Shown here piece by piece: positions 1 through 64,000 of a stretch of 64,000 bases of DNA. The translations under genes and the position numbers were made by a program. Positions within the stretch are counted from its first letter, which is position 1. Each line of letters starts with the position of its first letter. Origin of the DNA: Acidobacteriota bacterium (GTDB lineage: Bacteria; Acidobacteriota; Terriglobia; Terriglobales; Acidobacteriaceae); the NCBI GenBank assembly GCA_021780075.1, contig JAJXZL010000005.1, positions 186,001-250,000 on the forward strand. The letters run 5' to 3'. The notes below the pieces were generated by a model that was not told where the DNA came from, searched no databases, and saw nothing but the letters and a program-made list of their open reading frames with translations.

Positions 1-236
1 TGGCGGTTATGTTCTCCACCATCATGCCCTCTATTGTTGCGGACGGGAAAACAAACTATCAACTAAGATCATGAGTACGATCGATCCTATTGCCGACCCG
101 CGGACACACGCGGTGGGTGTCTCGATGGAAATCCCATTGGGCCGGTAGGACCATTGCCGATTTGCGAGTCACGATGGTTAATTCCTAACGGCGTGAGCAT
201 CGGAAACAAAGCGACCTGAGATTGAGAGAGTCTTAC
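1..236. other. left-edge region without a confident gene
   Basis: Two frames are open from the left edge, one closing at about base 74 (last residues read NYQLRS) and one at about 149. Either could be the tail of a gene lying mostly outside the window, but there is too little sequence to recognise a family. No promoter or RNA gene is evident. Confidence 0.3.
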
Positions 237-722
237 ATGGACCGGGGAGCAAGGGCGCATCTGAGAGAACTTCTTTTTCGCCTGAGCGTCATCCTGAAAG
301 GACTGGATGCGCTTCTGGAGATCGCCGGTGGTATCGCTCTGTGGATAGTCAGCCCCAGTGTGATTATCGAGGTCGTCCATTTATTAACACAGGACGAAAT
401 TGCAGAGGATCCGCACGATCTTGTGGCCAATCTGCTTCGGGACACCGCAAGCCGATTCTCGCTCTCCGGTGAGCATTTCATGGTGCTCTATCTTCTCGCG
501 CACGGGGTCATCAAGGGCTTCGTCGTGGCCGGATTGCTCAAGAACAAACTCTGGGCATATCCGGTCGCCATTGCCGTCTTTGGCGGCTTCATCGTGTATC
601 AGGTTTACCGCTTCGTGCTGATGGGAGGATTCGGCCTGATTGCGCTCTCCGTATTCGATCTGATCGTGATTTGGCTGATTTGGCTGGAATACCGTGCAAT
701 GAAATTGAGAGGTTTCGGTTGA
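237..722 (+). CDS. DUF2127-type small integral membrane protein
   Basis: A 161-residue membrane protein resembling DUF2127 proteins: an early KGLDALLEIAGGIAL segment (roughly residues 20-40) and three further hydrophobic helices near 75-95, 105-125 and 130-150, with a short charged C-terminus. A longer reading from TTG at 222 exists, but the ATG at 237 has a GAGAG ribosome-binding stretch about 6-8 bases upstream and is preferred. It is a single gene; the next gene lies convergent on the other strand. Members of the family have no established function, so only membrane location is claimed. The family call rests on pattern recognition. Confidence 0.7.
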   Translation: MDRGARAHLRELLFRLSVILKGLDALLEIAGGIALWIVSPSVIIEVVHLLTQDEIAEDPHDLVANLLRDTASRFSLSGEHFMVLYLLAHGVIKGFVVAGLLKNKLWAYPVAIAVFGGFIVYQVYRFVLMGGFGLIALSVFDLIVIWLIWLEYRAMKLRGFG

Positions 723-849
723 ACCGGAGGCGTGTCGCTTGCCCATCTACCTTGTAAATCATTGGAGTTGTGGCGGCGCAGCGAGGTGATCGAGACGAGC
801 GAGCGGTGAACATCCAAACTGGCTGCGCTCATCCCGAGCGGCCGAGGTC

Positions 850-3800
850 TCAAAAGACAAACTTGGCCGCGAGTTGGACAAGCCGGGGAGAGGCCGCGTT
901 CACGATCTGGCCAAAGGTGCTGTCATTGAAGTTGCCATCTACCGCGGCCGGTCCGAAGAATTGTGCGTGATTGAACGTGTTAAAGACCTCTGCGCGGAAT
1001 TCGAGGGACTTGGCTTCAGTCAGTTTTACATTCTTCTGCAGGGCCGTATCGAAGTTGTCGATTCCCGGCCCGGCAAAGTAACGCCGCCTTGTGTTGCCCA
1101 TCGTATCCAATGCCGGAAGGCTGAAGAGCGCGGTGTTGAATGCGGGTGTGCCAGTGCGCGGATTGAAGTTGAGGCCGAGATTGCCCGCCGCCACGTTCGG
1201 CGTATCGAGTCCATTGTTGTTGATGCCGTTCGGAATCGAGCCCAGCAGCGAGGTGTCGTTGTTGTTGTAAAGGGTCACCGGCATGCCCGTACCGAAGCGC
1301 ATCACGCCGGAGAGCGTCCACCCTTGCGTCCAGCGGTTTCCGCGTTGCGCCAGATGGTCGAACGGCAGGTTGTAGTTGTAGTTCAGGACAAAGTTGTGCC
1401 GCATGTCGAAGGCCGAGAGAGAGCGCGTCAGGCCAGGGCCGACTGGGTTCACCTCCTCGGCGAGGCTCGATGAGTCGTCGAGGGACTTGCTGTAGGTGTA
1501 GCTGGCGACGAACTCCAACGATTTGCTTTCGTGACGCAGGCTTACTTCGAGCGCATTGTAGCTCGAATTGCCGATCGTCTTCTGATACGAAATTGCGCCG
1601 AAGTTTGCGCCATATGGCCCGCGGACCACGACCGATTCGCCGTCGGCCCTGGTGAAAGTTCCGGTCTCGTTGAAGGGGCCGCAGGTGGGGGTTCCAGTCA
1701 TCACCTGACTCGCCTGGCTGACGCTCAGACACCGCGCGGGATTGCCGGGATTGGCCGGGGTCAGCACCAGAAGATGATGCCCTTGAGAGCCGACATAACC
1801 CACGTTGAAGACGGTGCCGGGCGCAAGTTCGCGCTCGATAGAGAGCGTGTAGCTCTCCGCATAAGGCGAGACATTCTGGTAGTAGACGGCGGGAACGCCG
1901 GTAATCGGAAAATATTTCGACCAATTAACGGATGTGTTGGGATGGCTCGGCGAGGCTCCGTAGGCGGCAATGGGAGAGGGAAAGGGCTGGCCCATGCTCT
2001 GGCCGCTTGCAGCCGCCACAAACGGAGTCGTGAATAGGGGCGACAGGCTGCTGTTGTAGTCATAGCCATAGGGAGGGTTGGCGCTCATGATGCTGGCGGA
2101 GAGTCCTTCAATGGCCGTATAGAACTGTCCGTAGCTCATGCGGATGCTGGTCTTGCCCGAATTCCCAAAAAGCTTGCCCAAAGGTCTGCCCCCCGCAGGG
2201 GTTGGCGACCACGCGAGTCCGACACGCGGAGCGAAATCGGTGTACTTCGTCGGGGCAAGGGTGCGCGGAATGCCCGCATCTCCGGGAAAGACGATGCCGG
2301 CCGGCGCTCCAGGAAAAACGGCCGACTGACGCCCCGGAATGAGAGTCTGAATCTGGTTGTATTTTTCGTACCAAGGAGGAAGCAGATCCCAACGCAGCCC
2401 ATAATTGAGCGTCAGATTCGGCTTGATCTTCCAGCTATCCTGGCCGTATACACCGACGTATTTGTTGCGAAGATAGAAGCTCCGCGAATCGCCCTGCCGG
2501 TAGAAGCTGGCAATGCCCAGGAGGAAATCGGCGAAGTCGGAGCCGGTCTCCGCGCCTGTGAACTGGAACGAACCATTGAAAAGAGCGTCTGGATTGACGT
2601 TCACCTGATCGATGTGGAATCCGGCGCCAAATTTCAGCGAGTGCGCACGGATAACTCGGGTGAAGTCGTCGCTCGCCTGCCAGGTATTGTTGGCTTGCGT
2701 AAGGCCGGTGGTGTCCACGCCAATGGTGAAACTGTTGAAGGCCACGTTCTCGATGCCCTCGATCTTCGGAGCCAGAGGCACGATTCCGAGCGTGCCCGCT
2801 CCCTCGACGAAGCCCTGTGAGGCAAGCGTCGGGCCGACTCCGCCGACCGGCTGACCGGCGACATTGGCAAACCGCATGTAGCTGGCGTGAAACTGATTGA
2901 CGGTATCCGGCCCCAACGTTTTGGTCGCCCCCAGACTCAGGAGCTGCGCGCGGCCGGTCGAAACCGCGTTGAAGCCGGGAACATTGGCGCCGCCCTGTTC
3001 GGTCGGATAGGGATCGTCGCTGCTGAAATCGTCCACGGTGTAATAGGCGGAGAACGTTCCGAGGCGCGATTCGGTATCGATCCTTACCGCTCCTTTGTCA
3101 TCGCGCAACGTCATGGGATACGCCGATGTGGAGTAGATGCCCGTTCCCTGGTTCGGTTGCGGAATGTACTTCAACAGCGCCTTGGCCGGCGCTGACCAGG
3201 CTCTCGTGGGAATCTGCGCAATGGGGAAAACGCAGGCGCTCGAACTTGTGCAGCCTGCGGTGTAATACGGTTCGCCTGCGGTCACTGTGTATCCCAACTG
3301 CTGCGTGAGCAGGTTGGCCCAGTACAATCCGGTCACCTTTCCCGCCAGGATACCGGAGTCTCCCGAGAAATCTCCGTTGCGTTCGACCGACGTCGGCACG
3401 GAAATCAAGCCCGTATCCAATCCCTGGGTCAGGCGCGTGCCCTGATAGTCGGCGAAAAAGAAGGCCTTGCCCTTGCGAATCGGTCCGCCGAGCGTGCCGC
3501 CGAATTGATTCCGGTCAAACTTGGCTCGGGTGGTCTCGAAGTAATTCTTCGCGTCGAGCCCTGTGTTGCGGAAAAACTCAAATGCGCTTCCGTGAAGTTG
3601 ATTCGTCCCCGATTTCGTCGTCACCACCACCTGACCGCCGCTGAAATTGCCGTATTCCGCGTCAAAGTTATTGGTCAGCACCTTGAGATCTTCGATCGAG
3701 TCGAGATTGGGGACGATGGCAGTGCCCATATTGATGTCTTCGACAACGTCGCTGCCGTTGACCAGGAAGCCGTTCGCGGTTTCACGCTGGCCATTTACGG

Positions 3801-4395
3801 ATAGATTGCCGGCGTCAAGATTGCCCGAAGGCAACGTGCTCGTGACGCCGGCCATTACCACCGCATTGGACTGGGCTGAGCTGGCGGGGATCACGCCCGG
3901 CTGAAATGCCAATGTGTCGGTAAAGCTCCGCCCATTGAGCGGAACAGCCTCGACCGCGCGCTCGTCCAGCGAACCTCCTGCGGAGGTTGAAGAGGTGTCG
4001 ATGGCAACACCGCCCGCATTCACTTCTACTGTTTCGCGCGCCGCGGCGATACTCAGTGTCAGGTGCAACGGAGTCGTCTCGGGCCCAACGGTCACATTGG
4101 CTTTGGCAGGAGAAAATCCTGTTGCTGTGGCCGTAATGACGTAGTCTCCGGGAGCCAACTGGGCAAAGCGAAATGTACCTTCACCGTCAGCAACGGCCTG
4201 CGCTTGACTGTTTGTGAACAGAGAACGGGCCAAAACCGAGGCGCCCGGGATCACCGCCCCCGAGATGTCCGTCACCGTCCCGGATAAGACCTCGAGCTGC
4301 TGGGCCTGACCATTGACCGAGGCTACAAGCGCGCCGACCATTGCACAGAGAAGAAGGATCCTGACTGCCGATAGGACAAGATGAAGCCGAAACAT
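850..4395 (-). CDS. TonB-dependent outer-membrane receptor, Oar/CarboxypepD_reg type
   Basis: A protein of 1181 residues with a signal peptide (about residues 1-30), then a carboxypeptidase-regulatory-like beta-sandwich at about 35-125 (GTVTDISGAVIPGASV and PGDYVITATATGF), a TonB plug at about 140-270 and a large 22-strand-type barrel ending in the terminal aromatic residue KFVF. This is the expanded receptor class typical of Acidobacteria, about 300-400 residues longer than classical siderophore receptors. The substrate cannot be read from sequence. The ATG at 4395 is followed directly by the signal peptide. A CRP-type box and a second inverted repeat lie 46-80 bases upstream, in the space shared with a divergent cation-efflux gene, so metal- or redox-linked control is possible. 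Transcription is monocistronic as far as can be seen. Confidence 0.9.
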   Translation of the reverse strand: MFRLHLVLSAVRILLLCAMVGALVASVNGQAQQLEVLSGTVTDISGAVIPGASVLARSLFTNSQAQAVADGEGTFRFAQLAPGDYVITATATGFSPAKANVTVGPETTPLHLTLSIAAARETVEVNAGGVAIDTSSTSAGGSLDERAVEAVPLNGRSFTDTLAFQPGVIPASSAQSNAVVMAGVTSTLPSGNLDAGNLSVNGQRETANGFLVNGSDVVEDINMGTAIVPNLDSIEDLKVLTNNFDAEYGNFSGGQVVVTTKSGTNQLHGSAFEFFRNTGLDAKNYFETTRAKFDRNQFGGTLGGPIRKGKAFFFADYQGTRLTQGLDTGLISVPTSVERNGDFSGDSGILAGKVTGLYWANLLTQQLGYTVTAGEPYYTAGCTSSSACVFPIAQIPTRAWSAPAKALLKYIPQPNQGTGIYSTSAYPMTLRDDKGAVRIDTESRLGTFSAYYTVDDFSSDDPYPTEQGGANVPGFNAVSTGRAQLLSLGATKTLGPDTVNQFHASYMRFANVAGQPVGGVGPTLASQGFVEGAGTLGIVPLAPKIEGIENVAFNSFTIGVDTTGLTQANNTWQASDDFTRVIRAHSLKFGAGFHIDQVNVNPDALFNGSFQFTGAETGSDFADFLLGIASFYRQGDSRSFYLRNKYVGVYGQDSWKIKPNLTLNYGLRWDLLPPWYEKYNQIQTLIPGRQSAVFPGAPAGIVFPGDAGIPRTLAPTKYTDFAPRVGLAWSPTPAGGRPLGKLFGNSGKTSIRMSYGQFYTAIEGLSASIMSANPPYGYDYNSSLSPLFTTPFVAAASGQSMGQPFPSPIAAYGASPSHPNTSVNWSKYFPITGVPAVYYQNVSPYAESYTLSIERELAPGTVFNVGYVGSQGHHLLVLTPANPGNPARCLSVSQASQVMTGTPTCGPFNETGTFTRADGESVVVRGPYGANFGAISYQKTIGNSSYNALEVSLRHESKSLEFVASYTYSKSLDDSSSLAEEVNPVGPGLTRSLSAFDMRHNFVLNYNYNLPFDHLAQRGNRWTQGWTLSGVMRFGTGMPVTLYNNNDTSLLGSIPNGINNNGLDTPNVAAGNLGLNFNPRTGTPAFNTALFSLPALDTMGNTRRRYFAGPGIDNFDTALQKNVKLTEAKSLEFRAEVFNTFNHAQFFGPAAVDGNFNDSTFGQIVNAASPRLVQLAAKFVF

Positions 4396-4440
4396 GAGGT
4401 TGCCGCCTCCATATGCGACTTATTTAGTCCTATTTAATAT

Positions 4441-4457
4441 CCGACCAATTCGGTCGG
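4441..4457. promoter_or_regulatory. inverted repeat CCGACC-N5-GGTCGG
   Basis: A perfect 6-bp inverted repeat with a 5-bp AT-rich spacer, immediately before a CRP-type box in the space between the divergent receptor and cation-efflux genes. It could be an operator, but no cognate regulator can be named. Confidence 0.35.
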
Positions 4458-4459
4458 GA

Positions 4460-4475
4460 TGTGACAGAGGTCACA
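4460..4475. promoter_or_regulatory. CRP/FNR-family box TGTGACAGAGGTCACA
   Basis: An exact match to the CRP half-site arrangement TGTGA-N6-TCACA, in the intergenic region between the TonB receptor (start 4395, minus) and the cation-efflux protein (start 4542, plus). The Crp-type regulator at 55696-56634 has a matching recognition helix. Because the box is symmetric it could serve either gene. Confidence 0.6.
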
Positions 4476-4541
4476 AAAGAGGGAAGACGCTGGATTTCGC
4501 CCGCTGACGCCCCTGGCAAGATCTGGGCGACAATAGGGTCC

Positions 4542-5180
4542 ATGGCAGAGGTTTTCCCAATCCTTCATGAGAGCCGGGATCGCGGCGTCGTTCAGTCAGA
4601 GGCGCCAAAGCTCATACTGTGGTTACAGGTCATCACGCTTGCCTGGATGGCAATCGAAGCGGGGATCTCGCTCTACGCCGCGGTAGCGGCACACAGCATT
4701 GCGCTGCTGGCGTTCGGGTCAGATAGTTTGGTCGAACTGCTTTCGGCGGGCGTCGTTCTTCTGTCCGTCGGCCGAACCGTGTCCATTTCGCAGGATCGGG
4801 CTGCTCGTTGGGCCGGATTTCTTCTTTTCCTGCTTGCCGCAGGAGTCGCGATCACTGCAGCAAGGGCGTTGCTGATTGGCGTTTCTGCGAAGGTGAGCGC
4901 TGCCGGCATCGTCATTACGATCGCCGCCCTTTTGGTGATGCCGATTCTTGCTTGGTTTAAACGAAGACTGGGCAGGACAACGAACAACCGCGCTCTCATG
5001 GCCGATGCTGTGCAATCGGCAACGTGTGCGTATCTCGCGGCGATCACGTTGGCCGGTCTGGTCATCAACGCTGCCTTTCATATTGGCTGGATCGATTCGG
5101 CAGCTGCTCTGGCGGTGTTGCCAGTTCTTGTTATCGAGGGGAGAAGAGCGTTTCAAGGCACCCCGTGTTCGTGTTGCTGA
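4542..5180 (+). CDS. cation diffusion facilitator-like membrane protein, short form
   Basis: A 212-residue protein resembling the transmembrane domain of cation diffusion facilitators (metal/proton antiporters). About five or six helices are visible; helix 2 carries HSIALLAFGSDSLVE and helix 5 carries RALMADAVQSA, the two places where the family keeps its metal-binding acidic residues, followed by IDSAAALAV and a final EGRRAF. The usual cytoplasmic C-terminal domain is absent; the protein ends in a cysteine-rich PCSCC. The ATG at 4542 is chosen because the upstream extension would run through the CRP-type box. Substrate is unknown; the next genes concern iron. The tail is convergent with the FTR1 gene, one base apart. 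Confidence 0.78.
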   Translation: MAEVFPILHESRDRGVVQSEAPKLILWLQVITLAWMAIEAGISLYAAVAAHSIALLAFGSDSLVELLSAGVVLLSVGRTVSISQDRAARWAGFLLFLLAAGVAITAARALLIGVSAKVSAAGIVITIAALLVMPILAWFKRRLGRTTNNRALMADAVQSATCAYLAAITLAGLVINAAFHIGWIDSAAALAVLPVLVIEGRRAFQGTPCSCC

Positions 5181-5181
5181 G

Positions 5182-6186
5182 TCACTTGCGAGCAACGATG
5201 TACGAACCGAGAACAGCCACTGCGGCGATTGCCTGTGCCGCCAGAGTTTCGACGGTCGGAAACACCGAAAACCACAGCCCCATCCACGATGGAATCCTCC
5301 CAACCAGCCGAGGGATCACCGTAACGGGCAGCCAGTGGGCGAGCTGCATCTCCTGAGCTTGTTCTCCGACCATCACAAGAAGTACAACTCCAAGCAGCAC
5401 GCCGGTAAGAACGAGCATTCGCCGGTAGGGCAACTTCCGGTGCGCAAGGAAGGTCAGAATCGCGACAATGCCGGTCAGCAACAGCCCGATCAACACGCCA
5501 TAGAGGACCGGCGTGCAGCCCAGCTTCAGCCGGTAACTCTGAAGAAAGAGCACGACTTCAACGCCCTCGCGATAGAAGGAAGTGAAGCCAAGCAGAACCA
5601 TTCCGAGCACCACTCGGCTGTTGGAGTTCATTTCGTCTCGCGAGCTTTCCAGAAGCTCACGCTTTCGTTTGTTATGCAGCGAAATCCAGTCCGTCCAGTA
5701 CATACGATGGAAGAACCAGTTCATCACCACCAGGAGGACGATGACTGCGAGCAAGCCGGTTCCAGCCTGAACGTAGAGCGCGTTCATGCTCTTCGTGAGG
5801 TCATCGACAACGCTCACGGCAATGAACCACGTAACGAGCGTGGCCAGGAACCCCACGGCCACACCTGCTGCAACGGGCCGTTGGTACGACTCGCCCGATT
5901 TCGTCATGCTGGCGGTGATGGCCGACAAAACCAGGACGCATTCGAGCCCTTCGCGGAAAACCAGCACACCAATGTCAAGAATCCCGGCTGCGGAACCAGG
6001 GTGGTGTGCTTCCGGATTTGGGTTTCCCGAAGCTGCGATCCCCTGCCAGACCAGCACGCCGAGGACGAGAAGTATTGTGAAAACCAAAAGGATGCGAATC
6101 AGGTGCTTCAACACTGGCGACGACAAACGGAATCCCGAGGTATGCTGCGTCGTCCGGTTTGCGAGGCATCGGCTGTTGGTTGTCAT
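5182..6186 (-). CDS. FTR1-family iron permease
   Basis: A 334-residue membrane protein with both hallmark motifs of the FTR1 high-affinity iron permease family: REGLE in the first transporter helix (about residue 78) and a second REGVE (about residue 208), each followed by a hydrophobic segment. Seven or eight helices are expected. FTR1 proteins move oxidised iron across the inner membrane, normally with a partner that changes the iron redox state. Here the start codon overlaps the stop of the upstream haem-type membrane protein (ATGA, 6183-6186), and the operon further upstream encodes ApbE and an FMN-binding protein, so a flavin-based redox partner is inferred instead of a multicopper oxidase. 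It is the last gene of the five-gene operon. Confidence 0.9.
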   Translation of the reverse strand: MTTNSRCLANRTTQHTSGFRLSSPVLKHLIRILLVFTILLVLGVLVWQGIAASGNPNPEAHHPGSAAGILDIGVLVFREGLECVLVLSAITASMTKSGESYQRPVAAGVAVGFLATLVTWFIAVSVVDDLTKSMNALYVQAGTGLLAVIVLLVVMNWFFHRMYWTDWISLHNKRKRELLESSRDEMNSNSRVVLGMVLLGFTSFYREGVEVVLFLQSYRLKLGCTPVLYGVLIGLLLTGIVAILTFLAHRKLPYRRMLVLTGVLLGVVLLVMVGEQAQEMQLAHWLPVTVIPRLVGRIPSWMGLWFSVFPTVETLAAQAIAAVAVLGSYIVARK

Positions 6187-6668
6187 TTGACCTGAGCTTC
6201 CAGAACCATTTGGTCCTGTTTGTTCCTCTGGCGTCTGCGCAGACGGAGGCGATGAAGGAAGAAGAAGGCCGGTGAGCCAAGACCGATCCCCCAGTGAAGA
6301 ACGGATATGACCGGCCGGACCGAGTCGCTTCCGATGTAATAAAGCAGGTATCCAGTCACGATCAGGACAGCAAATACTCCGGCGAATATGCCGCCCGACC
6401 AGCGGCGATTCTTACGCGGCCATGCAACCGTGATATGAGTGCCCCACAGCAGGCCGAAAATCCAGATGGAAGCAAAAGCAAAGGCTCCATGCAGACGCAG
6501 CCACCACGGGGTCAAGGGATTTTCCACCGGGCCAAAGTCGCCCTGTTGGACAAGGAAATAGTGATACAGGAGCCAGAGACCGCCTGAAAGCCAGATTCCG
6601 ATGCCAATGATGTAAAGCTGCCAACGCCGGGAGCGGCCGAGCCGGACCGTCTTGTGAATTCTGCTCAT
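6183..6668 (-). CDS. four-helix membrane protein with conserved-looking histidines, probable haem b or quinone carrier
   Basis: 161 residues, four hydrophobic helices. Histidines fall in or at the ends of helices: YHYF in helix 1, LRLHGAFAF and GTHITV around helix 2, and VLHWGIGLG with FFLHRLR in helix 4, a spacing reminiscent of small b-type cytochromes (DUF4405 or cytochrome b561-like). It overlaps its neighbours by 4 bases on both sides (ATGA at 6665-6668 and 6183-6186), so it is tightly co-translated with ApbE and FTR1. The inferred role is to pass electrons from the membrane quinone pool to the periplasmic flavoprotein. The function is inference; a longer in-frame reading upstream overlaps apbE and is not preferred. 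Confidence 0.65.
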   Translation of the reverse strand: MSRIHKTVRLGRSRRWQLYIIGIGIWLSGGLWLLYHYFLVQQGDFGPVENPLTPWWLRLHGAFAFASIWIFGLLWGTHITVAWPRKNRRWSGGIFAGVFAVLIVTGYLLYYIGSDSVRPVISVLHWGIGLGSPAFFFLHRLRLRRRQRNKQDQMVLEAQVK

Positions 6669-7561
6669 TGCATCTCCGCTTCTTCCGCTCCGATGTGCTG
6701 CCAGTCCTTGCCGGGATCCTTGACGTAGGCAGAGGCGCTGAACTTCCGCAGCACCTCTGCGGTCCGTGCACCTTTGGCCATAACGAATTTGGTGAGTGCG
6801 TCCGCCGCAATGCATTGTTCAGCGATGACACAAACGAAGCGGTCTTCAAGCACGGGCGAGCGATGCGAGCCGTCGATATGCGGACCACGGAGATCATCAC
6901 GATGCCGGCGTCGCGCCAGTACCGAATGCGAACCCGCCACGCTGCCATCGGCCAGTTCGAGAACCGGTGCACTACAGTCACCGGACGGCGCTCCCAGCCG
7001 AATCGGTTCCGCATCACTTCCCATGACCCGGATGTCGCCGCCTGCGTTGACAACCGAGCGTGACGGGCCGTATTCGGCGAGACATTCCGTGGCGCGATCC
7101 ACGGCAAAGCCCTTGGCGATTCCGCCAAGATCAATCCAGAGCGGGCGCTGAAACGCTACTCGAGAGCCGGGAAGCAGCTCGATGTCGCGCCATGAGCCGC
7201 TTTGCGGCACAGACTCTTCCACCGGGGCCGGTAGCATCCCCCACTTCACGAGTTCCGCGCCGACGGAAATGTCAAAGCAACTCTCGGAGGCTCGGGAGAA
7301 CTGTTGAGCCTGTTCGAGAACGAAGTATGTCCACGGATGCACTTCGACCTGCCGTCGCGCCGCGTTGCAATTAAGCCGGCTGATCTCGCTCGCCGAATCG
7401 TGAAAGCTCATTAGCCGGTGAACCGTTGCAATCTCTGAGAACGCCGCATCGATGGCCCGGTGCGCCTCCCCCTCCGCCAGACCCTCGACGCGAATACTCA
7501 CGATCGTCCCCAGCCAGGGCTGCGCCCGCTCAGTGGGCCGATGACTTGAACACAAGTTCAT
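6665..7561 (-). CDS. apbE: FAD:protein FMN transferase
   Basis: A 298-residue ApbE-family enzyme. It transfers FMN from FAD to a threonine of a partner protein with release of AMP, outside the cytoplasm, using magnesium. Visible signatures are PWLGTIVSI near the N-terminus, DLGGIAKGFAVDRA (about residue 165), NAGGDIRVMG (about 193) and CIAADALTK near 255. The likely substrate is the product of the gene just upstream, which carries the SGAT flavinylation motif; the two reading frames overlap by 32 bases. No long signal peptide or lipobox is evident, so the export route is unclear. Confidence 0.92.
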   Translation of the reverse strand: MNLCSSHRPTERAQPWLGTIVSIRVEGLAEGEAHRAIDAAFSEIATVHRLMSFHDSASEISRLNCNAARRQVEVHPWTYFVLEQAQQFSRASESCFDISVGAELVKWGMLPAPVEESVPQSGSWRDIELLPGSRVAFQRPLWIDLGGIAKGFAVDRATECLAEYGPSRSVVNAGGDIRVMGSDAEPIRLGAPSGDCSAPVLELADGSVAGSHSVLARRRHRDDLRGPHIDGSHRSPVLEDRFVCVIAEQCIAADALTKFVMAKGARTAEVLRKFSASAYVKDPGKDWQHIGAEEAEMQ

Positions 7562-8063
7562 AAGTCACCAGAAGGCGCTCGACGCCGTCCGTGATGTGTT
7601 TCGAGGAAAGAGTGGCTCCTGAGATGTTGCGGATATTCTTCCCAAGCTGCAGCTTCACACTTCCATCCGTGCCGAGAAACTGCTTCTGCCATTCAGGATT
7701 GCGAATCTGATCCCCGTAGGCTTCGCGGTATTCCAGAATCTCGATTCCTTTCACTGCGCCGTGAGCGTCCAGTCCAAGTGCAAACGGAATATATTCGTGC
7801 TTCCCTACAACCTCGTCGGCGATGAACCAGCCGCCGGTAGAAACCCTCCATGCCTTGAGCTGCTTGCTCAAAACGTGAACGCCGGATGCGTGTTCGATCG
7901 CCTTCACCTGTTCCTCTGTGAGCGTCACAGGCGTAGCTTGAAAGGTTGCTCCGGGAAACAGCCGCGCTTGCGCCTGTTCCACGGAGAGATAGACGGTTGC
8001 ATAGGCTGGCCCACCGGCCAAGACGATCCCCGCCAACGGCAGAAAGACTAATTTTGATCTCAT
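7530..8063 (-). CDS. FMN-binding domain protein, covalently flavinylated
   Basis: A 177-residue exported protein: signal peptide about 1-22, then an FMN_bind domain with the flavinylation motif SGATLSS near residues 148-154. In this family the threonine of SGAT (here about T151) carries FMN attached through phosphate by ApbE. The ApbE gene follows immediately and overlaps, which supports the pairing. The mature protein is a small soluble or loosely bound periplasmic electron carrier. Placed between a beta-barrel protein and FTR1, it probably cycles iron redox state during uptake; that role is inferred. The ATG at 8063 directly precedes the signal peptide. Confidence 0.92.
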   Translation of the reverse strand: MRSKLVFLPLAGIVLAGGPAYATVYLSVEQAQARLFPGATFQATPVTLTEEQVKAIEHASGVHVLSKQLKAWRVSTGGWFIADEVVGKHEYIPFALGLDAHGAVKGIEILEYREAYGDQIRNPEWQKQFLGTDGSVKLQLGKNIRNISGATLSSKHITDGVERLLVTYELVFKSSAH

Positions 8064-8072
8064 GATTCGTCC

Positions 8073-9041
8073 TCAGAAATACCAACCCACCTTCACGCGC
8101 ACACGATACTTCTCAAAATCGTTGTCGTAGTCTCTGCCATCGACGACGGCGCCGGATACGGTTGCCGAGTGCGTCGTAGCCCAAGGCGTCTGCTCGAAGA
8201 AGCTGCCTGTCGCAAAAAAGTGCCTGCCTCCGTAATGGAGCGATGGGCCGGCGAAGTAAGCGTCATTGATCTCGTGCTTCCAGAAAGTCCAGCTGTTGAA
8301 CTCGCGCTCATTGAGCAGTTCGGCGCCCAGCGACCAGTTCCGTATGAAGCGGTAGGTGGCCCCATAGTCCTGGTTAATGTCCGTTTCATTCAGGCTCAGG
8401 GAACCGGGATTGGCCCTCAGTTCGGGCGCATACGTGAAATTCGCCGCGAGCACAACGCGATCGTCGCGGAAGTTTTTCTGAATCAGAAGCCTGTTCTCGG
8501 TTTCGAAAAAGTCCTTGCCGGCTCGTTCCTCCGAATAAACGCCGAAGCCGAGGAAGTGTTCGTAGGGACTGAATATCCGGAAGATCGATTCGACATCCGT
8601 AGAAATGTAAGCGGTGTTGTTGTAATGAGCATTGGGGTCCGGCGAATCGTAGGAGAACGGTTCCCCGGGCGTCGTGGCGCCGAAAGGGCCGTTATGGTAC
8701 GCCGCGGTCGAATCGTAATCCTGATAGAGAGAGAGCTGGAACCGGTTGGTCAAACCATACGAAAATTCAGTGCGATTTTCCTGCAGCCAGAAGTTGCCCT
8801 GAGCTTTGGTGAAGCGGGTAGTGGACCATTGCTCCACTTCGGACTTGCCCTTCGGGAGCGTATCCGTTGTGTAGGTAAAGCCGAAGAGAGGCTCATCGGC
8901 GCGAGCAACGGCCGGCACAACGACGAACGCCAGCAACATACAAAGGAGGGCAAGCCAGCTGTGATTTTGTTGAACGCCGGTTTTGGCGCGGGCAGGCGGA
9001 CGTGATATGACATGAAACAAGGCGTGATTCCTGCGGAGCAT
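8073..9041 (-). CDS. outer-membrane beta-barrel protein of the iron/flavin operon (DUF6662-like)
   Basis: 322 residues with a hydrophobic export signal at about 28-48, then alternating aromatic strands typical of an outer-membrane barrel, ending in the terminal aromatic VKVGWYF. It begins the operon; the next gene starts 9 bases after its stop. It resembles uncharacterised barrel proteins often found beside FTR1/FMN-binding clusters, and may be a pore for iron complexes. I cannot identify a substrate. The first 25 residues before the hydrophobic stretch are unusually long, so translation may begin at a later codon. Confidence 0.65.
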   Translation of the reverse strand: MLRRNHALFHVISRPPARAKTGVQQNHSWLALLCMLLAFVVVPAVARADEPLFGFTYTTDTLPKGKSEVEQWSTTRFTKAQGNFWLQENRTEFSYGLTNRFQLSLYQDYDSTAAYHNGPFGATTPGEPFSYDSPDPNAHYNNTAYISTDVESIFRIFSPYEHFLGFGVYSEERAGKDFFETENRLLIQKNFRDDRVVLAANFTYAPELRANPGSLSLNETDINQDYGATYRFIRNWSLGAELLNEREFNSWTFWKHEINDAYFAGPSLHYGGRHFFATGSFFEQTPWATTHSATVSGAVVDGRDYDNDFEKYRVRVKVGWYF

Positions 9042-9070
9042 TGACCCTCCAGACTTGGATTGCGCTGCTA

Positions 9071-9102
9071 CTGGCCTTCACCGTTGCCGCGGTGAAGGCC
9101 AG
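9071..9102. promoter_or_regulatory. 13-bp perfect hairpin in the leader of the iron/flavin operon
   Basis: CTGGCCTTCACCG and its exact complement CGGTGAAGGCCAG, separated by 6 bases, lie 30-60 bases before the barrel gene start. On the plus strand the hairpin is followed by CTTTATT, so it could terminate plus-strand reading, but no plus-strand gene precedes it. A role as a leader structure of the minus-strand operon is equally possible. Confidence 0.5.
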
Positions 9103-9264
9103 CTTTATTCATCTCTTAGCGATCCTATTGCGACTGTGTCGCATTAAGATGAGACAGATTCAGTTCCTTGGGACTTGCGATTCATTTGCGCGACCCATAA
9201 ACTAGGACCAAATTGATCGTATTTATGGTGACTGCCGCCTGTCAACGGGGTTGCCTGAGATTCT

Positions 9265-9293
9265 GTTGCAACTACGTTGCAACAAGCTGCAAC
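9265..9293. promoter_or_regulatory. triple TTGCAA-type operator before the Fur-family gene
   Basis: Two perfect 8-bp palindromes GTTGCAAC (9265-9272 and 9276-9283) and a third near copy GCTGCAAC (9286-9293) lie 10-11 bp apart, on one face of the helix, 20-50 bases before the ATG of the Fur-family gene. The TTGCAA-N5-TTGCAA spacing resembles the operator described for the Nur branch of the Fur family. Autoregulation by the adjacent regulator is the natural reading. Confidence 0.5.
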
Positions 9294-9313
9294 ACAAACA
9301 GGAACTCCCGATC

Positions 9314-9760
9314 ATGCCTTTTGCGAACACCGAGATCCCCGGGAAATTTCAGGCCTTCCTGGCCCAGCGCGGCATTCGAATGACCGAACAGCGGCGCGCC
9401 ATCCTGAATGTGATTGAAACAGCCAAGAAGCACTTGGACGCAGGCCAGATCCTTCGCCGCGCCCGCAAACTCGACCCTTCCATTGATCGCAGCACGGTGT
9501 ATCGCACGCTCGGACTGCTCAAGCGGCACGGCCTGATTGACGAACTGGACTTAATGCATCTCGACGGCGAGGCGCACTACTACGAGCGGAAGCTGAACCG
9601 CGACCACATCCACCTTGCATGTCTGCGTTGTGGAAGGATCACTGAGTTTGTCAGTGACCTCTTCGAATCGCTGAAGGAACAAGTTGAAAAGGAATGCGGC
9701 TACCGGATTGCCGTCGCCCGGCTGGAGATTGGCGGATACTGCTCGAAGTGCCGCACATAA
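9314..9760 (+). CDS. Fur-family metal-responsive transcriptional regulator
   Basis: A 148-residue Fur-family repressor. The N-terminal winged helix (about 1-85) includes GIRMTEQRRAIL and DRSTVYRTLGLLK; the C-terminal dimerisation and metal domain has HLDGEAHYYE, HIHLACLRCG and a final CSKC, so both CxxC pairs of the structural zinc site are present. The ATG at 9314 is preferred to an upstream alternative start at 9251, which would include the operator-like repeats. Fur, PerR, Zur and Nur cannot be told apart with certainty; divergence from an FTR1 operon argues for iron. A degraded copy of its C-terminus lies at 22221-22343. Confidence 0.9.
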   Translation: MPFANTEIPGKFQAFLAQRGIRMTEQRRAILNVIETAKKHLDAGQILRRARKLDPSIDRSTVYRTLGLLKRHGLIDELDLMHLDGEAHYYERKLNRDHIHLACLRCGRITEFVSDLFESLKEQVEKECGYRIAVARLEIGGYCSKCRT

Positions 9761-9812
9761 CAGATTCCCGCGCAACCAGACCTGAGCGCAAACGATTGCT
9801 AAGGATCGCTCC

Positions 9813-10253
9813 ATGATCGTCCTTTTTGTTCTTCTGATTTTCTGGTTGGTCTTCCGAGGGGCCGGGCTTGCTGGTGTACCTGCGTTGGATACCTGGTACG
9901 ATTCGGCGCGTCATGCCCTGGCGGTTATGTTCGTCTTCACAAGCACGGCCCATTTCAACCGGATGAGGCACGACCTCGCGCGAATGATCCCGCCGCTGTT
10001 TCCACAGCCAAAACTGATCGTGTTTGTCACTGGCATGCTGGAGTTTGCCGGCGCAGTCGGACTGATCCTCCCTCCGTGCCGGCGGTCCGCTGGCCTCTGT
10101 CTGATTGCACTGCTTGCGGCGATGTTCACAGCCAACGTGAACGCAGTAGTCAGCGGTGTTACCTTGCACGGCAAGCCAGCGACTCCGCTTTGGTTGCGGA
10201 CACCCATGCAGATCCTGTTTATTGCACTCCTCTGGTGGACCACCCAGTCGTAA
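9813..10253 (+). CDS. DoxX-family membrane protein
   Basis: 146 residues, four predicted helices. The segment TGMLEFAGAVGLILP (about residues 70-84) and the following short loop with RRSAG are typical of DoxX proteins, which are small quinol-linked or redox-associated membrane proteins. It starts 52 bases after the Fur-family gene and may be co-transcribed with it. No catalytic residues can be assigned. It is followed by a convergent cytochrome gene 29 bases away. Confidence 0.75.
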   Translation: MIVLFVLLIFWLVFRGAGLAGVPALDTWYDSARHALAVMFVFTSTAHFNRMRHDLARMIPPLFPQPKLIVFVTGMLEFAGAVGLILPPCRRSAGLCLIALLAAMFTANVNAVVSGVTLHGKPATPLWLRTPMQILFIALLWWTTQS

Positions 10254-10282
10254 ACACCGGCTTCGTCAATCGCTTCGTTCGG

Positions 10283-11596
10283 TCACTGTTTTGCGGAGAC
10301 GGCCGTGGAGGCATGAGCGGCCTGCCGCATCTGGGCGGCCAATTCGTTGATTTCCGTCAGATCGCGCTGCATCTCGCTCCATCCGTACCACGTCGCGTAA
10401 TCCGGATTGGAATGGAAAGAGCCCTGGAAGCACCGCATGCGGTGCTCCATCATCATGACAAACAGCTTCTGTTCGATCACGGTTGGCGCATCATGGAAGG
10501 TCAGCACGTCCGGGAATGCGTAGGCATAGTTGGCCGGCTTCTTCAGAATTCCGTCGCGATAAAGCCCGGCCACGGTGCGGATGGCTTCGGCCATCAGATG
10601 GTCCGACTGGCGGATCATGTCGTCGCTCTGCTGCAACTGCTGGCGCGAGAAATCGGCGGAATGGCACTGCTCGCAGGTTTTGAGCATCTTGTCGCGCTGC
10701 ACTTGCCAGTCGGCCTGGGTCAAACGGGCTACATCGGCGGCTTTTACGGCATCTAGACGAGGTGTCGGTTTGCCGTCAGGATCGAGAACTCCAAGCGCCT
10801 GAAGAATGGTGACCTGGTCAGTTGCCCATTGCTTGTCCTCGGGAAGGGGCAGACGCACTGCGAGGAAGCCCCATGCCGTGCGCACTTCGTGATTGCCATC
10901 CTCCATGTGGCAGGTCTGGCAGGTGGGCGCTGCAGCGGACTTCGGTAGAACCCCGAGTTGTTTCAATTGATACCGCACGCCCATCTTGGAGCCTTCGTAC
11001 ATCTCCCACTGCGGGTGGTCGAAGCCCATGTGGCAGGTTTCACAAGCCTGCGGCTGGCGCGCCTCGGCCACGGAAAACGTGTGGCGCGTATGGCAGGCGT
11101 CGCAGGAGGCGATCCCGAAGTTGTTTCCCTCGCGCCGCAACTGGGCTATTTCCTCGGGCGATTTGAGCCCGATCTGATGGCAGGCGCCGCATCCCTTCAT
11201 GCCTTCGGTCAGCGCCATGGGCTGGTAGTGGAAGGTTGGCATGGCCTTCATCGCCGTCCAGGCCAGCGCGTGTTTCCCGTGGCTGAACTGCTCTACCTGC
11301 GTCTGGTGGCACTGGCCGCAGGTCTCTGGCGTCGGGATTTTGGCTTTCGCGGCATCGGCCGCGGTGGTGTGGTCGGCGCCATGGCAGGTGTCGCAGCCGA
11401 CGCCCACCCCGGCATGTTTGCTTAACTTTCAGTCGCTGACAACTCCTGGCGTCACCCTGGCGTGGCATTCGACGCATTTGCCGGAAAGCGACGACGGGTG
11501 CTGAGTTTGCTCGGCATTCAGGAGGGTTCCCCAGCCGACAGAGATTGAAATTGCGACGATGAATACTGCGCTGAAGAAGGGCGAACGACGACGCAT
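10283..11596 (-). pseudogene. octahaem cytochrome c, hydroxylamine oxidoreductase-like, interrupted by in-frame TGA
   Basis: Read through, the frame encodes a 437-residue exported cytochrome with eight CxxCH motifs: CVECH, then CDTCH, CGQCH, CGACH, CDACH, CETCH, CQTCH and CEQCH. The layout resembles octahaem cytochromes of the hydroxylamine oxidoreductase superfamily. Translation starts at 11596 (RBS GGAGG 6 bases before the ATG) with a signal peptide, passes the first haem motif and meets TGA at 11429-11431. The same frame resumes at once with KLSKHAGVGVGCDTCHG. Related proteins, as I recall them, have tryptophan at this place, so TGA probably replaces TGG. A GTG at 11407 could start the remaining seven-haem part but would lack a signal peptide. 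Nonsense mutation, sequencing error and recoding are all possible. A CRP-type box lies about 210 bases upstream. Confidence 0.8.
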
Positions 11597-11908
11597 TCTG
11601 ACCTCCACCGGAAAGCAAAGTTCGACAACGGTAGCGTTGAAAGCAACGCCAAGGTACACGTGTGCGCCCTGACCGAGCAGTGACAAAAGTTACAATTTCC
11701 GCGTTTCAGGCGGCAACGTTGAAGGATGGCTGCAGATTTTCGAGCCAATTCGTCGCCAATTCCACACCTGCAGCCACATCTTGCCAACTCGGACACTGGA
11801 AAAATGTGACGTAGATCACATCTAAGTTCTCTCTCGGGCCGGTAACATACCGGGAAGGCGAATGTTGCCGCGACCAGCTCCCCTCACTCCTTCGCTGCGC
11901 TCCGGCAG
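11597..11908. other. 312-base intergenic region with CRP-type box
   Basis: It separates the octahaem cytochrome (minus) from a small plus-strand gene. It holds one exact CRP-type box (11805-11820) and, at about 11680-11695, a degenerate version AGTGACAAAAGTTACA. No gene is convincing here. Confidence 0.5.
11805..11820. promoter_or_regulatory. CRP/FNR-family box TGTGACGTAGATCACA
   Basis: Exact TGTGA-N6-TCACA arrangement upstream of the octahaem cytochrome (start 11596) and of the small plus-strand gene at about 11909. Its distance of about 210 bases from the cytochrome start implies a long leader or service of the plus-strand gene. Confidence 0.6.
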
Positions 11909-12229
11909 ATGTCGTCCCCTACAGCCGGTTCCTCGAAAGGCAAAGTCGTGTCCGAAAGTAATGCGTACCCGCTCCGCATCGCGATTCAGCAACTCGGGGT
12001 CCCGGAGAATTCTGCCTACCGTGTTGTGGTTTACGGCGACGACCGGCAGCCGCGGCATTCTGACTTCGGCAATGCGCAGATTCTTCTTGAGACTCTTCGC
12101 GCCGCTGTCCCCGACCTTGATCTTTCGAAGCTCTCGATGAATCCATTGGGAGGAGGACACGGTTCAATGGTTTTCACTGGGGAGGTCCGACTGACTGAAA
12201 CTCAACTTGCTCTTCTTGGGTTGAGGTGA
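11909..12229 (+). CDS. small conserved-looking hypothetical protein
   Basis: Up to 106 residues; an internal GTG at 11948 would give about 93 residues beginning SESNAYPLRIAIQQLG. The body alternates hydrophobic and polar residues (YRVVVYGDD, AQILLETLRAAVPDLDLSKL) and ends with a glycine-rich turn and GEVRLTETQLALLGLR, which looks like a compact folded domain and not random translation. I do not recognise the family. Start uncertain; no strong ribosome-binding site was found for either candidate. Confidence 0.45.
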   Translation: MSSPTAGSSKGKVVSESNAYPLRIAIQQLGVPENSAYRVVVYGDDRQPRHSDFGNAQILLETLRAAVPDLDLSKLSMNPLGGGHGSMVFTGEVRLTETQLALLGLR

Positions 12230-12477
12230 TTGCAAGCCCGCTTTGGCCGGCCCAAGAATCATCTTCTGGAGAACTCCGCAAAATCTTACAGCGGTCCTTG
12301 AGAAACAGCGGCCTCTGTTCTGATGCGACAAGAATCTGGACTGTCGCCATGCAGAGTCGCGAAATCGCCGCGCTCCTGAATACTGGACGAAACCAATCGA
12401 GATCGACGTATTCATGGCGATTCGGCATCGGCGGAGATTGAGTAAGTGGATTACCTTGCAGCCTTCAGAACTCGCAG

Positions 12478-13647
12478 TCAGTCGCGGGCAACGGAGGTCG
12501 CGCGCGCGCCCAGCATATTGAGCTTGTACGTGCGAATGACATCTGGCGGGATACGCTCGCCGGCGGGTGTCACGAATGCGAGGGCGTCCTCCGGGCATTG
12601 CACAACGCAGGCCCCGCACTGCACGCACGCATTCGGTTTGGCGATCTCGGCCTTGTGGCGGACTGCATCCACAACGTAGCAGTCCTTCGGGCAAACTTCG
12701 CGGCACATCGCCCGGCCGGTGCACGCATCCGCATTGAGTTCGACATGCAGCAGCCGGTCCTCGTGCAGCCCGCTCTTGTAGACGGGAGTGCTGCCCGCCA
12801 GATCCATGCTGATCAAAAGCATCAGAAAAAACGAAGCAAGCGACCATCCGATGAGGCTGTGAACGCGCCAGTCCCCCACAAGATATGCGGTGCTCCACAT
12901 CCCTGCCAAAAACACCAGCCAGACTGCGGAGTTTCGCCTCACCCTGGGATCGAAAAAGACCATCCAGCGTACCCAGGCGGGCGCCGGACGATGAGCGGAC
13001 TCCGCCTCTTTCGAGAGCCAGGGGAAGAAGACGTACAAGCCAAGGGCAAGCATCCACGTGAGGGCAACGAAAGGCAGCAGCAATGGTCGCCAGCTTATGG
13101 CGAGAATCGCGGCGCCGATGAGCGAGACGGGGGAGGCCCAGACGGCGGCCATCTCCATCCGGTCGCGAAGGGTGAAGCGAACTTGACGCATGGCCTCGGT
13201 CTTTTTGCCGTTGGCCAGATAGGCAGGAATGTCCGCCGCATAGACCGGCCCGAAAACAGCACGCCATCCGGTGCGCTCTTCCAGCAGTTTGCGCTCGACC
13301 CCCGTGGCGCTCAGTTGCGGCAGGATGAGCCGGCGGTGATCGACAAGGTCGCCGATTCCGCTGGTGCGCAGAATCGAAATCACCTGGTGGGAAGTAAAGT
13401 ATCCGCCGGCCGCGGCGCACCAGACGTTGATGCCTTTCGAGGGCGCGACGAGCAGGTAAACATCGAGCCCTCGCAATGCGCCAAGCACGCGCCGCACCGT
13501 CAGATCGTAATTGCAGGTCAGAAGCACGGGGGCATCGCGCCCAGGATGGCCCACAGCAATCAGGCCAGGCTTGATAGGCCAGGGAAGGCTGCGCAGCAGA
13601 ATCTGGGCTACATCAAGGACGGCGTTTCGCAATGCAGCCACGGTCAC
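12478..13647 (-). CDS. HgcAB-like fusion: corrinoid protein with C-terminal ferredoxin domain
   Basis: 389 residues. Residues about 25-170 match the corrinoid-binding domain of HgcA: PGLIAVGHPGRDAPVLLT, the cap-helix motif KGINVWCA with Cys77 (the family's lower axial cobalt ligand) and HRRLILPQLSATGV. Four membrane helices follow (about 180-290), then a ferredoxin domain at about 305-350 resembling HgcB. The second cluster motif CVQCGACVVQCP is complete; the first reads CTGRAMCREVCP, with arginine where the second cysteine should be. The usual cap motif continues AAGK; here it is AAAGG. Fused HgcAB-like proteins are known in other microbes and have not been shown to methylate mercury, so mercury methylation is not claimed. 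A GTG start overlaps the methyltransferase stop by 4 bases. Confidence 0.85.
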   Translation of the reverse strand: MTVAALRNAVLDVAQILLRSLPWPIKPGLIAVGHPGRDAPVLLTCNYDLTVRRVLGALRGLDVYLLVAPSKGINVWCAAAGGYFTSHQVISILRTSGIGDLVDHRRLILPQLSATGVERKLLEERTGWRAVFGPVYAADIPAYLANGKKTEAMRQVRFTLRDRMEMAAVWASPVSLIGAAILAISWRPLLLPFVALTWMLALGLYVFFPWLSKEAESAHRPAPAWVRWMVFFDPRVRRNSAVWLVFLAGMWSTAYLVGDWRVHSLIGWSLASFFLMLLISMDLAGSTPVYKSGLHEDRLLHVELNADACTGRAMCREVCPKDCYVVDAVRHKAEIAKPNACVQCGACVVQCPEDALAFVTPAGERIPPDVIRTYKLNMLGARATSVARD

Positions 13648-14294
13648 GCCTCGCGTTTGCCGGCTTCGAGCAGAGTGAAGTCGCCGAGCCGGCTGCTCTC
13701 CTCCAGCTTAACGCTGAAGCCGGCCTTGATCACTTTGACCCAGAGATCGATCACTGGGCGGGTGCTTGCCTGCGTCAGCGCATAGGTGATGGCGGCCAGA
13801 GGAGCACGCACGATACCATGAAGTGCACGGCGCAGAAGCGATGAAGGCTGAACCTCGTCGGCGACGATGAGCTGGCCGCCGGGTCGAAGCAGGCTCATGC
13901 ACTCTTCCAGCGCCAGCCGCTGTTCGGCATCGCTCAATTCGCTGAACATGAGGATGCTCACGATCGTGTCGAAGGACTCGGCAGCGAAGTGGTCAATCAA
14001 CTCCACGGCGCTGGTCTGCACCCACCGCACTCCTGAGTCCTGAGAAATCTTGCGGCGGGCCACGGCAAGCATCTCCGACGAAAGGTCAACGCCGGTCACG
14101 CGGACACCTGGCCGGGCAAGACGGCTTGTTAAGTTGCCGGTTCCGCAGCCTAGATCGAGCACGTCCGGTCCGCGGGCCAACTGCGCGGCCTGAGCATAAA
14201 CTCGATCAATCCGGCCCAACGACAAGAGCCGAATACCCAGGTCGTAGCGGTCCGGGGCAGATTCCAACAGACGCATCCAGACATAACTGCTCAC
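13644..14294 (-). CDS. class I SAM methyltransferase coupled to the corrinoid fusion protein (CpaM-like)
   Basis: 216 residues with a Rossmann methyltransferase fold: motif I DVLDLGCGTGNLTSRL (about residues 44-59), an acidic motif GVDLSSEML (about 72) and LLRPGGQLIVADE (about 138). The N-terminus SSYVWMRLLESAPDRYD and the overlap with the HgcAB-like gene fit what I recall being named corrinoid protein-associated methyltransferase; that name was not checked. The likely role is methyl transfer to, or modification of, the corrinoid or its substrate. GTG at 14294 is taken as start because the conserved-looking N-terminus precedes the ATG at 14276. Its stop overlaps the next start (GTGA), so the two proteins are probably made in step. 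Confidence 0.83.
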   Translation of the reverse strand: MSSYVWMRLLESAPDRYDLGIRLLSLGRIDRVYAQAAQLARGPDVLDLGCGTGNLTSRLARPGVRVTGVDLSSEMLAVARRKISQDSGVRWVQTSAVELIDHFAAESFDTIVSILMFSELSDAEQRLALEECMSLLRPGGQLIVADEVQPSSLLRRALHGIVRAPLAAITYALTQASTRPVIDLWVKVIKAGFSVKLEESSRLGDFTLLEAGKREA

Positions 14295-14347
14295 GTTGTC
14301 ATAGTAGCCCTCAGAGTCTTATCGCAAATCGTCACACGCGGGACTTC

Positions 14348-14363
14348 TGTGACGAAAGTCGCT
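14348..14363. promoter_or_regulatory. degenerate CRP-type box TGTGACGAAAGTCGCT
   Basis: One perfect TGTGA half and a poor second half (TCGCT), in the region between the corrinoid operon (minus) and the YwiC-like gene (plus). It also forms an inverted repeat with GTCACA at 14331-14336. Weak evidence, recorded because five other loci in the window carry clear boxes. Confidence 0.25.
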
Positions 14364-14453
14364 TTGCAGGGAGCGGACGCCCGGTATTCTCATACCATCT
14401 GACTCGCGGCTGGCAATAGAACCACGCTGTGATTCAAGCGATGAGAAACAGTC

Positions 14454-15308
14454 ATGCAAACGCCCGCGCAGACAGCCCCGTCATTGTCACAGGCATCGAA
14501 TCGTCCCAAGGTCTATATTCCGCGCGAGCACGGGGCGACTGCGATGCTTCTCACCCCGATCTTCAGCGTCGCCATCCTCGCCCGGACCTGGCATTGGAGC
14601 GAGGTTTCAGTTCTTCTGGCGGCGTTTGCCGCGATGTCTGCAAAAGATCCGGCCGTCTTGCTCGTCCGGCAACGATTTTTGTGGAAACAAAGAAGACCCG
14701 ATTCGTTTTCGGCCTTGCGATGGCTTTTGGGCTGGAGCGTTGTTCTCATTGCAAGCGTCCTGATCCTCCTGGAAACCTGGCCTTTCAAGGCCTTTTTAGC
14801 CATCGGCGCGGGTGTTGCGGCCTTTGGCTGCCTTGCGATTGCCGTCAATCTGAAAAATCGCCAGCGTTCGACACTCTTCCAGATCGCAAGTGCCGCGGCG
14901 CTGACCTCGACCTCCCTTGCGACCTGCATCTCTGCGATCGGGACCATCGCATCCTGGTGCTGGTGGTTTTGGCTTTTAACCGCAATGCAGGCAAGCGCAG
15001 GCATCTTGGTCGTCCATGCCAGGCTGGACGCTCGCATTGCCCTCCGCAAGGCTGCGGCCGCAACCCCGCAATTTCGTCGCGCCTCCCAGGCAGCTCTGGG
15101 ATTGCTCCTGTGCGCGGCTTTCGCGGCAACCATCCTCAGACGTATCTGGATCGCCCTGGCCCTCGCGCTCGCCGTCGTTGGCTACGCTTATGACCTGGTG
15201 CGACAGAAAGACTCTATTTCTCTTCAGATGCCGCTTAAGACTGTTGGACAACAGGCGCTCATGCTCTCGGTCCTGTATTCCGCTTTGTTGATCGCAGGAC
15301 TTTGGTAA
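14454..15308 (+). CDS. YwiC-like integral membrane protein
   Basis: 284 residues with about eight hydrophobic helices. The N-terminal signature YIPREHGATAMLLTPI (about residues 21-36) is characteristic of YwiC-like proteins. Their function is not established; in Bacillus the namesake lies near nitrate-respiration genes. A short polar N-terminus precedes the motif. It diverges from the corrinoid operon across about 160 bases that hold a degenerate CRP-type box, and is followed by a convergent YncE-like gene. Confidence 0.8.
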   Translation: MQTPAQTAPSLSQASNRPKVYIPREHGATAMLLTPIFSVAILARTWHWSEVSVLLAAFAAMSAKDPAVLLVRQRFLWKQRRPDSFSALRWLLGWSVVLIASVLILLETWPFKAFLAIGAGVAAFGCLAIAVNLKNRQRSTLFQIASAAALTSTSLATCISAIGTIASWCWWFWLLTAMQASAGILVVHARLDARIALRKAAAATPQFRRASQAALGLLLCAAFAATILRRIWIALALALAVVGYAYDLVRQKDSISLQMPLKTVGQQALMLSVLYSALLIAGLW

Positions 15309-15497
15309 GGGGAAATTGCCACTCACGGCCCAGGCGCATCGAACTGAGTTGGTTCAACCTCTGTTCCCGTTACGTGCGGCCGGATCACGCGCCGCGTCGT
15401 GGTCCATTTCTGGACCGTTGCATACAGACGGGATTAAAAGGACGAGTTGCTGCAGGACTCTGCAGAAATCGTAAGACATGCGTGGTCGCTTCTCGTC

Positions 15498-16514
15498 TCA
15501 ATCAAGGGGCTGCATGATCCTCAAGTGCGGATGCCCGTTCATGTTCTCCAATGGAAAGTAAACGACATGGGTTTTTGGATCGACGGATACTGTATGTGCG
15601 TGGGGCAAGTTGAATTGGACAAGCAACGTCAGGTCGCGCTCTGCTTCCTGAAATACGGTGACGGTCCCCGATTCAGCGGAGACATACAGGCGCTTCAGGC
15701 CTGGGTCGAAGGCTAGAACATCCGGGTCCTCGCCGACCTGGTGCACGGAGAGTAGCTTCATCGCTCTCAGATCGAAGACGGCCAGGGAATGGTTCTCCTC
15801 GCCGGCAATGAAAGCCAGACGACTCGCTTCATCGAGCGCGATTCCGTGGGGGTTATCAATTCCCGGCAGTTTGTACCGGCCAATGATCTTCATTGCAGCC
15901 GGATCGATCGAGACGAGCTCATTGACTCCATGGACCGCCACGAGGATGTGGCCCGAACCGGAATCGTAGACCGTATTGCCAGCCCCGCCTCCAAGCGAAA
16001 TGCTCGCGATCAGTTTGTTCGTTGTTGCGTCGATGACCGCGTCCACGCCACCATGTTCGTCAGAGACAAAGACCCTTTTGGTCGCTGGGGAGTACGCGAG
16101 CCCATCTGGGTAGTTAATCGGCCCTGCTGTTGCGATTGTTTTCAAGGTGGCCATATCGACCGCAGCGACCTCCTGGTCGCCCGTCGCGGACGCATAGACC
16201 CGTCCAATTTCCGGAACTGCAAGGACGCCATGTACCCTGCTGAACCCGTCGAGGTTGGCGACAACTTGACGTGTTCGTGTGTCGAACACCACTAGCTGAT
16301 TGGCGTTCATATGCGAGATGTAAAGCCGGCCGTGTTCTGCATCGAGGCTTTGATAGTCAAAGCGAACGGCTGGTCCAGGCATGGGAATGTCCGCAACTGT
16401 CGTCAGCACCGGCTTGCCCGCTCCGGCTTGTGACTCGGCGACGCTCCCACTTACGAGGAGCACAACCGCCAAAATTCTATAGATCCATTTCAAGGTGCCA
16501 ATCGGACTTTTCAT
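15498..16514 (-). CDS. exported YncE-like beta-propeller protein
   Basis: 338 residues: signal peptide at about 1-30, then repeated blades of the seven-bladed YVTN/YncE type, each with a pattern such as GRLYISHMNANQLVVFDT, GRVYASATGDQEVAAVD and KRVFVSDEHGGVDAVID. Such periplasmic propellers are scaffolds or ligand-binding proteins; nothing in the sequence names a ligand. No haem motif is present. It lies downstream of a TonB receptor on the same strand, with 87 bases between. Confidence 0.8.
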   Translation of the reverse strand: MKSPIGTLKWIYRILAVVLLVSGSVAESQAGAGKPVLTTVADIPMPGPAVRFDYQSLDAEHGRLYISHMNANQLVVFDTRTRQVVANLDGFSRVHGVLAVPEIGRVYASATGDQEVAAVDMATLKTIATAGPINYPDGLAYSPATKRVFVSDEHGGVDAVIDATTNKLIASISLGGGAGNTVYDSGSGHILVAVHGVNELVSIDPAAMKIIGRYKLPGIDNPHGIALDEASRLAFIAGEENHSLAVFDLRAMKLLSVHQVGEDPDVLAFDPGLKRLYVSAESGTVTVFQEAERDLTLLVQFNLPHAHTVSVDPKTHVVYFPLENMNGHPHLRIMQPLD

Positions 16515-16601
16515 CGGGATCTCTCCCTTCGCGTGTGATGAATTGCCTCAAATACCGGAACCGGAACTCAACGAAAGATGCACGCGGCGCCACGCGCACT
16601 T

Positions 16602-19526
16602 CTAAAAACTTACCGCAATGTTTACATTGACCAGCCGGTTAGCAACCGGATTACCCACCTGCGCCGAATAAGCGCCGCCGGCGAGGGCGGTAGTCTGGCC
16701 GAATAGAGGCGAGCCAAGAACATTGACCGGTGGAGCAAGGTTGACGTTGTTCAGCGCATTGAGTGCCGACAAGCTCAGCGTGAGCGCGTAACGGCGGTTG
16801 GTTGCCCCGCCCAGGCTCGAACCCCCTCCGCTGCTGAGGCCGCGACCGCCAAGGCCTCGAACCCGCCCTTCCGGTCCTGGCGCGGAACCTTCACCGCCGT
16901 GTTTTTCACTGCTCTCGCCACCAAATCCGAACGTGCGGCTGAGCCGGAAGTTCAGCATGAAATTACCCGGACCTGTTTCCGTATTCGGAGTGATCGGGGT
17001 ATCCGCCGGGCCAGGAGCGATATTGAACGCGCCATATTTTGTGACCACCACATTGGCCGGGGGCGTCGAGGCCGTCGCCAATGCCGGCCGTGCATCGTAA
17101 ACGCCAGTTCCGTAGAGATCTTGCGGAAGCTGGACGCTGAATGGCTGCCCGGAACTCACGATCAGCATCGGGCTGAGACGGATTCCCAGCGGTACGGCGA
17201 CACTGCCGCCAATGACAACGCGATGGCGAACATCAAAACTGGTGCGCCCGTAGTCCTGGGAAAGATCCCAGGGATTTGTTTGGAAACTGAACTCTCCCGC
17301 GGGACTGCTCTGCAGGTTCAATCCAGCGTCGCCGTGGGCGTCGTCAAAGACGTAGTAGCCGAACAAGGAGACTCTACTGGCCTGGACATGAAGGTTTGCG
17401 ATCAGCTGCGTCTGCTTGTAGATGGCGGCGGACTCGTAGTTGTAAATGTTTCCGGCTGCATTGCCGAGCGGCCTGACGCCGCTTGCCGGATCGGCAGGAT
17501 TGAAGGTCCCAGGCAACGGCGCGTTGATATCGTTGGCTACGAACTGGTGAACGCCGCGGGAGTTTACGTATGTGAGCGAAGCTGTCGCGCTACCCGATAG
17601 CTGACGTTCGAGGCTTACCGCAGCATCCATGTCGTATGGGAAGACAAGATTTGAGGCAATTCGAAAGACCGTGGGCGCTGAGTTGGCGGCGGCAGCCAAC
17701 TGAGAAAGCGGCGGCGGAGTCGGGAAAAATTCAGGGCGATTGACAATGTAGGTTTGTTGGCTCTGCCCGTTCAAACGTCCCGCGATCATCATGTGGTCAT
17801 CGTCAAGATGCGTATAGAAGATGCCCCAGCCTGCCCGAAGCACTGTCTTGGTGTTCGAGCCGTGACCCAGGCCCCAGGCAATGCCGATTCGAGGCGCCCA
17901 ATTGAAGTGCCTGCTGACGTCATTTTCCGATTCGAACCGGAGGCCGTAACTGGCCGTGAAGTTCGACGTTAGGCTCCAGTCGTCATTCACGAAGAGTGCG
18001 CCGTCGATACGATTGATCGAAGCCGAGAGGTTACCTGTCGCGATGTTGAATTGGCTGGGACCGTATCCCGCGGCCTGAATCTGGGCTATCGTCATCCCGT
18101 TCTGCAGCCCTAGCAATGTCTGCTGGTAATCTGCGAGCGAATTGAAGGTAAATGTGCCGTTGAAATTCCCGTTCGTGGACTCGCGCCGTGGGAGGTCAAG
18201 TAGAGTGCCGCCGAACTGAATCAGATGATGGCGGAGAGTCAGGGTTGTATAGTTCTGAGCAGTATAGTGCGTCTCGTAGCGTTCGAATGCGCCGGCGCTG
18301 TCGCCGCCACCCGTAAACGCTCCGAGCACGTTGATCGTTGGCGAGAAGTCCCGTGGCGTCTCCGAGTTGTGGAAGTGGAGATATTGGAAGAACGTCTGAT
18401 TGACCAGGCGCGGGCTCAAAACCCGCGTGTCGATGATCTGAAGATTGTGATGATGACGCGTTGCGTCGTAGGCCTGGGAGGGCAGCGACTGGGTGTCCAC
18501 GCCGTCATTGCTCTCGCCGATTTCAAAATACTCATAGCTTACGCTGAGTGTATTCTTCGGACTCAGTTGAAGGTCCACCCGAGGGCCGACATTGGTCAGG
18601 ATGCGAGGGTTCAGAACCGAAGCCACATAAGGCACGACATTCAGACTGGAATCGAGCACGTCCGTATTGACGAGGCTGGCCCGGTTGATGTTCCGGCGCT
18701 GGAAGTCGAAGAAAAAAGATGCGTTCTTCCAGAGCGGCCCGCCGAGATCTGCGTCCCAGAGCCACGTATGGTACGAGGGAGGCGGCACTTTTGAGGCGGA
18801 CAGGAACGTGCTGACGGCATTCATGACGGAGTCGTTGTATTCGCTCGAAACGTCTCCATGGAAGGCCGCAGCCCCGGGCTTGGTGAAAATATCAATCCGC
18901 CCGTACCCGAGGCGGTCGTTTTCCGCCGTGAATGGGTTCGAGTTGACCCGGATTTCGCGAATCGCCGACTTGGGGGGCATGTCGCTGCCGGTAAGGCCAT
19001 TGACGTAAATCTCAGCCCCGCTCGCTCCCACCGATGGACCGGCCAGGGATGATATTTGGTTCTGGAGTTCGTCCGGATCGTTGGAAAGCGCATTCAGGTT
19101 ACTGCCCGACACGGCCACGGCCGAGGCGTTGGAATCGGGAGAAACCTCAATCCGTGGAGCCGTTCCCTGAACAAATACCTGTTGAGACTGGGCTGCGATG
19201 ACCAGTTGAATATCCAGCGTGACAATGTGTCGTGCGCCTGAAATGGCGGTTTGCTTCACTGCCGTCTGAAACCCCGCTGCCTTCGCCGTTACCTTGTATT
19301 GCCCGGCAGTCAACCCAGTGATGCGATAGCGCCCTTCTCCATCGGTCTGCACGGTTTGGGATGGACCCGAATTCTGCCGCTCGACAAGAACGGATGCGCC
19401 TGGCATGACCGCTCCGGAGGGGTCCATGACGCGCCCTTCAAGCATTCCCGGCTGTTGCCCGTGTGCCACTGCGGCGATCCACATCATGAAGACAAGGCAG
19501 TAAATCGAAAACCATCGGAGTGGCAT
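16602..19526 (-). CDS. TonB-dependent receptor, Oar/CarboxypepD_reg type, second copy
   Basis: 974 residues from ATG 19526 (AAGGA ribosome-binding stretch 10 bases upstream); an in-frame ATG at 19553 would add nine residues. It has a signal peptide, then a carboxypeptidase-regulatory-like domain (EGRVMDPSGAVMPGASVLV, GQYKVTAKAAGFQ), a plug and a long barrel ending NIAVSF. Near the C-terminus there is an unusual glycine-rich insertion (GGRGLSSGGGSSLGG). It lies downstream of an OmpR/kinase pair on the same strand, 161 bases away, which may control it. Ligand unknown. Confidence 0.88.
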   Translation of the reverse strand: MPLRWFSIYCLVFMMWIAAVAHGQQPGMLEGRVMDPSGAVMPGASVLVERQNSGPSQTVQTDGEGRYRITGLTAGQYKVTAKAAGFQTAVKQTAISGARHIVTLDIQLVIAAQSQQVFVQGTAPRIEVSPDSNASAVAVSGSNLNALSNDPDELQNQISSLAGPSVGASGAEIYVNGLTGSDMPPKSAIREIRVNSNPFTAENDRLGYGRIDIFTKPGAAAFHGDVSSEYNDSVMNAVSTFLSASKVPPPSYHTWLWDADLGGPLWKNASFFFDFQRRNINRASLVNTDVLDSSLNVVPYVASVLNPRILTNVGPRVDLQLSPKNTLSVSYEYFEIGESNDGVDTQSLPSQAYDATRHHHNLQIIDTRVLSPRLVNQTFFQYLHFHNSETPRDFSPTINVLGAFTGGGDSAGAFERYETHYTAQNYTTLTLRHHLIQFGGTLLDLPRRESTNGNFNGTFTFNSLADYQQTLLGLQNGMTIAQIQAAGYGPSQFNIATGNLSASINRIDGALFVNDDWSLTSNFTASYGLRFESENDVSRHFNWAPRIGIAWGLGHGSNTKTVLRAGWGIFYTHLDDDHMMIAGRLNGQSQQTYIVNRPEFFPTPPPLSQLAAAANSAPTVFRIASNLVFPYDMDAAVSLERQLSGSATASLTYVNSRGVHQFVANDINAPLPGTFNPADPASGVRPLGNAAGNIYNYESAAIYKQTQLIANLHVQASRVSLFGYYVFDDAHGDAGLNLQSSPAGEFSFQTNPWDLSQDYGRTSFDVRHRVVIGGSVAVPLGIRLSPMLIVSSGQPFSVQLPQDLYGTGVYDARPALATASTPPANVVVTKYGAFNIAPGPADTPITPNTETGPGNFMLNFRLSRTFGFGGESSEKHGGEGSAPGPEGRVRGLGGRGLSSGGGSSLGGATNRRYALTLSLSALNALNNVNLAPPVNVLGSPLFGQTTALAGGAYSAQVGNPVANRLVNVNIAVSF

Positions 19527-19687
19527 GAATGAAAAGTCCTTATGAATGCGCATAGAAGTTTCTGCGATCACGGTCGAAAAGATCTCAGCGCGAGTGGAAA
19601 TACAGCTCGCTCGTCCGTCGTCCTCGTGATCGTCTTCGTAAACCATCCCCAAGTTCAGCCTTCGTTTTGTAGATGCCGTTCTCTTCG

Positions 19688-21088
19688 TTATCGCGGCAGA
19701 TGAATCACAAACGTACAACCCTGCGCTGCATCCCGGCTTAGCTCGACGTTGCCGCCGTGAGCCGAAACTGCCCACTGTACGATGGACAAGCCCAAGCCCG
19801 CGCCGCCCTCGGCTCTGGAGCGCGCTTTGTCCACGCGATAGAAGCGCTCGAATACTTTTTCCGCGTGTTCGGGAGAAATGCCAGGGCCGCTATCCCGAAC
19901 TTCGGCGATGGCGTTCCCATCCGCCGCGTGTACATGCACCCGGATATCGCCCCCCGCCGGCGAATACTTCACGGCGTTATCGATCAGGTTGATCAGCGCC
20001 TGGCGGAGGATCAGCCGGTCGGCCCATACCGTAACGGATGGTTCCCCATCCACGACAATCGTCTGGTCCTTCTCTTCGGCAAGGACTTCGAGCAGTGCGG
20101 CGGATTCCTGCGCAAGGTCGAGCAAAGCGACAGGCGATTTCTGTAGTTGAATGTGCCCGGCGTCGGCTCTCGATATCGTCAACAGGCTTTCCACAAGCCG
20201 GGTGAGACGATCCACTTCCTCCAACATGCTGCCGATCATGTCGCGGTAATACGCCGCGTCGCCGCGGGCTTGGAGCGCAACCTCGCCTACGCTTCGAATC
20301 GCGGTGAGTGGAGTACGGAGTTCATGGGAGGCGTCGGCGGTAAATCGGCGAAGCTGTTCGAACGACGTTTCGAGCCTTGCCAGGGTTTGGTTGAAAGCCG
20401 TTCCGAGGCGCCCGAGTTCATCGTCGGGATTGTCAATGTGCAGCCGTTCATTCAAATGCTCGGCGCTGATACTGCTCGCCCGATGCGCCATCGACTCGAC
20501 AGGCTTGATGGCCCGGCCCGCAACGATGTATCCAGTGAAGCCAATTAAGAGAACAATGACAGGCAAACCGAAACTCAGCACTGAGACCATATCCCAGAAT
20601 TCGTCCCACAGAGGCTCCTCGCTCACGGCGAGTCGCACTACGACAAGACGGCCCTGCATATGGTGCAACCGGCTTGTGACGCGGACCCGCCTCCCGTTGG
20701 CCAAGCGATAGGAATGTGGCTCTTCCTGCGAGCGGCCTGCCTGAAAATGCGGGGGAGGGCCAAGGGAAAGTCCATTGAGATCCTCGCTGCGATACAGCAA
20801 TTGACCGTCCGTCGACCACACTTCCAGGAGGTAGCCGTGGTGAAATTTCTCCCCTCTTGCTTCGCCCTCATGCGATACCAACGCGATCGCGCCGTCGGAA
20901 GTGAACGCGAGGATGCCTTCCACGGTTTCGACATCGCGGTCGAGGCTCGCATCCAGTTGCTTTGTCAGATCGTGTAGAAAGTAGAGCGCGCTGCCGGTCG
21001 CATAAAGCGCAAGCGCGAACCCAAGAAAGGCTCCGTACAGGATGGTCAGCCTGCCCCGGAGCGTTCTTCCGAGCAACAACTTTTTCAT
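19688..21088 (-). CDS. membrane sensor histidine kinase (HAMP/HisKA/HATPase)
   Basis: 466 residues. One helix near the N-terminus, a periplasmic sensor of about 130 residues, a second helix (about 165-190), a HAMP linker, HisKA with DASHELRTPLTAIRS (phosphorylated His in HELRTP, about residue 255) and an ATPase domain with N, G1 (DSGPGISPEHAEKVF) and G2 (GGAGLGLSIV) boxes. The layout is that of CusS/heavy-metal type kinases. Its start overlaps the response-regulator stop by 4 bases (ATGA). Signal unknown; metal or envelope stress is plausible. Confidence 0.92.
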   Translation of the reverse strand: MKKLLLGRTLRGRLTILYGAFLGFALALYATGSALYFLHDLTKQLDASLDRDVETVEGILAFTSDGAIALVSHEGEARGEKFHHGYLLEVWSTDGQLLYRSEDLNGLSLGPPPHFQAGRSQEEPHSYRLANGRRVRVTSRLHHMQGRLVVVRLAVSEEPLWDEFWDMVSVLSFGLPVIVLLIGFTGYIVAGRAIKPVESMAHRASSISAEHLNERLHIDNPDDELGRLGTAFNQTLARLETSFEQLRRFTADASHELRTPLTAIRSVGEVALQARGDAAYYRDMIGSMLEEVDRLTRLVESLLTISRADAGHIQLQKSPVALLDLAQESAALLEVLAEEKDQTIVVDGEPSVTVWADRLILRQALINLIDNAVKYSPAGGDIRVHVHAADGNAIAEVRDSGPGISPEHAEKVFERFYRVDKARSRAEGGAGLGLSIVQWAVSAHGGNVELSRDAAQGCTFVIHLPR

Positions 21089-21768
21089 TGCGGCTCCCCA
21101 CCGAGGATGAACCCAACTCCCCGCACCGTCTGGAGCAGTTTCGCGCAGAAGGGATCGTCCACTTTCCTTCGCAATCTTGCGATATGCACGTCGATCACGT
21201 TGTCGAGAGGTGTCGCCCTTGCCGTTTCCTTCCAGACGTCGCGCGCGAGCATCTCACGAGAGACAACGCGGCCGTGGTTACGAACCAGATACTCCAGGAG
21301 ATCGAACTCGCGAGCCGTCAGGTCGATCCGCTGGCCCTCTCTCGCCACCAGCCGTCGGACGGGGTCGACCTCCAAAGCACCAATCTTCAATGCGCCTTCG
21401 GCTTCCACCTTGTTGCGACGCAGCAAAGCACGAATTCTCGCGCTCAATTCCGCAAATGCGAACGGTTTCACCAGGTAGTCGTCGGCGCCCGCATCCAATC
21501 CCACAACACGATCCTCGATCGCGTCTTTCGCCGTCAGAAGGAGCACGGGGGTCCTCGATCCCTGCTTGCGCAACGTTTGGAGCACCTCGATTCCGTCCGT
21601 TCCCGGCAGCATCACGTCGAGAATGATCAGGTCCAAGGGATGCGCACTGGCGTGAAAGAATCCTTCTTCACCGGTCCGCGCCAGAGTCACCAAGTATCCC
21701 TCGGCTTCGAGCCCCTCTCGCAGCGCATTTGCAACCTTCGGTTCGTCTTCCACTACTAAGATTTGCAT
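21085..21768 (-). CDS. OmpR-family response regulator
   Basis: 227 residues: receiver domain with the acidic pocket (VVEDEPK at the N-terminus), phospho-acceptor Asp in LIILDVMLPG (about residue 51) and conserved Lys in DYLVKPFAF; then an OmpR winged helix with LTAREFDLLEYLVRNHGRVVSRE and VIDVHIARLRRKVDD. It is the first gene of a two-gene operon with the kinase. Its own target sites could not be defined by eye. Confidence 0.93.
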   Translation of the reverse strand: MQILVVEDEPKVANALREGLEAEGYLVTLARTGEEGFFHASAHPLDLIILDVMLPGTDGIEVLQTLRKQGSRTPVLLLTAKDAIEDRVVGLDAGADDYLVKPFAFAELSARIRALLRRNKVEAEGALKIGALEVDPVRRLVAREGQRIDLTAREFDLLEYLVRNHGRVVSREMLARDVWKETARATPLDNVIDVHIARLRRKVDDPFCAKLLQTVRGVGFILGGEPQ

Positions 21769-22220
21769 CGCACAGTCTCCTTCTTTTATAGGCGCGAATC
21801 GTGAGGCTTCCGCCTGAAGTGTTCCTGAATCCTTTCTTAAGCAAGAATTCAGAAGCCAGTAAGGCGCTCTTTAGGAAAAGGAGAACGCGAGTCCACTCTC
21901 TGAGAACCAGTAAAGTGATGATCCTTGGAAGAGAACTCTACCAGGAGACTGGACGGTCCCCGGAAGCTCAGTTGGATGGATCACGCCAAGCCAAGCCGGT
22001 TTGCAACCAACTCCACCATGAGCGTTTCCACCGCACAACTTGCATCACGCCAGATTGATAGCGCGGAGCGACTGTGCTCGCCTCATCAAGAAGCCCGATC
22101 TGCCTGCAGTTTCTCGACTACTCATATCGGTTGCATTCGTCATTGCGTTGGTCGGCCAGTGTCCCGCGCGCCGGTGGACCAAATACCTGCTGCTCAACGA
22201 TGGCAAGATTTTGAGCCGCG
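21769..22220. other. 450-base region without a supported gene
   Basis: Between the OmpR gene start and the fur remnant. Overlapping open frames exist but none shows a ribosome-binding site or a recognisable domain. Confidence 0.4.
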
Positions 22221-22343
22221 GCGCCTCGAACAGTAGACACCGATTTCGAGGCGGGTCAAAGTTATACGGTATCCGCAGTCTTTTTCGATCTGCACTTTCG
22301 GCGACTCGAACAGGTCGCTCAAGAATCCTGCGAACCTATTGCA
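22221..22343 (-). pseudogene. remnant of a Fur-family gene (C-terminal part only)
   Basis: The minus strand encodes CNRFAGFLSDLFES, then IEKDCGYRITLTRLEIG and YCSR, which lines up residue by residue with the C-terminus of the intact Fur-family protein of this window (CGRITEFVSDLFES, VEKECGYRIAVARLEIG, YCSKC). The N-terminal DNA-binding part is missing, one zinc-binding cysteine pair is lost (YCSKC to YCSRR), and the fragment abuts and slightly overlaps the 3' end of a methyltransferase gene. It is best read as debris of a duplication or of a lost paralogue. Confidence 0.6.
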
Positions 22344-22950
22344 GGACACAATGGCAATACAGAAACTGCTGCGTGGTTCCAAAAGGCGTCTCGTGCATGT
22401 GCCGGGAAGAAGAGACCAGTCGAAAGTTCGCCCCGAACTCTGCATGGAGCGACTCCGCGTCGTATCGAACCACGTCGAGCCCGCTGCAGCGAGTCGGCCC
22501 CTCAGGACCGAAAGCGCTGACGATAATGTGGCCGCCGCGTCTTACTGTGCGAACCACCTGGCGGACGTACTCCCTACGGTCGGCCGTAGCAGTCAGGAAA
22601 TGAAAAACCGCGCGATCGTGCCACACATCGTAGGCGGAAGGTTCCAGTTTTGCCTGCGTGATGTCGGCGACGAGCCAGCGAACGCGCTCCGCCGCATCGC
22701 CCAGCCGCTTCCTGCTAGCTGCGATGGCCGCCTGTGAAATATCGAGAACCGTGAGGTCGGAGTAACCCCGAGCGATCAGGTCATCCACCAGTGTGGACTC
22801 GCCAGCGCCGATATCGATGATGGAGGCGGATACTCCGGCGGCGGCTTGCTCTATCAGGGCGAGGGATGTTTCAAGGTGCGGGCGGTACCAACTCACCTGA
22901 TCCGGCGCCTTTTCCGTGTATATCTTGTCCCAGTGAGTCTGCGTGTCCAT
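22336..22950 (-). CDS. class I SAM-dependent methyltransferase (TehB/UbiE-like)
   Basis: 204 residues from ATG 22950 (another ATG at 22959 is possible). SAM-binding motif SIIDIGAGESTLVDDL (about residues 44-59), LTVLDISQAAIAAS after it, and the segment DVWHDRAVFHFLT, which is typical of small thiol or metalloid methyltransferases and of uncharacterised relatives. It has no operon partner. The substrate cannot be assigned. Confidence 0.85.
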   Translation of the reverse strand: MDTQTHWDKIYTEKAPDQVSWYRPHLETSLALIEQAAAGVSASIIDIGAGESTLVDDLIARGYSDLTVLDISQAAIAASRKRLGDAAERVRWLVADITQAKLEPSAYDVWHDRAVFHFLTATADRREYVRQVVRTVRRGGHIIVSAFGPEGPTRCSGLDVVRYDAESLHAEFGANFRLVSSSRHMHETPFGTTQQFLYCHCVLQ

Positions 22951-23521
22951 CAATCTCAATTCTTGACCTCAGGCCCGATGCCGGTCAAATCTCTTTCTCG
23001 GATCATGCCTGCGCCATCATGCCGCAAACCAATCCAGGGTTTGGCGTCATGTTCTTCGTTTCGTTCTGGATGGCCACAAACTCGGCTGGGGCTTCTTCAA
23101 GACGACAACTCTTTCATTCACAACAGTCTCCAACAGCCTCGAACGGGCAATTTCAGTTGCCGTCTGAGGATATTGCATCAACGCTGGCGGCAGCGTTTGC
23201 AGCAGTCATTCGGCTTTTGGTGGAAGTTTCGGTAACGGACTTTCCTTCGATTCTCGTACGAAAAGCGGTCCCCGAGCAGGAGGTGGGGCGAACACGATGG
23301 CGCGTCGGAGGTTCTGTCGTGCGTTCTTTCACAAATGAGTCAGGCCAATCCTTCGGCTTGCTAGTGATGTGATCTCGATCACCGACCAATGGGTTCCCTA
23401 CACGCGATAAAGAGGACACCTGAGCAGACAGGCATGGCGCATTCCGACTGCTGAGTCGGGATTCTCTGCAAGACGAATGAGCCGTAGTCCATGCTTCCCC
23501 TGCTCCTCTCTGGAGGACACC
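22951..23521. other. 570-base intergenic region with CRP-type box
   Basis: Between the methyltransferase (minus) and the Met-rich lipoprotein (plus). Apart from the near-perfect CRP-type box at 23368-23383, I see no gene, RNA or mobile element. Confidence 0.45.
23368..23383. promoter_or_regulatory. CRP/FNR-family box TGTGATCTCGATCACC
   Basis: Matches TGTGA-N6-TCAC(A) with one mismatch in the last position, about 140 bases before the Met-rich lipoprotein start at 23522. Confidence 0.55.
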
Positions 23522-24976
23522 ATGGGCTCACAAGAGCGTAGAGTATTTTTTCGTCAGAGGGCGCTTCAGATCACCAGCGCTTGTCTCGCTTTCACGTTGA
23601 TATCAGCCCTCAGCGGATGCGGCGGCGGATCGAACGCAGGCACCACCGGAACAAATCCATCGCCAACACCCGCCGCGAAGACGGCCGTTCAAGTCAACAT
23701 GGGAGATTCGCCCTCCGACTGGATGCTGGCCTTTTCGATGAACATCACATCGATGTCGTTGACCGGCAGCAACGGATCGGCCGCCGTAGTCTCAACCTCC
23801 ATGCCCATGGAGATGATGCACCTGATGGGCACCATGCAGCCGCTGGCGATGATCAACGCACCCCAGGGAACTTACACCGGCGCATCCATCACCATCGGCT
23901 CGGCTATCGTGATGTACATGGATCCCACCACCAAAGCACCGGTGCAGGCGACGATCTCCGGTCCCATGACAGGAACCATCAACTTCAGCAGTCCGATTAC
24001 AGTGGGTTCGACCCCGATGGCCATGGGCTTTGACCTCGACCTTGCCAGTTCTGTGACTATGGGGACAAACGGCAGTCTCGGCATGAACCCGGTCTTTCAC
24101 GTAACCTCCGGCACGCAGGGATCGGGCAACCCAATGGACTTTGCGGACGGCGGCATCCAGCAGATGATGGGGTCGGTCTCCAGTGTCTCGGGCAGTTCAT
24201 TCACCATGTCGTCTATGCAGGCGGCGCAGAACTTCACCTTTATGACGAATTCGTCTACGGTGTTTGATGGCACAAGCATGAGCACGATGGCGAGTGGAAT
24301 GGGCGTGATCGTGGACGCGACTCTTCAGTCCGATGGATCGTTGATGGCGACCAGGGTGCAATCAATGATGGGGTCCGGAGGCGTGATGGGCGGCGGCATC
24401 ATTACTGCGATCACCGGGCAACCGCCGACCTCGCTGACCATGGTGATGCAGAACGGCGCCGGCACTGGCATGATGTCGTCGTACTTTGCTGCCGGAGCCA
24501 CCATCGACCTGAGCGGAAGCACCACCTACGAGATCGATGAGGACGGGATGGATATGTCCGGACTTCCGTTTACACCGACCTTCGATGCGAACCACATCTA
24601 TGCCGGCCAGAGCGTGATGCCCATCAGTTCCAGCGGTATGATGAGCGGAGGAATGGGCGGGGGCATGATGGGTGGGAGTTCGTTAGCCGGCACGATCACC
24701 GCTTCGGAAGTTCTTCTGGAACCCCAAGGGCTGGCGGGTACGAGCACGGCGGCAATCAACAGCAGTGCGACCACCAGCTTTACGCTCACCCTTCCTTCGG
24801 ATTCTGCGTTTACGACGTTGACGGGCGTGACCAAGGTAACAATATTTCAGCAGCCGCAAACGACAGTCACGGGATCTGCGCCGATTGCAAGCGGGTCGTC
24901 TGTCCACGCTTTTGGGTTGCTGTTCTTTGATGCCGGACAGTGGAAGATGGTGGCCTCGCGAATTGGGGCTAACTGA
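23522..24976 (+). CDS. methionine-rich lipoprotein with DUF4382/DUF5666-like domains
   Basis: 484 residues from ATG 23522 (RBS TGGAGGA). A lipoprotein signal ends in LSGC, so the mature protein is probably anchored at the outer or inner membrane. Residues about 50-180 resemble DUF4382, followed by DUF5666-like beta repeats (MGSVSSVSGSSFTMSS). About 45 of the 484 residues are methionine, clustered in PMEMMHLMGTMQPLAM and GMMSGGMGGGMMGG. Such Met clusters can bind copper(I) or silver(I), or absorb oxidants; neither is proven. A CRP-type box lies upstream. Codon use does not look foreign by eye. Confidence 0.75.
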   Translation: MGSQERRVFFRQRALQITSACLAFTLISALSGCGGGSNAGTTGTNPSPTPAAKTAVQVNMGDSPSDWMLAFSMNITSMSLTGSNGSAAVVSTSMPMEMMHLMGTMQPLAMINAPQGTYTGASITIGSAIVMYMDPTTKAPVQATISGPMTGTINFSSPITVGSTPMAMGFDLDLASSVTMGTNGSLGMNPVFHVTSGTQGSGNPMDFADGGIQQMMGSVSSVSGSSFTMSSMQAAQNFTFMTNSSTVFDGTSMSTMASGMGVIVDATLQSDGSLMATRVQSMMGSGGVMGGGIITAITGQPPTSLTMVMQNGAGTGMMSSYFAAGATIDLSGSTTYEIDEDGMDMSGLPFTPTFDANHIYAGQSVMPISSSGMMSGGMGGGMMGGSSLAGTITASEVLLEPQGLAGTSTAAINSSATTSFTLTLPSDSAFTTLTGVTKVTIFQQPQTTVTGSAPIASGSSVHAFGLLFFDAGQWKMVASRIGAN

Positions 24977-25257
24977 TCCTTTCGGAAGCGGCAATGACGC
25001 CATGCAGGACTTGTTCTGATGAGAAGAATCCATACTTCTACGAATGATTGAAGGTGTCCGAGACTGACGCGGCAGCGCACGGTCGGCTTCTTGATGCCGA
25101 GCGTGCGCGCGTTGGACACTGTGGCTAACAATTCTTCTCTTCGAAGGTCACTATTCGAACTTACATTCGCGCTCTCGTGACGCACGCCAACTGAAGGCAA
25201 ATGCCGTGAGCAAGCGATGCTGCGACATTGGCGAGACCTTTGCGCGATGTCGCGAAT

Positions 25258-25647
25258 TCACTTGGCCGATTCATCCACAATCGACACAACGGCCTTCTCG
25301 ACCTGCGCGGCGATTGATTCGACACCGATGCCCGGAAAGAGATCGCTTATGACGGTGGGCAACATTGTGCTAATACACGTTTCGCCTCCGATCCTGTATA
25401 CGGCGATCGGGCACGGCAGCATAAGGACTGTTGCGATGTCCTTCTGCAAGGCTTCGTGGGCATATTTCGCGTTACAGATCTCGATAATCTTCAGCGGTTC
25501 GTGCTTGAAGCCTTTCTCTGCCAATGTGGCAGCGACGTCGTGAACGTGGAGGACGCGAAAGCCTTTTGCGGCTGTGCTCCGTTCGACGGCACTGACTGCT
25601 TCGTCAAACGGCGTGTTCGTTGGGACTGTATAGCCGAACTTCTTCAT
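25258..25647 (-). CDS. DUF302-family protein
   Basis: 129 residues from ATG 25647, preceded by GGAGGG at a normal distance; an upstream extension is not supported. It matches DUF302: MKKFGYTV start, a helix AVERSTAAKGFRVLHVHDV, EICNAKYAHEALQKD and a hydrophobic MLPCPIAVYRIGG. The family consists of small alpha/beta proteins of unknown function, often near redox or metal genes. It diverges from the porin-cytochrome operon; the two CRP-type boxes between them could act on both. Confidence 0.85.
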   Translation of the reverse strand: MKKFGYTVPTNTPFDEAVSAVERSTAAKGFRVLHVHDVAATLAEKGFKHEPLKIIEICNAKYAHEALQKDIATVLMLPCPIAVYRIGGETCISTMLPTVISDLFPGIGVESIAAQVEKAVVSIVDESAK

Positions 25648-25787
25648 GGAAGATATCCCTCCCCGCGAAGCAAAGGCCATGCACGTCATTTTAGCCCCGC
25701 GGCAATCCAATGAAGGAACTGGTCGTGCCAAATCGGTAAGATCTGCCGATTTGGTCTCAATAACGTTCGCGTTGGTTGCTCTACTTA

Positions 25788-25803
25788 TGTGATCCGCATC
25801 ACG
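25788..25803. promoter_or_regulatory. CRP/FNR-family box TGTGATCCGCATCACG
   Basis: First of two adjacent boxes (23 bp apart) between the divergent DUF302 gene and porin-cytochrome operon; one mismatch from TGTGA-N6-TCACA. Confidence 0.55.
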
Positions 25804-25810
25804 TTTAGAA

Positions 25811-25826
25811 CATGATTTAGGTCACA
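25811..25826. promoter_or_regulatory. CRP/FNR-family box CATGATTTAGGTCACA
   Basis: Second box of the pair; one perfect half (TCACA) and one half with a single change. The central TTTAGG is the same as in the box at 57808-57823. Confidence 0.5.
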
Positions 25827-25896
25827 GGTAATTGCACAAAGAGCCGCGAAAAATGAAGTACCTGAGCAGGTGGGCATGGAACGTCGCAGGTGTGCC

Positions 25897-25934
25897 CGCC
25901 TCAAATGCGGCACACCTCTGCCTTAAATGCGGCA
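25897..25934. promoter_or_regulatory. paired enhancer sites CGCC-N8-GGCA and TGCC-N8-GGCA
   Basis: Two 16-bp palindromes, CGCCTCAAATGCGGCA (25897-25912) and TGCCTTAAATGCGGCA (25919-25934), 22 bp apart and about 70-110 bp before a sigma-54-type promoter. The same motif precedes seven other sigma-54-type promoters here, so it is proposed as the binding site of the NtrC-type regulator encoded at 52176-53579. Confidence 0.65.
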
Positions 25935-26005
25935 AAGGTTCTCACAGAATCGCCGCTAAGGTATTTATTTTCCTCTACGTACGGCCCTTCTCCTTTCCCA
26001 ATGTT

Positions 26006-26021
26006 TGGCAAGCCAAGTGCA
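26006..26021 (+). promoter_or_regulatory. sigma-54-type promoter TGGCAAGCCAAGTGCA
   Basis: GG and GC are separated by exactly 10 bases. The start of transcription would fall near 26032, about 65 bases before the GTG start of the porin-cytochrome gene. Confidence 0.6.
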
Positions 26022-26098
26022 CCTGAACAAAGGAAAAGAGTCCGCCAGAGAATAGCCTGCAAAGATCGTCTCGGAAGTGCGGACAAGGGAGCCCTATT

Positions 26099-27400
26099 GT
26101 GATTTCGCGAAGCCGTCTCGTCTCTTTCTTCTGTGCCGCCGGAGCGTTCTTGGCGGTCCTTTTTCCGCGCCAAGCATCTGCTGTTCCTCAGTACGCCCGG
26201 AGGTATGGCATCACGTGCTACGCGTGCCACACCATCCCGCCCGTCCTGAACGAACAAGGGTACATGTTTCAAAAACTCGGGCACCATTTACCGCCATCTC
26301 TTCAAGAATCGAAGCCGGTGGAGCGCATTCTGGATCTCGTCCGGAAGGAACACGAATGGACGATAGCCAACAATGCGTCGTTCGCGGTTTCGGATTTTAA
26401 CTATCAAGCACAGAAAAATACGCAGCAAGGCCAGGGCTCGAACTCCACGTCCGCAATTCAGGTTGGCTCCTGGAACGCGTACTTTGGCGGCTGGATTCCA
26501 AACACACAATTTTTCTACTACTCCGAGTTCGACATCGTGACCGGCGGCCAAACGAACCCCGACATGCCGAACGCCCACATTGGATATATCGGCGGAACGG
26601 CCAAGAGCAGTTGGTACGGCATTGTGGGACGCGAACATCTTCAGGTTTCGGAAGGGACCCGCGCTGCACAGGTCTACAGCCTGTTGCCGAATTCTCCGCT
26701 CGTGTTCGAGAACATGGGGCCGACAAATTTCATCCTCGACCAATCACCGGTGGGCGCCGAGGTCGGCTACACATGGGCGTCATCGAAATACAGGGACATC
26801 CTCGGCGTCAACATGAAGGTCACTGACGGCGACAACGCCGATGGGAGCGAGATTCTTGGCGCTTCCAGCAAAAACGGTAAGGATGTCTGGGTGGATGCCG
26901 ATTGGTGGTATGCACCGGAGAGCGGCGTCAGCTTCATGACCTATCAGGGGAAAAAGTCACAGATCCAGAACTCCGGAGCGGCAAATCAATTCAGCTTCAA
27001 TTCGCGTATTCGGCGTGAGGGAGCATTTGGCAACTACATGATTGGTCGCGACAAGATCGACCTGCTGGGTGGATACCTGCATGGGAACGATGACTGGCAG
27101 GACCCTGCGACTCAAGCACCGGGCAACTACATAACCAATGGCGGATTCGGCGAGGTAGATTATTACCTCTGGCGCGGCATGGCGCTTGCCGGCCGCTACG
27201 ACCGGCTGCGGCAAGATGTGACAAACGGGGTTCACCCGACCGACGCGGAGCAGTGGCAGGTTGGTGCCGAAAAGGCGTTCACGCCGATGGGAAATATTGT
27301 TGGCCGCATTGCTGCGGGGAACTATCACGCCATCGATCCCGTTGCGTTTACCGGCAGCGCAACCAGAACCTTCGAAGCCGACATCCAGTTCAATTTCTAG
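26099..27400 (+). CDS. monohaem porin-cytochrome, outer-membrane beta-barrel with N-terminal CxxCH
   Basis: 433 residues from GTG 26099 (AAGGGAG upstream). A signal peptide of about 28 residues is followed by AVPQYARRYGITCYACHTIPP, in which C40, C43 and H44 form one haem c site. The rest is a beta-barrel of about 380 residues rich in alternating aromatic strands, ending EADIQFNF. The fusion of one haem to a barrel is the plan of Cyc2, the outer-membrane iron(II) oxidase; the second such protein here (48710-50029) has a closer motif. Iron oxidation is not demonstrated for this one. It shares a transcript with a dihaem cytochrome 20 bases downstream. Upstream lie paired enhancer sites, a sigma-54-type promoter and CRP-type boxes. 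Confidence 0.75.
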   Translation: MISRSRLVSFFCAAGAFLAVLFPRQASAVPQYARRYGITCYACHTIPPVLNEQGYMFQKLGHHLPPSLQESKPVERILDLVRKEHEWTIANNASFAVSDFNYQAQKNTQQGQGSNSTSAIQVGSWNAYFGGWIPNTQFFYYSEFDIVTGGQTNPDMPNAHIGYIGGTAKSSWYGIVGREHLQVSEGTRAAQVYSLLPNSPLVFENMGPTNFILDQSPVGAEVGYTWASSKYRDILGVNMKVTDGDNADGSEILGASSKNGKDVWVDADWWYAPESGVSFMTYQGKKSQIQNSGAANQFSFNSRIRREGAFGNYMIGRDKIDLLGGYLHGNDDWQDPATQAPGNYITNGGFGEVDYYLWRGMALAGRYDRLRQDVTNGVHPTDAEQWQVGAEKAFTPMGNIVGRIAAGNYHAIDPVAFTGSATRTFEADIQFNF

Positions 27401-27420
27401 CGGTACAAGCGAGGAGAAGC

Positions 27421-28032
27421 ATGATGAAGCAAACTGTTCTATCGCGATTTCTTTTGGCGGCCTCCTTGACCGCGTTTCTGGCGATCACCACCTCGGCCTT
27501 CGCCCAGTTTGGAACCCGCTATGAGGAAACGAAGATCGACGTCAACTCGTATCCAGCCGAGATCCAAAACGGCTATAGGGTGTTCGCAAACAAGTGCTCC
27601 GCGTGTCACGACCTTTCTTCCAGCCTGAAGCAATCCCGCTCGCCGCAAGCGTGGACGGCGGAAGTTCACCGCATGCAGGCGATGGCGAGTTCGCATATCA
27701 ACGACCGCGAGGCCGACCAGATCGTGAAATTTCTCGCCTACGACGAGACTCATCGCAAGGATCTTGCACGCGAATCGGCAAATGCGAATTCCGGCAATTC
27801 TCCTGAGGTTGCCGGGAAGCAGCTATTCGAGTCGTACGGCTGCTCATCGTGCCACTCCGTGGCGGGCGCCGGCAACACGAGTTCCCCACTGGACGGGATC
27901 GGAAACAAGAAAACCGCCGAGGAACTGAAGAGGCTCATCGTCTCGCCGTCTTCGGGTAGCGCGATGCCGGCGATGAGCATTCCAGATAAGGATCTCAATG
28001 ATGTAGTGGCGTATTTGCGCACGTTGAAATAG
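27421..28032 (+). CDS. periplasmic dihaem cytochrome c
   Basis: 203 residues: signal peptide about 1-29, first haem site NKCSACHDL (about residue 60) in a compact all-helical segment, second haem site YGCSSCHSV (about 140) in a class I cytochrome c domain whose probable axial methionine is in SGSAMPAMSIPD. RBS GAGGAGA precedes the ATG at 27421, 20 bases after the porin-cytochrome stop. It is the natural periplasmic electron acceptor or donor for that protein. A strong hairpin follows the gene. Confidence 0.87.
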   Translation: MMKQTVLSRFLLAASLTAFLAITTSAFAQFGTRYEETKIDVNSYPAEIQNGYRVFANKCSACHDLSSSLKQSRSPQAWTAEVHRMQAMASSHINDREADQIVKFLAYDETHRKDLARESANANSGNSPEVAGKQLFESYGCSSCHSVAGAGNTSSPLDGIGNKKTAEELKRLIVSPSSGSAMPAMSIPDKDLNDVVAYLRTLK

Positions 28033-28053
28033 ACCTGAGAGTGAACAGATCTT

Positions 28054-28077
28054 ATGCCGGCGCCATAGCGCCGGCAT
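28054..28077. terminator. 10-bp perfect hairpin, possible terminator or repeat element
   Basis: ATGCCGGCGC and its exact complement GCGCCGGCAT flank a CATA loop just after the dihaem cytochrome stop. There is no T-run. A near copy, 21 of 24 bases identical, is present at 31327-31350, so it may be a dispersed repeat and not a simple terminator. Confidence 0.5.
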
Positions 28078-28101
28078 CTCAGACGCATGTTGGAGATGAC
28101 C

Positions 28102-28560
28102 ATGAAGCATCCGCTAGGTAAAGCACTCGCGATCAGTATCGTTGCAGTTGGCCTTGGTGCTCCCATCGTTGCCCAGACCTGCGATCCCTCGCATACACGA
28201 CTGATTGGACCCAAGAACCTCGTGTCCCCGACGTTTCGCGGTCCGTGTGTTCAGACCGTGCTTCCCAAAGAACTCACGAATAGGGAGGCGAAGCGGCTCG
28301 CCGCTAGAGCAGATTCCCGTGCGGATCATATGAAGCTCGTGGAGTTCTACACCGCGAAAGCCGACCGACTGGACGCTCAGGCGCTGGGATATGAACAGGC
28401 CGCGGCAGCCTACCGAAATGCTCCGAGGATCAAAAACCTAATGTCGCCCTCGACCCCAGGACAGTACGAGTACTTCGGGAAGAGATTACGCGAGGAGGCC
28501 AAAACCAATCGCGCGTTGGCGGCCTTGCACGAACATATGGCGCTAATCGCAGGGCACTAA
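28102..28560 (+). CDS. small exported hypothetical protein
   Basis: 152 residues from ATG 28102 (RBS GGAGATGA). Signal peptide about 1-28 (ends APIVAQ), then a short extended part with two cysteines and a helical region rich in Ala, Arg and Lys with LVEFYTAKADRLDAQALGYEQAA, which looks like a coiled or helical-bundle protein. No known family is recognised. It follows the porin-cytochrome operon after the hairpin and may have its own transcript. Confidence 0.6.
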   Translation: MKHPLGKALAISIVAVGLGAPIVAQTCDPSHTRLIGPKNLVSPTFRGPCVQTVLPKELTNREAKRLAARADSRADHMKLVEFYTAKADRLDAQALGYEQAAAAYRNAPRIKNLMSPSTPGQYEYFGKRLREEAKTNRALAALHEHMALIAGH

Positions 28561-28590
28561 AACCGCAGATCCCGTAGAGGAGTTGCACCC

Positions 28591-28752
28591 GTGGCGAGAG
28601 CAAGCGAGACAGTCACCTCGTTGAGCGAGAAATGGCCGTCGCCTGTTGACTCGGCTCGAAACTTATACGACGACTACGTATACAAAGTTGCACAGTCTGC
28701 CGCGTTATTCGCGAAGTATGACCGGCTCGCGGATGCAGCGAATGCAAGATAG
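28591..28752 (+). CDS. very small hypothetical protein
   Basis: 53 codons from GTG 28591 with a good GAGGAG stretch 8-9 bases upstream, beginning VARASETVTSLSEKWPSP and ending DRLADAANAR. It contains paired tyrosines (NLYDDYVYK) and a helical tail. It starts 30 bases after the preceding gene and lies in the same direction. No family is known to me; it is supported only by spacing and ribosome-binding site. Confidence 0.35.
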   Translation: MARASETVTSLSEKWPSPVDSARNLYDDYVYKVAQSAALFAKYDRLADAANAR

Positions 28753-28775
28753 AGAGGCGCGGAAGGAACAGGACG

Positions 28776-29726
28776 ATGATAAAATCGCACTCACAAAGGG
28801 GCCACCAAAGACTTGAGGAGGAGGCGTTGCCGGCCGTGCAGGGTGGTCGCCTTTGGGCATCGGGAGTCTACGCATTCGGTAGATTTGCTCGCGCCGTGAA
28901 ATCCCTCCCCAAGCGCCTTGTAGAGGGTCTTTCTCCACGCATTGCGCGCGTCTATCGCCGCAGGCGCGATTTGCTCCAGACTACCGGATTACCTCCGACC
29001 CCAACACTGTTTGATCTGACGTTGAGAGGGGACTCGGAGGCAATCGCGGACCGTGAGAACGCCGCGGACGTGTCCGCGATGCTGTCGCTGATCGACGCCT
29101 GCGATATATTCGTGGACGTTGGCGCGTACATCGGTTTCTATTCGTGCATCGCCGCCCGGAAGGGAAAATACGCCATCGCCGTGGAGCCGCAGCCGATGAG
29201 TCTCCAGGTATTGCAACGGAATCTCGTCGAAAACGGCCTTGCACCTCGATTTGAGATTCACGCGGCCGCCCTGGGCGATCGGGAGGGAAGCGCGGCGTTC
29301 TTCGGAGGCCGAGAGTATGGCTCGCTTCTACCCGATTGGGCCGGCATCCGCGCCGAGTCTCAGTACACCAGTCTTGTGTCCGTGAATACCCTGGATCGTC
29401 TCGTCGATGGCCGCTTCCCGGGTGAACATTTGCTGATCAACATCGACGTTGAGGGAAATGAACACGCATTGATGCTTGGTGCGTCGAAGACAATGCGTCG
29501 CGATCCCAAGCCTGTCTGGGTCCTGGAAATCTGCCTGACCGAGAATTTTCCTGGCAGCTTGAATCCCCATTTTCTCGAAGTTTTTGAGATTTTCTGGCGG
29601 GAGGGGTACGTGGCAACTCCGTTGACTGAGCCGGCTCATATTCTATCCCATGACGAAGTACTGTCTTGGATCGACCAACGAAGAACGAACCACACGGACG
29701 TTCATTACCTGTTTCGAAATCGATAG
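28776..29726 (+). CDS. FkbM-family methyltransferase
   Basis: 316 residues. The catalytic domain (about 90-300) has the FkbM SAM-binding motif IFVDVGAYIGFYS (about residue 110), VNTLDRLV, and LLINIDVEGNEHALMLG (about 225), which mark this family of O-methyltransferases acting on sugars or natural products. The first 90 residues are basic and not recognised. The target is unknown. ATG 28776 follows AGGACG. Confidence 0.83.
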   Translation: MIKSHSQRGHQRLEEEALPAVQGGRLWASGVYAFGRFARAVKSLPKRLVEGLSPRIARVYRRRRDLLQTTGLPPTPTLFDLTLRGDSEAIADRENAADVSAMLSLIDACDIFVDVGAYIGFYSCIAARKGKYAIAVEPQPMSLQVLQRNLVENGLAPRFEIHAAALGDREGSAAFFGGREYGSLLPDWAGIRAESQYTSLVSVNTLDRLVDGRFPGEHLLINIDVEGNEHALMLGASKTMRRDPKPVWVLEICLTENFPGSLNPHFLEVFEIFWREGYVATPLTEPAHILSHDEVLSWIDQRRTNHTDVHYLFRNR

Positions 29727-30278
29727 CGCGCCGCGCATCCACGTTCGTCCCATTACAAGAGGTCAATCGAAAGACTGGTGAAGGGACGTGCGCAGCGCTC
29801 GCCGCGGAACATGACGCCGATGCGCGGAAAGGATCACGCACTTCCCGAGGCCGGGAGTCGTCAGAGATCAGCGCAGAGGCTGTCTGGCTGCCTAGAAAAC
29901 AAAGTTCAACGTCGCTTTCGACTCGCGGAATTGCAGAGGAATACGCTTCGCCACAAATGACGCTACCGTGAGCCGAGGGAGTATTATGTCTACACTGACT
30001 AACTATCACATCCTCCTGTTTAGTAACTCGTGTAAGTGTATCTAAGTTGTATTTGAAATCCTTATAGCGTCTTCATACCTTCTCTGCGAAGGTTGTGGTA
30101 GTCCATCCTGCCACACTTCCTCGAAAAGACAATATGACGCCTACGAGTCCTTGCACCCACTCGGCTTCCTAGGTGTCGTGTTGTCTATCCGAGTTCTGTG
30201 CTCGAGGACACTTCATTCTTGCAGTGACAGCGCGCCGTTGCGGCTTTTCTGGCTCGACAGCAAAAGGAGAATCAGCTG
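29727..30278. other. 550-base intergenic region
   Basis: Lower in G+C than its surroundings, especially from 29990 to 30075. Open frames on both strands lack ribosome-binding sites and domains. No RNA gene or repeat was recognised. The unusual base composition might mark a regulatory RNA or an old insertion. Confidence 0.4.
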
Positions 30279-31166
30279 ATGCGATTTCTACGGACCCTTT
30301 CTAGCGTGGTGACGGCGACTCATCAACTCTTGGCAAAGCGGAAAATCGTTTGCGGAACATTGACAACAATGGTTGTCCTGGCACTTGGGCCGGCACATGT
30401 TGCTTTCGCAACTCCCTCCACAGCCTTCTGGACTCCGATGACTGAGGATCTCCAGCCGTTTGGAGTCCTTCATCTTGGAATTGATAACTATTTTCGCCTC
30501 AAGTCTCCGGTCACAAACGTAAACTCTGCTTTTCCCACGGACTATACCGCCCCAACCTTTGGCGTACTGCCCTTCAAAAGAATTCAGATGGAAGTTGGAT
30601 TCGATTACTTCGCGAGCACGGCCCATCCATGGCTATTTAACGTGAAATTCGGCGCGCCCGAGGGTTCATTTTTCAAGAACCAGCCTGCTCTCGAAGTCGG
30701 GTTCTACGATGCCGGAAAGAGGTACAATCCGGATCTCGGCGCATCGCGGATGGACTTCGATGTTGTCTACGGAGTGGTTGGTAAAACCATTCCAAAGGTC
30801 GGCAGGTTATCCGCCGGCCCGTACATCGGAAACCGTGCAACTCTTGTATCGAGCGATGGCAAACACAAGAACCTCGGTTTTATGACGGCCTTCGACCATT
30901 CGTTCGTTCCGGTCATCGGTAAAGACGGTTCGGTGGAATACAGCAGAGTCGTCTTTGCGGCCGATTATCAATCGGGAAAGAATGCTCTTGGCGCTGCCGG
31001 CGGCGGCCTGTACTACTATTTCACAAGCGACATCAGCCTCCTTGTCGGCCCCACCTTCTTCAATGACAAAGATCTCAATGGGAGTTGGAGACTGAGTACG
31101 CAGCTCGACATCAATCTGCCCAAGCTGAATCCGAGGAAGCTCTTTGCCAAGCTGGGAAGCAGATAA
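30279..31166 (+). CDS. exported beta-rich hypothetical protein, probable outer-membrane barrel
   Basis: 295 residues. After a long N-terminus with a hydrophobic export stretch (about residues 28-45, ending HVAFATPS) come repeated amphipathic strands such as IQMEVGFDYFA, WLFNVKFGAPEG, ALEVGFYDAG and GGLYYYFTSDISLLVGP. The last residues are basic, so the usual terminal aromatic is missing. RBS AAAGGAGA precedes ATG 30279. Function unknown. Confidence 0.6.
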   Translation: MRFLRTLSSVVTATHQLLAKRKIVCGTLTTMVVLALGPAHVAFATPSTAFWTPMTEDLQPFGVLHLGIDNYFRLKSPVTNVNSAFPTDYTAPTFGVLPFKRIQMEVGFDYFASTAHPWLFNVKFGAPEGSFFKNQPALEVGFYDAGKRYNPDLGASRMDFDVVYGVVGKTIPKVGRLSAGPYIGNRATLVSSDGKHKNLGFMTAFDHSFVPVIGKDGSVEYSRVVFAADYQSGKNALGAAGGGLYYYFTSDISLLVGPTFFNDKDLNGSWRLSTQLDINLPKLNPRKLFAKLGSR

Positions 31167-31325
31167 GGAGCAGAGGCGCGCCAGAGTCAAGGGATACTTG
31201 ATACCTCGGTATGTTGTTTCGTTGTGGCGATGTTTTGGACCGGCGTGGTGAGACCGCGAGCGAAAATGATGCCGATTTCAGCGCCGGCCATCAAAGCTCG
31301 CGGTCAGATTGGAGTAAACGGAGGC

Positions 31326-31351
31326 GATGCCGGCGTCATAGCATCGGCATC
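31326..31351. repeat. second copy of the GCCGGC hairpin repeat
   Basis: GATGCCG (31326-31332) pairs with CGGCATC (31345-31351). The block 31327-31350 matches 28054-28077 at 21 of 24 positions, including the CATAGC centre. It lies between two convergent genes. Confidence 0.45.
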
Positions 31352-31355
31352 ACAG

Positions 31356-31892
31356 CTATTTCGATATGGAGTCGGTACCGCCAGCAGAGGCCGCCTGTTT
31401 CCATTGATCTTCGATCTGTGGAGGCAGTTTGTCCATGTGACTCAGAAAGGTCGTAACTTGCCAAATCTGCTGATCGCTGAGAACCTGTTTCCATCCCGGC
31501 ATCCCACTGAGGCGCACTCCGTGCTGGATGATGTAGAAGTTCTGATTCTCCGGCATGTCCGGAGCGTCGTTCATGAATTGAGGCGCTCGCGGATAAAGTG
31601 CATTGGCAAACAGCCCGTCCGGCTTGAGGATGTCTCCGTGACAGCTGGAGCAGTTTGTCTGGTAGAGCTTCATGCCCGCGATCAGATTACCGTTAGTCGG
31701 AGGAACGGGGTTCTTCAAGTCCGGCGCGGCGCGATCGACTGAAGCATCCAGAGCGGGCATCGCTATCGCTTTTTCGACGGGGCTCACAGCGATGTCCGCT
31801 CTGGGATTGACGAAGCCGAACCGTACATACATGAACTCCACCGCCAGAACGGCCACGCCAGCAACAATGAAACCAAACCAGAATCTGCGCAT
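31356..31892 (-). CDS. membrane-anchored monohaem cytochrome c
   Basis: 178 residues. An N-terminal hydrophobic helix (about 5-25) with no clear cleavage site anchors a class I cytochrome c domain: TNCSSCHGD (about residue 83), with a probable axial methionine in SGMPGWKQV near 130. It is the last gene of the copper operon, 29 bases after copB. It may carry electrons from or to the multicopper oxidase; this is inferred from position. Confidence 0.85.
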   Translation of the reverse strand: MRRFWFGFIVAGVAVLAVEFMYVRFGFVNPRADIAVSPVEKAIAMPALDASVDRAAPDLKNPVPPTNGNLIAGMKLYQTNCSSCHGDILKPDGLFANALYPRAPQFMNDAPDMPENQNFYIIQHGVRLSGMPGWKQVLSDQQIWQVTTFLSHMDKLPPQIEDQWKQAASAGGTDSISK

Positions 31893-31921
31893 ATGAGAAT
31901 CCTTTCAAGATTTTTGAAATG

Positions 31922-32767
31922 CTAATACCAAACCCGGAGCCCGAACACGAGCTGCGAATCGCCAGTACTCTCGTGAGACTGTTGGGCATACAGGGCCGAA
32001 TTGCCATACAATCTGTGATAGGCCCAGCCGACGTAGGGCGCGAATTTCCGGCTGAATTCATATCGCATTCGCAGGCCACCATCGAGATCTGAGAGACCAG
32101 AGCCAGATTTCCGGGCCGGGTCGTCCTTGCTGTAGAAGTTCAACTCTGCTTCCGGCTGAACAATGAGTCTCTGTGTCAGCAAGACATCGTACGAGCCTAC
32201 GATGCGTCCAGCAACGTGGCCATCGTCGCGAATGTAGAGGGTGGGAGCAAGCTCAAAGAACCATGGCGCTAGCCCCTCGATCCCTACTGCCGCCCACACA
32301 CGACGTGGACCTGAATCCAGGTCGGCACGCACTCCAAGTTGTCCGTCGAAGTACCGCAGCCGCGGAATGGGGCGGTCGTACAGAGCTTCCTGATCGCCAT
32401 CCCGGGCTTCATGGTTGCCATTCGCGCCGCCGCTCTCTGCGAAACCCTCCGACTTCAGCCAGAGACGGTTTAAGTCTCCACCGATCCATCCCTCGCCGTC
32501 CCAGCGGAAATCCGTTTTGCCGGCGCCGGTCCGACCTTCCAACTGATCGAAAAGCACGTGCACAAAAACTTGATTGTCGTTCATGGGAGTGTCAAAGCTG
32601 GGAATTGTTGGTGAGGCTCTGTGCGGCAATTGCGCCGATGGTTGTTTCTGTGCCTTGAGTGCACTCGAGCAGAACAAAATCGCAAGGCATAGCGCAACCC
32701 CGCTCGGAATGGGGAGCTTACCGAATCCGCGCGCTGTCTGTGGCGGCTCTTTTGCTCTGCTCATCAT
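31922..32767 (-). CDS. copB: copper-resistance outer-membrane protein CopB
   Basis: 281 residues with a signal peptide (hydrophobic about 20-38) and a barrel of the CopB/PcoB family: DNQVFVHVLFDQLEGR, DFRWDGEGWIGGD, RLWLKSEGF, QLGVRADLDSG, and the C-terminal LVFGLRVWY. The family takes part in periplasmic copper tolerance with CopA. Start codons at 32767 or 32764 overlap the multicopper oxidase stop (ATGATGA), so translation is coupled. The Met-rich N-terminal region usual in CopB is almost absent here; the methionines are instead in the oxidase. Confidence 0.87.
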   Translation of the reverse strand: MMSRAKEPPQTARGFGKLPIPSGVALCLAILFCSSALKAQKQPSAQLPHRASPTIPSFDTPMNDNQVFVHVLFDQLEGRTGAGKTDFRWDGEGWIGGDLNRLWLKSEGFAESGGANGNHEARDGDQEALYDRPIPRLRYFDGQLGVRADLDSGPRRVWAAVGIEGLAPWFFELAPTLYIRDDGHVAGRIVGSYDVLLTQRLIVQPEAELNFYSKDDPARKSGSGLSDLDGGLRMRYEFSRKFAPYVGWAYHRLYGNSALYAQQSHESTGDSQLVFGLRVWY

Positions 32768-34710
32768 GGAATCACCTCCACAGTGCGGAACATACCAGCT
32801 TCCATGTGATAGAGCAGATGACAATGGAACGCCCACCTGCCCGGAGTGTCGGCACTTACGAGATAACTGACTCTTTCAGCAGGCTTGACGCTGACCGTGT
32901 GCTTGTATGGGTTGAATCGGCCGTTTCCATTCTCCAATTCGCTCCACAATCCATGGAGATGGATTGGATGTTCCATCATCGTGTCGTTGATGAGCACGAA
33001 CCGGATGCGCTCTCCAAGCCGCAGCACAATCGGCTCTGCCTCGGAGAACTTCTCACCGTCGAACCCCCAGATGAAACGTGTCATGTTGCCGGTTAGGTGC
33101 AGCTCAATCTCTCGAGTGGGCGGCCTTCCATCGGTTCCCTCATAACGGGCGCGAAGATCGGCATAGGTCAGAACCTTCCGCCCTACTTGATGAAGCCCTA
33201 CGCCCGGATCGTTGAGTCGCTCGGTGACTTCCATCGCTACGTTGTCTACCTCCGGTCCGACGTGGAGATGGACAGGATTCGTCGGTTTCAGATGTGCTTC
33301 AACGCTCTTGACTTCGGGCTCCGGAGTGTTCACAAACGGCTTAGTATCGGGGCCTGGTTGCGGGTACGGGATTGTGCCAGTCTTCTGAGACGAGTTCTCT
33401 TTAGGGGACGCACCCTTCACTTCGGCCGATGGCATCGGCATGTTCATCATGCCTCCCGATTCCATCGGCATCCCGGCCATGCTGCCCGAAGACATGTCCT
33501 CTTGGGTCATCCCGTCCATGCCAACCATGTTGCTGCCCATCTGCATTCCCTTCATCCCCTTCATAGAACCCATGCCCATATCGCTCATTGGGCGAGTCGG
33601 GACGGGATCGAGAGCGGGAATAGGCGCCATCATGCCCTGCCGGGGCGCTAAGGTTCCGCGCGCAAAGCCACCTCGATCCATGGATTCCGCAAAGATCGTG
33701 TAGGCACGCTCTTCCTGCGGCTGGACGATCACGTCATAGGTTTCTGCCACGTTGATGCGGAACTCGTCTACAGTCACAGGTTGAAGGTCGTTTCCATCGG
33801 CCTGGACTACCGAGAGCTTTAGACCGGAGATCCGCACATCGAAGGCCGTCATTGAAGAGCCATTGATGAAGCGAAGACGGACACGCTCCCCCGGCTTGAA
33901 TATTCCCGTCCAGTTCGCATCGGGCGGATTTCCATTGAGGAGGTAGGTGTACGTTGCGCCGGTAACATCGAGAATATCTCTGGGACTCATGTTCATCTTT
34001 GCCCAGGCGAGACGGCGAGAGATCGTTTTCCAGAAGCCCTCCTTCGCCGCGGCGGAAACGAAATTAGGTACCGTGTATCGGTGGTAGTTGTAGTAGTCGC
34101 TCTGCTCCTTTAGATTGCTAAAAATGGTTTCGGGATCGGTATCGGTCCAGTCGGACAGGAACACTACGTAATCGCGCTCCGACTCAATCGGGTCTTTGGA
34201 ACGCGGCTCAATAATGAGCGGACCGATGAGGCCGCTCTGCTCCTGGAACCGAGTGTGGCTGTGATACCAAGCCGTTCCGTGCTGCTTCACCGGGAACCGA
34301 TAGATGAAAGTTTCGCCGGGCGCGATGCCGCGAAAACTCAGGCCCGGAACCCCATCCATATCCGCGGGAACGCGCAGAGAGTGCCAGTGAATCGAGGTCG
34401 GCACTTTGAGGTGGTTGGTCACGGAGATGGTCACTGTGTCCCCTTCCCGCCAGCGGAGCAGAGGACCAGGAACAGAGCCGTTGACCGCGGTCGCCGTTGC
34501 CCGGCGCCCAGTAAAGTTCACGGGAACTTCATCGATATTCAGATCGAAATGCGTGCCGGACAGCTCGGCAAGAGGAGTTGCCCGGGTTTCCGCCGCAGCC
34601 GGTAAGCCGTCGAGCAGAGACAGCGCCGCTCCCGCGGTGCATCCCTGCACGAACTTGCGGCGCGTAAGGGGGAGAATAGAGGAACTGTAAGCAAAATCCT
34701 CGCAATCCAT
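32764..34710 (-). CDS. copA: multicopper oxidase, CopA/CueO type, with Met-rich insert
   Basis: 648 residues from ATG 34710 (GAGG 7 bases upstream). Twin-arginine-like export signal LTRRKFVQGCTAGAALS, then three cupredoxin domains. All four copper motifs are visible: SIHWHSL, AWYHSHT, EHPIHLHGL and AFHCHLLYHMEAGM, so type 1, 2 and 3 copper sites should be complete. Between domains, at about residues 365-430, is a methionine-rich stretch (MGMGSMKGMKGMQMGS and later GGMMNMPMPS) like those that bind copper(I) in CopA and CueO. It probably oxidises cuprous ions in the periplasm. It is coupled to copB downstream. Confidence 0.92.
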   Translation of the reverse strand: MDCEDFAYSSSILPLTRRKFVQGCTAGAALSLLDGLPAAAETRATPLAELSGTHFDLNIDEVPVNFTGRRATATAVNGSVPGPLLRWREGDTVTISVTNHLKVPTSIHWHSLRVPADMDGVPGLSFRGIAPGETFIYRFPVKQHGTAWYHSHTRFQEQSGLIGPLIIEPRSKDPIESERDYVVFLSDWTDTDPETIFSNLKEQSDYYNYHRYTVPNFVSAAAKEGFWKTISRRLAWAKMNMSPRDILDVTGATYTYLLNGNPPDANWTGIFKPGERVRLRFINGSSMTAFDVRISGLKLSVVQADGNDLQPVTVDEFRINVAETYDVIVQPQEERAYTIFAESMDRGGFARGTLAPRQGMMAPIPALDPVPTRPMSDMGMGSMKGMKGMQMGSNMVGMDGMTQEDMSSGSMAGMPMESGGMMNMPMPSAEVKGASPKENSSQKTGTIPYPQPGPDTKPFVNTPEPEVKSVEAHLKPTNPVHLHVGPEVDNVAMEVTERLNDPGVGLHQVGRKVLTYADLRARYEGTDGRPPTREIELHLTGNMTRFIWGFDGEKFSEAEPIVLRLGERIRFVLINDTMMEHPIHLHGLWSELENGNGRFNPYKHTVSVKPAERVSYLVSADTPGRWAFHCHLLYHMEAGMFRTVEVIP

Positions 34711-34835
34711 CGATGACCTCACAGGTAAACTGTTCGAATCGGCCGGAGCGGAGATCGAGGGACGAAACCGATTTTGTGAGTTTGAACGAGATTCGCCCCT
34801 GATCCATCGGATGCACTTGCGGCGGGCGGGAAACG

Positions 34836-35273
34836 CTATATACGGAGGGAAGTTCCGGGACGCATCTCGAGTGGGGCACTCGCGAGTTGTCGATGCATTC
34901 GTCGGCGATTTGAGCATCGCGCATCGTTCGCGGCCTGTCCGGTCAGAGCGGATAACGGCGAAAGTACAAGCTGAGAAGAAGGGGGAATCTCACCACTCAC
35001 GGCGGAGCCCTTTTCAATCGCGAACAACCCATTCTTGCAAAAAGTCGTACCGCAAGAAGATCCGCCCGCTACTGAGGTGGAATTGTTCCCTACGTGCACG
35101 GACATTCCATGACAATGTTCCGCCTCTTTATGACCCCTTGCCATCCCTGCATGTTGACCGCAACGGGAGTTCCCAATGCCTGTCAGCGAACAGCGCAGAT
35201 CGCAATTGACCACGAGCGCCTGAGCGGTCGTCAGCGCCAATAAGACGGTCACGAGAATGGCTTTCCTCAGCAT
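34836..35273 (-). CDS. exported Cys/His-rich small protein of the copper operon
   Basis: 145 residues: signal peptide about 1-20, then a region with cysteine, histidine and methionine (NCDLRCS, RCGQHAGMARGHKEAEHCHG, SVHVG, CGTTFC) that could bind copper, and a serine/leucine-rich tail. It lies 125 bases before the multicopper oxidase on the same strand. I recognise no family; similar short His/Cys-rich proteins often begin copper operons. The metal role is inferred. Confidence 0.5.
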   Translation of the reverse strand: MLRKAILVTVLLALTTAQALVVNCDLRCSLTGIGNSRCGQHAGMARGHKEAEHCHGMSVHVGNNSTSVAGGSSCGTTFCKNGLFAIEKGSAVSGEIPPSSQLVLSPLSALTGQAANDARCSNRRRMHRQLASAPLEMRPGTSLRI

Positions 35274-35461
35274 TTCTCATCGGGGCCGTGGCAAACTCAA
35301 GGAGGTGCTCGGGGAAGCGCCGAACCGGCCTGACATGTGTATAGCATGCCGGGTGCCGCGGCCACAAGGCAGTCGATGCGGCCGATCAATCCCGCTTCCT
35401 GATGCGCAGGCAGCGAACCGGCACGCTCACCGTTTCGAGACCCTGATTGGGATCCATGAAC

Positions 35462-37507
35462 TCAATGCCGAAGCAGAACAACGACAGACCGCGGATTCAG
35501 GATGTACTCCGAGCTCGACAGAAGCGGCAAGTCTCCCGATTCGCGGAAGTCCTCCGGAAACGGCAGCGAGGTATCGACCACACGTTGCCACTGTTCAGGT
35601 GATCCCAGCTGAACCATGAATGCAACGGGCCCGCGAGAGCCGTTCACCATGACATAAAGATCGGAATCGTCGAAGGCCGCTCCTCGCAAGCAATACGCTA
35701 GGCAACGCGAATCCGGAGAAAGATCGGGGCCGCCTCTGGGGCCGTACCAATGAATGTCGTCCCGCCAGTAGCGGCTGCGGGAGATCGACGGATGGCTTTT
35801 GCGGAAAGCGATCATCTTTTTGAAAAAGCAAAATACGTCCCGATTCTGGTCGAGAAGCTCCCAATTCAACCACGTGATCTCATTGTCCTGGTTATAGGGA
35901 TTGTTGTTACCGATCTGGGTGTTCAAGAACTCGTCGCCGGCCGAAAACATCGGTGTTCCGTTCGATAGAAAAAGCAACACACAAAAGTTCTTCACCTGTT
36001 GCTTCCGCAACTTGAGCACCGAGGCGGGTGCACCGGCATCTCCCTCCCATCCACAGTTCCAGCTCAAATTGTTATCCGCGCCGTCGGTGTTGCCGTGGCC
36101 GTTTGCCTCGTTGTGCTTGTGGTTGTAGGAGACCAGATCATATAGACAGAAGCCGTCGTGGCAGGTAACGAAATTCACGCTTTGGTAGGGACGGTATGCG
36201 TTGAGTATGTCGTCGGGAAAGAGATCGCAGCTTCCGTAAAGGCGAGACATGAGTCTCGGAACCATATCTGCGTCGCCTCGCATAAATGCACGGATATCGT
36301 CGCGGAACTGGCCATTCCACTGCAACCATGAAATTCCCGGGAAACTCCGGCCCAGTTGATAGGTAGCAGGATCCCAGGCTTCGGCGATCATCCTCAGGTT
36401 CTCAAGTTCCCGGCTGGCGCCAATCTCCGCGATGACCGGCGGATCGGAGAGATTGATCGATCCGTCTTCGTTGCGTGTGAAGATAGAAGCCAGATCAAAC
36501 CGAAATCCGTCGACGTGCATTTCTTCGCGCCAGAATCGCAGACTGTCAAGGATCATCTTGCGTACATACGCGTTGGCGCAGTTCACGGTGTTGCCAGTAC
36601 CGCTGTCGTTGCGATAACGGCCGCGATCCGGTTGGAGGAGGTAGTAGGTCGAGTTGTCGATTCCGCGATAGCTATAGGTGGGGCCAATCTCGTTTCCCTC
36701 AGCGGTGTGGTTGTACACAACGTCCAAGAGCACCTCGATTCCGGCCTCATGCAGGGCCCTGACCATCACGCGAAATTCGTTGAGCGCGTCAAAGGGCTTG
36801 CCGGCACTGGAAAATTCATGATGCGGAGAAAAGAAGTTTAAGGGCATGTAGCCCCAATAGCTGCCCTCCTCTGGATCCTGCTGCATAACAGGGAGCAGTT
36901 CGACAGCGGTGATGCCTAAATCCTTAAGATACGGAATCTTCTCGACGACTCCGAGGAAGGTCCCCCGGTGCGTCGGGGTTATTTGGGAGTTTGCTCTTCG
37001 CGTGAAGCCGCGTACGTGCATCTCGTAGATCACGAGATCTGAGGTGTGATGGGGCGCTCCCTCTTCCGCCCAGTGGCGACGAGTTTCAGCAGCGAGGAGC
37101 CCCAGGGGAGCTCTGCCAGCATTCGATCCTGACTGGGTTGCAGCCTCACGGCTGAAACGAGGTGGAAAGCAAACACAATGAGCATAAGGGTCGAGCAATA
37201 CTTTGCGCGAATCGAATCGGTGCCCTTCTTCTGGGGTTCTGGGACCAGCAACCTGATAAGCGTAATAACGAGCGTCCGGAATGGTGCTCTTGCGCAGGCG
37301 GCAGTGCCAGACGCGGCCTGATTTGTTGGCGAGAGGATCCAGTTTGTGTTCGTAGGTTGGGATTGCGAGATCGAGTGCAGAATAGAGCAAGAGAGTCACC
37401 GCGGTCGCGTCCTTCGAATACAAAGCGAAATTGTAGGCGGCTTCTTCCTCGATCCACGTCACGCCGAGGGGCGATGGAGTTCCTTCGCGCGCAAACCAGT
37501 CGTACAT
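35462..37507 (-). CDS. glgX: glycogen debranching enzyme, GH13 isoamylase type
   Basis: 681 residues: N-terminal CBM48-like domain (LGVTWIEEEAAYNFALYS), a GH13 barrel with VYEMHVRGFTR-like entry (VIYEMHVRGFT), DVVYNHTAEGN, nucleophile in GFRFDLASI, acid/base in MIAEAWDP and the transition-state pair in NFVTCHDGF, then a C-terminal beta domain. It hydrolyses alpha-1,6 branches of glycogen. The start lies 7 bases after the stop of a TolC-type efflux gene, an odd operon partner. A glucan phosphorylase and phosphofructokinase lie 3-6 kb away on the same strand. Confidence 0.93.
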   Translation of the reverse strand: MYDWFAREGTPSPLGVTWIEEEAAYNFALYSKDATAVTLLLYSALDLAIPTYEHKLDPLANKSGRVWHCRLRKSTIPDARYYAYQVAGPRTPEEGHRFDSRKVLLDPYAHCVCFPPRFSREAATQSGSNAGRAPLGLLAAETRRHWAEEGAPHHTSDLVIYEMHVRGFTRRANSQITPTHRGTFLGVVEKIPYLKDLGITAVELLPVMQQDPEEGSYWGYMPLNFFSPHHEFSSAGKPFDALNEFRVMVRALHEAGIEVLLDVVYNHTAEGNEIGPTYSYRGIDNSTYYLLQPDRGRYRNDSGTGNTVNCANAYVRKMILDSLRFWREEMHVDGFRFDLASIFTRNEDGSINLSDPPVIAEIGASRELENLRMIAEAWDPATYQLGRSFPGISWLQWNGQFRDDIRAFMRGDADMVPRLMSRLYGSCDLFPDDILNAYRPYQSVNFVTCHDGFCLYDLVSYNHKHNEANGHGNTDGADNNLSWNCGWEGDAGAPASVLKLRKQQVKNFCVLLFLSNGTPMFSAGDEFLNTQIGNNNPYNQDNEITWLNWELLDQNRDVFCFFKKMIAFRKSHPSISRSRYWRDDIHWYGPRGGPDLSPDSRCLAYCLRGAAFDDSDLYVMVNGSRGPVAFMVQLGSPEQWQRVVDTSLPFPEDFRESGDLPLLSSSEYILNPRSVVVLLRH

Positions 37508-37514
37508 TCACACC

Positions 37515-38849
37515 TCACGGCAGATTTCGTGTCGCAACCGCTTGGCGCAGTTGCTCCAGCGCCGTCATGTACGCAGCCAGTGTTTGGCGGTAGGCGAGTT
37601 GGTTGGCGCGGTAGGTTCGCTCCGCGTCAAGAAAATCGAGCAGGCTGGCTGCGCCGTGCATGTACGCATACTCGTTGATATCAAGTGACAGCTTGTTCTG
37701 GTCAAGGTAGCCGCCGCGATAGAACTCCACAATCTGGCCGCTCGTGTGCATCGCAGCGTATGCATCCACAACGTCCGTAGATACCTGCTGCATTGTTTCT
37801 CTGGCCAACTGCTGCGACTGGACAATTGCGAAGTGCGTCCGAGCAACCTCTCCCTGGTTGCGGTTAAAGACTGGCAGGTTAATGCTGAAACCGAAGTCGA
37901 GCGTGTGCTCGTCAGACGCGTGGCTATAGCCGATCTGAGGCGTCACGTCCGGTTTCGCCGTCGCCCTAGCCAAGTTATATTGGCTCTGCGCGCTGGTAAT
38001 ACTTTGTTCGGCGGCTCGAAGATCCGGGCGTGAACGCAAGGCGAGCGCTTTGAGATCGTCAAGACTGGCATGCACAGGCTCGTAATCGAGTTGGCCATCG
38101 ACGTCGAATTCGTCGGGCACGGATTCAAATCCCACCAATTGTCTCAGTGCCGCCAGAGACTGGATCCTTCCCAGCTGCGCTGTCGAAACGTCGGTCTGAA
38201 ATTGAAGCAACTGCAGCTGAATCTTCAAGAAATCACCCTGGCTGATATCGCCGGCCCGATAACGCGCCGCGGAGATGTCGACCGTATGCTGAAAGCTCTT
38301 CAAGTCCTGCTGCGCGAATTCGAGCGTGGATTCGGCGAGAAGTACGTCAATGAATTGCGAGGCCACTTGGAATGCCAGGCTTCGCTCGCTATCCGCAATC
38401 GAAGAGCGAATCACCGCTGTTTGGTCCCTGGCGGCGGTTAATCGCGCTTGCCGCTTATGCCAGAGTTCAACGGTATAGGCGACCGAAGCATCCCCTTCCT
38501 GGGGCAGGGGAACCTGAGATGCCGGAGTGCCGAAGTAGGACGGACTGAGGACGGGGACAAAATTGTAGTCGCCGGACAAAACTGGATTCGGGCGCAGGTT
38601 GGCGGTAGTCTCTTCAGCCTGACTCTGCTGGATCGTTGTCCGTGCCGCTTGTAATGCGTGATTGTGCTCGAGGGCCAGGCGGATCGCCTGGTCCAGGCTG
38701 ATTCGCGTGGTTGGCGTTGTCTGCTGCGCTTCTGCAAAGCCTCCGGCCGAACTCCAAAACCCCGCCAGGATAGTCGCAGGAGTGAGCAGCCCGATCACAA
38801 CTCGAATGACGAGGTGAACAACCGTGTTTCCTTTTTGTTTCCGTTGCAT
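37515..38849 (-). CDS. TolC/CzcC-family outer-membrane efflux protein
   Basis: 444 residues from ATG 38849 (GGAGAGGAGAG upstream). Export signal about 10-40, then two repeats of the OEP family: ISLDQAIRLALEHNHAL in repeat one and DLKALALRSRPDLRAAEQ in repeat two, each with long helical hairpins (YNLARATAKPDVTPQIGY). This is the outer-membrane channel of a tripartite exporter. No RND pump or membrane-fusion gene lies in the window, so its partners must be elsewhere. The copper operon nearby makes metal export plausible. Confidence 0.88.
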   Translation of the reverse strand: MQRKQKGNTVVHLVIRVVIGLLTPATILAGFWSSAGGFAEAQQTTPTTRISLDQAIRLALEHNHALQAARTTIQQSQAEETTANLRPNPVLSGDYNFVPVLSPSYFGTPASQVPLPQEGDASVAYTVELWHKRQARLTAARDQTAVIRSSIADSERSLAFQVASQFIDVLLAESTLEFAQQDLKSFQHTVDISAARYRAGDISQGDFLKIQLQLLQFQTDVSTAQLGRIQSLAALRQLVGFESVPDEFDVDGQLDYEPVHASLDDLKALALRSRPDLRAAEQSITSAQSQYNLARATAKPDVTPQIGYSHASDEHTLDFGFSINLPVFNRNQGEVARTHFAIVQSQQLARETMQQVSTDVVDAYAAMHTSGQIVEFYRGGYLDQNKLSLDINEYAYMHGAASLLDFLDAERTYRANQLAYRQTLAAYMTALEQLRQAVATRNLP

Positions 38850-38994
38850 CGCTCTCCTCTCCTGAGCCCCATTGCGCGATTGACATTGCCGATTCCCTTG
38901 CTCAACATCCTTGCCGGCAGAACAGCCCACATGCGCCTCTGGTGGATCGTGCATGCTGAATTCGCATCTGTCACCCGCAGCGCGGAGGATGAAT

Positions 38995-40218
38995 CTATTG
39001 CGCTTCCTGAGCGACTTTCTCCTGCATCATTCGGCGCGTCAAAACGAGTTGATTCTCCGCCTCCGTGGCGGCTCTTTCGCTGCCGCTTGGCGCGTGCCTG
39101 CGTATCTGGTCCAATGTGGATTGTTGCCTCTCCAATCGATCAAGCACTCCCAACGCAAGACCGTCGTCCACCTTGTCTGCAGGCAATCGCGCCAAGGCGT
39201 TGCGGGCGTTGCTAAAGTCGCGAAGATAGTCCTTCAGCGCTTCGTCTGCTTCGATAGAATCGCCACCTTTCATCGCCTGGCTAAACTGACCCAAAGGAAC
39301 GGAGGCTTGGTCCAGCCACTGCACCGCTTGGGACAGATTTGCTGTCTCAGCACGTATGGCTTCTTCGTGATTCACATCTTTGCGCCAGAGCTGAAGTCGA
39401 GATGAATCCCCGATCATGGAACGGGCAACTTCTTGGGCCTTCTTTGAGGAGAAATATAGCAGTGGTTTTGCCATCCAGGGCCGATTCTTAGCGTCCAGGC
39501 GTTGACAGATTGCAATGATCGGGTCGATTGCGCTCGTTTCATGCATGCGAGCCAATCCGAAAGCAGCTTCCTGGACGACAAGGACGTTGGGAGATTGCAG
39601 GGCTTCGAGCAAAATCGGCACGGAGCGCCGATCTCGGGCAACAGCCAGCGCTTGGACTGCCCCTGGAATCTCAACCGTCGCGTTCCAGACAGCCTGCACA
39701 ATGGGGACGTTGTGAGCTTGGGCCCAAGATCGAACCTCCTCAGATTCCTCGAAGTCCCCACTGTCCGAAGCTGATAGCGCAGTGACGGAATGACTCGAAA
39801 ATGGAATATCGCTGTTCACAGCTTCGCGCGCCCTCCCGGCAATATAGTCGAAATACTTCTGATCGGTTTCTCCGAGCCAGACCAGCGCTGCTGCGATGAA
39901 TTGCCGGGTTAGAGGTTCAGTTTGCGTCTCAAAGGCATTGCGCAGTGCGGGAATCGCTCGAGGATCGTCGAGCGAGATGAGACGACGAATCACAAAGAGT
40001 TGAAGGCGGGGCTGATCGAAATAATGACTCACAAGTTCTGGAGCCGATTGCCGGGAAAAAGCGCGGAGAGATTCCCGGCCCACTGCGTCGTTGGAATTGG
40101 AATTCGGCTGTTGTGGAGGCTGCGCCAGTGCTACGGAGCAAACGGCGACCGCCACGCAGACGTGCACGGCGACATGAATAATGCGGAGGAGCCGGATCGG
40201 CCTCTCAGGCTCGCGCAT
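38995..40218 (-). CDS. exported HEAT-repeat-like protein
   Basis: 407 residues from ATG 40218, chosen because the signal peptide follows (VAVHVCVAVAVCSVALAQ); an upstream extension is low-complexity and antisense-like. The body shows HEAT-like helical repeats with the usual D-R pattern: LISLDDPRAIPALRNAFE, VARDRRSVPILLEALQSP, GLARMHETSAIDPIIAI. The C-terminal 120 residues are helical and charged. A periplasmic scaffold role is likely; no enzyme motif was seen. It lies downstream of a cytochrome c gene on the same strand. Confidence 0.65.
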   Translation of the reverse strand: MREPERPIRLLRIIHVAVHVCVAVAVCSVALAQPPQQPNSNSNDAVGRESLRAFSRQSAPELVSHYFDQPRLQLFVIRRLISLDDPRAIPALRNAFETQTEPLTRQFIAAALVWLGETDQKYFDYIAGRAREAVNSDIPFSSHSVTALSASDSGDFEESEEVRSWAQAHNVPIVQAVWNATVEIPGAVQALAVARDRRSVPILLEALQSPNVLVVQEAAFGLARMHETSAIDPIIAICQRLDAKNRPWMAKPLLYFSSKKAQEVARSMIGDSSRLQLWRKDVNHEEAIRAETANLSQAVQWLDQASVPLGQFSQAMKGGDSIEADEALKDYLRDFSNARNALARLPADKVDDGLALGVLDRLERQQSTLDQIRRHAPSGSERAATEAENQLVLTRRMMQEKVAQEAQ

Positions 40219-40415
40219 GCGAACCCTGCTGGACGGCAGCGCCGGAGGACGCACGCAACCGGCGCTTTTACGGCAACAAAGACCACTGCGCGAGAATGAA
40301 TCGATGGCAGTTTCGTCGATTATGTCGGCCAAGAGTTCAACCTCACGTCCCGGACCAGAGGCCGTCCTGCTCGTTTGGATTGCCGAATGCAACTGCAGAT
40401 CCTCTCCAACTCCCA

Positions 40416-40736
40416 CTACTTCTTCTGGAGAGTTCGGATGTAGGCGACTACATCTTTGATCTGGCTGTCCGTCAGCTTGCCGTTGTAGGCCGGCATCTTG
40501 CCTTTGCCGCTCTTGGTGACAGCAACGAGCGAAACATCCGAGGCCTTCACCACCTCCGATGATTTGAAAGATGGGATCTTCATCATCTTCCCCATCGGCG
40601 TCGCCGCCGTTCCGTCGGGACCGTGGCACATCGCGCATTTGGTTTTGTAGGTATCAGCCCCGCTCTGGGCAAGGGCAGGCACCGCAAGAGCCGCAGCTAA
40701 CAGGATCGCAGCCGAGTTTGTGATTCGATGGCTCAC
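40416..40736 (-). CDS. periplasmic monohaem cytochrome c
   Basis: 106 residues: signal peptide about 1-23, then a class I cytochrome c with CAMCHGPDG (about residue 34) and axial methionine probably in GKGKMPAYNGKL (about 81), followed by the typical C-terminal helix DVVAYIRTL. A small electron shuttle. Its partners cannot be named. A 7-bp hairpin separates it from the glucan phosphorylase gene upstream. Confidence 0.87.
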   Translation of the reverse strand: MSHRITNSAAILLAAALAVPALAQSGADTYKTKCAMCHGPDGTAATPMGKMMKIPSFKSSEVVKASDVSLVAVTKSGKGKMPAYNGKLTDSQIKDVVAYIRTLQKK

Positions 40737-40767
40737 TGTGTTTCGCTCCTTTTGTGCTTTTCGGACG

Positions 40768-40785
40768 GCAGGCAGGAATGCCTGC
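40768..40785. terminator. hairpin after the glucan phosphorylase gene
   Basis: GCAGGCA and TGCCTGC flank a GGAA loop, touching the phosphorylase stop codon. No T-run follows, so terminator function is uncertain. Confidence 0.4.
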
Positions 40786-42623
40786 TATCCGAGATAAGCG
40801 TTGGTGACATATTGCTGCACCATACGATGTGTGTTGAAGTAGGACGCATTCAGAGCAATGGCATGGCGCATGACATCGATCCATTGCTCGTGATCGCGAT
40901 AGAACACCGGGAGAATGACCTCTTCGAGCTTGTCGAGCAGCGCCTTGGCATCTCCTTTTGGATCGGCCGCTGCGGATTCTCCAATCGACCAGCCTGTCAA
41001 GCCCTCAATGTGTCCTTCGATCCACCAGCCGTCGAGAGTGCTAAAGCTTGGAACACCATTGTGAGCAGCCTTCATACCGGAAGTTCCAGAAGCCTCCATG
41101 GGGCGTTGTGGTGTATTCATCCACAAATCCACTCCGGCAACCAGCAACTTTGCCATCTCGAGGTCGTAGTTCTCGAGGTACACGATGGGAACCTCCTGAC
41201 CTATCTCCTGCGCGACCGCAACGACGTTTTCGATTTCGCGTTTGCCGCCTTCGTCGTGCGGGTGCGCTTTTCCAGCGAAGATGAATTGGAGCGGTCCGGC
41301 CGATTTCACGATCTGAACCAGGCGCGCCGGGTCGGTAAACACCAGGCTGGCGCGCTTATACGCGGTCGCTCTGCGGGCGAAGCCTATCGTCAGCGCTTCG
41401 TTAGAGAGAGTGCAGCCGGTCTTCTCTTTCACGAAGGCAAGCATTCTTGTCTTGGCCTCGGTGTGCGCGGCCGAGATCCTTTCATTCGGAATGCTCAGCG
41501 CCTTCCTCAGCATGGCCGGATCCTTGCGCCAGTCAGGTATGTATTCGTCGTAGAGCCGCTGAAAACTCTCGCAGGTCCACGTCGCGGAGTGAACGCCGTT
41601 CGTGATGTGATGAATGGGGTAGCCAGGAAACATTTCGCGCGACACTTCCTCGTGACGCTGGGCCACGCCATTGACGTACCGGCTCAAGTTGAGCCCAAGG
41701 AGCGTCATATTCAGCCGCTTTTCGCCTCCCAGCATGCGGGCAACCTCCGCCGGAACCGTCAAGCCGGCAATCTGTTCTACCGAGGGCCACTCAAACTGGT
41801 CATGACCCGCGGGGACAGGCGTGTGCGTGGTGAAGATGCACCGTTGCCGGACGTCTTCGAAGTCCCAATCGGCTGGCTCCGTTCCCCCTTGCCAGTTCAG
41901 AAGTTCGAGCGTGAGGAGGCTAGCGTGGCCTTCGTTCATATGGAACCGCTGGATTCCGCAATATCCGAGCGCTTGAAGCATTCTTACGCCGCCGATGCCC
42001 AGAACCGCCTCCTGCGCCAGTCGGTAGCTCTGGTCTCCGCCGTAGAGAGAATCCGTGAGACTCCGGTCATACTCGCTGTTTTCGTCGGCGTTGGTGTCCA
42101 GGAGAATGACCGGCACACGAAAGTCTGCGTCTCCGAGATCGTACTGCCACGCGCGGATGCGAACCAGGCGGTTCTCGATCAAGACCTCGACTCGGGGGAC
42201 AAGAGGGTGAAGCAGACGCGACGGGTCGAAGTGTGTGACTGGCTGCTCGTGCTGTATGCCCTTAGCGTCAAGGATCTGCTCGAAATAGCCTTTGCGCCAC
42301 AGCATGCTCACACCCACCCCTGGCACGTGGAGATCCGCACAGGCCCGCAGCATGTCTCCGGCCAGCACGCCGAGCCCCCCAGAGTACGATGGGATGCCGG
42401 GATCGAGAGCTACTTCCATGGTGAAGTAAGCGACGCGCCGTGCCTCCTTCGCGTCTTCGTCGGCATGAACGGTCTCGGCGAGATAACGCCTCGGGCGCTC
42501 TTGAAACTTTTTGCGGCAATACTCCGAACAGAAGCGTATTGTCTGTCCCTCAAACGTGAGAAACAGGTTGGAATCAGGCGCCACCACCATGCCGCAAACG
42601 GGATCCTTTTGAACACTGCTCAT
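40785..42623 (-). CDS. glgP: alpha-glucan phosphorylase with N-terminal YHS metal-binding domain
   Basis: 612 residues from ATG 42623. Residues about 5-50 form a YHS domain (DPVCGMVVAP, then FCSEYCRKKFQERPRRYL), a small zinc-ribbon-like metal site usually attached to metal transporters. The rest is a phosphorylase of the short bacterial/archaeal type: VAYFTMEVALD, SGGLGVLAGD, FHMNEGHA, ATAYKRA, and ASGTSGMKAAHNG near the pyridoxal-phosphate region. It releases glucose-1-phosphate from glycogen or maltodextrin. The YHS fusion is unusual and may sense metal. It starts 34 bases after phosphofructokinase in the same operon. Confidence 0.9.
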   Translation of the reverse strand: MSSVQKDPVCGMVVAPDSNLFLTFEGQTIRFCSEYCRKKFQERPRRYLAETVHADEDAKEARRVAYFTMEVALDPGIPSYSGGLGVLAGDMLRACADLHVPGVGVSMLWRKGYFEQILDAKGIQHEQPVTHFDPSRLLHPLVPRVEVLIENRLVRIRAWQYDLGDADFRVPVILLDTNADENSEYDRSLTDSLYGGDQSYRLAQEAVLGIGGVRMLQALGYCGIQRFHMNEGHASLLTLELLNWQGGTEPADWDFEDVRQRCIFTTHTPVPAGHDQFEWPSVEQIAGLTVPAEVARMLGGEKRLNMTLLGLNLSRYVNGVAQRHEEVSREMFPGYPIHHITNGVHSATWTCESFQRLYDEYIPDWRKDPAMLRKALSIPNERISAAHTEAKTRMLAFVKEKTGCTLSNEALTIGFARRATAYKRASLVFTDPARLVQIVKSAGPLQFIFAGKAHPHDEGGKREIENVVAVAQEIGQEVPIVYLENYDLEMAKLLVAGVDLWMNTPQRPMEASGTSGMKAAHNGVPSFSTLDGWWIEGHIEGLTGWSIGESAAADPKGDAKALLDKLEEVILPVFYRDHEQWIDVMRHAIALNASYFNTHRMVQQYVTNAYLG

Positions 42624-42656
42624 AGCTGCACTCTCTTCCTTGAACAGAACTGCCAA

Positions 42657-43637
42657 TTACTGGTCTAGAACCGAAGCAAGTTGAAACAGCTCCGGATCGA
42701 TGCTTTTCCGGACGCCAACCACCTCTGCTAGAGATGTCGTGCTGATTTTGCCCTCTTTCAGTCCCACCAGGACTCCTCGTTTCCCGTTCGTCAACGCTTC
42801 TACTGCCCCCGCACCGAAGCGGGTGCCCAATAGCCGGTCAAACGCGGTCGGCGTGCCTCCCCGCTGCACATGCCCTAAGGTCGTAGTGCGAAGATCGAAG
42901 CCGATTCGCTCTGAATGCGCCTGAAACCAGGAGTCAAGCTTTGCGGCGTTGTATTGCGCGCCTTCCGCAACCACAGCAAGAGCATGTCTCTTGCCGTGCT
43001 CGTATGCCGCGCGCAGTTGCCGTGCAACTTCTTCCGGCGGCGTCTCTCTTTCAGGAATCAACACAATCTCGGCGCCGCCAGCGAGTCCAGCCATCAAGGC
43101 CAGATAACCGCATTTCCTCCCCATGACCTCAACCAGAAATGCACGCTGGTGCGACGAGGCGGTCGTTTTTAAGCGGTCGATGGCTTCCAGCGCAATATTG
43201 AGCGCGGTATCAACGCCGATTGTGACCTCGCTGCCGGCAAGATCGTTATCGATGGTTGAAGCAACACCCACTACCGGAAAACCCATGTTGTCGAGAGCGA
43301 GAGCTCCGGTCTGCGATCCATTGCCTCCGATCACGACCAGCGCGTCGACACGGTTTTGTCGAAGCTGGCGCACCGCTTCCCACCTCACCTCTTCCGACTC
43401 AAATTCGGGACAGCGAGCGCTGCCCAATATGGTTCCCCCACGCTGCATGATGTTGCTGACCGTGCGCCCACTAAGCGGCTCCATGTGGCCTTCAACTAAG
43501 CCTGCGTATCCGCGCAGTACACCGAGAACATCCCAGCCCTGCGCCAACGCGCAGCGGGTAACAGCCCGGACGGCTGCATTCATACCCGGCGCGTCGCCAC
43601 CAGAGGTCAGAACTGCGATTCGTTTGATGCCGTTCAT
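42657..43637 (-). CDS. pfkA: 6-phosphofructokinase
   Basis: 326 residues. Family motifs: [46 protein letters not shown] (catalytic Asp in TIDND), [10 protein letters not shown] and [14 protein letters not shown]. The enzyme phosphorylates fructose-6-phosphate. The ATP/pyrophosphate signature usually GGDGS or GGDDS reads GGNGS, leaving the phosphate donor open. It overlaps the cold-shock gene by 4 bases upstream and precedes glucan phosphorylase, so the three form a glycogen-to-glycolysis operon. Confidence 0.92.
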
Positions 43638-43879
43638 GTAGATTTCACCTCTTTGTGGGTGTTATCGCGGGAGCGAGCAACCGCGTCGGCCTGCTGACCC
43701 TTCTGGCCGTTGACAATGTCGAACTCGACTTCGTCGCCCTCTTTGAGCGTCTTATATCCGTCCAGTTGAATTGCCGAGTAGTGGACGAATACATCCGGTC
43801 CGTCGTCGCGCCCGATAAAACCGTAGCCCTTGGCGTTGTTGAACCACTCGACCTTTCCTTTGTACTGAGCCACAGGCAT
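43634..43879 (-). CDS. csp: cold-shock domain protein
   Basis: 81 residues, an OB-fold cold-shock protein: [19 protein letters not shown] (RNP1) and DVFVHYSAI (RNP2), then [16 protein letters not shown]. It binds single-stranded nucleic acid and may act on the transcript. Its stop overlaps the phosphofructokinase start (ATGA). Charged C-terminal tail of about 12 residues. Confidence 0.95.
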
Positions 43880-44111
43880 TCTCGAGTCGTGTTCTCGACA
43901 GCAACTTCGCTTTGGGATCGCAAGTCAGCCGAAACGAATTCACGGCACGGTTCGCCCGCGCAGATCGGGCGCGGGCGTGCAACTTTTTTCCCGGATCTCG
44001 ATGCAGTTCTTCCCACTGCGCCAAGCCGCCCCAGTTTGCGGGCACTTCAACGAGCGCGCGATGTGATCTTGCGCGCTGTTATCGTTCGAAATCGGTGTTC
44101 CAACCTACTTC

Positions 44112-44297
44112 TCAGTTGCCAGCGCTTGCTGCGCGGACTACCGCTTCCGCCTGCAGCCAGTCCTCCAGGTCGTGGCCGTCTTCCTGTCCGCGGGCCATAT
44201 ACAATTCATGGGCTCGCTGCCGGATCCTCTCCAATTGCTCTTCAGCTGGGTCCTGAACAATCAATTCTTCAGTTGTCAATTCCAGATTCTTTGCCAT
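44112..44297 (-). CDS. DUF2934 small protein
   Basis: 61 residues with IRQRAHELYMARGQEDGHDLEDWLQAEA split over one helix pair, the signature of DUF2934, common in Acidobacteria and Proteobacteria and of unknown function. ATG at 44297. A weak sigma-54-like element lies about 75 bases upstream (44374-44389) but without an enhancer site. Confidence 0.8.
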   Translation of the reverse strand: MAKNLELTTEELIVQDPAEEQLERIRQRAHELYMARGQEDGHDLEDWLQAEAVVRAASAGN

Positions 44298-44671
44298 AAG
44301 TCATCCCTCTTTTCAGGCGGAATCAATGATGCCGCCGGTCTGAACCTGCGAAATACCCACTAAACGGGAACCATGCATTGATCTGTCCACCCCATGGGCT
44401 AGGTGGCCAGTCCCGACGAAGCGATTGAGATAGTGCGGGAGAGGTCAAGTTGCACAGGTTATTGCACCTCAAGTTGACGGTCCCTCAATCGGCCGCCACA
44501 TCATTGAATTTGTGTTTTCCTGCAGTTCCCGGCGTCTGCGCCTTCCACAGATCGACTTCTGCCTGGCGTGGTTCGCGCCAGCTGTCACAGACACCGGGTT
44601 CCCGCAGGGTCGCGACTAAAAATCTCCCTTGATCGAGCGTCGACAGTTGAACGTCGTCTTCCTCCTTCTGC
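44298..44671. other. 374-base intergenic region
   Basis: Between the DUF2934 gene and a DUF302-like gene. Contains only short open frames and a weak GG-N10-GC element on the minus strand at 44374-44389. No gene seen. Confidence 0.4.
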
Positions 44672-45157
44672 TCACGACATGTGTGCCTCGGCAACTGCTG
44701 CCTCGAAAGGTCCGGAAGCCTCCCCCTCCCGGCTCGAGAATTCCTCCAAAACCTGGTAAAACTTCCGAGTCAGATTCCGAATCACCAATCGAGCGCCAAC
44801 CGGTCCGTCCCTCGGGATGAGCGCCCCGTAATGATTGATCACGGCGGCAACGGTGATTCGGTCGTTGCCCGCAACACAGACGTTAAACGGAACCAGCAGC
44901 CCACCGTCGCGATCACTCAAAATGGCTTGGCAAGCATCCGGCGGGCTCCAAACCACCAGTACGGTGTAGTCTCTCCACGGGAGGCCGAGATGTCTCCAAC
45001 TTAGCCCCACTTTACGTTCAACTGCCGGGTTCAGCCGAAACTGATAAAGAGTCTCAAAACCCTGACGCTTCAGCGCATCGGCTAGATATGGAAGTGCTAC
45101 TTGATACCCATTTGCTCTTACCGCCGAGATGGAGAAGTCTTTAACAATCGGAGTCAT
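44672..45157 (-). CDS. DUF302-like protein under a sigma-54-type promoter
   Basis: 161 residues from ATG 45157; the alternative at 45172 would leave a leader of under 10 bases from the predicted transcription start. Core features: FSISAVRANGY, ALKRQGFETLYQF, WRDYTVLVVWSPPDACQAIL and RDGGLLVPFNVCV. The layout (small alpha/beta domain plus a helical tail) resembles DUF302. A paralogue with the same core, but broken by a TAG, is at 61621-62073. Promoter and enhancer sites upstream place it in the sigma-54 set. Function unknown. Confidence 0.65.
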   Translation of the reverse strand: MTPIVKDFSISAVRANGYQVALPYLADALKRQGFETLYQFRLNPAVERKVGLSWRHLGLPWRDYTVLVVWSPPDACQAILSDRDGGLLVPFNVCVAGNDRITVAAVINHYGALIPRDGPVGARLVIRNLTRKFYQVLEEFSSREGEASGPFEAAVAEAHMS

Positions 45158-45190
45158 CGCCGTTCTCACCATCGCCCTGCCATCTTCTTA

Positions 45191-45206
45191 TGCAGCCGAA
45201 GTGCCA
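45191..45206 (-). promoter_or_regulatory. sigma-54-type promoter TGGCACTTCGGCTGCA
   Basis: Minus strand; GG and GC are 10 bases apart and the -24 element TGGCAC is perfect. Transcription would begin near 45181. Confidence 0.65.
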
Positions 45207-45301
45207 TTCCCACCACAGAGCACTGAAATCTCTAATCCATTCATTTAGTGAAGGTTCAATCTCTTCGGCGCAAAGGCTTTGTGATGAATTCCGCAAAGTT
45301 G

Positions 45302-45317
45302 TGCCTCATTTCCGGCA
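45302..45317. promoter_or_regulatory. enhancer site TGCCTCATTTCCGGCA
   Basis: A TGCC-N8-GGCA palindrome 95 bp upstream of the sigma-54-type promoter at 45191-45206. A weaker 16-mer lies one further 21-bp step upstream. Confidence 0.62.
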
Positions 45318-45441
45318 CAGCGTGGTCGAAACCAGACAGGGAGCTATTTCGGCGGAGTTTCCGCGAACTGTTTTTCCGGAGTCGATACGCGGCATCCCGC
45401 CGTTTCCGCACAATTCAGTTGAGAGTTCGGCTAAGGTGGAC

Positions 45442-48123
45442 TCACTGTTCGTTTGAGTTGGCGGGCATGGAACGGATGTAGGCGATCAGCGCTTTCATGT
45501 CCGAAGGGTTGAGGTTGGTAAGGGGCATGCCGCCTTGCTGCATGCGAATGGTGTGGTGGCGCAGCAGTTGATCGAGCGTTCCGGCGGGCAGGAGCGACGC
45601 CGTTCCAGCCAGCGGCGGGGCGGCCACTGTACCCGTGAGTCCGCCAACTCCGTGGCAGGTGCCGCAGGACATGCGTTGGAATATCTTCTGACCACGCAGA
45701 GCCAACGGGCTGAGCGGCGGGGGCGCAACCATGGCACGAGCCGGTGCTGCGGGAGTCGCTGCGACTGCAGGCTGCGTGCGAGTCATGCGCGCGGGCAGAG
45801 TGGGGGCAGAAGCCGCAGGTGCGGATTGCAAGCTATTTAGATAACTGACAAGCTGCTGCAGTTGATGCCCGTTGAGCATAACGGTGGGCATACCGCCATT
45901 GCGCATCTGGCTGGTGGGGTGATGCAGCAGATAAGGCAGCTTGTCGCCAGGGAACTTCTCTCTGATTCCGACGAGCGATGGAGCAAAGCGCGTGCCCTGC
46001 GCCATCTGTCCATGGCACGCCGCGCAACCCTGAGTGAGAAAAAGAGTGCGGCCGGGGTTGGGTGCTGTCGCCGACGAGGCAACAGGCTGAGGCGCCCGTG
46101 TCGTCGGCGCGAAAGTCGGTGCGGAAGCCGGAGCAGCCGCTGGCGTCGCGCTGCTCTCAGCCGGAGTTGCGGGAGCGCTGGTCGGCGCAGGCATCTCGGG
46201 ATAGGGCACGCTGCCGCCGGTCTCATGGACAACAGGAGACGTCTGCGCTTGTTGCGAGGGAGCGTGCAGGCTACGCAAGAAGGCGATCAGATTCGTGCGC
46301 TCCGCTGACGTTCCTGTGAAGGGCGGCATGCCCCCGGTCTTCATTTTCGCGGTCGGGTTTGCAAGGACCTGGTCCAGTTGCGCGTCGGAGAGGTGTGCGA
46401 TGAGCGGAGCGATCGCCGGAGCAATGCGGCCCTTGCCGGATGGACCATGGCAGCCCGAGCACGCGTGGCTCTGGAAAAGCAGCGCGCCATCCGCTATCGC
46501 AGAGGAGTTCTGCACGGGTGCGCCGGGCTGCGGCTGCATCGGCGCCGCAGTGTTGACAGTTGCCCCCGGCGCAGTCTCCGTGCTTGCCGTTGTGGGCGCC
46601 AGTGTTTGGCCCGATGAGGGCTGGACATTGGCTTCGCTCGTTCCGATCACCGCCAGGTAGGCCAGTAGCGCCTTCATATTGTCAGGCGAAATGTCCACCG
46701 CAGGCATGTGACCGGCGCGCATAGCGGGGGTCGGATTATGCAGCATTGCGATCAGCTGCGGCTCAGGAAACTGCGTTGTGATGCCCTTCAAACTGGGCGC
46801 GATGGTAGTGCCCAGGCCAACGTCGCCGTGGCAGCCCGAGCAGCCGTGAGCCTGGAAGATACCCCGGCCCTGGGCAACGATCGGATTGACGGGGCCGCTG
46901 GGAAGGGCAAGCGGACCGGTTCCTCCTGGCGATTCCTGATAAGGCTCGAAGGGCGCCTTGGTATAGGCAGCCTCCTGGCGGGCCTGCAAGGCGAGCTGTG
47001 CTGCGATGGTGGGATCGTGCTGGTCGTCGTAGTGGCTGCGGAAGCCCAGGAAGATGGTGCCGCAGAGAACAATGGCAACCGCCAGCACCGGAATGGGACG
47101 CCGCCAGGGACGGCGCTCCAGCTTGCGGTCGAGGAAGGGCAGCAGGAACAGGAGCAGCGCGAGCACCCCGGGTGTGACCACGACGGCGAAAACGACCTTG
47201 GGGCCTTCCCAGAACTTGAGCCATTCGAAAAAGGGCAGGTAGTACCACTCCGGCCGGGGCAGGAAGTGGGTATCGGCGGGATTGGCGATAGGTCCGAGGC
47301 CAACCGGGTGGAAATAGGCCAGGAAGACAAGGCCCACCATTAGCAGCCACGCGAATCCCAGGTCCATAAGAACCTGGCGCGGATAGAAACTCTCCGGCGG
47401 GAGCTTCGGCTCGATGGGATCTTCGAGGATCGGTCCTGCGGCACCCGCCTTTCGGAACAGGAAGATGTGGATGGCGATGAACGCGAAGATCAGCCCAGGA
47501 ATGATAAAGACGTGCGCGACGTAAAAGCGGGAGAGGGTGAGGGTGCCGATCGTGTCGCCGCCGCGCAGCAGACGCGTGAGCCATTCACCGATGATCGGCA
47601 CCTGGCCTACGATGTTGGTGCCTACCGCAGTGGCGAAGTAGGCCTTCTGATCCCAAGGCAGCAGGTAGCCGGTGAAGCCCATGCCCAGCACCAGCAGCGA
47701 GAGCGCGGCTCCGCAGATCCAGAGCAGCTCGCGCCGGCCCTTGAACGAGCCATAGAGAAAAGTCTGCAAGAAGTGCAGGACCAGCACGATGATCATCGCG
47801 CTCGCCCCGTAGTAGTGAAGGCTGCGCAGAAATGCGCCCGCGGCAACCATCTTGGTGATGTAGGCGACGCTGGTGTGGGCTGTCTCGGCCGAAGGCACGT
47901 AGTAGATCATCAGGCAGAGGCCGGTGATGATCTGCGAGATGAAGATGAACAGCAAGCCGGAGCCGAAAACGTAGGCAAAGCGCGCGCCGCCGGGAATAGG
48001 CTCGTCGAGCGATTCCTTCATCAGCCTGTCTACGCCGGCGCGCCGGTCCATCCAGTGAAAGATCCGCTTGCCAAGGCTCCCGCCGGCTGAGTCTGCGGAG
48101 ATATTCTTTTGCTCTGATTGCAC
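45442..48123 (-). CDS. cytochrome b fused to four cytochrome c domains
   Basis: 893 residues. Residues 1-370 are a complete cytochrome b of the bc/b6f type, with about eight helices, paired histidines on helices 2 and 4 (LRSLHYYGAS with VLVLHFLQT, and FYVAHVF with AIHIFLF) and the quinol-oxidation motif RPEWYY (P291-Y294). Then follow four class I cytochrome c domains with haem motifs CSGCH (428-432), CSGCH (555-559), CAACH (700-704) and CGTCH (820-824), each followed by a GHMP or GGMP methionine ligand motif and joined by long Ala/Pro/Thr linkers. Together with the Rieske protein encoded 19 bases upstream this makes a bc complex whose cytochrome c1 role is taken by a tetrahaem chain. It belongs to the porin-cytochrome operon. 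Confidence 0.92.
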   Translation of the reverse strand: MQSEQKNISADSAGGSLGKRIFHWMDRRAGVDRLMKESLDEPIPGGARFAYVFGSGLLFIFISQIITGLCLMIYYVPSAETAHTSVAYITKMVAAGAFLRSLHYYGASAMIIVLVLHFLQTFLYGSFKGRRELLWICGAALSLLVLGMGFTGYLLPWDQKAYFATAVGTNIVGQVPIIGEWLTRLLRGGDTIGTLTLSRFYVAHVFIIPGLIFAFIAIHIFLFRKAGAAGPILEDPIEPKLPPESFYPRQVLMDLGFAWLLMVGLVFLAYFHPVGLGPIANPADTHFLPRPEWYYLPFFEWLKFWEGPKVVFAVVVTPGVLALLLFLLPFLDRKLERRPWRRPIPVLAVAIVLCGTIFLGFRSHYDDQHDPTIAAQLALQARQEAAYTKAPFEPYQESPGGTGPLALPSGPVNPIVAQGRGIFQAHGCSGCHGDVGLGTTIAPSLKGITTQFPEPQLIAMLHNPTPAMRAGHMPAVDISPDNMKALLAYLAVIGTSEANVQPSSGQTLAPTTASTETAPGATVNTAAPMQPQPGAPVQNSSAIADGALLFQSHACSGCHGPSGKGRIAPAIAPLIAHLSDAQLDQVLANPTAKMKTGGMPPFTGTSAERTNLIAFLRSLHAPSQQAQTSPVVHETGGSVPYPEMPAPTSAPATPAESSATPAAAPASAPTFAPTTRAPQPVASSATAPNPGRTLFLTQGCAACHGQMAQGTRFAPSLVGIREKFPGDKLPYLLHHPTSQMRNGGMPTVMLNGHQLQQLVSYLNSLQSAPAASAPTLPARMTRTQPAVAATPAAPARAMVAPPPLSPLALRGQKIFQRMSCGTCHGVGGLTGTVAAPPLAGTASLLPAGTLDQLLRHHTIRMQQGGMPLTNLNPSDMKALIAYIRSMPANSNEQ

Positions 48124-48142
48124 AGCATCCCCCTCGACGCGG

Positions 48143-48700
48143 TTAGCTCAACTGTTCCTTGTTCGGCACATTCGAGCGGAAGAACTCAAAGTGGACCTGC
48201 AGCTTGCCGTCCTGCACGCGTGTGGGCAGCGTGTCCATGCCGCGCGGCGGTGGGCCGGAGATATGCTTGCCGTTGGGTGCAAAGCGCCCGCCGTGGCAGG
48301 GGCAAACAAACTCGTTTTGCGCTGGTTGCCAAGAGACGCTGCATCCCAGGTGCGGGCAGATTGCGGAAAGCACTTCGAACTGATCGTCGGCAAGGCGGTT
48401 CACGTAGACGGACTGGGCGGAGACGACCTCGCGCCAGCCGTCGCGCTGCGCAAAGGTGATGGTCTTGCGAACCGGGGAAGTGGAACCGGAAAAGTCTTCT
48501 ATCTTACCTACGTCGGACCAGTCATTTCCTGAGATCTTTGCATAGAGAGGGTAAAGAATGTAGCGGAGTACCGGCACGGCCAGAAAGGCGCCCATTCCTG
48601 CCGTGCCGATCGCCAACAGTGCGCCGAAAAAAGAGCGCCGGTTGATGACAATGACTTCTTTATTACCCTCAAGACTGATGGGGTAACTTTCTTGTTCCAC
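48143..48700 (-). CDS. Rieske iron-sulfur subunit of a bc-type complex
   Basis: 185 residues: N-terminal RRSFFGALLAIGTAGMGAFL (signal-anchor, with an RR pair), a linker, and the Rieske fold with cluster ligands in ICPHLGCSV and FVCPCHGGRF (two Cys, two His) plus the GPPPRGMDTL proline loop. It passes electrons from quinol at the PEWY site of the next gene product to cytochrome c. Operon order: porin-cytochrome, Rieske, cytochrome b-c4, with gaps of 9 and 19 bases. Confidence 0.94.
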   Translation of the reverse strand: MEQESYPISLEGNKEVIVINRRSFFGALLAIGTAGMGAFLAVPVLRYILYPLYAKISGNDWSDVGKIEDFSGSTSPVRKTITFAQRDGWREVVSAQSVYVNRLADDQFEVLSAICPHLGCSVSWQPAQNEFVCPCHGGRFAPNGKHISGPPPRGMDTLPTRVQDGKLQVHFEFFRSNVPNKEQLS

Positions 48701-48709
48701 AGTCCCCTC

Positions 48710-50029
48710 CTAGAAGATGAGCCACAGGCTCATGTAAGCCGTGTTGTTGTCGGAAGCATTTCGCATCGCGCCGTCATAGTTCGTCGCCGCGCCATTGAAC
48801 TTGAAGTAGCCGGTATAGTTGAAATTGATGTCGATGTTCTGCACGGGCCAGAAGGCGACTTGCCCGATGTAGCCACTTGTATCCGGATTGTCATTGTTGC
48901 TGCCGGTGAGCGGGGCGGGCGCATAGAGCTTAGGATCGCTGTTGCCGGTGGTGGAGAAGAGTGCACCGGTGGCACTGTAGCGGTCTCGCCAGTGATAGGT
49001 GCTGTCGATTTTAAGGGTGTTCAGGTGGTGATCCTTGAACGCCGCCCCGCCCGCCAGGTAAGTGGCTGCCAAATTGGATTTCTCGTGCATCCAGGCACCA
49101 TGCACATCGAGTAAGTTCGGGCCAAAAGGCCGCTCATACTGGAAGTCGAAAGAGGGATCGACATAGCGGTCTTCCGGCCCTGAGATTGCATTGGGAAAGC
49201 TGTTGAGATAGATGCCGTAGGTGCCAACCTCGAGATAGTTGGCGCCCCAGCTCTGCTGCCATGCAACCCGCCAGTAAGGTGCTACACCGCTGATATTGTA
49301 GGATTGCCCCACGCCGGTGGTGGGTGACGGCGTTCCGCCATGCGCCGAACGATACAGAGAAACGTCTCCATATAAATGATTATTCCAAAGTGCGTAGCCA
49401 CCCACACCCGCCACATCCTGCGCGAGGACTCCGTCAATGACCGTCGAGGCCAGTGGGCTTACGCCAGAGTCTGTCTGGATCCAGGGGAAGCCCTCAGCGG
49501 GCGTGCTGTTCCACACGTCTTCTAGAGTCGGGGAATTGTCAATGTTGATCCCGTATTCGAAGTCCTTGCCGCGAAGTTTGGTTTGATTGGCGTAGCGCAG
49601 GTCAACCATATCCATCCCGAAGTGGTCGTCGGAGTGGGTATAAGTGAGTTGAGCCAGACCGCCGAAGTGAGACGCGAATCCGCCAGCCAAATAGAAGCTC
49701 AACATCTGGGGGAGGCCCACCGAGTTGTTCTGGGTCGCTGGCTGCTTGGATTGATTTGCGGTGTTTGACAATAGGAGCATGACGGAAACGGGGATGTACT
49801 TCGAGAGGAGCAGATCCTTGGCATTGCCCACCTTTTCCTTCTTGGTCATGTCGGTGAGCACATAACCGCGCAACTTGAAGTTGCGCCCGAAGGCGGTTAA
49901 CTCAGGCGGGTTGCTATGACATACGTTGCAGGAGAGCCCGGTCTGACGGGCAAAACTTGGCACAGCATTGGCATAGCGGACACTCAGAACGAAACAGGAC
50001 AAGACGGAGATTCGCAGGAGCTTTTGCAT
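48710..50029 (-). CDS. Cyc2-like outer-membrane porin-cytochrome
   Basis: 439 residues from ATG 50029 (AGAGGGTGAG upstream). A signal peptide (about 1-22) is followed by AVPSFARQTGLSCNVCH, with one haem at C34/C37/H38, then PPELTAFGRNFKLRGY; this N-terminal block is the signature of Cyc2-type monohaem porin-cytochromes, which oxidise iron(II) at the cell surface. The remaining 380 residues form a barrel ending YMSLWLIF. It is the first gene before a Rieske/cytochrome b-c4 pair, so electrons could flow from outside the cell to a bc complex or the reverse. Whether iron is the substrate is not shown by sequence. Confidence 0.82.
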   Translation of the reverse strand: MQKLLRISVLSCFVLSVRYANAVPSFARQTGLSCNVCHSNPPELTAFGRNFKLRGYVLTDMTKKEKVGNAKDLLLSKYIPVSVMLLLSNTANQSKQPATQNNSVGLPQMLSFYLAGGFASHFGGLAQLTYTHSDDHFGMDMVDLRYANQTKLRGKDFEYGINIDNSPTLEDVWNSTPAEGFPWIQTDSGVSPLASTVIDGVLAQDVAGVGGYALWNNHLYGDVSLYRSAHGGTPSPTTGVGQSYNISGVAPYWRVAWQQSWGANYLEVGTYGIYLNSFPNAISGPEDRYVDPSFDFQYERPFGPNLLDVHGAWMHEKSNLAATYLAGGAAFKDHHLNTLKIDSTYHWRDRYSATGALFSTTGNSDPKLYAPAPLTGSNNDNPDTSGYIGQVAFWPVQNIDINFNYTGYFKFNGAATNYDGAMRNASDNNTAYMSLWLIF

Positions 50030-50134
50030 GCTCACCCTCTTCTGCCGATCAGTCCGCCGATGCGGCCGGATCGCGGAATGTACTTTTGTGATGCCGTGGA
50101 AGATTGAACAACACTCACCACGGTTCATTGGAAT

Positions 50135-50150
50135 TGCATGTGGCGTGCCA
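50135..50150 (-). promoter_or_regulatory. sigma-54-type promoter TGGCACGCCACATGCA
   Basis: Minus strand; one mismatch from TGGCACG-N4-TTGCA, GG and GC 10 bases apart. Transcription would start near 50124, about 95 bases before the Cyc2-like gene. Confidence 0.7.
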
Positions 50151-50233
50151 AAGGATCACTGGATGTACAGATTTGTAAGATCGCGAAGATCAACACCATA
50201 GGGGCCTTTCAGAGCAAAGTGTCGGAATTTATT

Positions 50234-50270
50234 CGCCCTATATCAGGCACCTTCTGCCGCATTTCGGGCA
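50234..50270. promoter_or_regulatory. paired enhancer sites before the Cyc2-like operon
   Basis: CGCCCTATATCAGGCA (50234-50249) and TGCCGCATTTCGGGCA (50255-50270), 21 bp apart, 84-120 bp upstream of the sigma-54-type promoter. Confidence 0.65.
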
Positions 50271-50619
50271 GGTTCCCGCAATGGCTCCACGGGTTCGGCA
50301 CGTATAAATCACGCCCTTTCTGCATGCGTGCGACTGCTTGGAGGTTCCAGGAGACCGTCACACAGCTTGTTCACGGAAAATGCCAACAAGGGCACGCGCG
50401 AATTGAATGCACGCTGGGTCAAATTGCGCACTGCTAGAGTTTGTACTTCGCAACACACCTGGAGTCTTACGGCATCCGTGAGGGGCTGACAGGCGGGAGA
50501 TTCATGTCCCTTCTCAATCGCCCGATGCGGGATCACGCATGAGAGCTAAAGCTCGTGCGCACCCAGGTGGCTGCACCACGTTTCTGCCCCTTGGCAATCC
50601 TTCCTTACCGCGCAAAGAC
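50271..50619. other. 349-base region without a supported gene
   Basis: Between the enhancer sites of the Cyc2-like operon and the 3' end of the next minus-strand gene. No domain-bearing frame, RNA or repeat was recognised. Confidence 0.4.
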
Positions 50620-51048
50620 CTAAAGCAGTACGGCAGATTGCGCTTCGTTCACCCGCTTCAGCGTATGTTCAAGAAGCGGACGATCTTCAAACGGGGCGCT
50701 CAGGAGCAATTCCTTCAGCTTGAACGCCGCTTGGCCAAGAAGTATCTCAGCGTTTTTCAGCTTCTTTGCGGACTTTGCGTGGACTGGATCGATACGTGAA
50801 ACGTAGCCTTGTATAGATCGAAGCATCGTTAACGCCTGCTCGTCTGCGCCTCCCTGCATCCGGATAAGAACCACGTTGGTCGAGGCGTCAATGAGTTCCG
50901 CGTACAAGAGACACCGTTCTCCGCGTGAGGCCTGAGCTGCGCGGGCTTCGAGATAAGTAAGCTGCCGCGCATCCGGAATCTTCCTGGCTGCGAAGGCCAA
51001 CGAGCCGGCTAGGAGCGCGGCGACGGCCATTGTCCAGGCGAAGCGCAT
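50620..51048 (-). CDS. small exported hypothetical protein, helical
   Basis: 142 residues with a signal peptide (about 1-20), then helical, Ala/Leu/Lys-rich sequence (LTYLEARAAQASRGERCLLYAELID and AKSAKKLKNAEILLGQAAFKLKELL, written in part). No family is recognised. It may be structurally similar to the other helical exported proteins at 58961, 62141 and 63146. No sigma-54-type site was found before it. Confidence 0.6.
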   Translation of the reverse strand: MRFAWTMAVAALLAGSLAFAARKIPDARQLTYLEARAAQASRGERCLLYAELIDASTNVVLIRMQGGADEQALTMLRSIQGYVSRIDPVHAKSAKKLKNAEILLGQAAFKLKELLLSAPFEDRPLLEHTLKRVNEAQSAVLL

Positions 51049-51253
51049 ATTCTACCCTTTCGAGAGCGTTTCCAAGGAACCAGCACCCGCCTGGCTCATC
51101 CGAGGGCGCACTGCCCGGGTTGCAGTTGCTCAGGGGTTGTGGTCCCTGGAAACGCCTTGGGCACCGCGGCGCATCCTGTACCCGCGCCCACTGCGAGTTC
51201 TCAACGGAGAATTCCATGTCTGAGACTGAGAAATTCGCAGGAACCGACCATCT

Positions 51254-51493
51254 TCATTTCCTCCACCACAGAACGACGGCCGCTCCAGCCGGGAGCCAGA
51301 AAAATAGAAAGGAGAGCATAAGGGCCCACAGGGAGCCGCGAACAAGAGCCAGCGGATCTTCTTTTGTGAGCAGGGACATTTGTCGGATCGGCACGACTTT
51401 CGCAACGCCTCGATGCCAGCGGCCGGCGCTGTCATAGCCCCACCCGCACAGGACTTGCTCAATGGCTCCGATCGACCTCGCGTATTCGGGCAT
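51254..51493 (-). CDS. small single-pass membrane protein under a perfect sigma-54-type promoter
   Basis: 79 residues from ATG 51493, chosen because the predicted transcription start (about 51508) excludes the upstream ATGs and AGAGGTG sits 6 bases before it. N-terminus MPEYARSIGAIEQVLCGWGYDSAGRWHRG, given here in two parts: MPEYARSIGAIEQVL and CGWGYDSAGRWHRG; then a C-terminal helix ALMLSFLFFWLPAGAAVVL ending WWRK. The WGYD-x-AG motif and C-terminal helix recur in the protein at 59762. Unknown family. Confidence 0.62.
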   Translation of the reverse strand: MPEYARSIGAIEQVLCGWGYDSAGRWHRGVAKVVPIRQMSLLTKEDPLALVRGSLWALMLSFLFFWLPAGAAVVLWWRK

Positions 51494-51518
51494 CGGGTTC
51501 ACCTCTGCCATCTTCACA

Positions 51519-51534
51519 AGCAAGAGGCGTGCCA
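51519..51534 (-). promoter_or_regulatory. perfect sigma-54-type promoter TGGCACGCCTCTTGCT
   Basis: Complete match to TGGCACG-N4-TTGCT on the minus strand, leading into the small membrane protein gene. Confidence 0.8.
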
Positions 51535-51621
51535 AATGCCTTATGGCCCGTCCGAATCGACATTCCTTGGAGAAACCCTGGATTGGCGGGCCTCTGAGGA
51601 ACCGAAGCAAACCCCTTGAAG

Positions 51622-51658
51622 TGCCTCAAATCCGGCACCTGATGACGCATTGCGAGCA
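51622..51658. promoter_or_regulatory. paired enhancer sites between two divergent sigma-54-type promoters
   Basis: TGCCTCAAATCCGGCA (51622-51637) and the weaker TGACGCATTGCGAGCA (51643-51658), 21 bp apart. They lie 88 bp from the minus-strand promoter and 74 bp from the plus-strand one. Confidence 0.65.
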
Positions 51659-51671
51659 GAATTCTTCGCCC

Positions 51672-51700
51672 AACCCTCACGGCGTCTCCGGAGGGTTTTT
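51672..51700 (+). terminator. Rho-independent terminator-like hairpin
   Basis: AACCCTC and GAGGGTT enclose 12 bases and run into a T-tract on the plus strand. No plus-strand gene is recognised before it, so its purpose is unclear; it may insulate the enhancer from the plus-strand promoter. Confidence 0.5.
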
Positions 51701-51731
51701 CACGCTCGCTTTTCGTTTGCGATCTGTCTTG

Positions 51732-51747
51732 TGGCAGGTTCTTCGCA
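51732..51747 (+). promoter_or_regulatory. sigma-54-type promoter TGGCAGGTTCTTCGCA, no gene assigned
   Basis: GG-N10-GC spacing on the plus strand with a good -24 element (TGGCAG), 74 bp downstream of the enhancer pair. Transcription would start near 51758 into a region with no recognised gene. Confidence 0.45.
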
Positions 51748-52175
51748 CTGCCTTAGCTTTGACTGCGTGGAATTCCTATCCTGGTGATTGGGCAGGAGCA
51801 AAAGCCTGTGCACCACATGAACCTGAGCTTGGGCGGTGGCACAGCGGCCTGATCGGCTTTTCAACGAAGTATTCACCGCTTATGCTGATGCCCGGTTATG
51901 CTTCCAACAGTTCCATCATCAATAACTCAGAGGGCTCGATCTTGGCGACGGACTCAACATGCCTTCGCCTTGGAAGCCCGCTAAGCTCTTTGTGGAAGCT
52001 CGATTCGTCAGGGATTCATGAGCAACCTGAACACGGCTATTGTTCTTCTTACCGTCGGGGTCCGCTGGTCGAAGATGAGCAGCAGGGCAGGGCTTAGTCG
52101 AGCCGGCGAGATGCGAGAGAACGGGATTGCTCAAAGCCCTTATCTCATGACCGCGATTGCTCTGCCCTCAGGAAC
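51748..52175. other. 428-base region downstream of a plus-strand sigma-54-type promoter
   Basis: Several overlapping frames are open on both strands; none has a domain or a clear ribosome-binding site. If the promoter at 51732 is real, this stretch may encode a small protein or a regulatory RNA, or act as antisense to the 3' end of the NtrC-type gene. Confidence 0.35.
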
Positions 52176-53579
52176 TTATTCACTTTCGTCGTTAACATGC
52201 GGTATTGAGGACGCAGGCGGCGCCAGAGAAAACTTTTCCATCCTGTAAATAAGAGTCTTTCGACTGATATTCAGGTATCGCGCCGCCTTGGTCTGGTTCC
52301 ATTGGCATCTCTCAAGCGCCTGCAACAGGATATCCTTCTCCACTTGCTCGAGATCAATCCCTTCATCAGGCAATTTCAGGCCTATCGAGGACACCCGGGA
52401 CGTCGCATGGCGGATCTGGGCCGGCAAGTCTTCGGTGCGAATGACCTCTGAAGTGCCCAGCACGACGGCATGTTCCACGACGTTCTCCAGTTCCCTCACA
52501 TTCCCAGGCCAGTCGTAACGTGTAAGAAACTCCAGTGCCTCCTCATTGATGGATGGCATCGGCAGTTTATAGCGCGTACAGTGCTTCTTCAGAAAATGAG
52601 AGAACAGCAGCGGGATATCCTCGCGCCGCTCCCGCAGCGGAGGCAGTTCCACGGTCACAACGCTCAACCGATAAAACAAGTCCTCGCGAAAGTGGCCGTC
52701 TTCAATGAGCATACGGAGATCGCGATTGGTCGCGGCGATGATGCGCACGTTCACTGGGATGGGTTTTGGAAAGCCGATCTTATCGATCTCGCGCTCCTGA
52801 ATTACGCGCAGCAAACGCACCTGAAGATTGATGGGAAGCTCGCCGATCTCATCGAGGAAAACCGAGCCCTCGTTGGCGGACTCAAATTTACCGACGCGGT
52901 CAGCGATGGCTCCCGTGAACGATCCTTTGCGGTGGCCGAACAACTCCGATTCGATCAGGTTCTCCGGAATAGCTCCGCAGTTCACAGTGATGAACGGCTT
53001 CGCCGCCCTGAGGCTGTTCTGATGAATCGCCTTCGCAATTAGTTCCTTGCCCGTCCCGGATTCGCCCGTCACGAGAACGGTCGAGTCGCGTCGCGCAACC
53101 TGCGCCGCTAAGCTGAATACATCCCGCATGCGTTTCGAGCCTGCCACGAGGTTTTCGAACCGGAATGCTGTATCGCTGAAATCGCGCAGATAGCGGTTTT
53201 CATTCAGCAGTTGCTGGTGTTCTAGAGCGCGCTGAACGTTTACCTTCAGCTCTTCGGGGTTCAACGGCTTGAGCACATAGTCAGCCGCCCCCAGTTTCAT
53301 GGCTTCAACAGCATCGCCGACAGCGCCGAACGCCGTGATCAGGATGACGGGCGTGTCAGGATTGAGGGCCTTGATGCGGCCGAGAAGATCGAGGCCGCTG
53401 AGGCCGGGCATCCGAATGTCGGAAATCACCAGCGCGGGCGACGTCTCTGTGAACGTCTGCAGCGCCGTGTTGCCGTCGGATGCAATTACAACGGAATATC
53501 CTTCTTCCTTGAGCCAGAAGTCGATTAGCCGCCTTTGGCTGATGTCGTCGTCGACCACGAGAATGCGTTCGTTCGCCAT
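52176..53579 (-). CDS. NtrC-family sigma-54-dependent response regulator
   Basis: 467 residues: receiver domain (about 1-120; ILVVDDDISQ, phospho-acceptor Asp in LVISDIRMPG, Lys in YVLKPLNPEE), AAA+ domain (about 145-385) with Walker A GESGTGKE, the sigma-54 contact loop GSFTGA (usually GAFTGA), SVFLDEIGELP and the arginine-finger region, and a Fis-type helix-turn-helix at about 425-460 (QTKAARYLNISRKTLIYRM). It activates RNA polymerase with sigma-54 from enhancer sites. The kinase gene is directly upstream, stop and start adjacent. The TGCC-N8-GGCA palindromes near sigma-54-type promoters in this window are its probable targets, including its own operon. Confidence 0.95.
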   Translation of the reverse strand: MANERILVVDDDISQRRLIDFWLKEEGYSVVIASDGNTALQTFTETSPALVISDIRMPGLSGLDLLGRIKALNPDTPVILITAFGAVGDAVEAMKLGAADYVLKPLNPEELKVNVQRALEHQQLLNENRYLRDFSDTAFRFENLVAGSKRMRDVFSLAAQVARRDSTVLVTGESGTGKELIAKAIHQNSLRAAKPFITVNCGAIPENLIESELFGHRKGSFTGAIADRVGKFESANEGSVFLDEIGELPINLQVRLLRVIQEREIDKIGFPKPIPVNVRIIAATNRDLRMLIEDGHFREDLFYRLSVVTVELPPLRERREDIPLLFSHFLKKHCTRYKLPMPSINEEALEFLTRYDWPGNVRELENVVEHAVVLGTSEVIRTEDLPAQIRHATSRVSSIGLKLPDEGIDLEQVEKDILLQALERCQWNQTKAARYLNISRKTLIYRMEKFSLAPPASSIPHVNDESE

Positions 53580-54803
53580 CTAGTTTCCTTTGGGACCTGC
53601 TTCGATGCCAGAAACGGTGATGGGCAGCGTCACCACAAACGTCATGCCACGTTCAGGGTTCTTCCGCGCGGTAATGTGCCCACCATGCTGGCTGACAATC
53701 TGATATGCAATTGAAAGGCCAAGTCCAGTCCCATTGCTCCGTGTAGTGAAGAACGGATCGAAGACGCGTTCCAGGTCCTCTGTTGGGATCCCCCCGCCTT
53801 CATCCTCGACTTCGATCCGAATAGACTCGCCGTCGCGAACAGCGCGTAATTTGATCTGGCCGCCCATCGGCATCGCCTGCGTGGCGTTGATGGTGAGATT
53901 GAGGAGAACTTGCCGGATCTGTTCCGGATCCACCGAAATCAAAGGCAAGGCTGCAGGAGCCTCGACGACAATCTCAACTTGTGTCATCCTCGCGGTCTCT
54001 GACGCCAGCATTGCCACCGATTGAAGCAGAAGGCCTACGTCCGACGCCACGACCCGCGGGAGTTCGGGTCGCGCGAACTCTAGAAAGTGAGTGACTAAGC
54101 CTTTCAGACGTGCGACTTCGCGCGAGGCCATTCCTGTGAATTCTTGCCGCGTCTCTTCCGCCAGATCGCGGCGGCCGAGTATTTGAACTGCTCCTTCGAT
54201 CGAACCGAGTGGGTTACGGACCTCATGGGCTAGCCCTGCGGAAAGTTCGCCCAGAGCGGAAAGTCGGTCCGCGCGGCGGAGTTGTTCGAAAGACCGCTGA
54301 AGCTGGGTATATACCTCACCGAGTTTCGTGGCTGTCTCTTCCACTTTGCGGCGCTGTGCCCGTTCGTGATCGGCAAGAATGCCGGTTAGAACTGCGATCA
54401 CGAAGAACATCCCGATCTCGATGTATTGGGCGGCTCTGTACTCAGGGTCGAATTTCCACGCCATCATGATATGCGGTATGTAAGAGGCACCTGCCAGAGT
54501 CGCAGCACTTAACCCTCCCTTCCAGCCGAACCAGAGGGCGGCGAGGAGAATGGGGATGTAATACGCCCGTTGCAAAAGCGGGTGGGCCCAGACATCTGTC
54601 GTCGGCGTGTTGTAATGCAGCAGCGCAACTACAGCTATCGTTGCCGCCAAAGCAGCCGCCCGTTGCCAGTCCCGTCTGGAAATCTTCACAAGCGGGATTG
54701 TAGCAGTGGCGGTTGCTGCTATAGGCGTGCTAAGGGGCCTCCCAGCAACGGCTTGGCGGCTTGGGTGAAGCGGACACTGGTCGAGAGCACTGCATGACTG
54801 CAT
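53580..54803 (-). CDS. NtrB-like membrane histidine kinase paired with the NtrC-type regulator
   Basis: 407 residues: a membrane sensor of about four helices (residues about 45-150; LLHYNTPTTDVWAHPLLQ and an AAQYIEIGMFFVIAV segment), a coiled linker (VEETATKLGEVYTQLQ), HisKA with GLAHEVRNPLGSIEGA (phospho-His in HEVRNP), and an ATPase domain with NATQAM, DEGGGIP and GTGLGLSIAYQI. A close paralogue is at 56519-57784. The ATG at 54803 is only 2 bases from the predicted sigma-54 transcription start, so translation may begin further in, for example at the GTG before KISRRDW, about residue 39. It is co-transcribed with the regulator gene. Confidence 0.9.
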   Translation of the reverse strand: MQSCSALDQCPLHPSRQAVAGRPLSTPIAATATATIPLVKISRRDWQRAAALAATIAVVALLHYNTPTTDVWAHPLLQRAYYIPILLAALWFGWKGGLSAATLAGASYIPHIMMAWKFDPEYRAAQYIEIGMFFVIAVLTGILADHERAQRRKVEETATKLGEVYTQLQRSFEQLRRADRLSALGELSAGLAHEVRNPLGSIEGAVQILGRRDLAEETRQEFTGMASREVARLKGLVTHFLEFARPELPRVVASDVGLLLQSVAMLASETARMTQVEIVVEAPAALPLISVDPEQIRQVLLNLTINATQAMPMGGQIKLRAVRDGESIRIEVEDEGGGIPTEDLERVFDPFFTTRSNGTGLGLSIAYQIVSQHGGHITARKNPERGMTFVVTLPITVSGIEAGPKGN

Positions 54804-54814
54804 GACATAGCGCA

Positions 54815-54830
54815 GGCAATTGGCGGGCCA
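54815..54830 (-). promoter_or_regulatory. sigma-54-type promoter TGGCCCGCCAATTGCC
   Basis: Minus strand, before the kinase/NtrC operon; matches TGGCACG-N4-TTGC at all but one of the defined positions. Suggests autoregulation. Confidence 0.62.
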
Positions 54831-54945
54831 CTTTTTTGTTCCCTGCGCTCGTGTGCTTCATAAACGGCTTGGTTTGCAAAGCCTACGCAAGAAACAGCAT
54901 CGGCGCCAATCCTCGATTCTGCCCTGAGCTGGATACCAAACCCAT

Positions 54946-54982
54946 TGCTCCAAATGAGCCAGCAGGTGCCGGATTTCAGGCA
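54946..54982. promoter_or_regulatory. enhancer pair between the NtrBC operon and a divergent small gene
   Basis: TGCCGGATTTCAGGCA (54967-54982) and a weaker TGCTCCAAATGAGCCA (54946-54961), 21 bp apart, located 116 bp from the minus-strand and 84 bp from the plus-strand sigma-54-type promoter. Confidence 0.62.
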
Positions 54983-55066
54983 GGCCGCATCTCTCAAGGG
55001 CATCAAAAACTTGGACGGCTTCGCGTTTTCAGCGGCCTATCGCTTCGCACCGTGCGCAACGTTGAG

Positions 55067-55082
55067 TGGCACAGTACGTGCT
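55067..55082 (+). promoter_or_regulatory. sigma-54-type promoter TGGCACAGTACGTGCT
   Basis: Plus strand, perfect -24 TGGCAC, GG and GC 10 bases apart; transcription near 55093, 16 bases before the ATG of the small gene. Confidence 0.62.
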
Positions 55083-55108
55083 TCTCGGAATGGGCAAGGC
55101 AGTCAACG

Positions 55109-55453
55109 ATGTGCGCTCTCGGAAATCTCGCTGCAGCACTTCCACTCCCGCGATCCGTGAAATCGATCATCAGCGAGGGAGGCGGAGAATATGTAGGTAT
55201 TCAGCGCGGAGTGCCGCAAGCAGGCAGCCCTGACCTGGTTCTGTTCAACGATCCACTGACGGGCACGACATTGACCCTTATTGCGAGCGCTGCGTTCGTC
55301 ACGGTGGAGCACGTTCGGGCAAAGCTCGCAGAATCCCGCTCAATGTTTGCGGCAATGAGGAAGAGCGAGGCGTACGGGGAAAGCCGACAACGAGAACTCC
55401 CATGGGAGGGTTCGTGGAGTAGAGAGGCAATGTATGCCAATCACCCCGTGTAA
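55109..55453 (+). CDS. small hypothetical protein divergent from NtrBC
   Basis: 114 residues from ATG 55109, set by the predicted sigma-54 transcription start and AAGG 9 bases upstream. The conserved-looking core is GVPQAGSPDLVLFNDPLTG followed by TTLTLIASAAFVTVEHVRAKLAESRSMF (in part), a beta-turn-helix pattern I associate with short acidobacterial hypothetical proteins. The C-terminus is charged. No function known. Confidence 0.5.
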   Translation: MCALGNLAAALPLPRSVKSIISEGGGEYVGIQRGVPQAGSPDLVLFNDPLTGTTLTLIASAAFVTVEHVRAKLAESRSMFAAMRKSEAYGESRQRELPWEGSWSREAMYANHPV

Positions 55454-55476
55454 TCTCGTCCACCTTCCTCGGAGTT

Positions 55477-55552
55477 CGGGATCTGGCCTGAAAGGACGAC
55501 CGGGGACTCGCCCGATATCGCGCCCATCGCGTCACCGAAAGGCCAGATCCCG
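55477..55552. repeat. 13-bp perfect inverted repeat, 50 bases apart
   Basis: CGGGATCTGGCCT at 55477-55489 and its exact complement AGGCCAGATCCCG at 55540-55552, between the small gene and the Crp-type regulator. Could form a long hairpin in the leader of the regulator transcript, end the small gene, or bracket a lost element. Confidence 0.5.
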
Positions 55553-55695
55553 GCACCATCCCGGACGCGCATTGCTGGACACGTCATGGAATTAAGGATT
55601 TGAGAAAACCGGGTTTCGGGCATACCAGAACAGAGCTTAACCAGTGAGAATTCCGCCGCAGAAATCTGATGATGAAATTGATGAGGAGATTGAAG

Positions 55696-56634
55696 ATGGA
55701 GAACATCGATCCAGCAAGAGCGTTGAAGGGGCATACTCGGGACATCGACGGACTCTTTGGCGAACTCCCGACCGAGGCGCTTGCAGATTTGCAGTCGTTG
55801 ATGCATCCGATTTTTTACGGCTCCGGCAGCGTGCTCTATTCCGAAGGATGCCCGGCTTGGGGCGTCTATATTCTGCTCGATGGTGAAGTGCGGCTCTATC
55901 TTCGCTCGGATGACGACAAGCGATTAACCGTAGGCGTGGCAAGGAGGGGAGACATCCTCGGACTCGCTTCCGCGTTGTCTGGCTGTCCCTGCGAGACGAC
56001 TGCCGAGGCGGTTCATCCTGCAATGGTCGCCCGCATCCGCCGCGCGGATTTCCTATGTTTCCTCGCACGTCACCCTCGGGCGTACCAGACCGTTACCGAG
56101 GAACTTAGCCGGAACTACATCGCCACCTGCGGCCAGCTACGCACTCTCGGACTCTGTTCTTCCGTACCGGAAAAACTCGCCCGTCTGCTGCTCGCTTGGT
56201 GCGAAAATGGCCGAGCCACCGATCATGGAATGCGTCGCTGCTTTCCGTTTACCCATGAAGAGATAGGTGAATTCATTGGCGCATCGCGCGAGACGGTCAC
56301 ACGGATACTAGGCGCCTTCAAGAGCCGAAATCTGGTGGTCATTAAGGGAACCACGCTCACCATTCCCGATCGTGCGGCGTTGGAGCAGGCCGCAAGCACG
56401 GCAAGGGCAAGGCGAGCAGTCTTGGCTACCAAAGCACGGAAACGGAGGATCACTGCCAGGTCTGGAGGTTCGAAGCATCTGGCGCGGGAAAGCCGTTGCA
56501 CCCTGCCAGCTTATGGCCTCAATTCGCTTGCAAACTCAGGGAAGGAGACGCTTCGCGCCGAGGTTCCGGAGCAATGGACTCCGCTTGAGCAGGCAAGCTA
56601 TTTCGAGCAATCCCAGCGGGGACCGACCGTGTAG
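55696..56634 (+). CDS. Crp/Fnr-family transcriptional regulator with CRP-like recognition helix
   Basis: 312 residues from ATG 55696 (GAGGAG 9 bases upstream; an earlier ATG at 55669 lacks one). Cyclic-nucleotide-like beta-roll about 20-135 (YSEGCPAWGVYILLDGEVRLYL), dimer helix, and a winged helix with FTHEEIGEFIGASRETVTRIL. The RETVxR recognition helix equals that of E. coli CRP, which reads TGTGA. The cAMP pocket sequence FGE...RSA is not present (GDILGLASALSGCPCETTA instead) and there is no N-terminal cysteine cluster of the FNR type, so the signal is neither clearly cAMP nor an iron-sulfur cluster; five or so cysteines are present in the sensor domain. The C-terminal 75 residues are an unusual basic extension and overlap the convergent kinase gene by 116 bases. 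Confidence 0.88.
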   Translation: MENIDPARALKGHTRDIDGLFGELPTEALADLQSLMHPIFYGSGSVLYSEGCPAWGVYILLDGEVRLYLRSDDDKRLTVGVARRGDILGLASALSGCPCETTAEAVHPAMVARIRRADFLCFLARHPRAYQTVTEELSRNYIATCGQLRTLGLCSSVPEKLARLLLAWCENGRATDHGMRRCFPFTHEEIGEFIGASRETVTRILGAFKSRNLVVIKGTTLTIPDRAALEQAASTARARRAVLATKARKRRITARSGGSKHLARESRCTLPAYGLNSLANSGKETLRAEVPEQWTPLEQASYFEQSQRGPTV

Positions 56635-57784
56635 GAGTTGCAAGGTGCACCGCGTCGAACGGAAGCTCGATCGTAAAGGTCATTCCGCGGTCAGGATTTC
56701 TGCGAGCTCGAATCTGCCCTCCATGCTGCATGACGATTCGATACGCGACAGAGAGTCCCAGCCCTGTACCGTCGGATTTCGTGGTGAAGAATGGATCGAA
56801 TATCTTCTCTAAGTTCTCTTCCGGTATTCCAACGCCCTCGTCTACTACCTCGAAAAGCATAGCTCCACAATTGAGCGATGCTCGGAGCAACATGCTGCCC
56901 CCATCCGGCATGGCATGAACAGCGTTGAGTGCCAAGTTGAGCAGGACTTGCTTGATCTGCTGCGAATCGATCAGGACGTCCGGAAGGTCGGTTGGCACAA
57001 CGGTACGGACAGCAACACGCGCCGTCACGGCGTTCTCCGCTACCAGGTATTCAACGGATTGGAGCAATTGCCGTGGGGACGTTGGACTGGCGCGCAAAGC
57101 TGGCGGGCGGGCAAACTCCAGGAAATTCGATACGAGGTCTTTCAGCCGTTCGACTTCGCCAAATGCGAGATTGCGAAATTCCTCCCGCGTTTCGTCTGCC
57201 AGCCCTGGCCGAAAGGCGATGCGTAGGGCGCCTTCAAAAGATCCCAGTGGATTGCGAATCTCATGGGCCAGCCCCGCAGCCAGTTCTCCAAGGGCTGAAA
57301 GCCGGTCGGCCCGGCGAAGTTGTTCGAAGGATTCCTGAAGCTTTCGATTCGCTTGAACCAGCTGTGTTGCGGTGTCTTGGATTTTGTCCTTCTGACGGCG
57401 TTCATGATCGACCAGGACGCCTGCGACGACGGTCACCACAAAGAATTTGCCGATTTCGATAAGCTCGGCCACCATGTACTCTTCATGTTCCCCTCCCCAG
57501 GCATGAAGCACATGTGGCGCATACAGAATAGCCGCCAGGCACGCGCCGGCCAATCCAGTTCGCAAGCCCCAGAAGAGCGTGAGCAGCAGCAGCGGCACAT
57601 AGTATGCGCAGGCATAGATCGGATGGAGCCACATGTCCGCGTGCGACGTGGGGGTCAGGTAGTGGAGGGCTGAGATTCCAACTATGGTGGAGAACAAAAG
57701 GACAATTTGGCATCTCCTTGCACAACGCATCCCAGTGGACACGACGCCACCCCCGGCTGGAAATCTCCCGAACACGGTTGACAT
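56519..57784 (-). CDS. second NtrB-like membrane histidine kinase
   Basis: 421 residues from ATG 57784. Membrane sensor of about four helices (LHYLTPTSHADMWLHPI; YAPHVLHAWG; ELIEIGKFFVVTVVAGVLV), HisKA with GLAHEIRNPLGSFEGAL and an ATPase domain with NAVHAMPDGG, DEGVGIPEENL and GTGLGLSVAYRI. It is clearly paralogous to the kinase at 53580-54803, but no response-regulator gene adjoins it; it may phosphorylate the same NtrC-type protein. A CRP-type box lies 24 bases before the start. The last 35 residues are a low-complexity tail overlapping the convergent Crp-type gene. Confidence 0.9.
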   Translation of the reverse strand: MSTVFGRFPAGGGVVSTGMRCARRCQIVLLFSTIVGISALHYLTPTSHADMWLHPIYACAYYVPLLLLTLFWGLRTGLAGACLAAILYAPHVLHAWGGEHEEYMVAELIEIGKFFVVTVVAGVLVDHERRQKDKIQDTATQLVQANRKLQESFEQLRRADRLSALGELAAGLAHEIRNPLGSFEGALRIAFRPGLADETREEFRNLAFGEVERLKDLVSNFLEFARPPALRASPTSPRQLLQSVEYLVAENAVTARVAVRTVVPTDLPDVLIDSQQIKQVLLNLALNAVHAMPDGGSMLLRASLNCGAMLFEVVDEGVGIPEENLEKIFDPFFTTKSDGTGLGLSVAYRIVMQHGGQIRARRNPDRGMTFTIELPFDAVHLATPTRSVPAGIARNSLPAQAESIAPEPRREASPSLSLQAN

Positions 57785-57807
57785 TACGAGTCTACGGGGA
57801 AGAAGGA

Positions 57808-57823
57808 TGTGATTTAGGTCACA
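57808..57823. promoter_or_regulatory. CRP/FNR-family box TGTGATTTAGGTCACA
   Basis: Exact TGTGA-N6-TCACA, 24 bases before the second kinase start (minus), where binding would probably interfere with or position polymerase, and about 180 bases before the sigma-54-type promoter on the plus strand. Confidence 0.65.
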
Positions 57824-57872
57824 TCTTGTCAGGTGCCGATACAGCCGCCATCGCTTGAAAACAGCCAGTGAT

Positions 57873-57888
57873 TGGCGCAATTCGGGCA
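57873..57888. promoter_or_regulatory. enhancer site TGGCGCAATTCGGGCA
   Basis: Fourteen of 16 positions match the enhancer copy at 50255-50270; it lies 97 bp before the sigma-54-type promoter at 57986. It also has GG-N10-GC spacing, but the enhancer reading fits better. Confidence 0.5.
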
Positions 57889-57985
57889 CGCTGCAGCTCC
57901 CCAACGTTTCCTCCGGCCATTCTGCCGATTTGCCAAATCCATATTTCACATGAAGTTGGAATCTGAAGGAAACCCTCGAGGACTT

Positions 57986-58001
57986 TGGCGCGACGGTTGC
58001 C
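57986..58001 (+). promoter_or_regulatory. sigma-54-type promoter TGGCGCGACGGTTGCC
   Basis: One defined mismatch from TGGCACG-N4-TTGC. Transcription near 58012, 43 bases before ATG 58055. Confidence 0.62.
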
Positions 58002-58054
58002 TTCTCTTTCTGCGTAAGAAAAATCAATTCCTGTCGCATCAGGAAGGAGGAACC

Positions 58055-58744
58055 ATGAAAATCGCAACAACGCTCATTCTTAGCGCCGGCCTGATGTTCG
58101 GCTTGCCGCTGGCTCAGGCCTCAACTCATCGAGTGAAGACGGATATTGTTGTGGCGCCGCTTGCCACAACATCGGAACTGGCGCAGCAACCAAGCGAAGA
58201 CATCCTTCTTCGCGTCGATGGCGCCGGCACGCCGTACCTCTACCTCGAACAGCAGCAGGGGGCGCGCCTGGTCATCCTCAATATTGATGATCTGGCCCAC
58301 GTGAAGGTCGTCGCTTCGGTGGAAACGGGAGTCAACCGGCCTTTCGACTTTGTTCAGCCGATCAGCGACACGCTCGAGCAGATCCGGTTCCGCGACGGTT
58401 CCGGCAGCGCTCTGTTGAACCTGCAAAAGGCCAAGTCGCCGCGACTCGTAAACGCCGAACACGCCGTCGTCGAGCCGGTAGAAGCCTTGGGTAATTCCGG
58501 CTATCTGCTTGCCGTGACGGATTCGAGTCTTCGGCCAGCTCGCATTGCCAGCCGGAACTATCAGGTCGTCGACTTCGGAACGCAGAATCATCCACTCGAA
58601 ACGATTGCCGGCGTGACCAGGATCGCTGAACGCCCGGACACGGGCACAGTGTTCCTGCTTGGCGCCCAAGGCATCACCGTGATCCGCAACCTCAGTACGG
58701 AACAGCAGTATGCCGCCGAGGAGGCGGTTCTTGATCACAATTGA
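58055..58744 (+). CDS. exported hypothetical protein of the sigma-54 set
   Basis: 229 residues from ATG 58055 (AGGAAGGAGG upstream). Signal peptide about 1-22, then a beta-rich protein (EDILLRVDGAGTPYLYLEQ, ARLVILNIDDLAHVKVV, GTVFLLGAQGITVIRNL) that resembles a partial beta-propeller. Every blade-like block carries short hydrophobic strands ending in a turn. No family was recognised. A strong hairpin ends the gene. Confidence 0.62.
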   Translation: MKIATTLILSAGLMFGLPLAQASTHRVKTDIVVAPLATTSELAQQPSEDILLRVDGAGTPYLYLEQQQGARLVILNIDDLAHVKVVASVETGVNRPFDFVQPISDTLEQIRFRDGSGSALLNLQKAKSPRLVNAEHAVVEPVEALGNSGYLLAVTDSSLRPARIASRNYQVVDFGTQNHPLETIAGVTRIAERPDTGTVFLLGAQGITVIRNLSTEQQYAAEEAVLDHN

Positions 58745-58762
58745 CACGCTCGAAGGAAGAAG

Positions 58763-58792
58763 CGCATAGGACGGCCGCCACCGTCCTATGCG
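58763..58792. terminator. 12-bp perfect hairpin after the 58055 gene
   Basis: CGCATAGGACGG and its complement CCGTCCTATGCG enclose CCGCCA. Followed by TCTCTGG, only a weak T-tract. Confidence 0.6.
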
Positions 58793-58960
58793 TCTCTGGC
58801 TCAATCTTCGTCGCGCGGCGTTGACGTTGACTGACCCGCATAACCAACTTGAATGACCTCAATCACTGGTAACTGGACCGAGCATCGTCACGAATACCGG
58901 CAGCGCTGCTCAACCAATAAATCGCCAACAGCGAGCGCAGCGGAAAAAGAGGAGTCGCAA

Positions 58961-59665
58961 ATGAAATACAGATCGTTCGTCTCAACTGCAATGTCCATGG
59001 CCTTGGCGCTTGCTCTTTTCCCTTTCTCCATGGGGTGGGCACAAGCGGCGACACAGGGCGGCGTTGAGTCAGGAAGCCAGGAGCAGTACCGCGTCGACAC
59101 GGAGATGATGAGCCATCAGCGGGCAATGGAAATCGTTCTCGCCTGGCTCGAAAAGGACTTCGCTGCCGTCGTCAAATCTAAGGATGGAATCGGCTATGTG
59201 CGTGACAAGGCCGCAGTCAAAGCCTACAAACGGGATCTCGACGCGCTGCGCGTGATCGTCAACCAGCATAAACAGTCGGCTGCGGATTATGAACACTGGT
59301 GCAGTGCGGCCTTCTCCACCGATTATGCCCATTGGTGCGGCCCGGACGTGAAAGAGAATGCGATGGCCGGCCACCAACAGCGCATGAAGGAGATTCTCTT
59401 CGATCTCTCCACCACGTTTGACAACTACGTCAAAGCCGACGATCACGGCATTGATCAACCATACATGGTCGAAGAGACTCTGGATGCGCACCGCGACGCG
59501 CTCAATGAACTTGCAGACGCCATCAAGGATCATCAACAAGTTGTAGCGCAAATGACGGTCAACGGTGCTGCTCAGAGGAACACGCGACCGGGGAAGGTTT
59601 CGGCATCGACCCCGGCTACTTCGCCGTCCGCCTCTAGTCACGCGCCCCTCCCTGAGCAAAGGTAG
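58961..59665 (+). CDS. exported helical hypothetical protein with His/Trp motifs
   Basis: 234 residues from ATG 58961 (AGAGGAG upstream). Signal peptide about 1-29, then a helical bundle-like protein (MMSHQRAMEIVLAWLEKDF, VKAYKRDLDALRVIVNQHK, EILFDLSTTFDNYVKADDH). Two YxHWC elements (YEHWCSAAF and YAHWCGPDV) sit mid-protein and might bind a metal or haem. The Ser/Pro-rich tail is disordered. Unknown family. Confidence 0.6.
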   Translation: MKYRSFVSTAMSMALALALFPFSMGWAQAATQGGVESGSQEQYRVDTEMMSHQRAMEIVLAWLEKDFAAVVKSKDGIGYVRDKAAVKAYKRDLDALRVIVNQHKQSAADYEHWCSAAFSTDYAHWCGPDVKENAMAGHQQRMKEILFDLSTTFDNYVKADDHGIDQPYMVEETLDAHRDALNELADAIKDHQQVVAQMTVNGAAQRNTRPGKVSASTPATSPSASSHAPLPEQR

Positions 59666-59761
59666 AGGCGCTCGTCCCAGGGCGGGCCAAGGCCAGTTGG
59701 AAGGTGCGGCGAGATGAGGGCAATCGAGCCAACGACCCGGAAGCGAAAGGAGGAAAATCCG

Positions 59762-59977
59762 ATGGGCACACTCGTCGAAGGCAGGCCCGCCTGGGGCGAA
59801 GATTGGGGCTATGATCGTGCCGGCCATCACTATTTTGGCGACGCAAGTGAGATCTTGCCGAGCCGGGAAGAAGGCAAGCGGCAGGAATCGGCTCCGAACT
59901 TGTCCGCTCTGCTTTTCTGCGCTGTCTTCTGGCTTCTGATCGGGACCGCGGTCGTTCTGTCGTGGACAGGTAAGTAG
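59762..59977 (+). CDS. small single-pass membrane protein, paralogue of 51254 protein
   Basis: 71 residues from ATG 59762 (AGGAGGA upstream). DWGYDRAGHHYFGDASEIL parallels GWGYDSAGRWHRG of the protein at 51254-51493, and a C-terminal helix LLFCAVFWLLIGTAVVLSW follows. It lies 96 bases after the preceding gene and may be co-transcribed. Function unknown. Confidence 0.6.
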   Translation: MGTLVEGRPAWGEDWGYDRAGHHYFGDASEILPSREEGKRQESAPNLSALLFCAVFWLLIGTAVVLSWTGK

Positions 59978-60281
59978 ATGGTTGAGCGGGCAGCTTCTCA
60001 AGAGAGTCCATTTGGTTGAATACAGAAGCTCCCGACGATCCCAGCCCGCACTCTCTGCCGCGCAGTTGACCCGAGTCGTGCCGCTCGAAAGTTTTAGCTG
60101 ACGATCTGATTTCAGTAGCCCACACTGCGGCACTTCAAGCCCGTGGCCTTGAGCCCTAGCTGCCCAACAGGTCTCTTAAAAATGGTTCCGCATTCAGCGG
60201 CATGGAGCAGCGGTGATTCGCTGAGTTACCTATTTGAACGAGGACCACAAATGGCGCGATGCGCGCCAGCGAGGCTAGAAA
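59978..60281. other. 304-base intergenic region
   Basis: No gene, terminator or clear promoter seen. Confidence 0.35.
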
Positions 60282-60713
60282 ATGGCGCCGCTTCCAGATG
60301 CAATCAAATTCCACTACAGCCAGCTTGGTCTATATCGCCGCCATCGCAAGCTGGTCCTCGCGGTTTTAGCCATTGCGTGTTTGGGCGGAATCGTTCTGCC
60401 TTTCGTCCAGACTGCCACTTGCGACGCTGCGAACCTTGCCTTTGCCCAGGCCAAGACCAGTCCCACCGCGACCCGAAATCTGGGATTTCCTCTTCGGCGT
60501 GGTCCTCTGGCCTTCGGCTCTCTTGAGACACACCGCTCGCAGGGCGAGGCCAGTCTGTGCTTTACCATTTACGGTCCGCACGGCAGTGGGATCCTTTATA
60601 CCGATGCCGTGCGGTTCAACGGTCGCTGGCAGCTGACGTCACTCGATCTGAAGATTGCAGGGCGCCCTGACCGGTTGAACCTTATGCCGATTCAATTCAC
60701 CGTCCCATTCTGA
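60282..60713 (+). CDS. Coa1-like membrane-anchored protein
   Basis: 143 residues: an N-terminal helix (LVLAVLAIACLGGIVLPFV) and a small alpha/beta domain with LGFPLRRGPLAFGSL, SLCFTIYGPHGSGILYTDAVRFNGRWQL (in part) and LDLKIAGRPDRLNLM. The pattern resembles the cytochrome oxidase assembly protein Coa1 family. It may help build or tune a terminal oxidase or other respiratory complex. The family call is tentative. Confidence 0.6.
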   Translation: MAPLPDAIKFHYSQLGLYRRHRKLVLAVLAIACLGGIVLPFVQTATCDAANLAFAQAKTSPTATRNLGFPLRRGPLAFGSLETHRSQGEASLCFTIYGPHGSGILYTDAVRFNGRWQLTSLDLKIAGRPDRLNLMPIQFTVPF

Positions 60714-60831
60714 GTATTCGAACAATTCGCTGTGTCAGGCGTTCGCGCGCGCTGGATGTTGCCTTTTTCACGAAGCCAGATTTCCTGCCTGCTTTCCTCC
60801 GTGCCCGAGTTGGCTGCTTTCGCACGTTCGC

Positions 60832-60847
60832 TGCCTCATATAGGGCA
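60832..60847. promoter_or_regulatory. enhancer site TGCCTCATATAGGGCA
   Basis: TGCC-N8-GGCA palindrome, 95 bp before the sigma-54-type promoter at 60943. Confidence 0.62.
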
Positions 60848-60942
60848 ACGGCAGCAGGCCCACTTGGCCTCCACTCCCGGACACCGACTCAGATTTCCCG
60901 TGGAATCAATCAGTTGCCCCTGGGGCGTCGCTATGCAGGACG

Positions 60943-60958
60943 TGGCATGAGTCGTGCA
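60943..60958 (+). promoter_or_regulatory. sigma-54-type promoter TGGCATGAGTCGTGCA
   Basis: GG and GC 10 bases apart; transcription near 60969, about 30 bases before the repeat-protein ATG. Confidence 0.62.
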
Positions 60959-60999
60959 TTCAAGTAAGACGAGGATCGTTCTACGCAAGGAGGCCTCAT

Positions 61000-61452
61000 A
61001 TGAAACGCTCTCTTCGAAGCATTCTCTTTATCGGCGCGCTCGCCATGGGCGCAAATTCTCTCCTCATTGCACAAACCACCAATCCGTGGTTCGAGGGCTG
61101 GTATCGCGCAAAGTTCGGCCGTCCGTCGCCGACAGAGCAAGCGCGAATCGATGCAGCGAAGGCAACAGAGCCGGCTAATGCCGTTCAAACCGACGCCAAG
61201 CCCGGCATGACTCCAGCGCCGGTCAACACGTGGTTTGAACAGTGGTACCGCGACAAGTACGGTCGTCCGTCACCGACTGAGGAGGCGCGCATTGAAGCGC
61301 AGCGGGCGAGCGTGGCTCCGCGTGCAGAAGTGCCTGCGAAGTCTGCGAAGGCCGCGGCGCCCGCCAATACCTGGTTCGAGAACTGGTATCGCGACAAGTA
61401 TGGCCGCCCGTCTCCGCAGGAAGAGGCTCGCTTAAAAGCTCAAAGCCGGTAA
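61000..61452 (+). CDS. exported three-repeat WFE/WYR protein
   Basis: 150 residues (AAGGAGG before ATG 61000). After a signal peptide (about 1-24, ending LLIAQ) come three copies of a 25-residue unit joined by Ala/Pro linkers: NPWFEGWYRAKFGRPSP, NTWFEQWYRDKYGRPSP and NTWFENWYRDKYGRPSP, each followed by xEEAR(I/L)xAQ-like helix. The conserved WFE-x-WYR-x-K-(F/Y)-GRPSP box is a compact aromatic/basic motif, possibly a peptidoglycan or polysaccharide binding unit. I know no described family. It is under a sigma-54-type promoter with an enhancer. Confidence 0.75.
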   Translation: MKRSLRSILFIGALAMGANSLLIAQTTNPWFEGWYRAKFGRPSPTEQARIDAAKATEPANAVQTDAKPGMTPAPVNTWFEQWYRDKYGRPSPTEEARIEAQRASVAPRAEVPAKSAKAAAPANTWFENWYRDKYGRPSPQEEARLKAQSR

Positions 61453-61620
61453 TAGCCACCAACGGAAAACGCAGTAGGACTGCAATGGGCCCAGTGCAGT
61501 TTGACGAAACCGGCAAGCGATCTGTCGGCTCGCTTCGAGCCACACGGGCGGAAGGATATTGTTTTCGCTTCCTCGGGGCTGTCTCCGTGGAGAAGAGCGA
61601 CACGAATCCGAGGATCAAAG

Positions 61621-62073
61621 ATGAATACGGCAGCGCACGGTTTTTCTATTTCGGTCGAGACCAAGATCAATTATTAGGAGACGATTCAGTGCCTGCGTGA
61701 GGTCCTCGTCCGTCGCGGCTTCGAAGTTCTCCATGAGTTGCCGCTGGATCGCGAACTGGGGCGTAAAGCTGGATTGCAGTGGTCGCAACTTGGACTGAAC
61801 TGGCGTCACTACACAGTGTTCCTTATATGGAGTCCATTGGACGCATGTCCAGCCTTGCTATGCGATCGTGACGGAGGCTTGCTTGTCGCCTTCAATCTCC
61901 TTGTCGCTGAGGGAAACAACGCAACCCTCGTCGCTGCGGCGAATCACTTCAACTTGCTCAGGACAGGAAATGCATCGATCGGTACTCAGACGTTGCTCCG
62001 CGAGCAGGCGAGAAGGATTCGCGGAGTTCTTTCAGAACTCGCAGCGCAGCAGGACGGCGCACGGGAGGTTTGA
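61621..62073 (+). pseudogene. DUF302-like gene interrupted by in-frame TAG
   Basis: The frame from ATG 61621 (GAGG 7 bases upstream) starts NTAAHGFSISVETKINY, meets TAG at 61675-61677 and goes on ETIQCLREVLVRRGFEV, RHYTVFLIWSPLDACPALL and RDGGLLVAFNLLV to a normal stop. It aligns along its whole length with the intact DUF302-like protein at 44672-45157, where the TAG position corresponds to Gln (GYQ), so CAG to TAG is the simplest event. Either a nonsense mutation or an assembly error; the rest of the frame has no other damage. An ATG-less second part could begin only inside. Confidence 0.62.
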
Positions 62074-62140
62074 ACGAGTTTGCATCATGAAGAATGGATC
62101 GGGAGCAAGAGACCAACATCATGGAGGATTGGGAGGTACC

Positions 62141-62710
62141 GTGAGAGCGCGCCTGAAAGAGCTTGCTCTGTATCTTCTGTTCGCAGCTGGCACACTGGTT
62201 TTTGCGCAAGCGGGAAACACCGCTACGCATGCCAACGTAAAGAGTGGCCTGCATGATGAGCCGGCCAAGGTCCCGGCGCAAAGTCTTTTGACAAATGCCA
62301 CAGATGAACAGCGCATGTCATTTGCCTATTGCATGTCGGCGACGGACGTTGTGCGCAAGCTGGCTGGCAGGATGGCCAGTCGCAACAGACGTTGGTTGTA
62401 CAATCACCAAGTCTTTGCCATCCAGAAGGAGCAACTCCAATCCTCCATCGCGGACATGATCGAGGACCATCAGCAGTTCCGTGAAACTTTGAGCCATGCG
62501 CAGGCACGAGCCCTGAACAAGAACCTGACGAGGATAGGTCACCTGCAGTCCGCACTGAAGGAGCGGATGGCCCAGATCGATAAAGAATGGGCTTCGACCA
62601 GGCCCGATGCACAGAGCATTGCCGTGAGTGTTTACGCAATTCGAAAGATAGCCGGGGAATGGCGTTCCGCGCATAAACAGATGGCGAGGGCCATGAATCT
62701 CCCTCAGTAG
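62141..62710 (+). CDS. exported helical protein, first of two tandem paralogues
   Basis: 189 residues from GTG 62141, with GGAGG 4 bases upstream; an upstream ATG (62087) has no ribosome-binding site. VRARLKELALYLLFAAGTL begins the signal peptide, as in the paralogue at 63146. The mature part is helical: MSATDVVRKLAGRM, LQSSIADMIEDHQQFRETL, SHAQARALNKNLTRIGHLQ, AVSVYAIRKIAGEWRSAHKQM. One cysteine precedes the first helix in both paralogues. No domain recognised. Confidence 0.65.
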   Translation: MRARLKELALYLLFAAGTLVFAQAGNTATHANVKSGLHDEPAKVPAQSLLTNATDEQRMSFAYCMSATDVVRKLAGRMASRNRRWLYNHQVFAIQKEQLQSSIADMIEDHQQFRETLSHAQARALNKNLTRIGHLQSALKERMAQIDKEWASTRPDAQSIAVSVYAIRKIAGEWRSAHKQMARAMNLPQ

Positions 62711-62985
62711 CCGCATGACACGAAGGAAGTGTTGCGGCATCGAAAACACGTCGGGAAGATATTCGCTCAAATCACAGCGATCAGGGTTGTCAACTCGCGA
62801 CGTCCTCTCGATCCACTCGCGGCTCTCTTGATCGCTCGGTCTTGCATGTTTGCTGGCCGCTTTCCGGTCCTCACTGGCCGATTTAAGGCAACGGGTACGA
62901 GGCTGCTTGACTTTTGCCGGTAAGCTCTCGCTCAGATCCCCGCCAAAATAAAGCACTTCCACAAAGATCACCCCTGCATAGGTCC
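62711..62985. other. intergenic region with enhancer-like sites
   Basis: A 16-mer TGGCCGATTTAAGGCA (62875-62890; 13 of 16 positions match TGCCGGATTTCAGGCA) and a weaker TGGCCGCTTTCCGGTC 21 bp upstream (62854-62869). They lie about 95 bp before the perfect sigma-54-type promoter. No gene seen. Confidence 0.5.
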
Positions 62986-63001
62986 TGGCACGGGATTTGC
63001 A
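62986..63001 (+). promoter_or_regulatory. perfect sigma-54-type promoter TGGCACGGGATTTGCA
   Basis: Exact TGGCACG-N4-TTGCA. Transcription near 63013; leader of about 130 bases before the GTG start at 63146. Confidence 0.8.
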
Positions 63002-63145
63002 TGAAGAACAGGTGGGGCTAGGGTCTCTTTCACAAGACATCCGCGACGGCGACATCGCGCATAACGCGAGGAGGAGCAACTGGCCGGACGTCAGCGTGGG
63101 ACGAGTGTGAAGCCATCCTCGTCGCTATGTAGGAGGTAGGCCAAA

Positions 63146-63718
63146 GTGAAGACTACCATTCGTGAGATCGCGTTGCTCTTGCTATTCGTAGCTGCGCATC
63201 TCGGCTTTGCGCAGCGCGGGGGCATCGGCCAAGTCGGCTATCCCCATGATCGGTTGCGCGATCAGATCTTGGATGCCACGGTCGGCCAACGCGCGGCGAT
63301 CGCCAAGTGCTTGGAGGCAACGGAACAGGTTCGCCAGACCGCTGGCAAGATGCCACGGATTGGGAGTCCTTGGAGTCGCAGCCGTCGGACCTATTCCGCA
63401 CGTGATCTGAGCACCCTTTTGGTTCTTTCCGAACAGTTTGAGGCTGCCGTTGCCAACTTGGCGGCAACTCACCAAGAGTTCCTCGAAAAGTTAACCGATC
63501 GTCAGGCAAGTGAACTCAAGCGGCAACTGAAGAAATTGGACCAACTCGAGGCCAGAATGAATTCCGGCGATTCCCAGCTTAACCGGGATCTGGCTGCTGC
63601 AAAGCCGGGGCCGTTTTCACCGAATATTTCCTGGGATGTCGACTCGATCAAGCGAGCCACCGACAAATGGCGCTCCGAACACAGAAAGATCGCGAAAGAG
63701 CTAGGCATTCCACAATAA
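63146..63718 (+). CDS. exported helical protein, second tandem paralogue
   Basis: 190 residues from GTG 63146 (AGGAGGTAGG upstream). Signal peptide VKTTIREIALLLLFVAAHL, ending in GFAQ, then helices AIAKCLEATEQVRQTAGKM, LVLSEQFEAAVANLAATHQEF, DRQASELKRQLKKLDQL and KRATDKWRSEHRKIAKELG, in the same order as in the 62141 protein; identity is low but the N-terminus, cysteine and C-terminal W-R-S-x-H box coincide. It follows a perfect sigma-54-type promoter. No domain recognised. Confidence 0.65.
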   Translation: MKTTIREIALLLLFVAAHLGFAQRGGIGQVGYPHDRLRDQILDATVGQRAAIAKCLEATEQVRQTAGKMPRIGSPWSRSRRTYSARDLSTLLVLSEQFEAAVANLAATHQEFLEKLTDRQASELKRQLKKLDQLEARMNSGDSQLNRDLAAAKPGPFSPNISWDVDSIKRATDKWRSEHRKIAKELGIPQ

Positions 63719-63764
63719 CTGCACGGCAGCGAGGAGGGCTTTGACTGTGGTGATGGAGGACATC

Positions 63765-64000
63765 ATGAAATCAAGCGAAAAGCATTTGCTTCCATTGGGC
63801 GAAACCGTACCCAAGTATCACATCACGTTCCGAATAAAACCAGCCAACGCTACAGCTGTCTCGGGCCGGATCGTGCACATGGTCTTTCGTCTGGAATTGA
63901 GCGGGCGGCATGATCACGCCTTCAGATCCGACCGAGGTTCGTGTCCGGCCTGCATTCTTGTTTTGCAAAGCTTGTTTGACGTTACCGACACACTCCGCTC
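63765..64000 (+). CDS. partial gene at the right edge, CxxC protein
   Basis: Open from ATG 63765 (GGAGG 5 bases upstream) to the end of the window, 78 codons seen. It begins MKSSEKHLLPLGETVPKYH and has ITFRIKP, IVHMVFRLELSGRHDHAF and CPACILVLQSLFDV, so a CxxC pair is present. It could bind a metal. No family can be recognised from this part; its C-terminus lies outside the window. Confidence 0.5.
   Translation, partial: MKSSEKHLLPLGETVPKYHITFRIKPANATAVSGRIVHMVFRLELSGRHDHAFRSDRGSCPACILVLQSLFDVTDTLR

Follow-up and report, generated by a model that had tools for sequence, protein, structure and literature searches.

Cyc2 proteins are fused cytochrome-porins with a single N-terminal CXXCH (PMC8406198, PMC7029218). 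The published definition places AXPXFAR[Q/K][T/Y] upstream of that motif and PXL downstream, in a protein of at least 365 aa; the same account reports verified Fe(II) oxidation for three members of the family and names OprO and OprP as templates for Cyc2PV-1 (PMC8406198). In At. ferrooxidans the outer-membrane Cyc2 comes from the rus operon and the bc1-type components from the petI and petII operons, and among the carriers that link the two are rusticyanin and c4 cytochromes (PMC10654088, PMC8790237, PMC7735108). Cyt572 of Leptospirillum is a porin of the Cyc2 family whose similarity cluster includes acidobacterial homologues, and the genes of its pathway are reported not to be clustered (PMC10654088). 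Anammox bacteria have additional Rieske/cytochrome b complexes, Kustd1480-1485 and Kuste4569-4574, whose partners are multihaem c proteins. These anammox complexes are proposed to make NAD(P)H, and the account used here offers no favourable electron sink for Kustd1480-1485 and describes no porin with these complexes (PMC12954380).

The locus reported here lies in the window, which is the whole stretch of 64 000 nucleotides of acidobacterial DNA that was analysed. Its cytochrome-porin resembles the Cyc2 family in motifs, in a length above 365 aa, in 16 predicted strands and in having OprO/OprP among its nearest folds. Unlike Cyc2 with partners of the rus operon, this porin has a Rieske/cytochrome b complex as its operon partner. 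Outer-membrane porin and bc1-type parts, divided between operons in At. ferrooxidans and unclustered in Leptospirillum, are here encoded in one operon, in which cytochrome b is extended by four c domains. The NAD(P) subunit of the anammox complexes is absent.

Results

Gene organization of the locus

Three co-directional ORFs on the minus strand encode the cytochrome-porin, the Rieske protein and the cytochrome b (Table 1), in an operon-like organization with gaps of 9 bp between the porin and Rieske genes and 19 bp between the Rieske and cytochrome b genes. The adjacency given in a preliminary description of this DNA was borne out, the ORFs being real and tightly spaced. The stop codon of the porin overlaps a Shine-Dalgarno-like sequence, TAGGAG, that precedes the Rieske gene, an arrangement seen in 8 of the 10 type-A loci that were read, with the window locus counted among type A. 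The porin ORF as listed extends from 48710 to 50128, yet transcription from the promoter would be expected to begin no farther upstream than 50128; the ATG at 50029, which has AGAGGG upstream, is the likely start.

Table 1. Features of the operon and its surroundings (positions in the window).
Feature	Position	Strand	Remarks
Cyc2-type cytochrome-porin	48710..50029	-	439 aa; export signal (by eye), haem motif, predicted barrel
Only CXXCH of the porin, CNVCH	49916-49930	-	AVPSFARQT upstream, PEL downstream
Rieske [2Fe-2S] protein	48143..48700	-	185 aa; PF00355 1.4e-11
Cytochrome b with C-terminal arm	45442..48123	-	PF00033 1.5e-47, PF00032; PF00034 in 4 stretches
Arm haem motif 1, CSGCH	46828..46842	-	residue 428
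Arm haem motif 2, CSGCH	46447..46461	-	residue 555
Arm haem motif 3, CAACH	46012..46026	-	residue 700
Arm haem motif 4, CGTCH	45652..45666	-	residue 820
Sigma-54-type -24/-12 element, TGGCACG-N4-ATGCA	50135..50150	-	
Imperfect direct repeat, 19 nt (15/19)	50239-50257 and 50305-50323	-	best enhancer-pair candidate
NtrC-type sigma-54-dependent response regulator	52176..53579	-	candidate regulator; PF00158, PF00072, PF02954
Sensor histidine kinase	53580..54803	-	adjoins the regulator; PF02518, PF00512

The cytochrome-porin

The porin contains the motif series AVPSFARQT-GLS-CNVCH-SNP-PEL, which agrees with the Cyc2 motifs, and its 439 aa exceed the minimum of 365 aa; both ARQT and CXXCH were invariant in 11/11 aligned proteins. 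Two AlphaFold2 runs gave 16 long strands with one or two very short ones, as in the 16-strand barrel that follows the cytochrome domain in Cyc2, in models of low confidence (pLDDT 52 on average and below 50 in the haem domain). The model also has a hydrophobic N-terminal helix at residues 2-19. Its best structural alignments were to OprO (Z 19.7) and OprP (Z 19.1, tied with other porins); OmpC/OmpF led in a Foldseek search, OprO/OprP in the second structural comparison. The porin gave no Pfam or NCBIfam match above cut-off, and no match to PDB sequences was found at E up to 1. Under the published sequence definition the protein would be classed as Cyc2-type, and the predicted barrel topology suggests a position in the outer membrane, at the cell surface.

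The Rieske protein and the cytochrome b

The Rieske protein has a Tat-like NRRSFF at its N-terminus (by eye) and a cluster motif, CPHLGC...CPCHGG, of the expected form CxHLGC...CPCH. In the cytochrome b the b6 and subunit IV regions are joined in one chain, which contains a four-His pattern (103-219), from which the putative haem-binding histidines were assigned, and RPEWYY, a PEWY Qo motif. Its C-terminal arm, absent from the preliminary description and added here, consists of four monohaem CXXCH cytochrome c domains on Pro/Ala-rich linkers. All eight type-A cytochrome b proteins examined had four haem motifs and three linkers, the linkers measuring 19-59 aa with 71-91% P/A/S/T/Q/G. The operon contains no ORF for a separate cytochrome c1 or f subunit; the cytochrome b chain itself carries the c domains. 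The cytochrome b core is similar to ExtP of the Ext selenite/tellurite operon (NCBIfam NF040969), but identity with that operon was rejected, the window protein scoring 194.8 bits against an ExtP cut-off of 290.

Recurrence of the gene order in relatives

The order porin-Rieske-cytochrome b recurs at nine other, distinct loci (L031-L035, L044, L046, L047 and L089, where L032 is G032; L045 duplicates L032, and L048 duplicates L040), and among genomes with kinship given it spans three genera and two families. An operon incidental to one strain was rejected on this recurrence. In the porin tree, from which L089 was left out, all type-A porins except that of L050 formed one clade of nine rows with support of 99/99, and the order was kept at each locus. 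At L089 ∼350 bp separate the porin gene from the Rieske gene. Gene calls in the relatives were greedy longest-ORF picks, by which genes were missed: the ARQT-type porins of L038, L047, L056, L058, L060 and L061 were recovered by motif, and the Rieske gene of L033 by tblastn.

The 51 hit rows from 60 related genomes were divided, with none dropped, into 36 long hits (some partial, for example G044) and 15 N-terminal-only hits. A cytochrome b gene lay at most 8 kb from 16/36 long hits (∼0.24 expected) and from 11/15 N-terminal-only hits (∼0.15 expected), these rows coming from related species and so not being independent; among the 16 are the window's own porin and the hits of G038 and G046, whose linked cytochrome b is of the distant type D. 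The other 20 long hits were without cytochrome b within 8 kb, some of them near contig ends. In a wider draw from the phylum, covering other genomes, 9/11 hits were linked to cytochrome b. Chance adjacency of porin and cytochrome b is rejected by the counts from both samples, and acidobacterial relatives of the porin often adjoin similar complexes. The tie between a Cyc2-type cytochrome-porin and a Rieske/cytochrome b complex, as originally proposed for this DNA, thus recurs in other loci and genomes.

Porins in acidobacterial loci are paired with several different Rieske/cytochrome b complexes. Type C loci encode an NAD(P) oxidoreductase-like subunit, Rieske, b6, subunit IV and an octahaem c protein, the same subunit kinds as in the anammox complexes when compared by description only (PMC12954380).

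The upstream region

The score of the sigma-54-like site was matched by 0/300 mononucleotide shuffles of the 400-bp upstream region in a home-made scheme, and the genome has a sigma-54 gene. TGGCACGN4WTGCW, a pattern composed after the site had been seen, occurs exactly three times in the window, where 0.07 matches would be expected. The regions upstream of seven other type-A loci yielded no comparable site, their scores being 9.5-12.5 against 14.0 of 15 in the window (the region of L033 being cut at an approximate start); the best, 12.5 at L032, was reached by 5% of shuffles. Conservation of the -24/-12 element in these relatives, and conserved sigma-54 control of the operon, are not supported. 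The 19-nt repeat is not above chance, since 3/60 shuffles equalled it, and the 'paired enhancers' of the preliminary description are therefore not established.

The nearby NtrC-type system may regulate the operon. Among porin loci an NtrC-type neighbour is a minority feature. A regex count gave 2/57, which is an undercount: a strong NtrC-type blastp match lies within six genes of the porin at L051, L052 and L059, an NtrC-type protein also occurs at L060 and L098, and one lies beside the ARKY-type porins of L023, L025, L028 and L079.

Genome context

No RuBisCO match was found in the window genome (G000), which is 99.5% complete, and Calvin-cycle autotrophy is not supported. Among 13 other genomes tested, one had a near-full-length match and another a 44-position fragment. 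The operon contains no oxidase or cupredoxin gene; the genome has four COX1 genes, and another Rieske/cytochrome b pair lies near a COX1 gene.

Discussion

We consider, with a little less than an even chance of being right, that the operon encodes a dedicated conduit from the quinone pool to the outside, with electrons flowing outward to an extracellular acceptor, most likely Fe(III). The Rieske/cytochrome b pair would oxidise a quinol, presumably menaquinol, and pass electrons to the four c-type haem domains on the long flexible Pro/Ala-rich linkers of cytochrome b. This arm would bridge the periplasm between the complex and the Cyc2-type porin, whose only haem would receive the electrons; the porin would reduce a soluble extracellular acceptor, probably Fe(III) at low pH in an acid habitat, under oxygen limitation. 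The preliminary description had offered both directions of flow. There is no RuBisCO match, the other Rieske/cytochrome b pair lies by an oxidase gene and the operon has no oxidase; export is therefore favoured and reverse flow is the less well supported of the two. Micro-aerobic Fe(III) reduction is reported for Acidobacterium and Acidicapsa, and in At. ferrooxidans it has been proposed that Cyc2 reduces Fe(III) with electrons supplied through bc1 (PMC8790237, PMC7735108). Against outward flow, what has been verified for characterised Cyc2 proteins is the oxidation of Fe(II) (PMC8406198), and the four COX1 genes would permit respiration of electrons from Fe(II).

Those two points also argue for inward flow, a real though lesser possibility, in which the porin would oxidise Fe(II), or some other reduced donor outside the cell, and the arm would deliver electrons to a terminal oxidase, with part driven uphill via Rieske/cytochrome b into the quinone pool. 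The uphill branch of At. ferrooxidans runs on a bc1 complex (PMC10654088, PMC8790237). Inward flow is opposed by the operon's lack of an oxidase or cupredoxin gene and by the missing RuBisCO match, a marker of the Calvin cycle only, so that reverse flow for CO2 fixation by this cycle would not be needed. A reversible conduit, reducing Fe(III) without oxygen and oxidising Fe(II) with it, for redox balance rather than autotrophy, is improbable, even though a two-way Cyc2 has been proposed in At. ferrooxidans (PMC8790237, PMC7735108). The nearby sensor kinase/NtrC pair would suit such conditional use. Quinol oxidation is, however, the normally favoured direction of Q-cycle complexes. Least probable is a solute porin with a structural or sensory haem, beside an unrelated bc complex and with no electron conduit: the fold does fall among general and phosphate porins (OmpC/OmpF, OprO/OprP) and a single haem provides no multihaem wire through the membrane, but invariant CXXCH and ARQT and the repeated association of such porins with Rieske/cytochrome b complexes of several kinds speak against it.

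Within the outward reading, a more speculative and on balance unlikely extension is that cytochrome b holds the whole wire across the periplasm, its four monohaem domains being strung on disordered linkers from the Qo site to the porin in a carrier-free quinone-to-outside respiratory unit. Because one of the several kinds of Rieske/cytochrome b complex partnered with such porins in Acidobacteriota has the subunit kinds of the anammox complexes, the favourable electron sink of Kustd1480-1485 might then, by analogy, be extracellular.

Cluster 3 of the Cyc2 tree is the group whose function has been called most uncertain (PMC8406198). Micro-aerobic Fe(III) reduction by Acidobacteriota has been reported (PMC8790237), and the literature drawn on here names no route for it. 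The genes of this operon name a partner for the porin, a quinone-linked complex, which gives a testable handle on whether acidobacterial Cyc2-type proteins take up or export electrons, and they suggest a simple electron path across two membranes without soluble carriers.

The cytochrome-porin operon and its genes

The preliminary description placed the cytochrome-porin, the Rieske protein and cytochrome b side by side, and this arrangement was confirmed: the three genes run in one direction and are separated by 9 and 19 bp. The Rieske protein carries CPHLGC...CPCHGG and a Tat-like NRRSFF motif, and cytochrome b carries RPEWYY and a four-histidine pattern at residues 103-219.

Features of the operon, sigma-54-type sites and further cytochrome-porins
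Feature	Position	Strand	Remarks
Cytochrome-porin, 439 aa	ORF 48710-50128, likely start 50029	minus	
Rieske protein	48143-48700	minus	PF00355
Cytochrome b, 893 aa	45442-48123	minus	PF00033, PF00032, four stretches of PF00034
Strong sigma-54-type site	50135-50150	minus	
Further exact pattern match	51519-51534	minus	
Further exact pattern match	62986-63001	plus	about 145 bp before ORF at 63146
Second cytochrome-porin, 433 aa	26099-27400	plus	divergent 'AVPQYARRYG..CYACH' kind
Third cytochrome-porin (locus L063)	contig C13:108964-110289		groups with type C

All eight type-A cytochrome b proteins studied, from the window, L031-L035, L044 and L046, carry four CXXCH motifs, spaced by 109-149 residues. 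The inter-domain stretches of this C-terminal arm, with limits set at 72 residues after one CXXCH and 18 before the next, measured 19-59 residues and consisted of 71-91% Pro, Ala, Ser, Thr, Gln and Gly (n=8). From this length and composition we infer that the arm may span the periplasm. In the window protein a Met-Pro motif lies 42-44 residues past the CXXCH of each c domain.

Linkage of the porin to cytochrome b

A search of 60 related genomes with the porin yielded 51 matches, 36 long and 15 covering just the cytochrome region at the N-terminus. Genes for cytochrome b, located with PF00033 at 106 places, lay within 8 kb of 16 of the 36 long matches (15/35 without the window) and of 11/15 N-terminal matches, against expectations from gene number and genome size of about 0.24 and 0.15 respectively; the matches cannot be counted as independent, and several of the unlinked ones lie near contig ends. 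In a draw of 297 genomes from the phylum the porin profile matched only 12 genomes at E<=1e-15, and the distribution is therefore patchy. Leaving aside the window's genome and G032, 11 matches remained in 10 genomes, two of which (G330 and G170) belong to the window's family. Nine of the 11 were within about 5.3 kb of cytochrome b, the exceptions being in G286 and in G130, where no cytochrome b gene was found. Together with the recurrence of the window's gene order, these counts bear out the proposed tie between the porin and a Rieske/cytochrome b complex.

The window order (type A: porin, then Rieske, then a cytochrome b carrying four c domains) recurred in L031-L035, L044, L046 and L089, the last with about 350 bp between porin and Rieske genes. 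L047 has the same order, with cytochrome b cut by the contig end and two haem motifs visible, as does L050, with a single c domain. In a tree of 49 cytochrome-porins, which lacks L089 and in which several long branches were flagged outside this group, all type-A rows except L050 formed one clade of 9 (99/99) that takes in L047, from another family. The sequence TAGGAG before the Rieske gene overlaps the porin stop codon in 8/10 type-A loci read, L047 and L089 being the exceptions. The named loci encoding a relative were all from acidobacterial MAGs (10/10).

Type B loci (L036, L037 and L040, whose Rieske was detected by tblastn) encode Rieske and then a cytochrome b bearing a single c domain, with one or two ORFs between this and the porin. 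Type C was assigned from resemblance to L071, the locus in which proteins were scanned for domains. Here the porin has as neighbours an NAD(P)-oxidoreductase-like protein, Rieske, b6-like cytochrome b, subunit IV and an octahaem cytochrome (L064, L069, L071, L072, L090 and L092; incomplete in L065, L067, L068 and L070). This complex shares its kinds of subunit with anammox Kustd1480-1485, here gene-linked to a cytochrome-porin. Type D (L054, L055) has another Rieske/cytochrome b pair. A family of ~240-250-aa proteins occurs in 15 of the clustered loci, including L036, L037, L039, L040, L051, L053 and L059; the L036 member has a CarboxypepD_reg domain, and a 200-aa neighbour in L071 has this domain and a copper-binding one.

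Among the titles and abstract openings listed from 5.39 million open-access papers, preprints excluded, none described a cytochrome-porin that shares its operon with a Rieske/cytochrome b complex, though such a description may exist; acidobacterial homologues near Cyt572 are already reported (excerpt of PMC10654088).

Relationship of the porin to Cyc2

The porin matched no Pfam or NCBIfam family above cut-off and no PDB sequence up to E=1. Cyc2 is defined, in part of PMC8406198, by a signal peptide, a length of 365 aa or more, one CXXCH with AXPXFAR[Q/K][T/Y] before it and PXL four residues after it, and a barrel of 16 strands homologous to OprO/OprP. Compared with this published definition, the window porin reads AVPSFARQT-GLS-CNVCH-SNP-PEL. 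Two AlphaFold2 runs (11 sequences; 439 and 418 residues) each gave 16 long strands, with mean pLDDT of 52.0 and 51.7 and pTM of 0.57 and 0.60. OmpC/OmpF-type porins led the Foldseek matches of the first model (TM about 0.45); in a second structural look OprO 4rjw headed the ranking (Z 19.7 over 293 residues, 3.8 A), and OprP 2o4v (Z 19.1) was tied with other porins. These matches show the class of the predicted barrel, not its family. The label Cyc2-like holds for motif and length, and for the predicted fold as a class-level likeness.

Homologues with 29-37% identity are on plasmids of Caballeronia (L042, beside HiPIP and a c-type cytochrome), Methylocystis (L043) and Acidithiobacillus ferrooxidans (L041). 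On the last (CP084173.1) a c-type cytochrome follows the porin, and the same short match occurs on two Acidiphilium plasmids.

An ORF overlapping next to the second window porin has two haem motifs, and L077 holds a 78% identical copy of that porin. The third porin is in the window's genome; its contig stops just beyond its lipoprotein-like cytochrome, leaving any complex out of view. A type-C b6 query of this genome turned up no cytochrome b gene beyond the three already known. At L085 (contig C49) a cytochrome with nine haems comes after another cytochrome b (PEWY, 361 aa), and an upstream ORF looks CRP-like by eye.

Regulation

Of the suggested sigma-54 promoter with paired enhancers, the strong site stood; the best candidate for the enhancer pair, a direct repeat, was not above chance. 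The genome has a sigma-54 gene, and an NtrC-type regulator and kinase lie 2 kb upstream of the operon. No comparable site was found upstream of 7 other type-A loci. Exact matches in the window to a pattern modelled on the operon's site numbered 3, against 0.07 expected, and the NtrC-type regulator may govern a small regulon.

Direction of electron flow

Inward flow of electrons would agree with Fe(II) oxidation, the activity verified for those Cyc2 proteins that have been characterised (PMC8406198, in part), and with the four COX1 genes of the genome. Counted for outward flow are the operon's lack of an oxidase gene, the position of another Rieske/cytochrome b pair near a COX1 gene (contig C42), and the absence of a RuBisCO match in this genome (3.88 Mb, 53 contigs, 99.54% complete). 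Among 13 genomes drawn from the 21 others with a long porin match, RuBisCO was near-full-length in one (G025), and G041 had a 44-position fragment.

In model proteins a Ser and a Tyr increase the Rieske potential; the window protein carries Gly and Phe at these positions, and Ser is kept in some type-A relatives. In yeast the losses are about 130 mV (Ser) and 65 mV (Tyr), but a Tyr-less protein at +335 mV is also reported (both from part of PMC12954380), so no firm conclusion on potential follows. Outward flow also draws on published work, again in excerpt: Cyc2 is proposed as a bc1-fed Fe(III) reductase of At. ferrooxidans (PMC7735108, PMC8790237), and acidobacteria carry out micro-aerobic Fe(III) reduction (PMC8790237).
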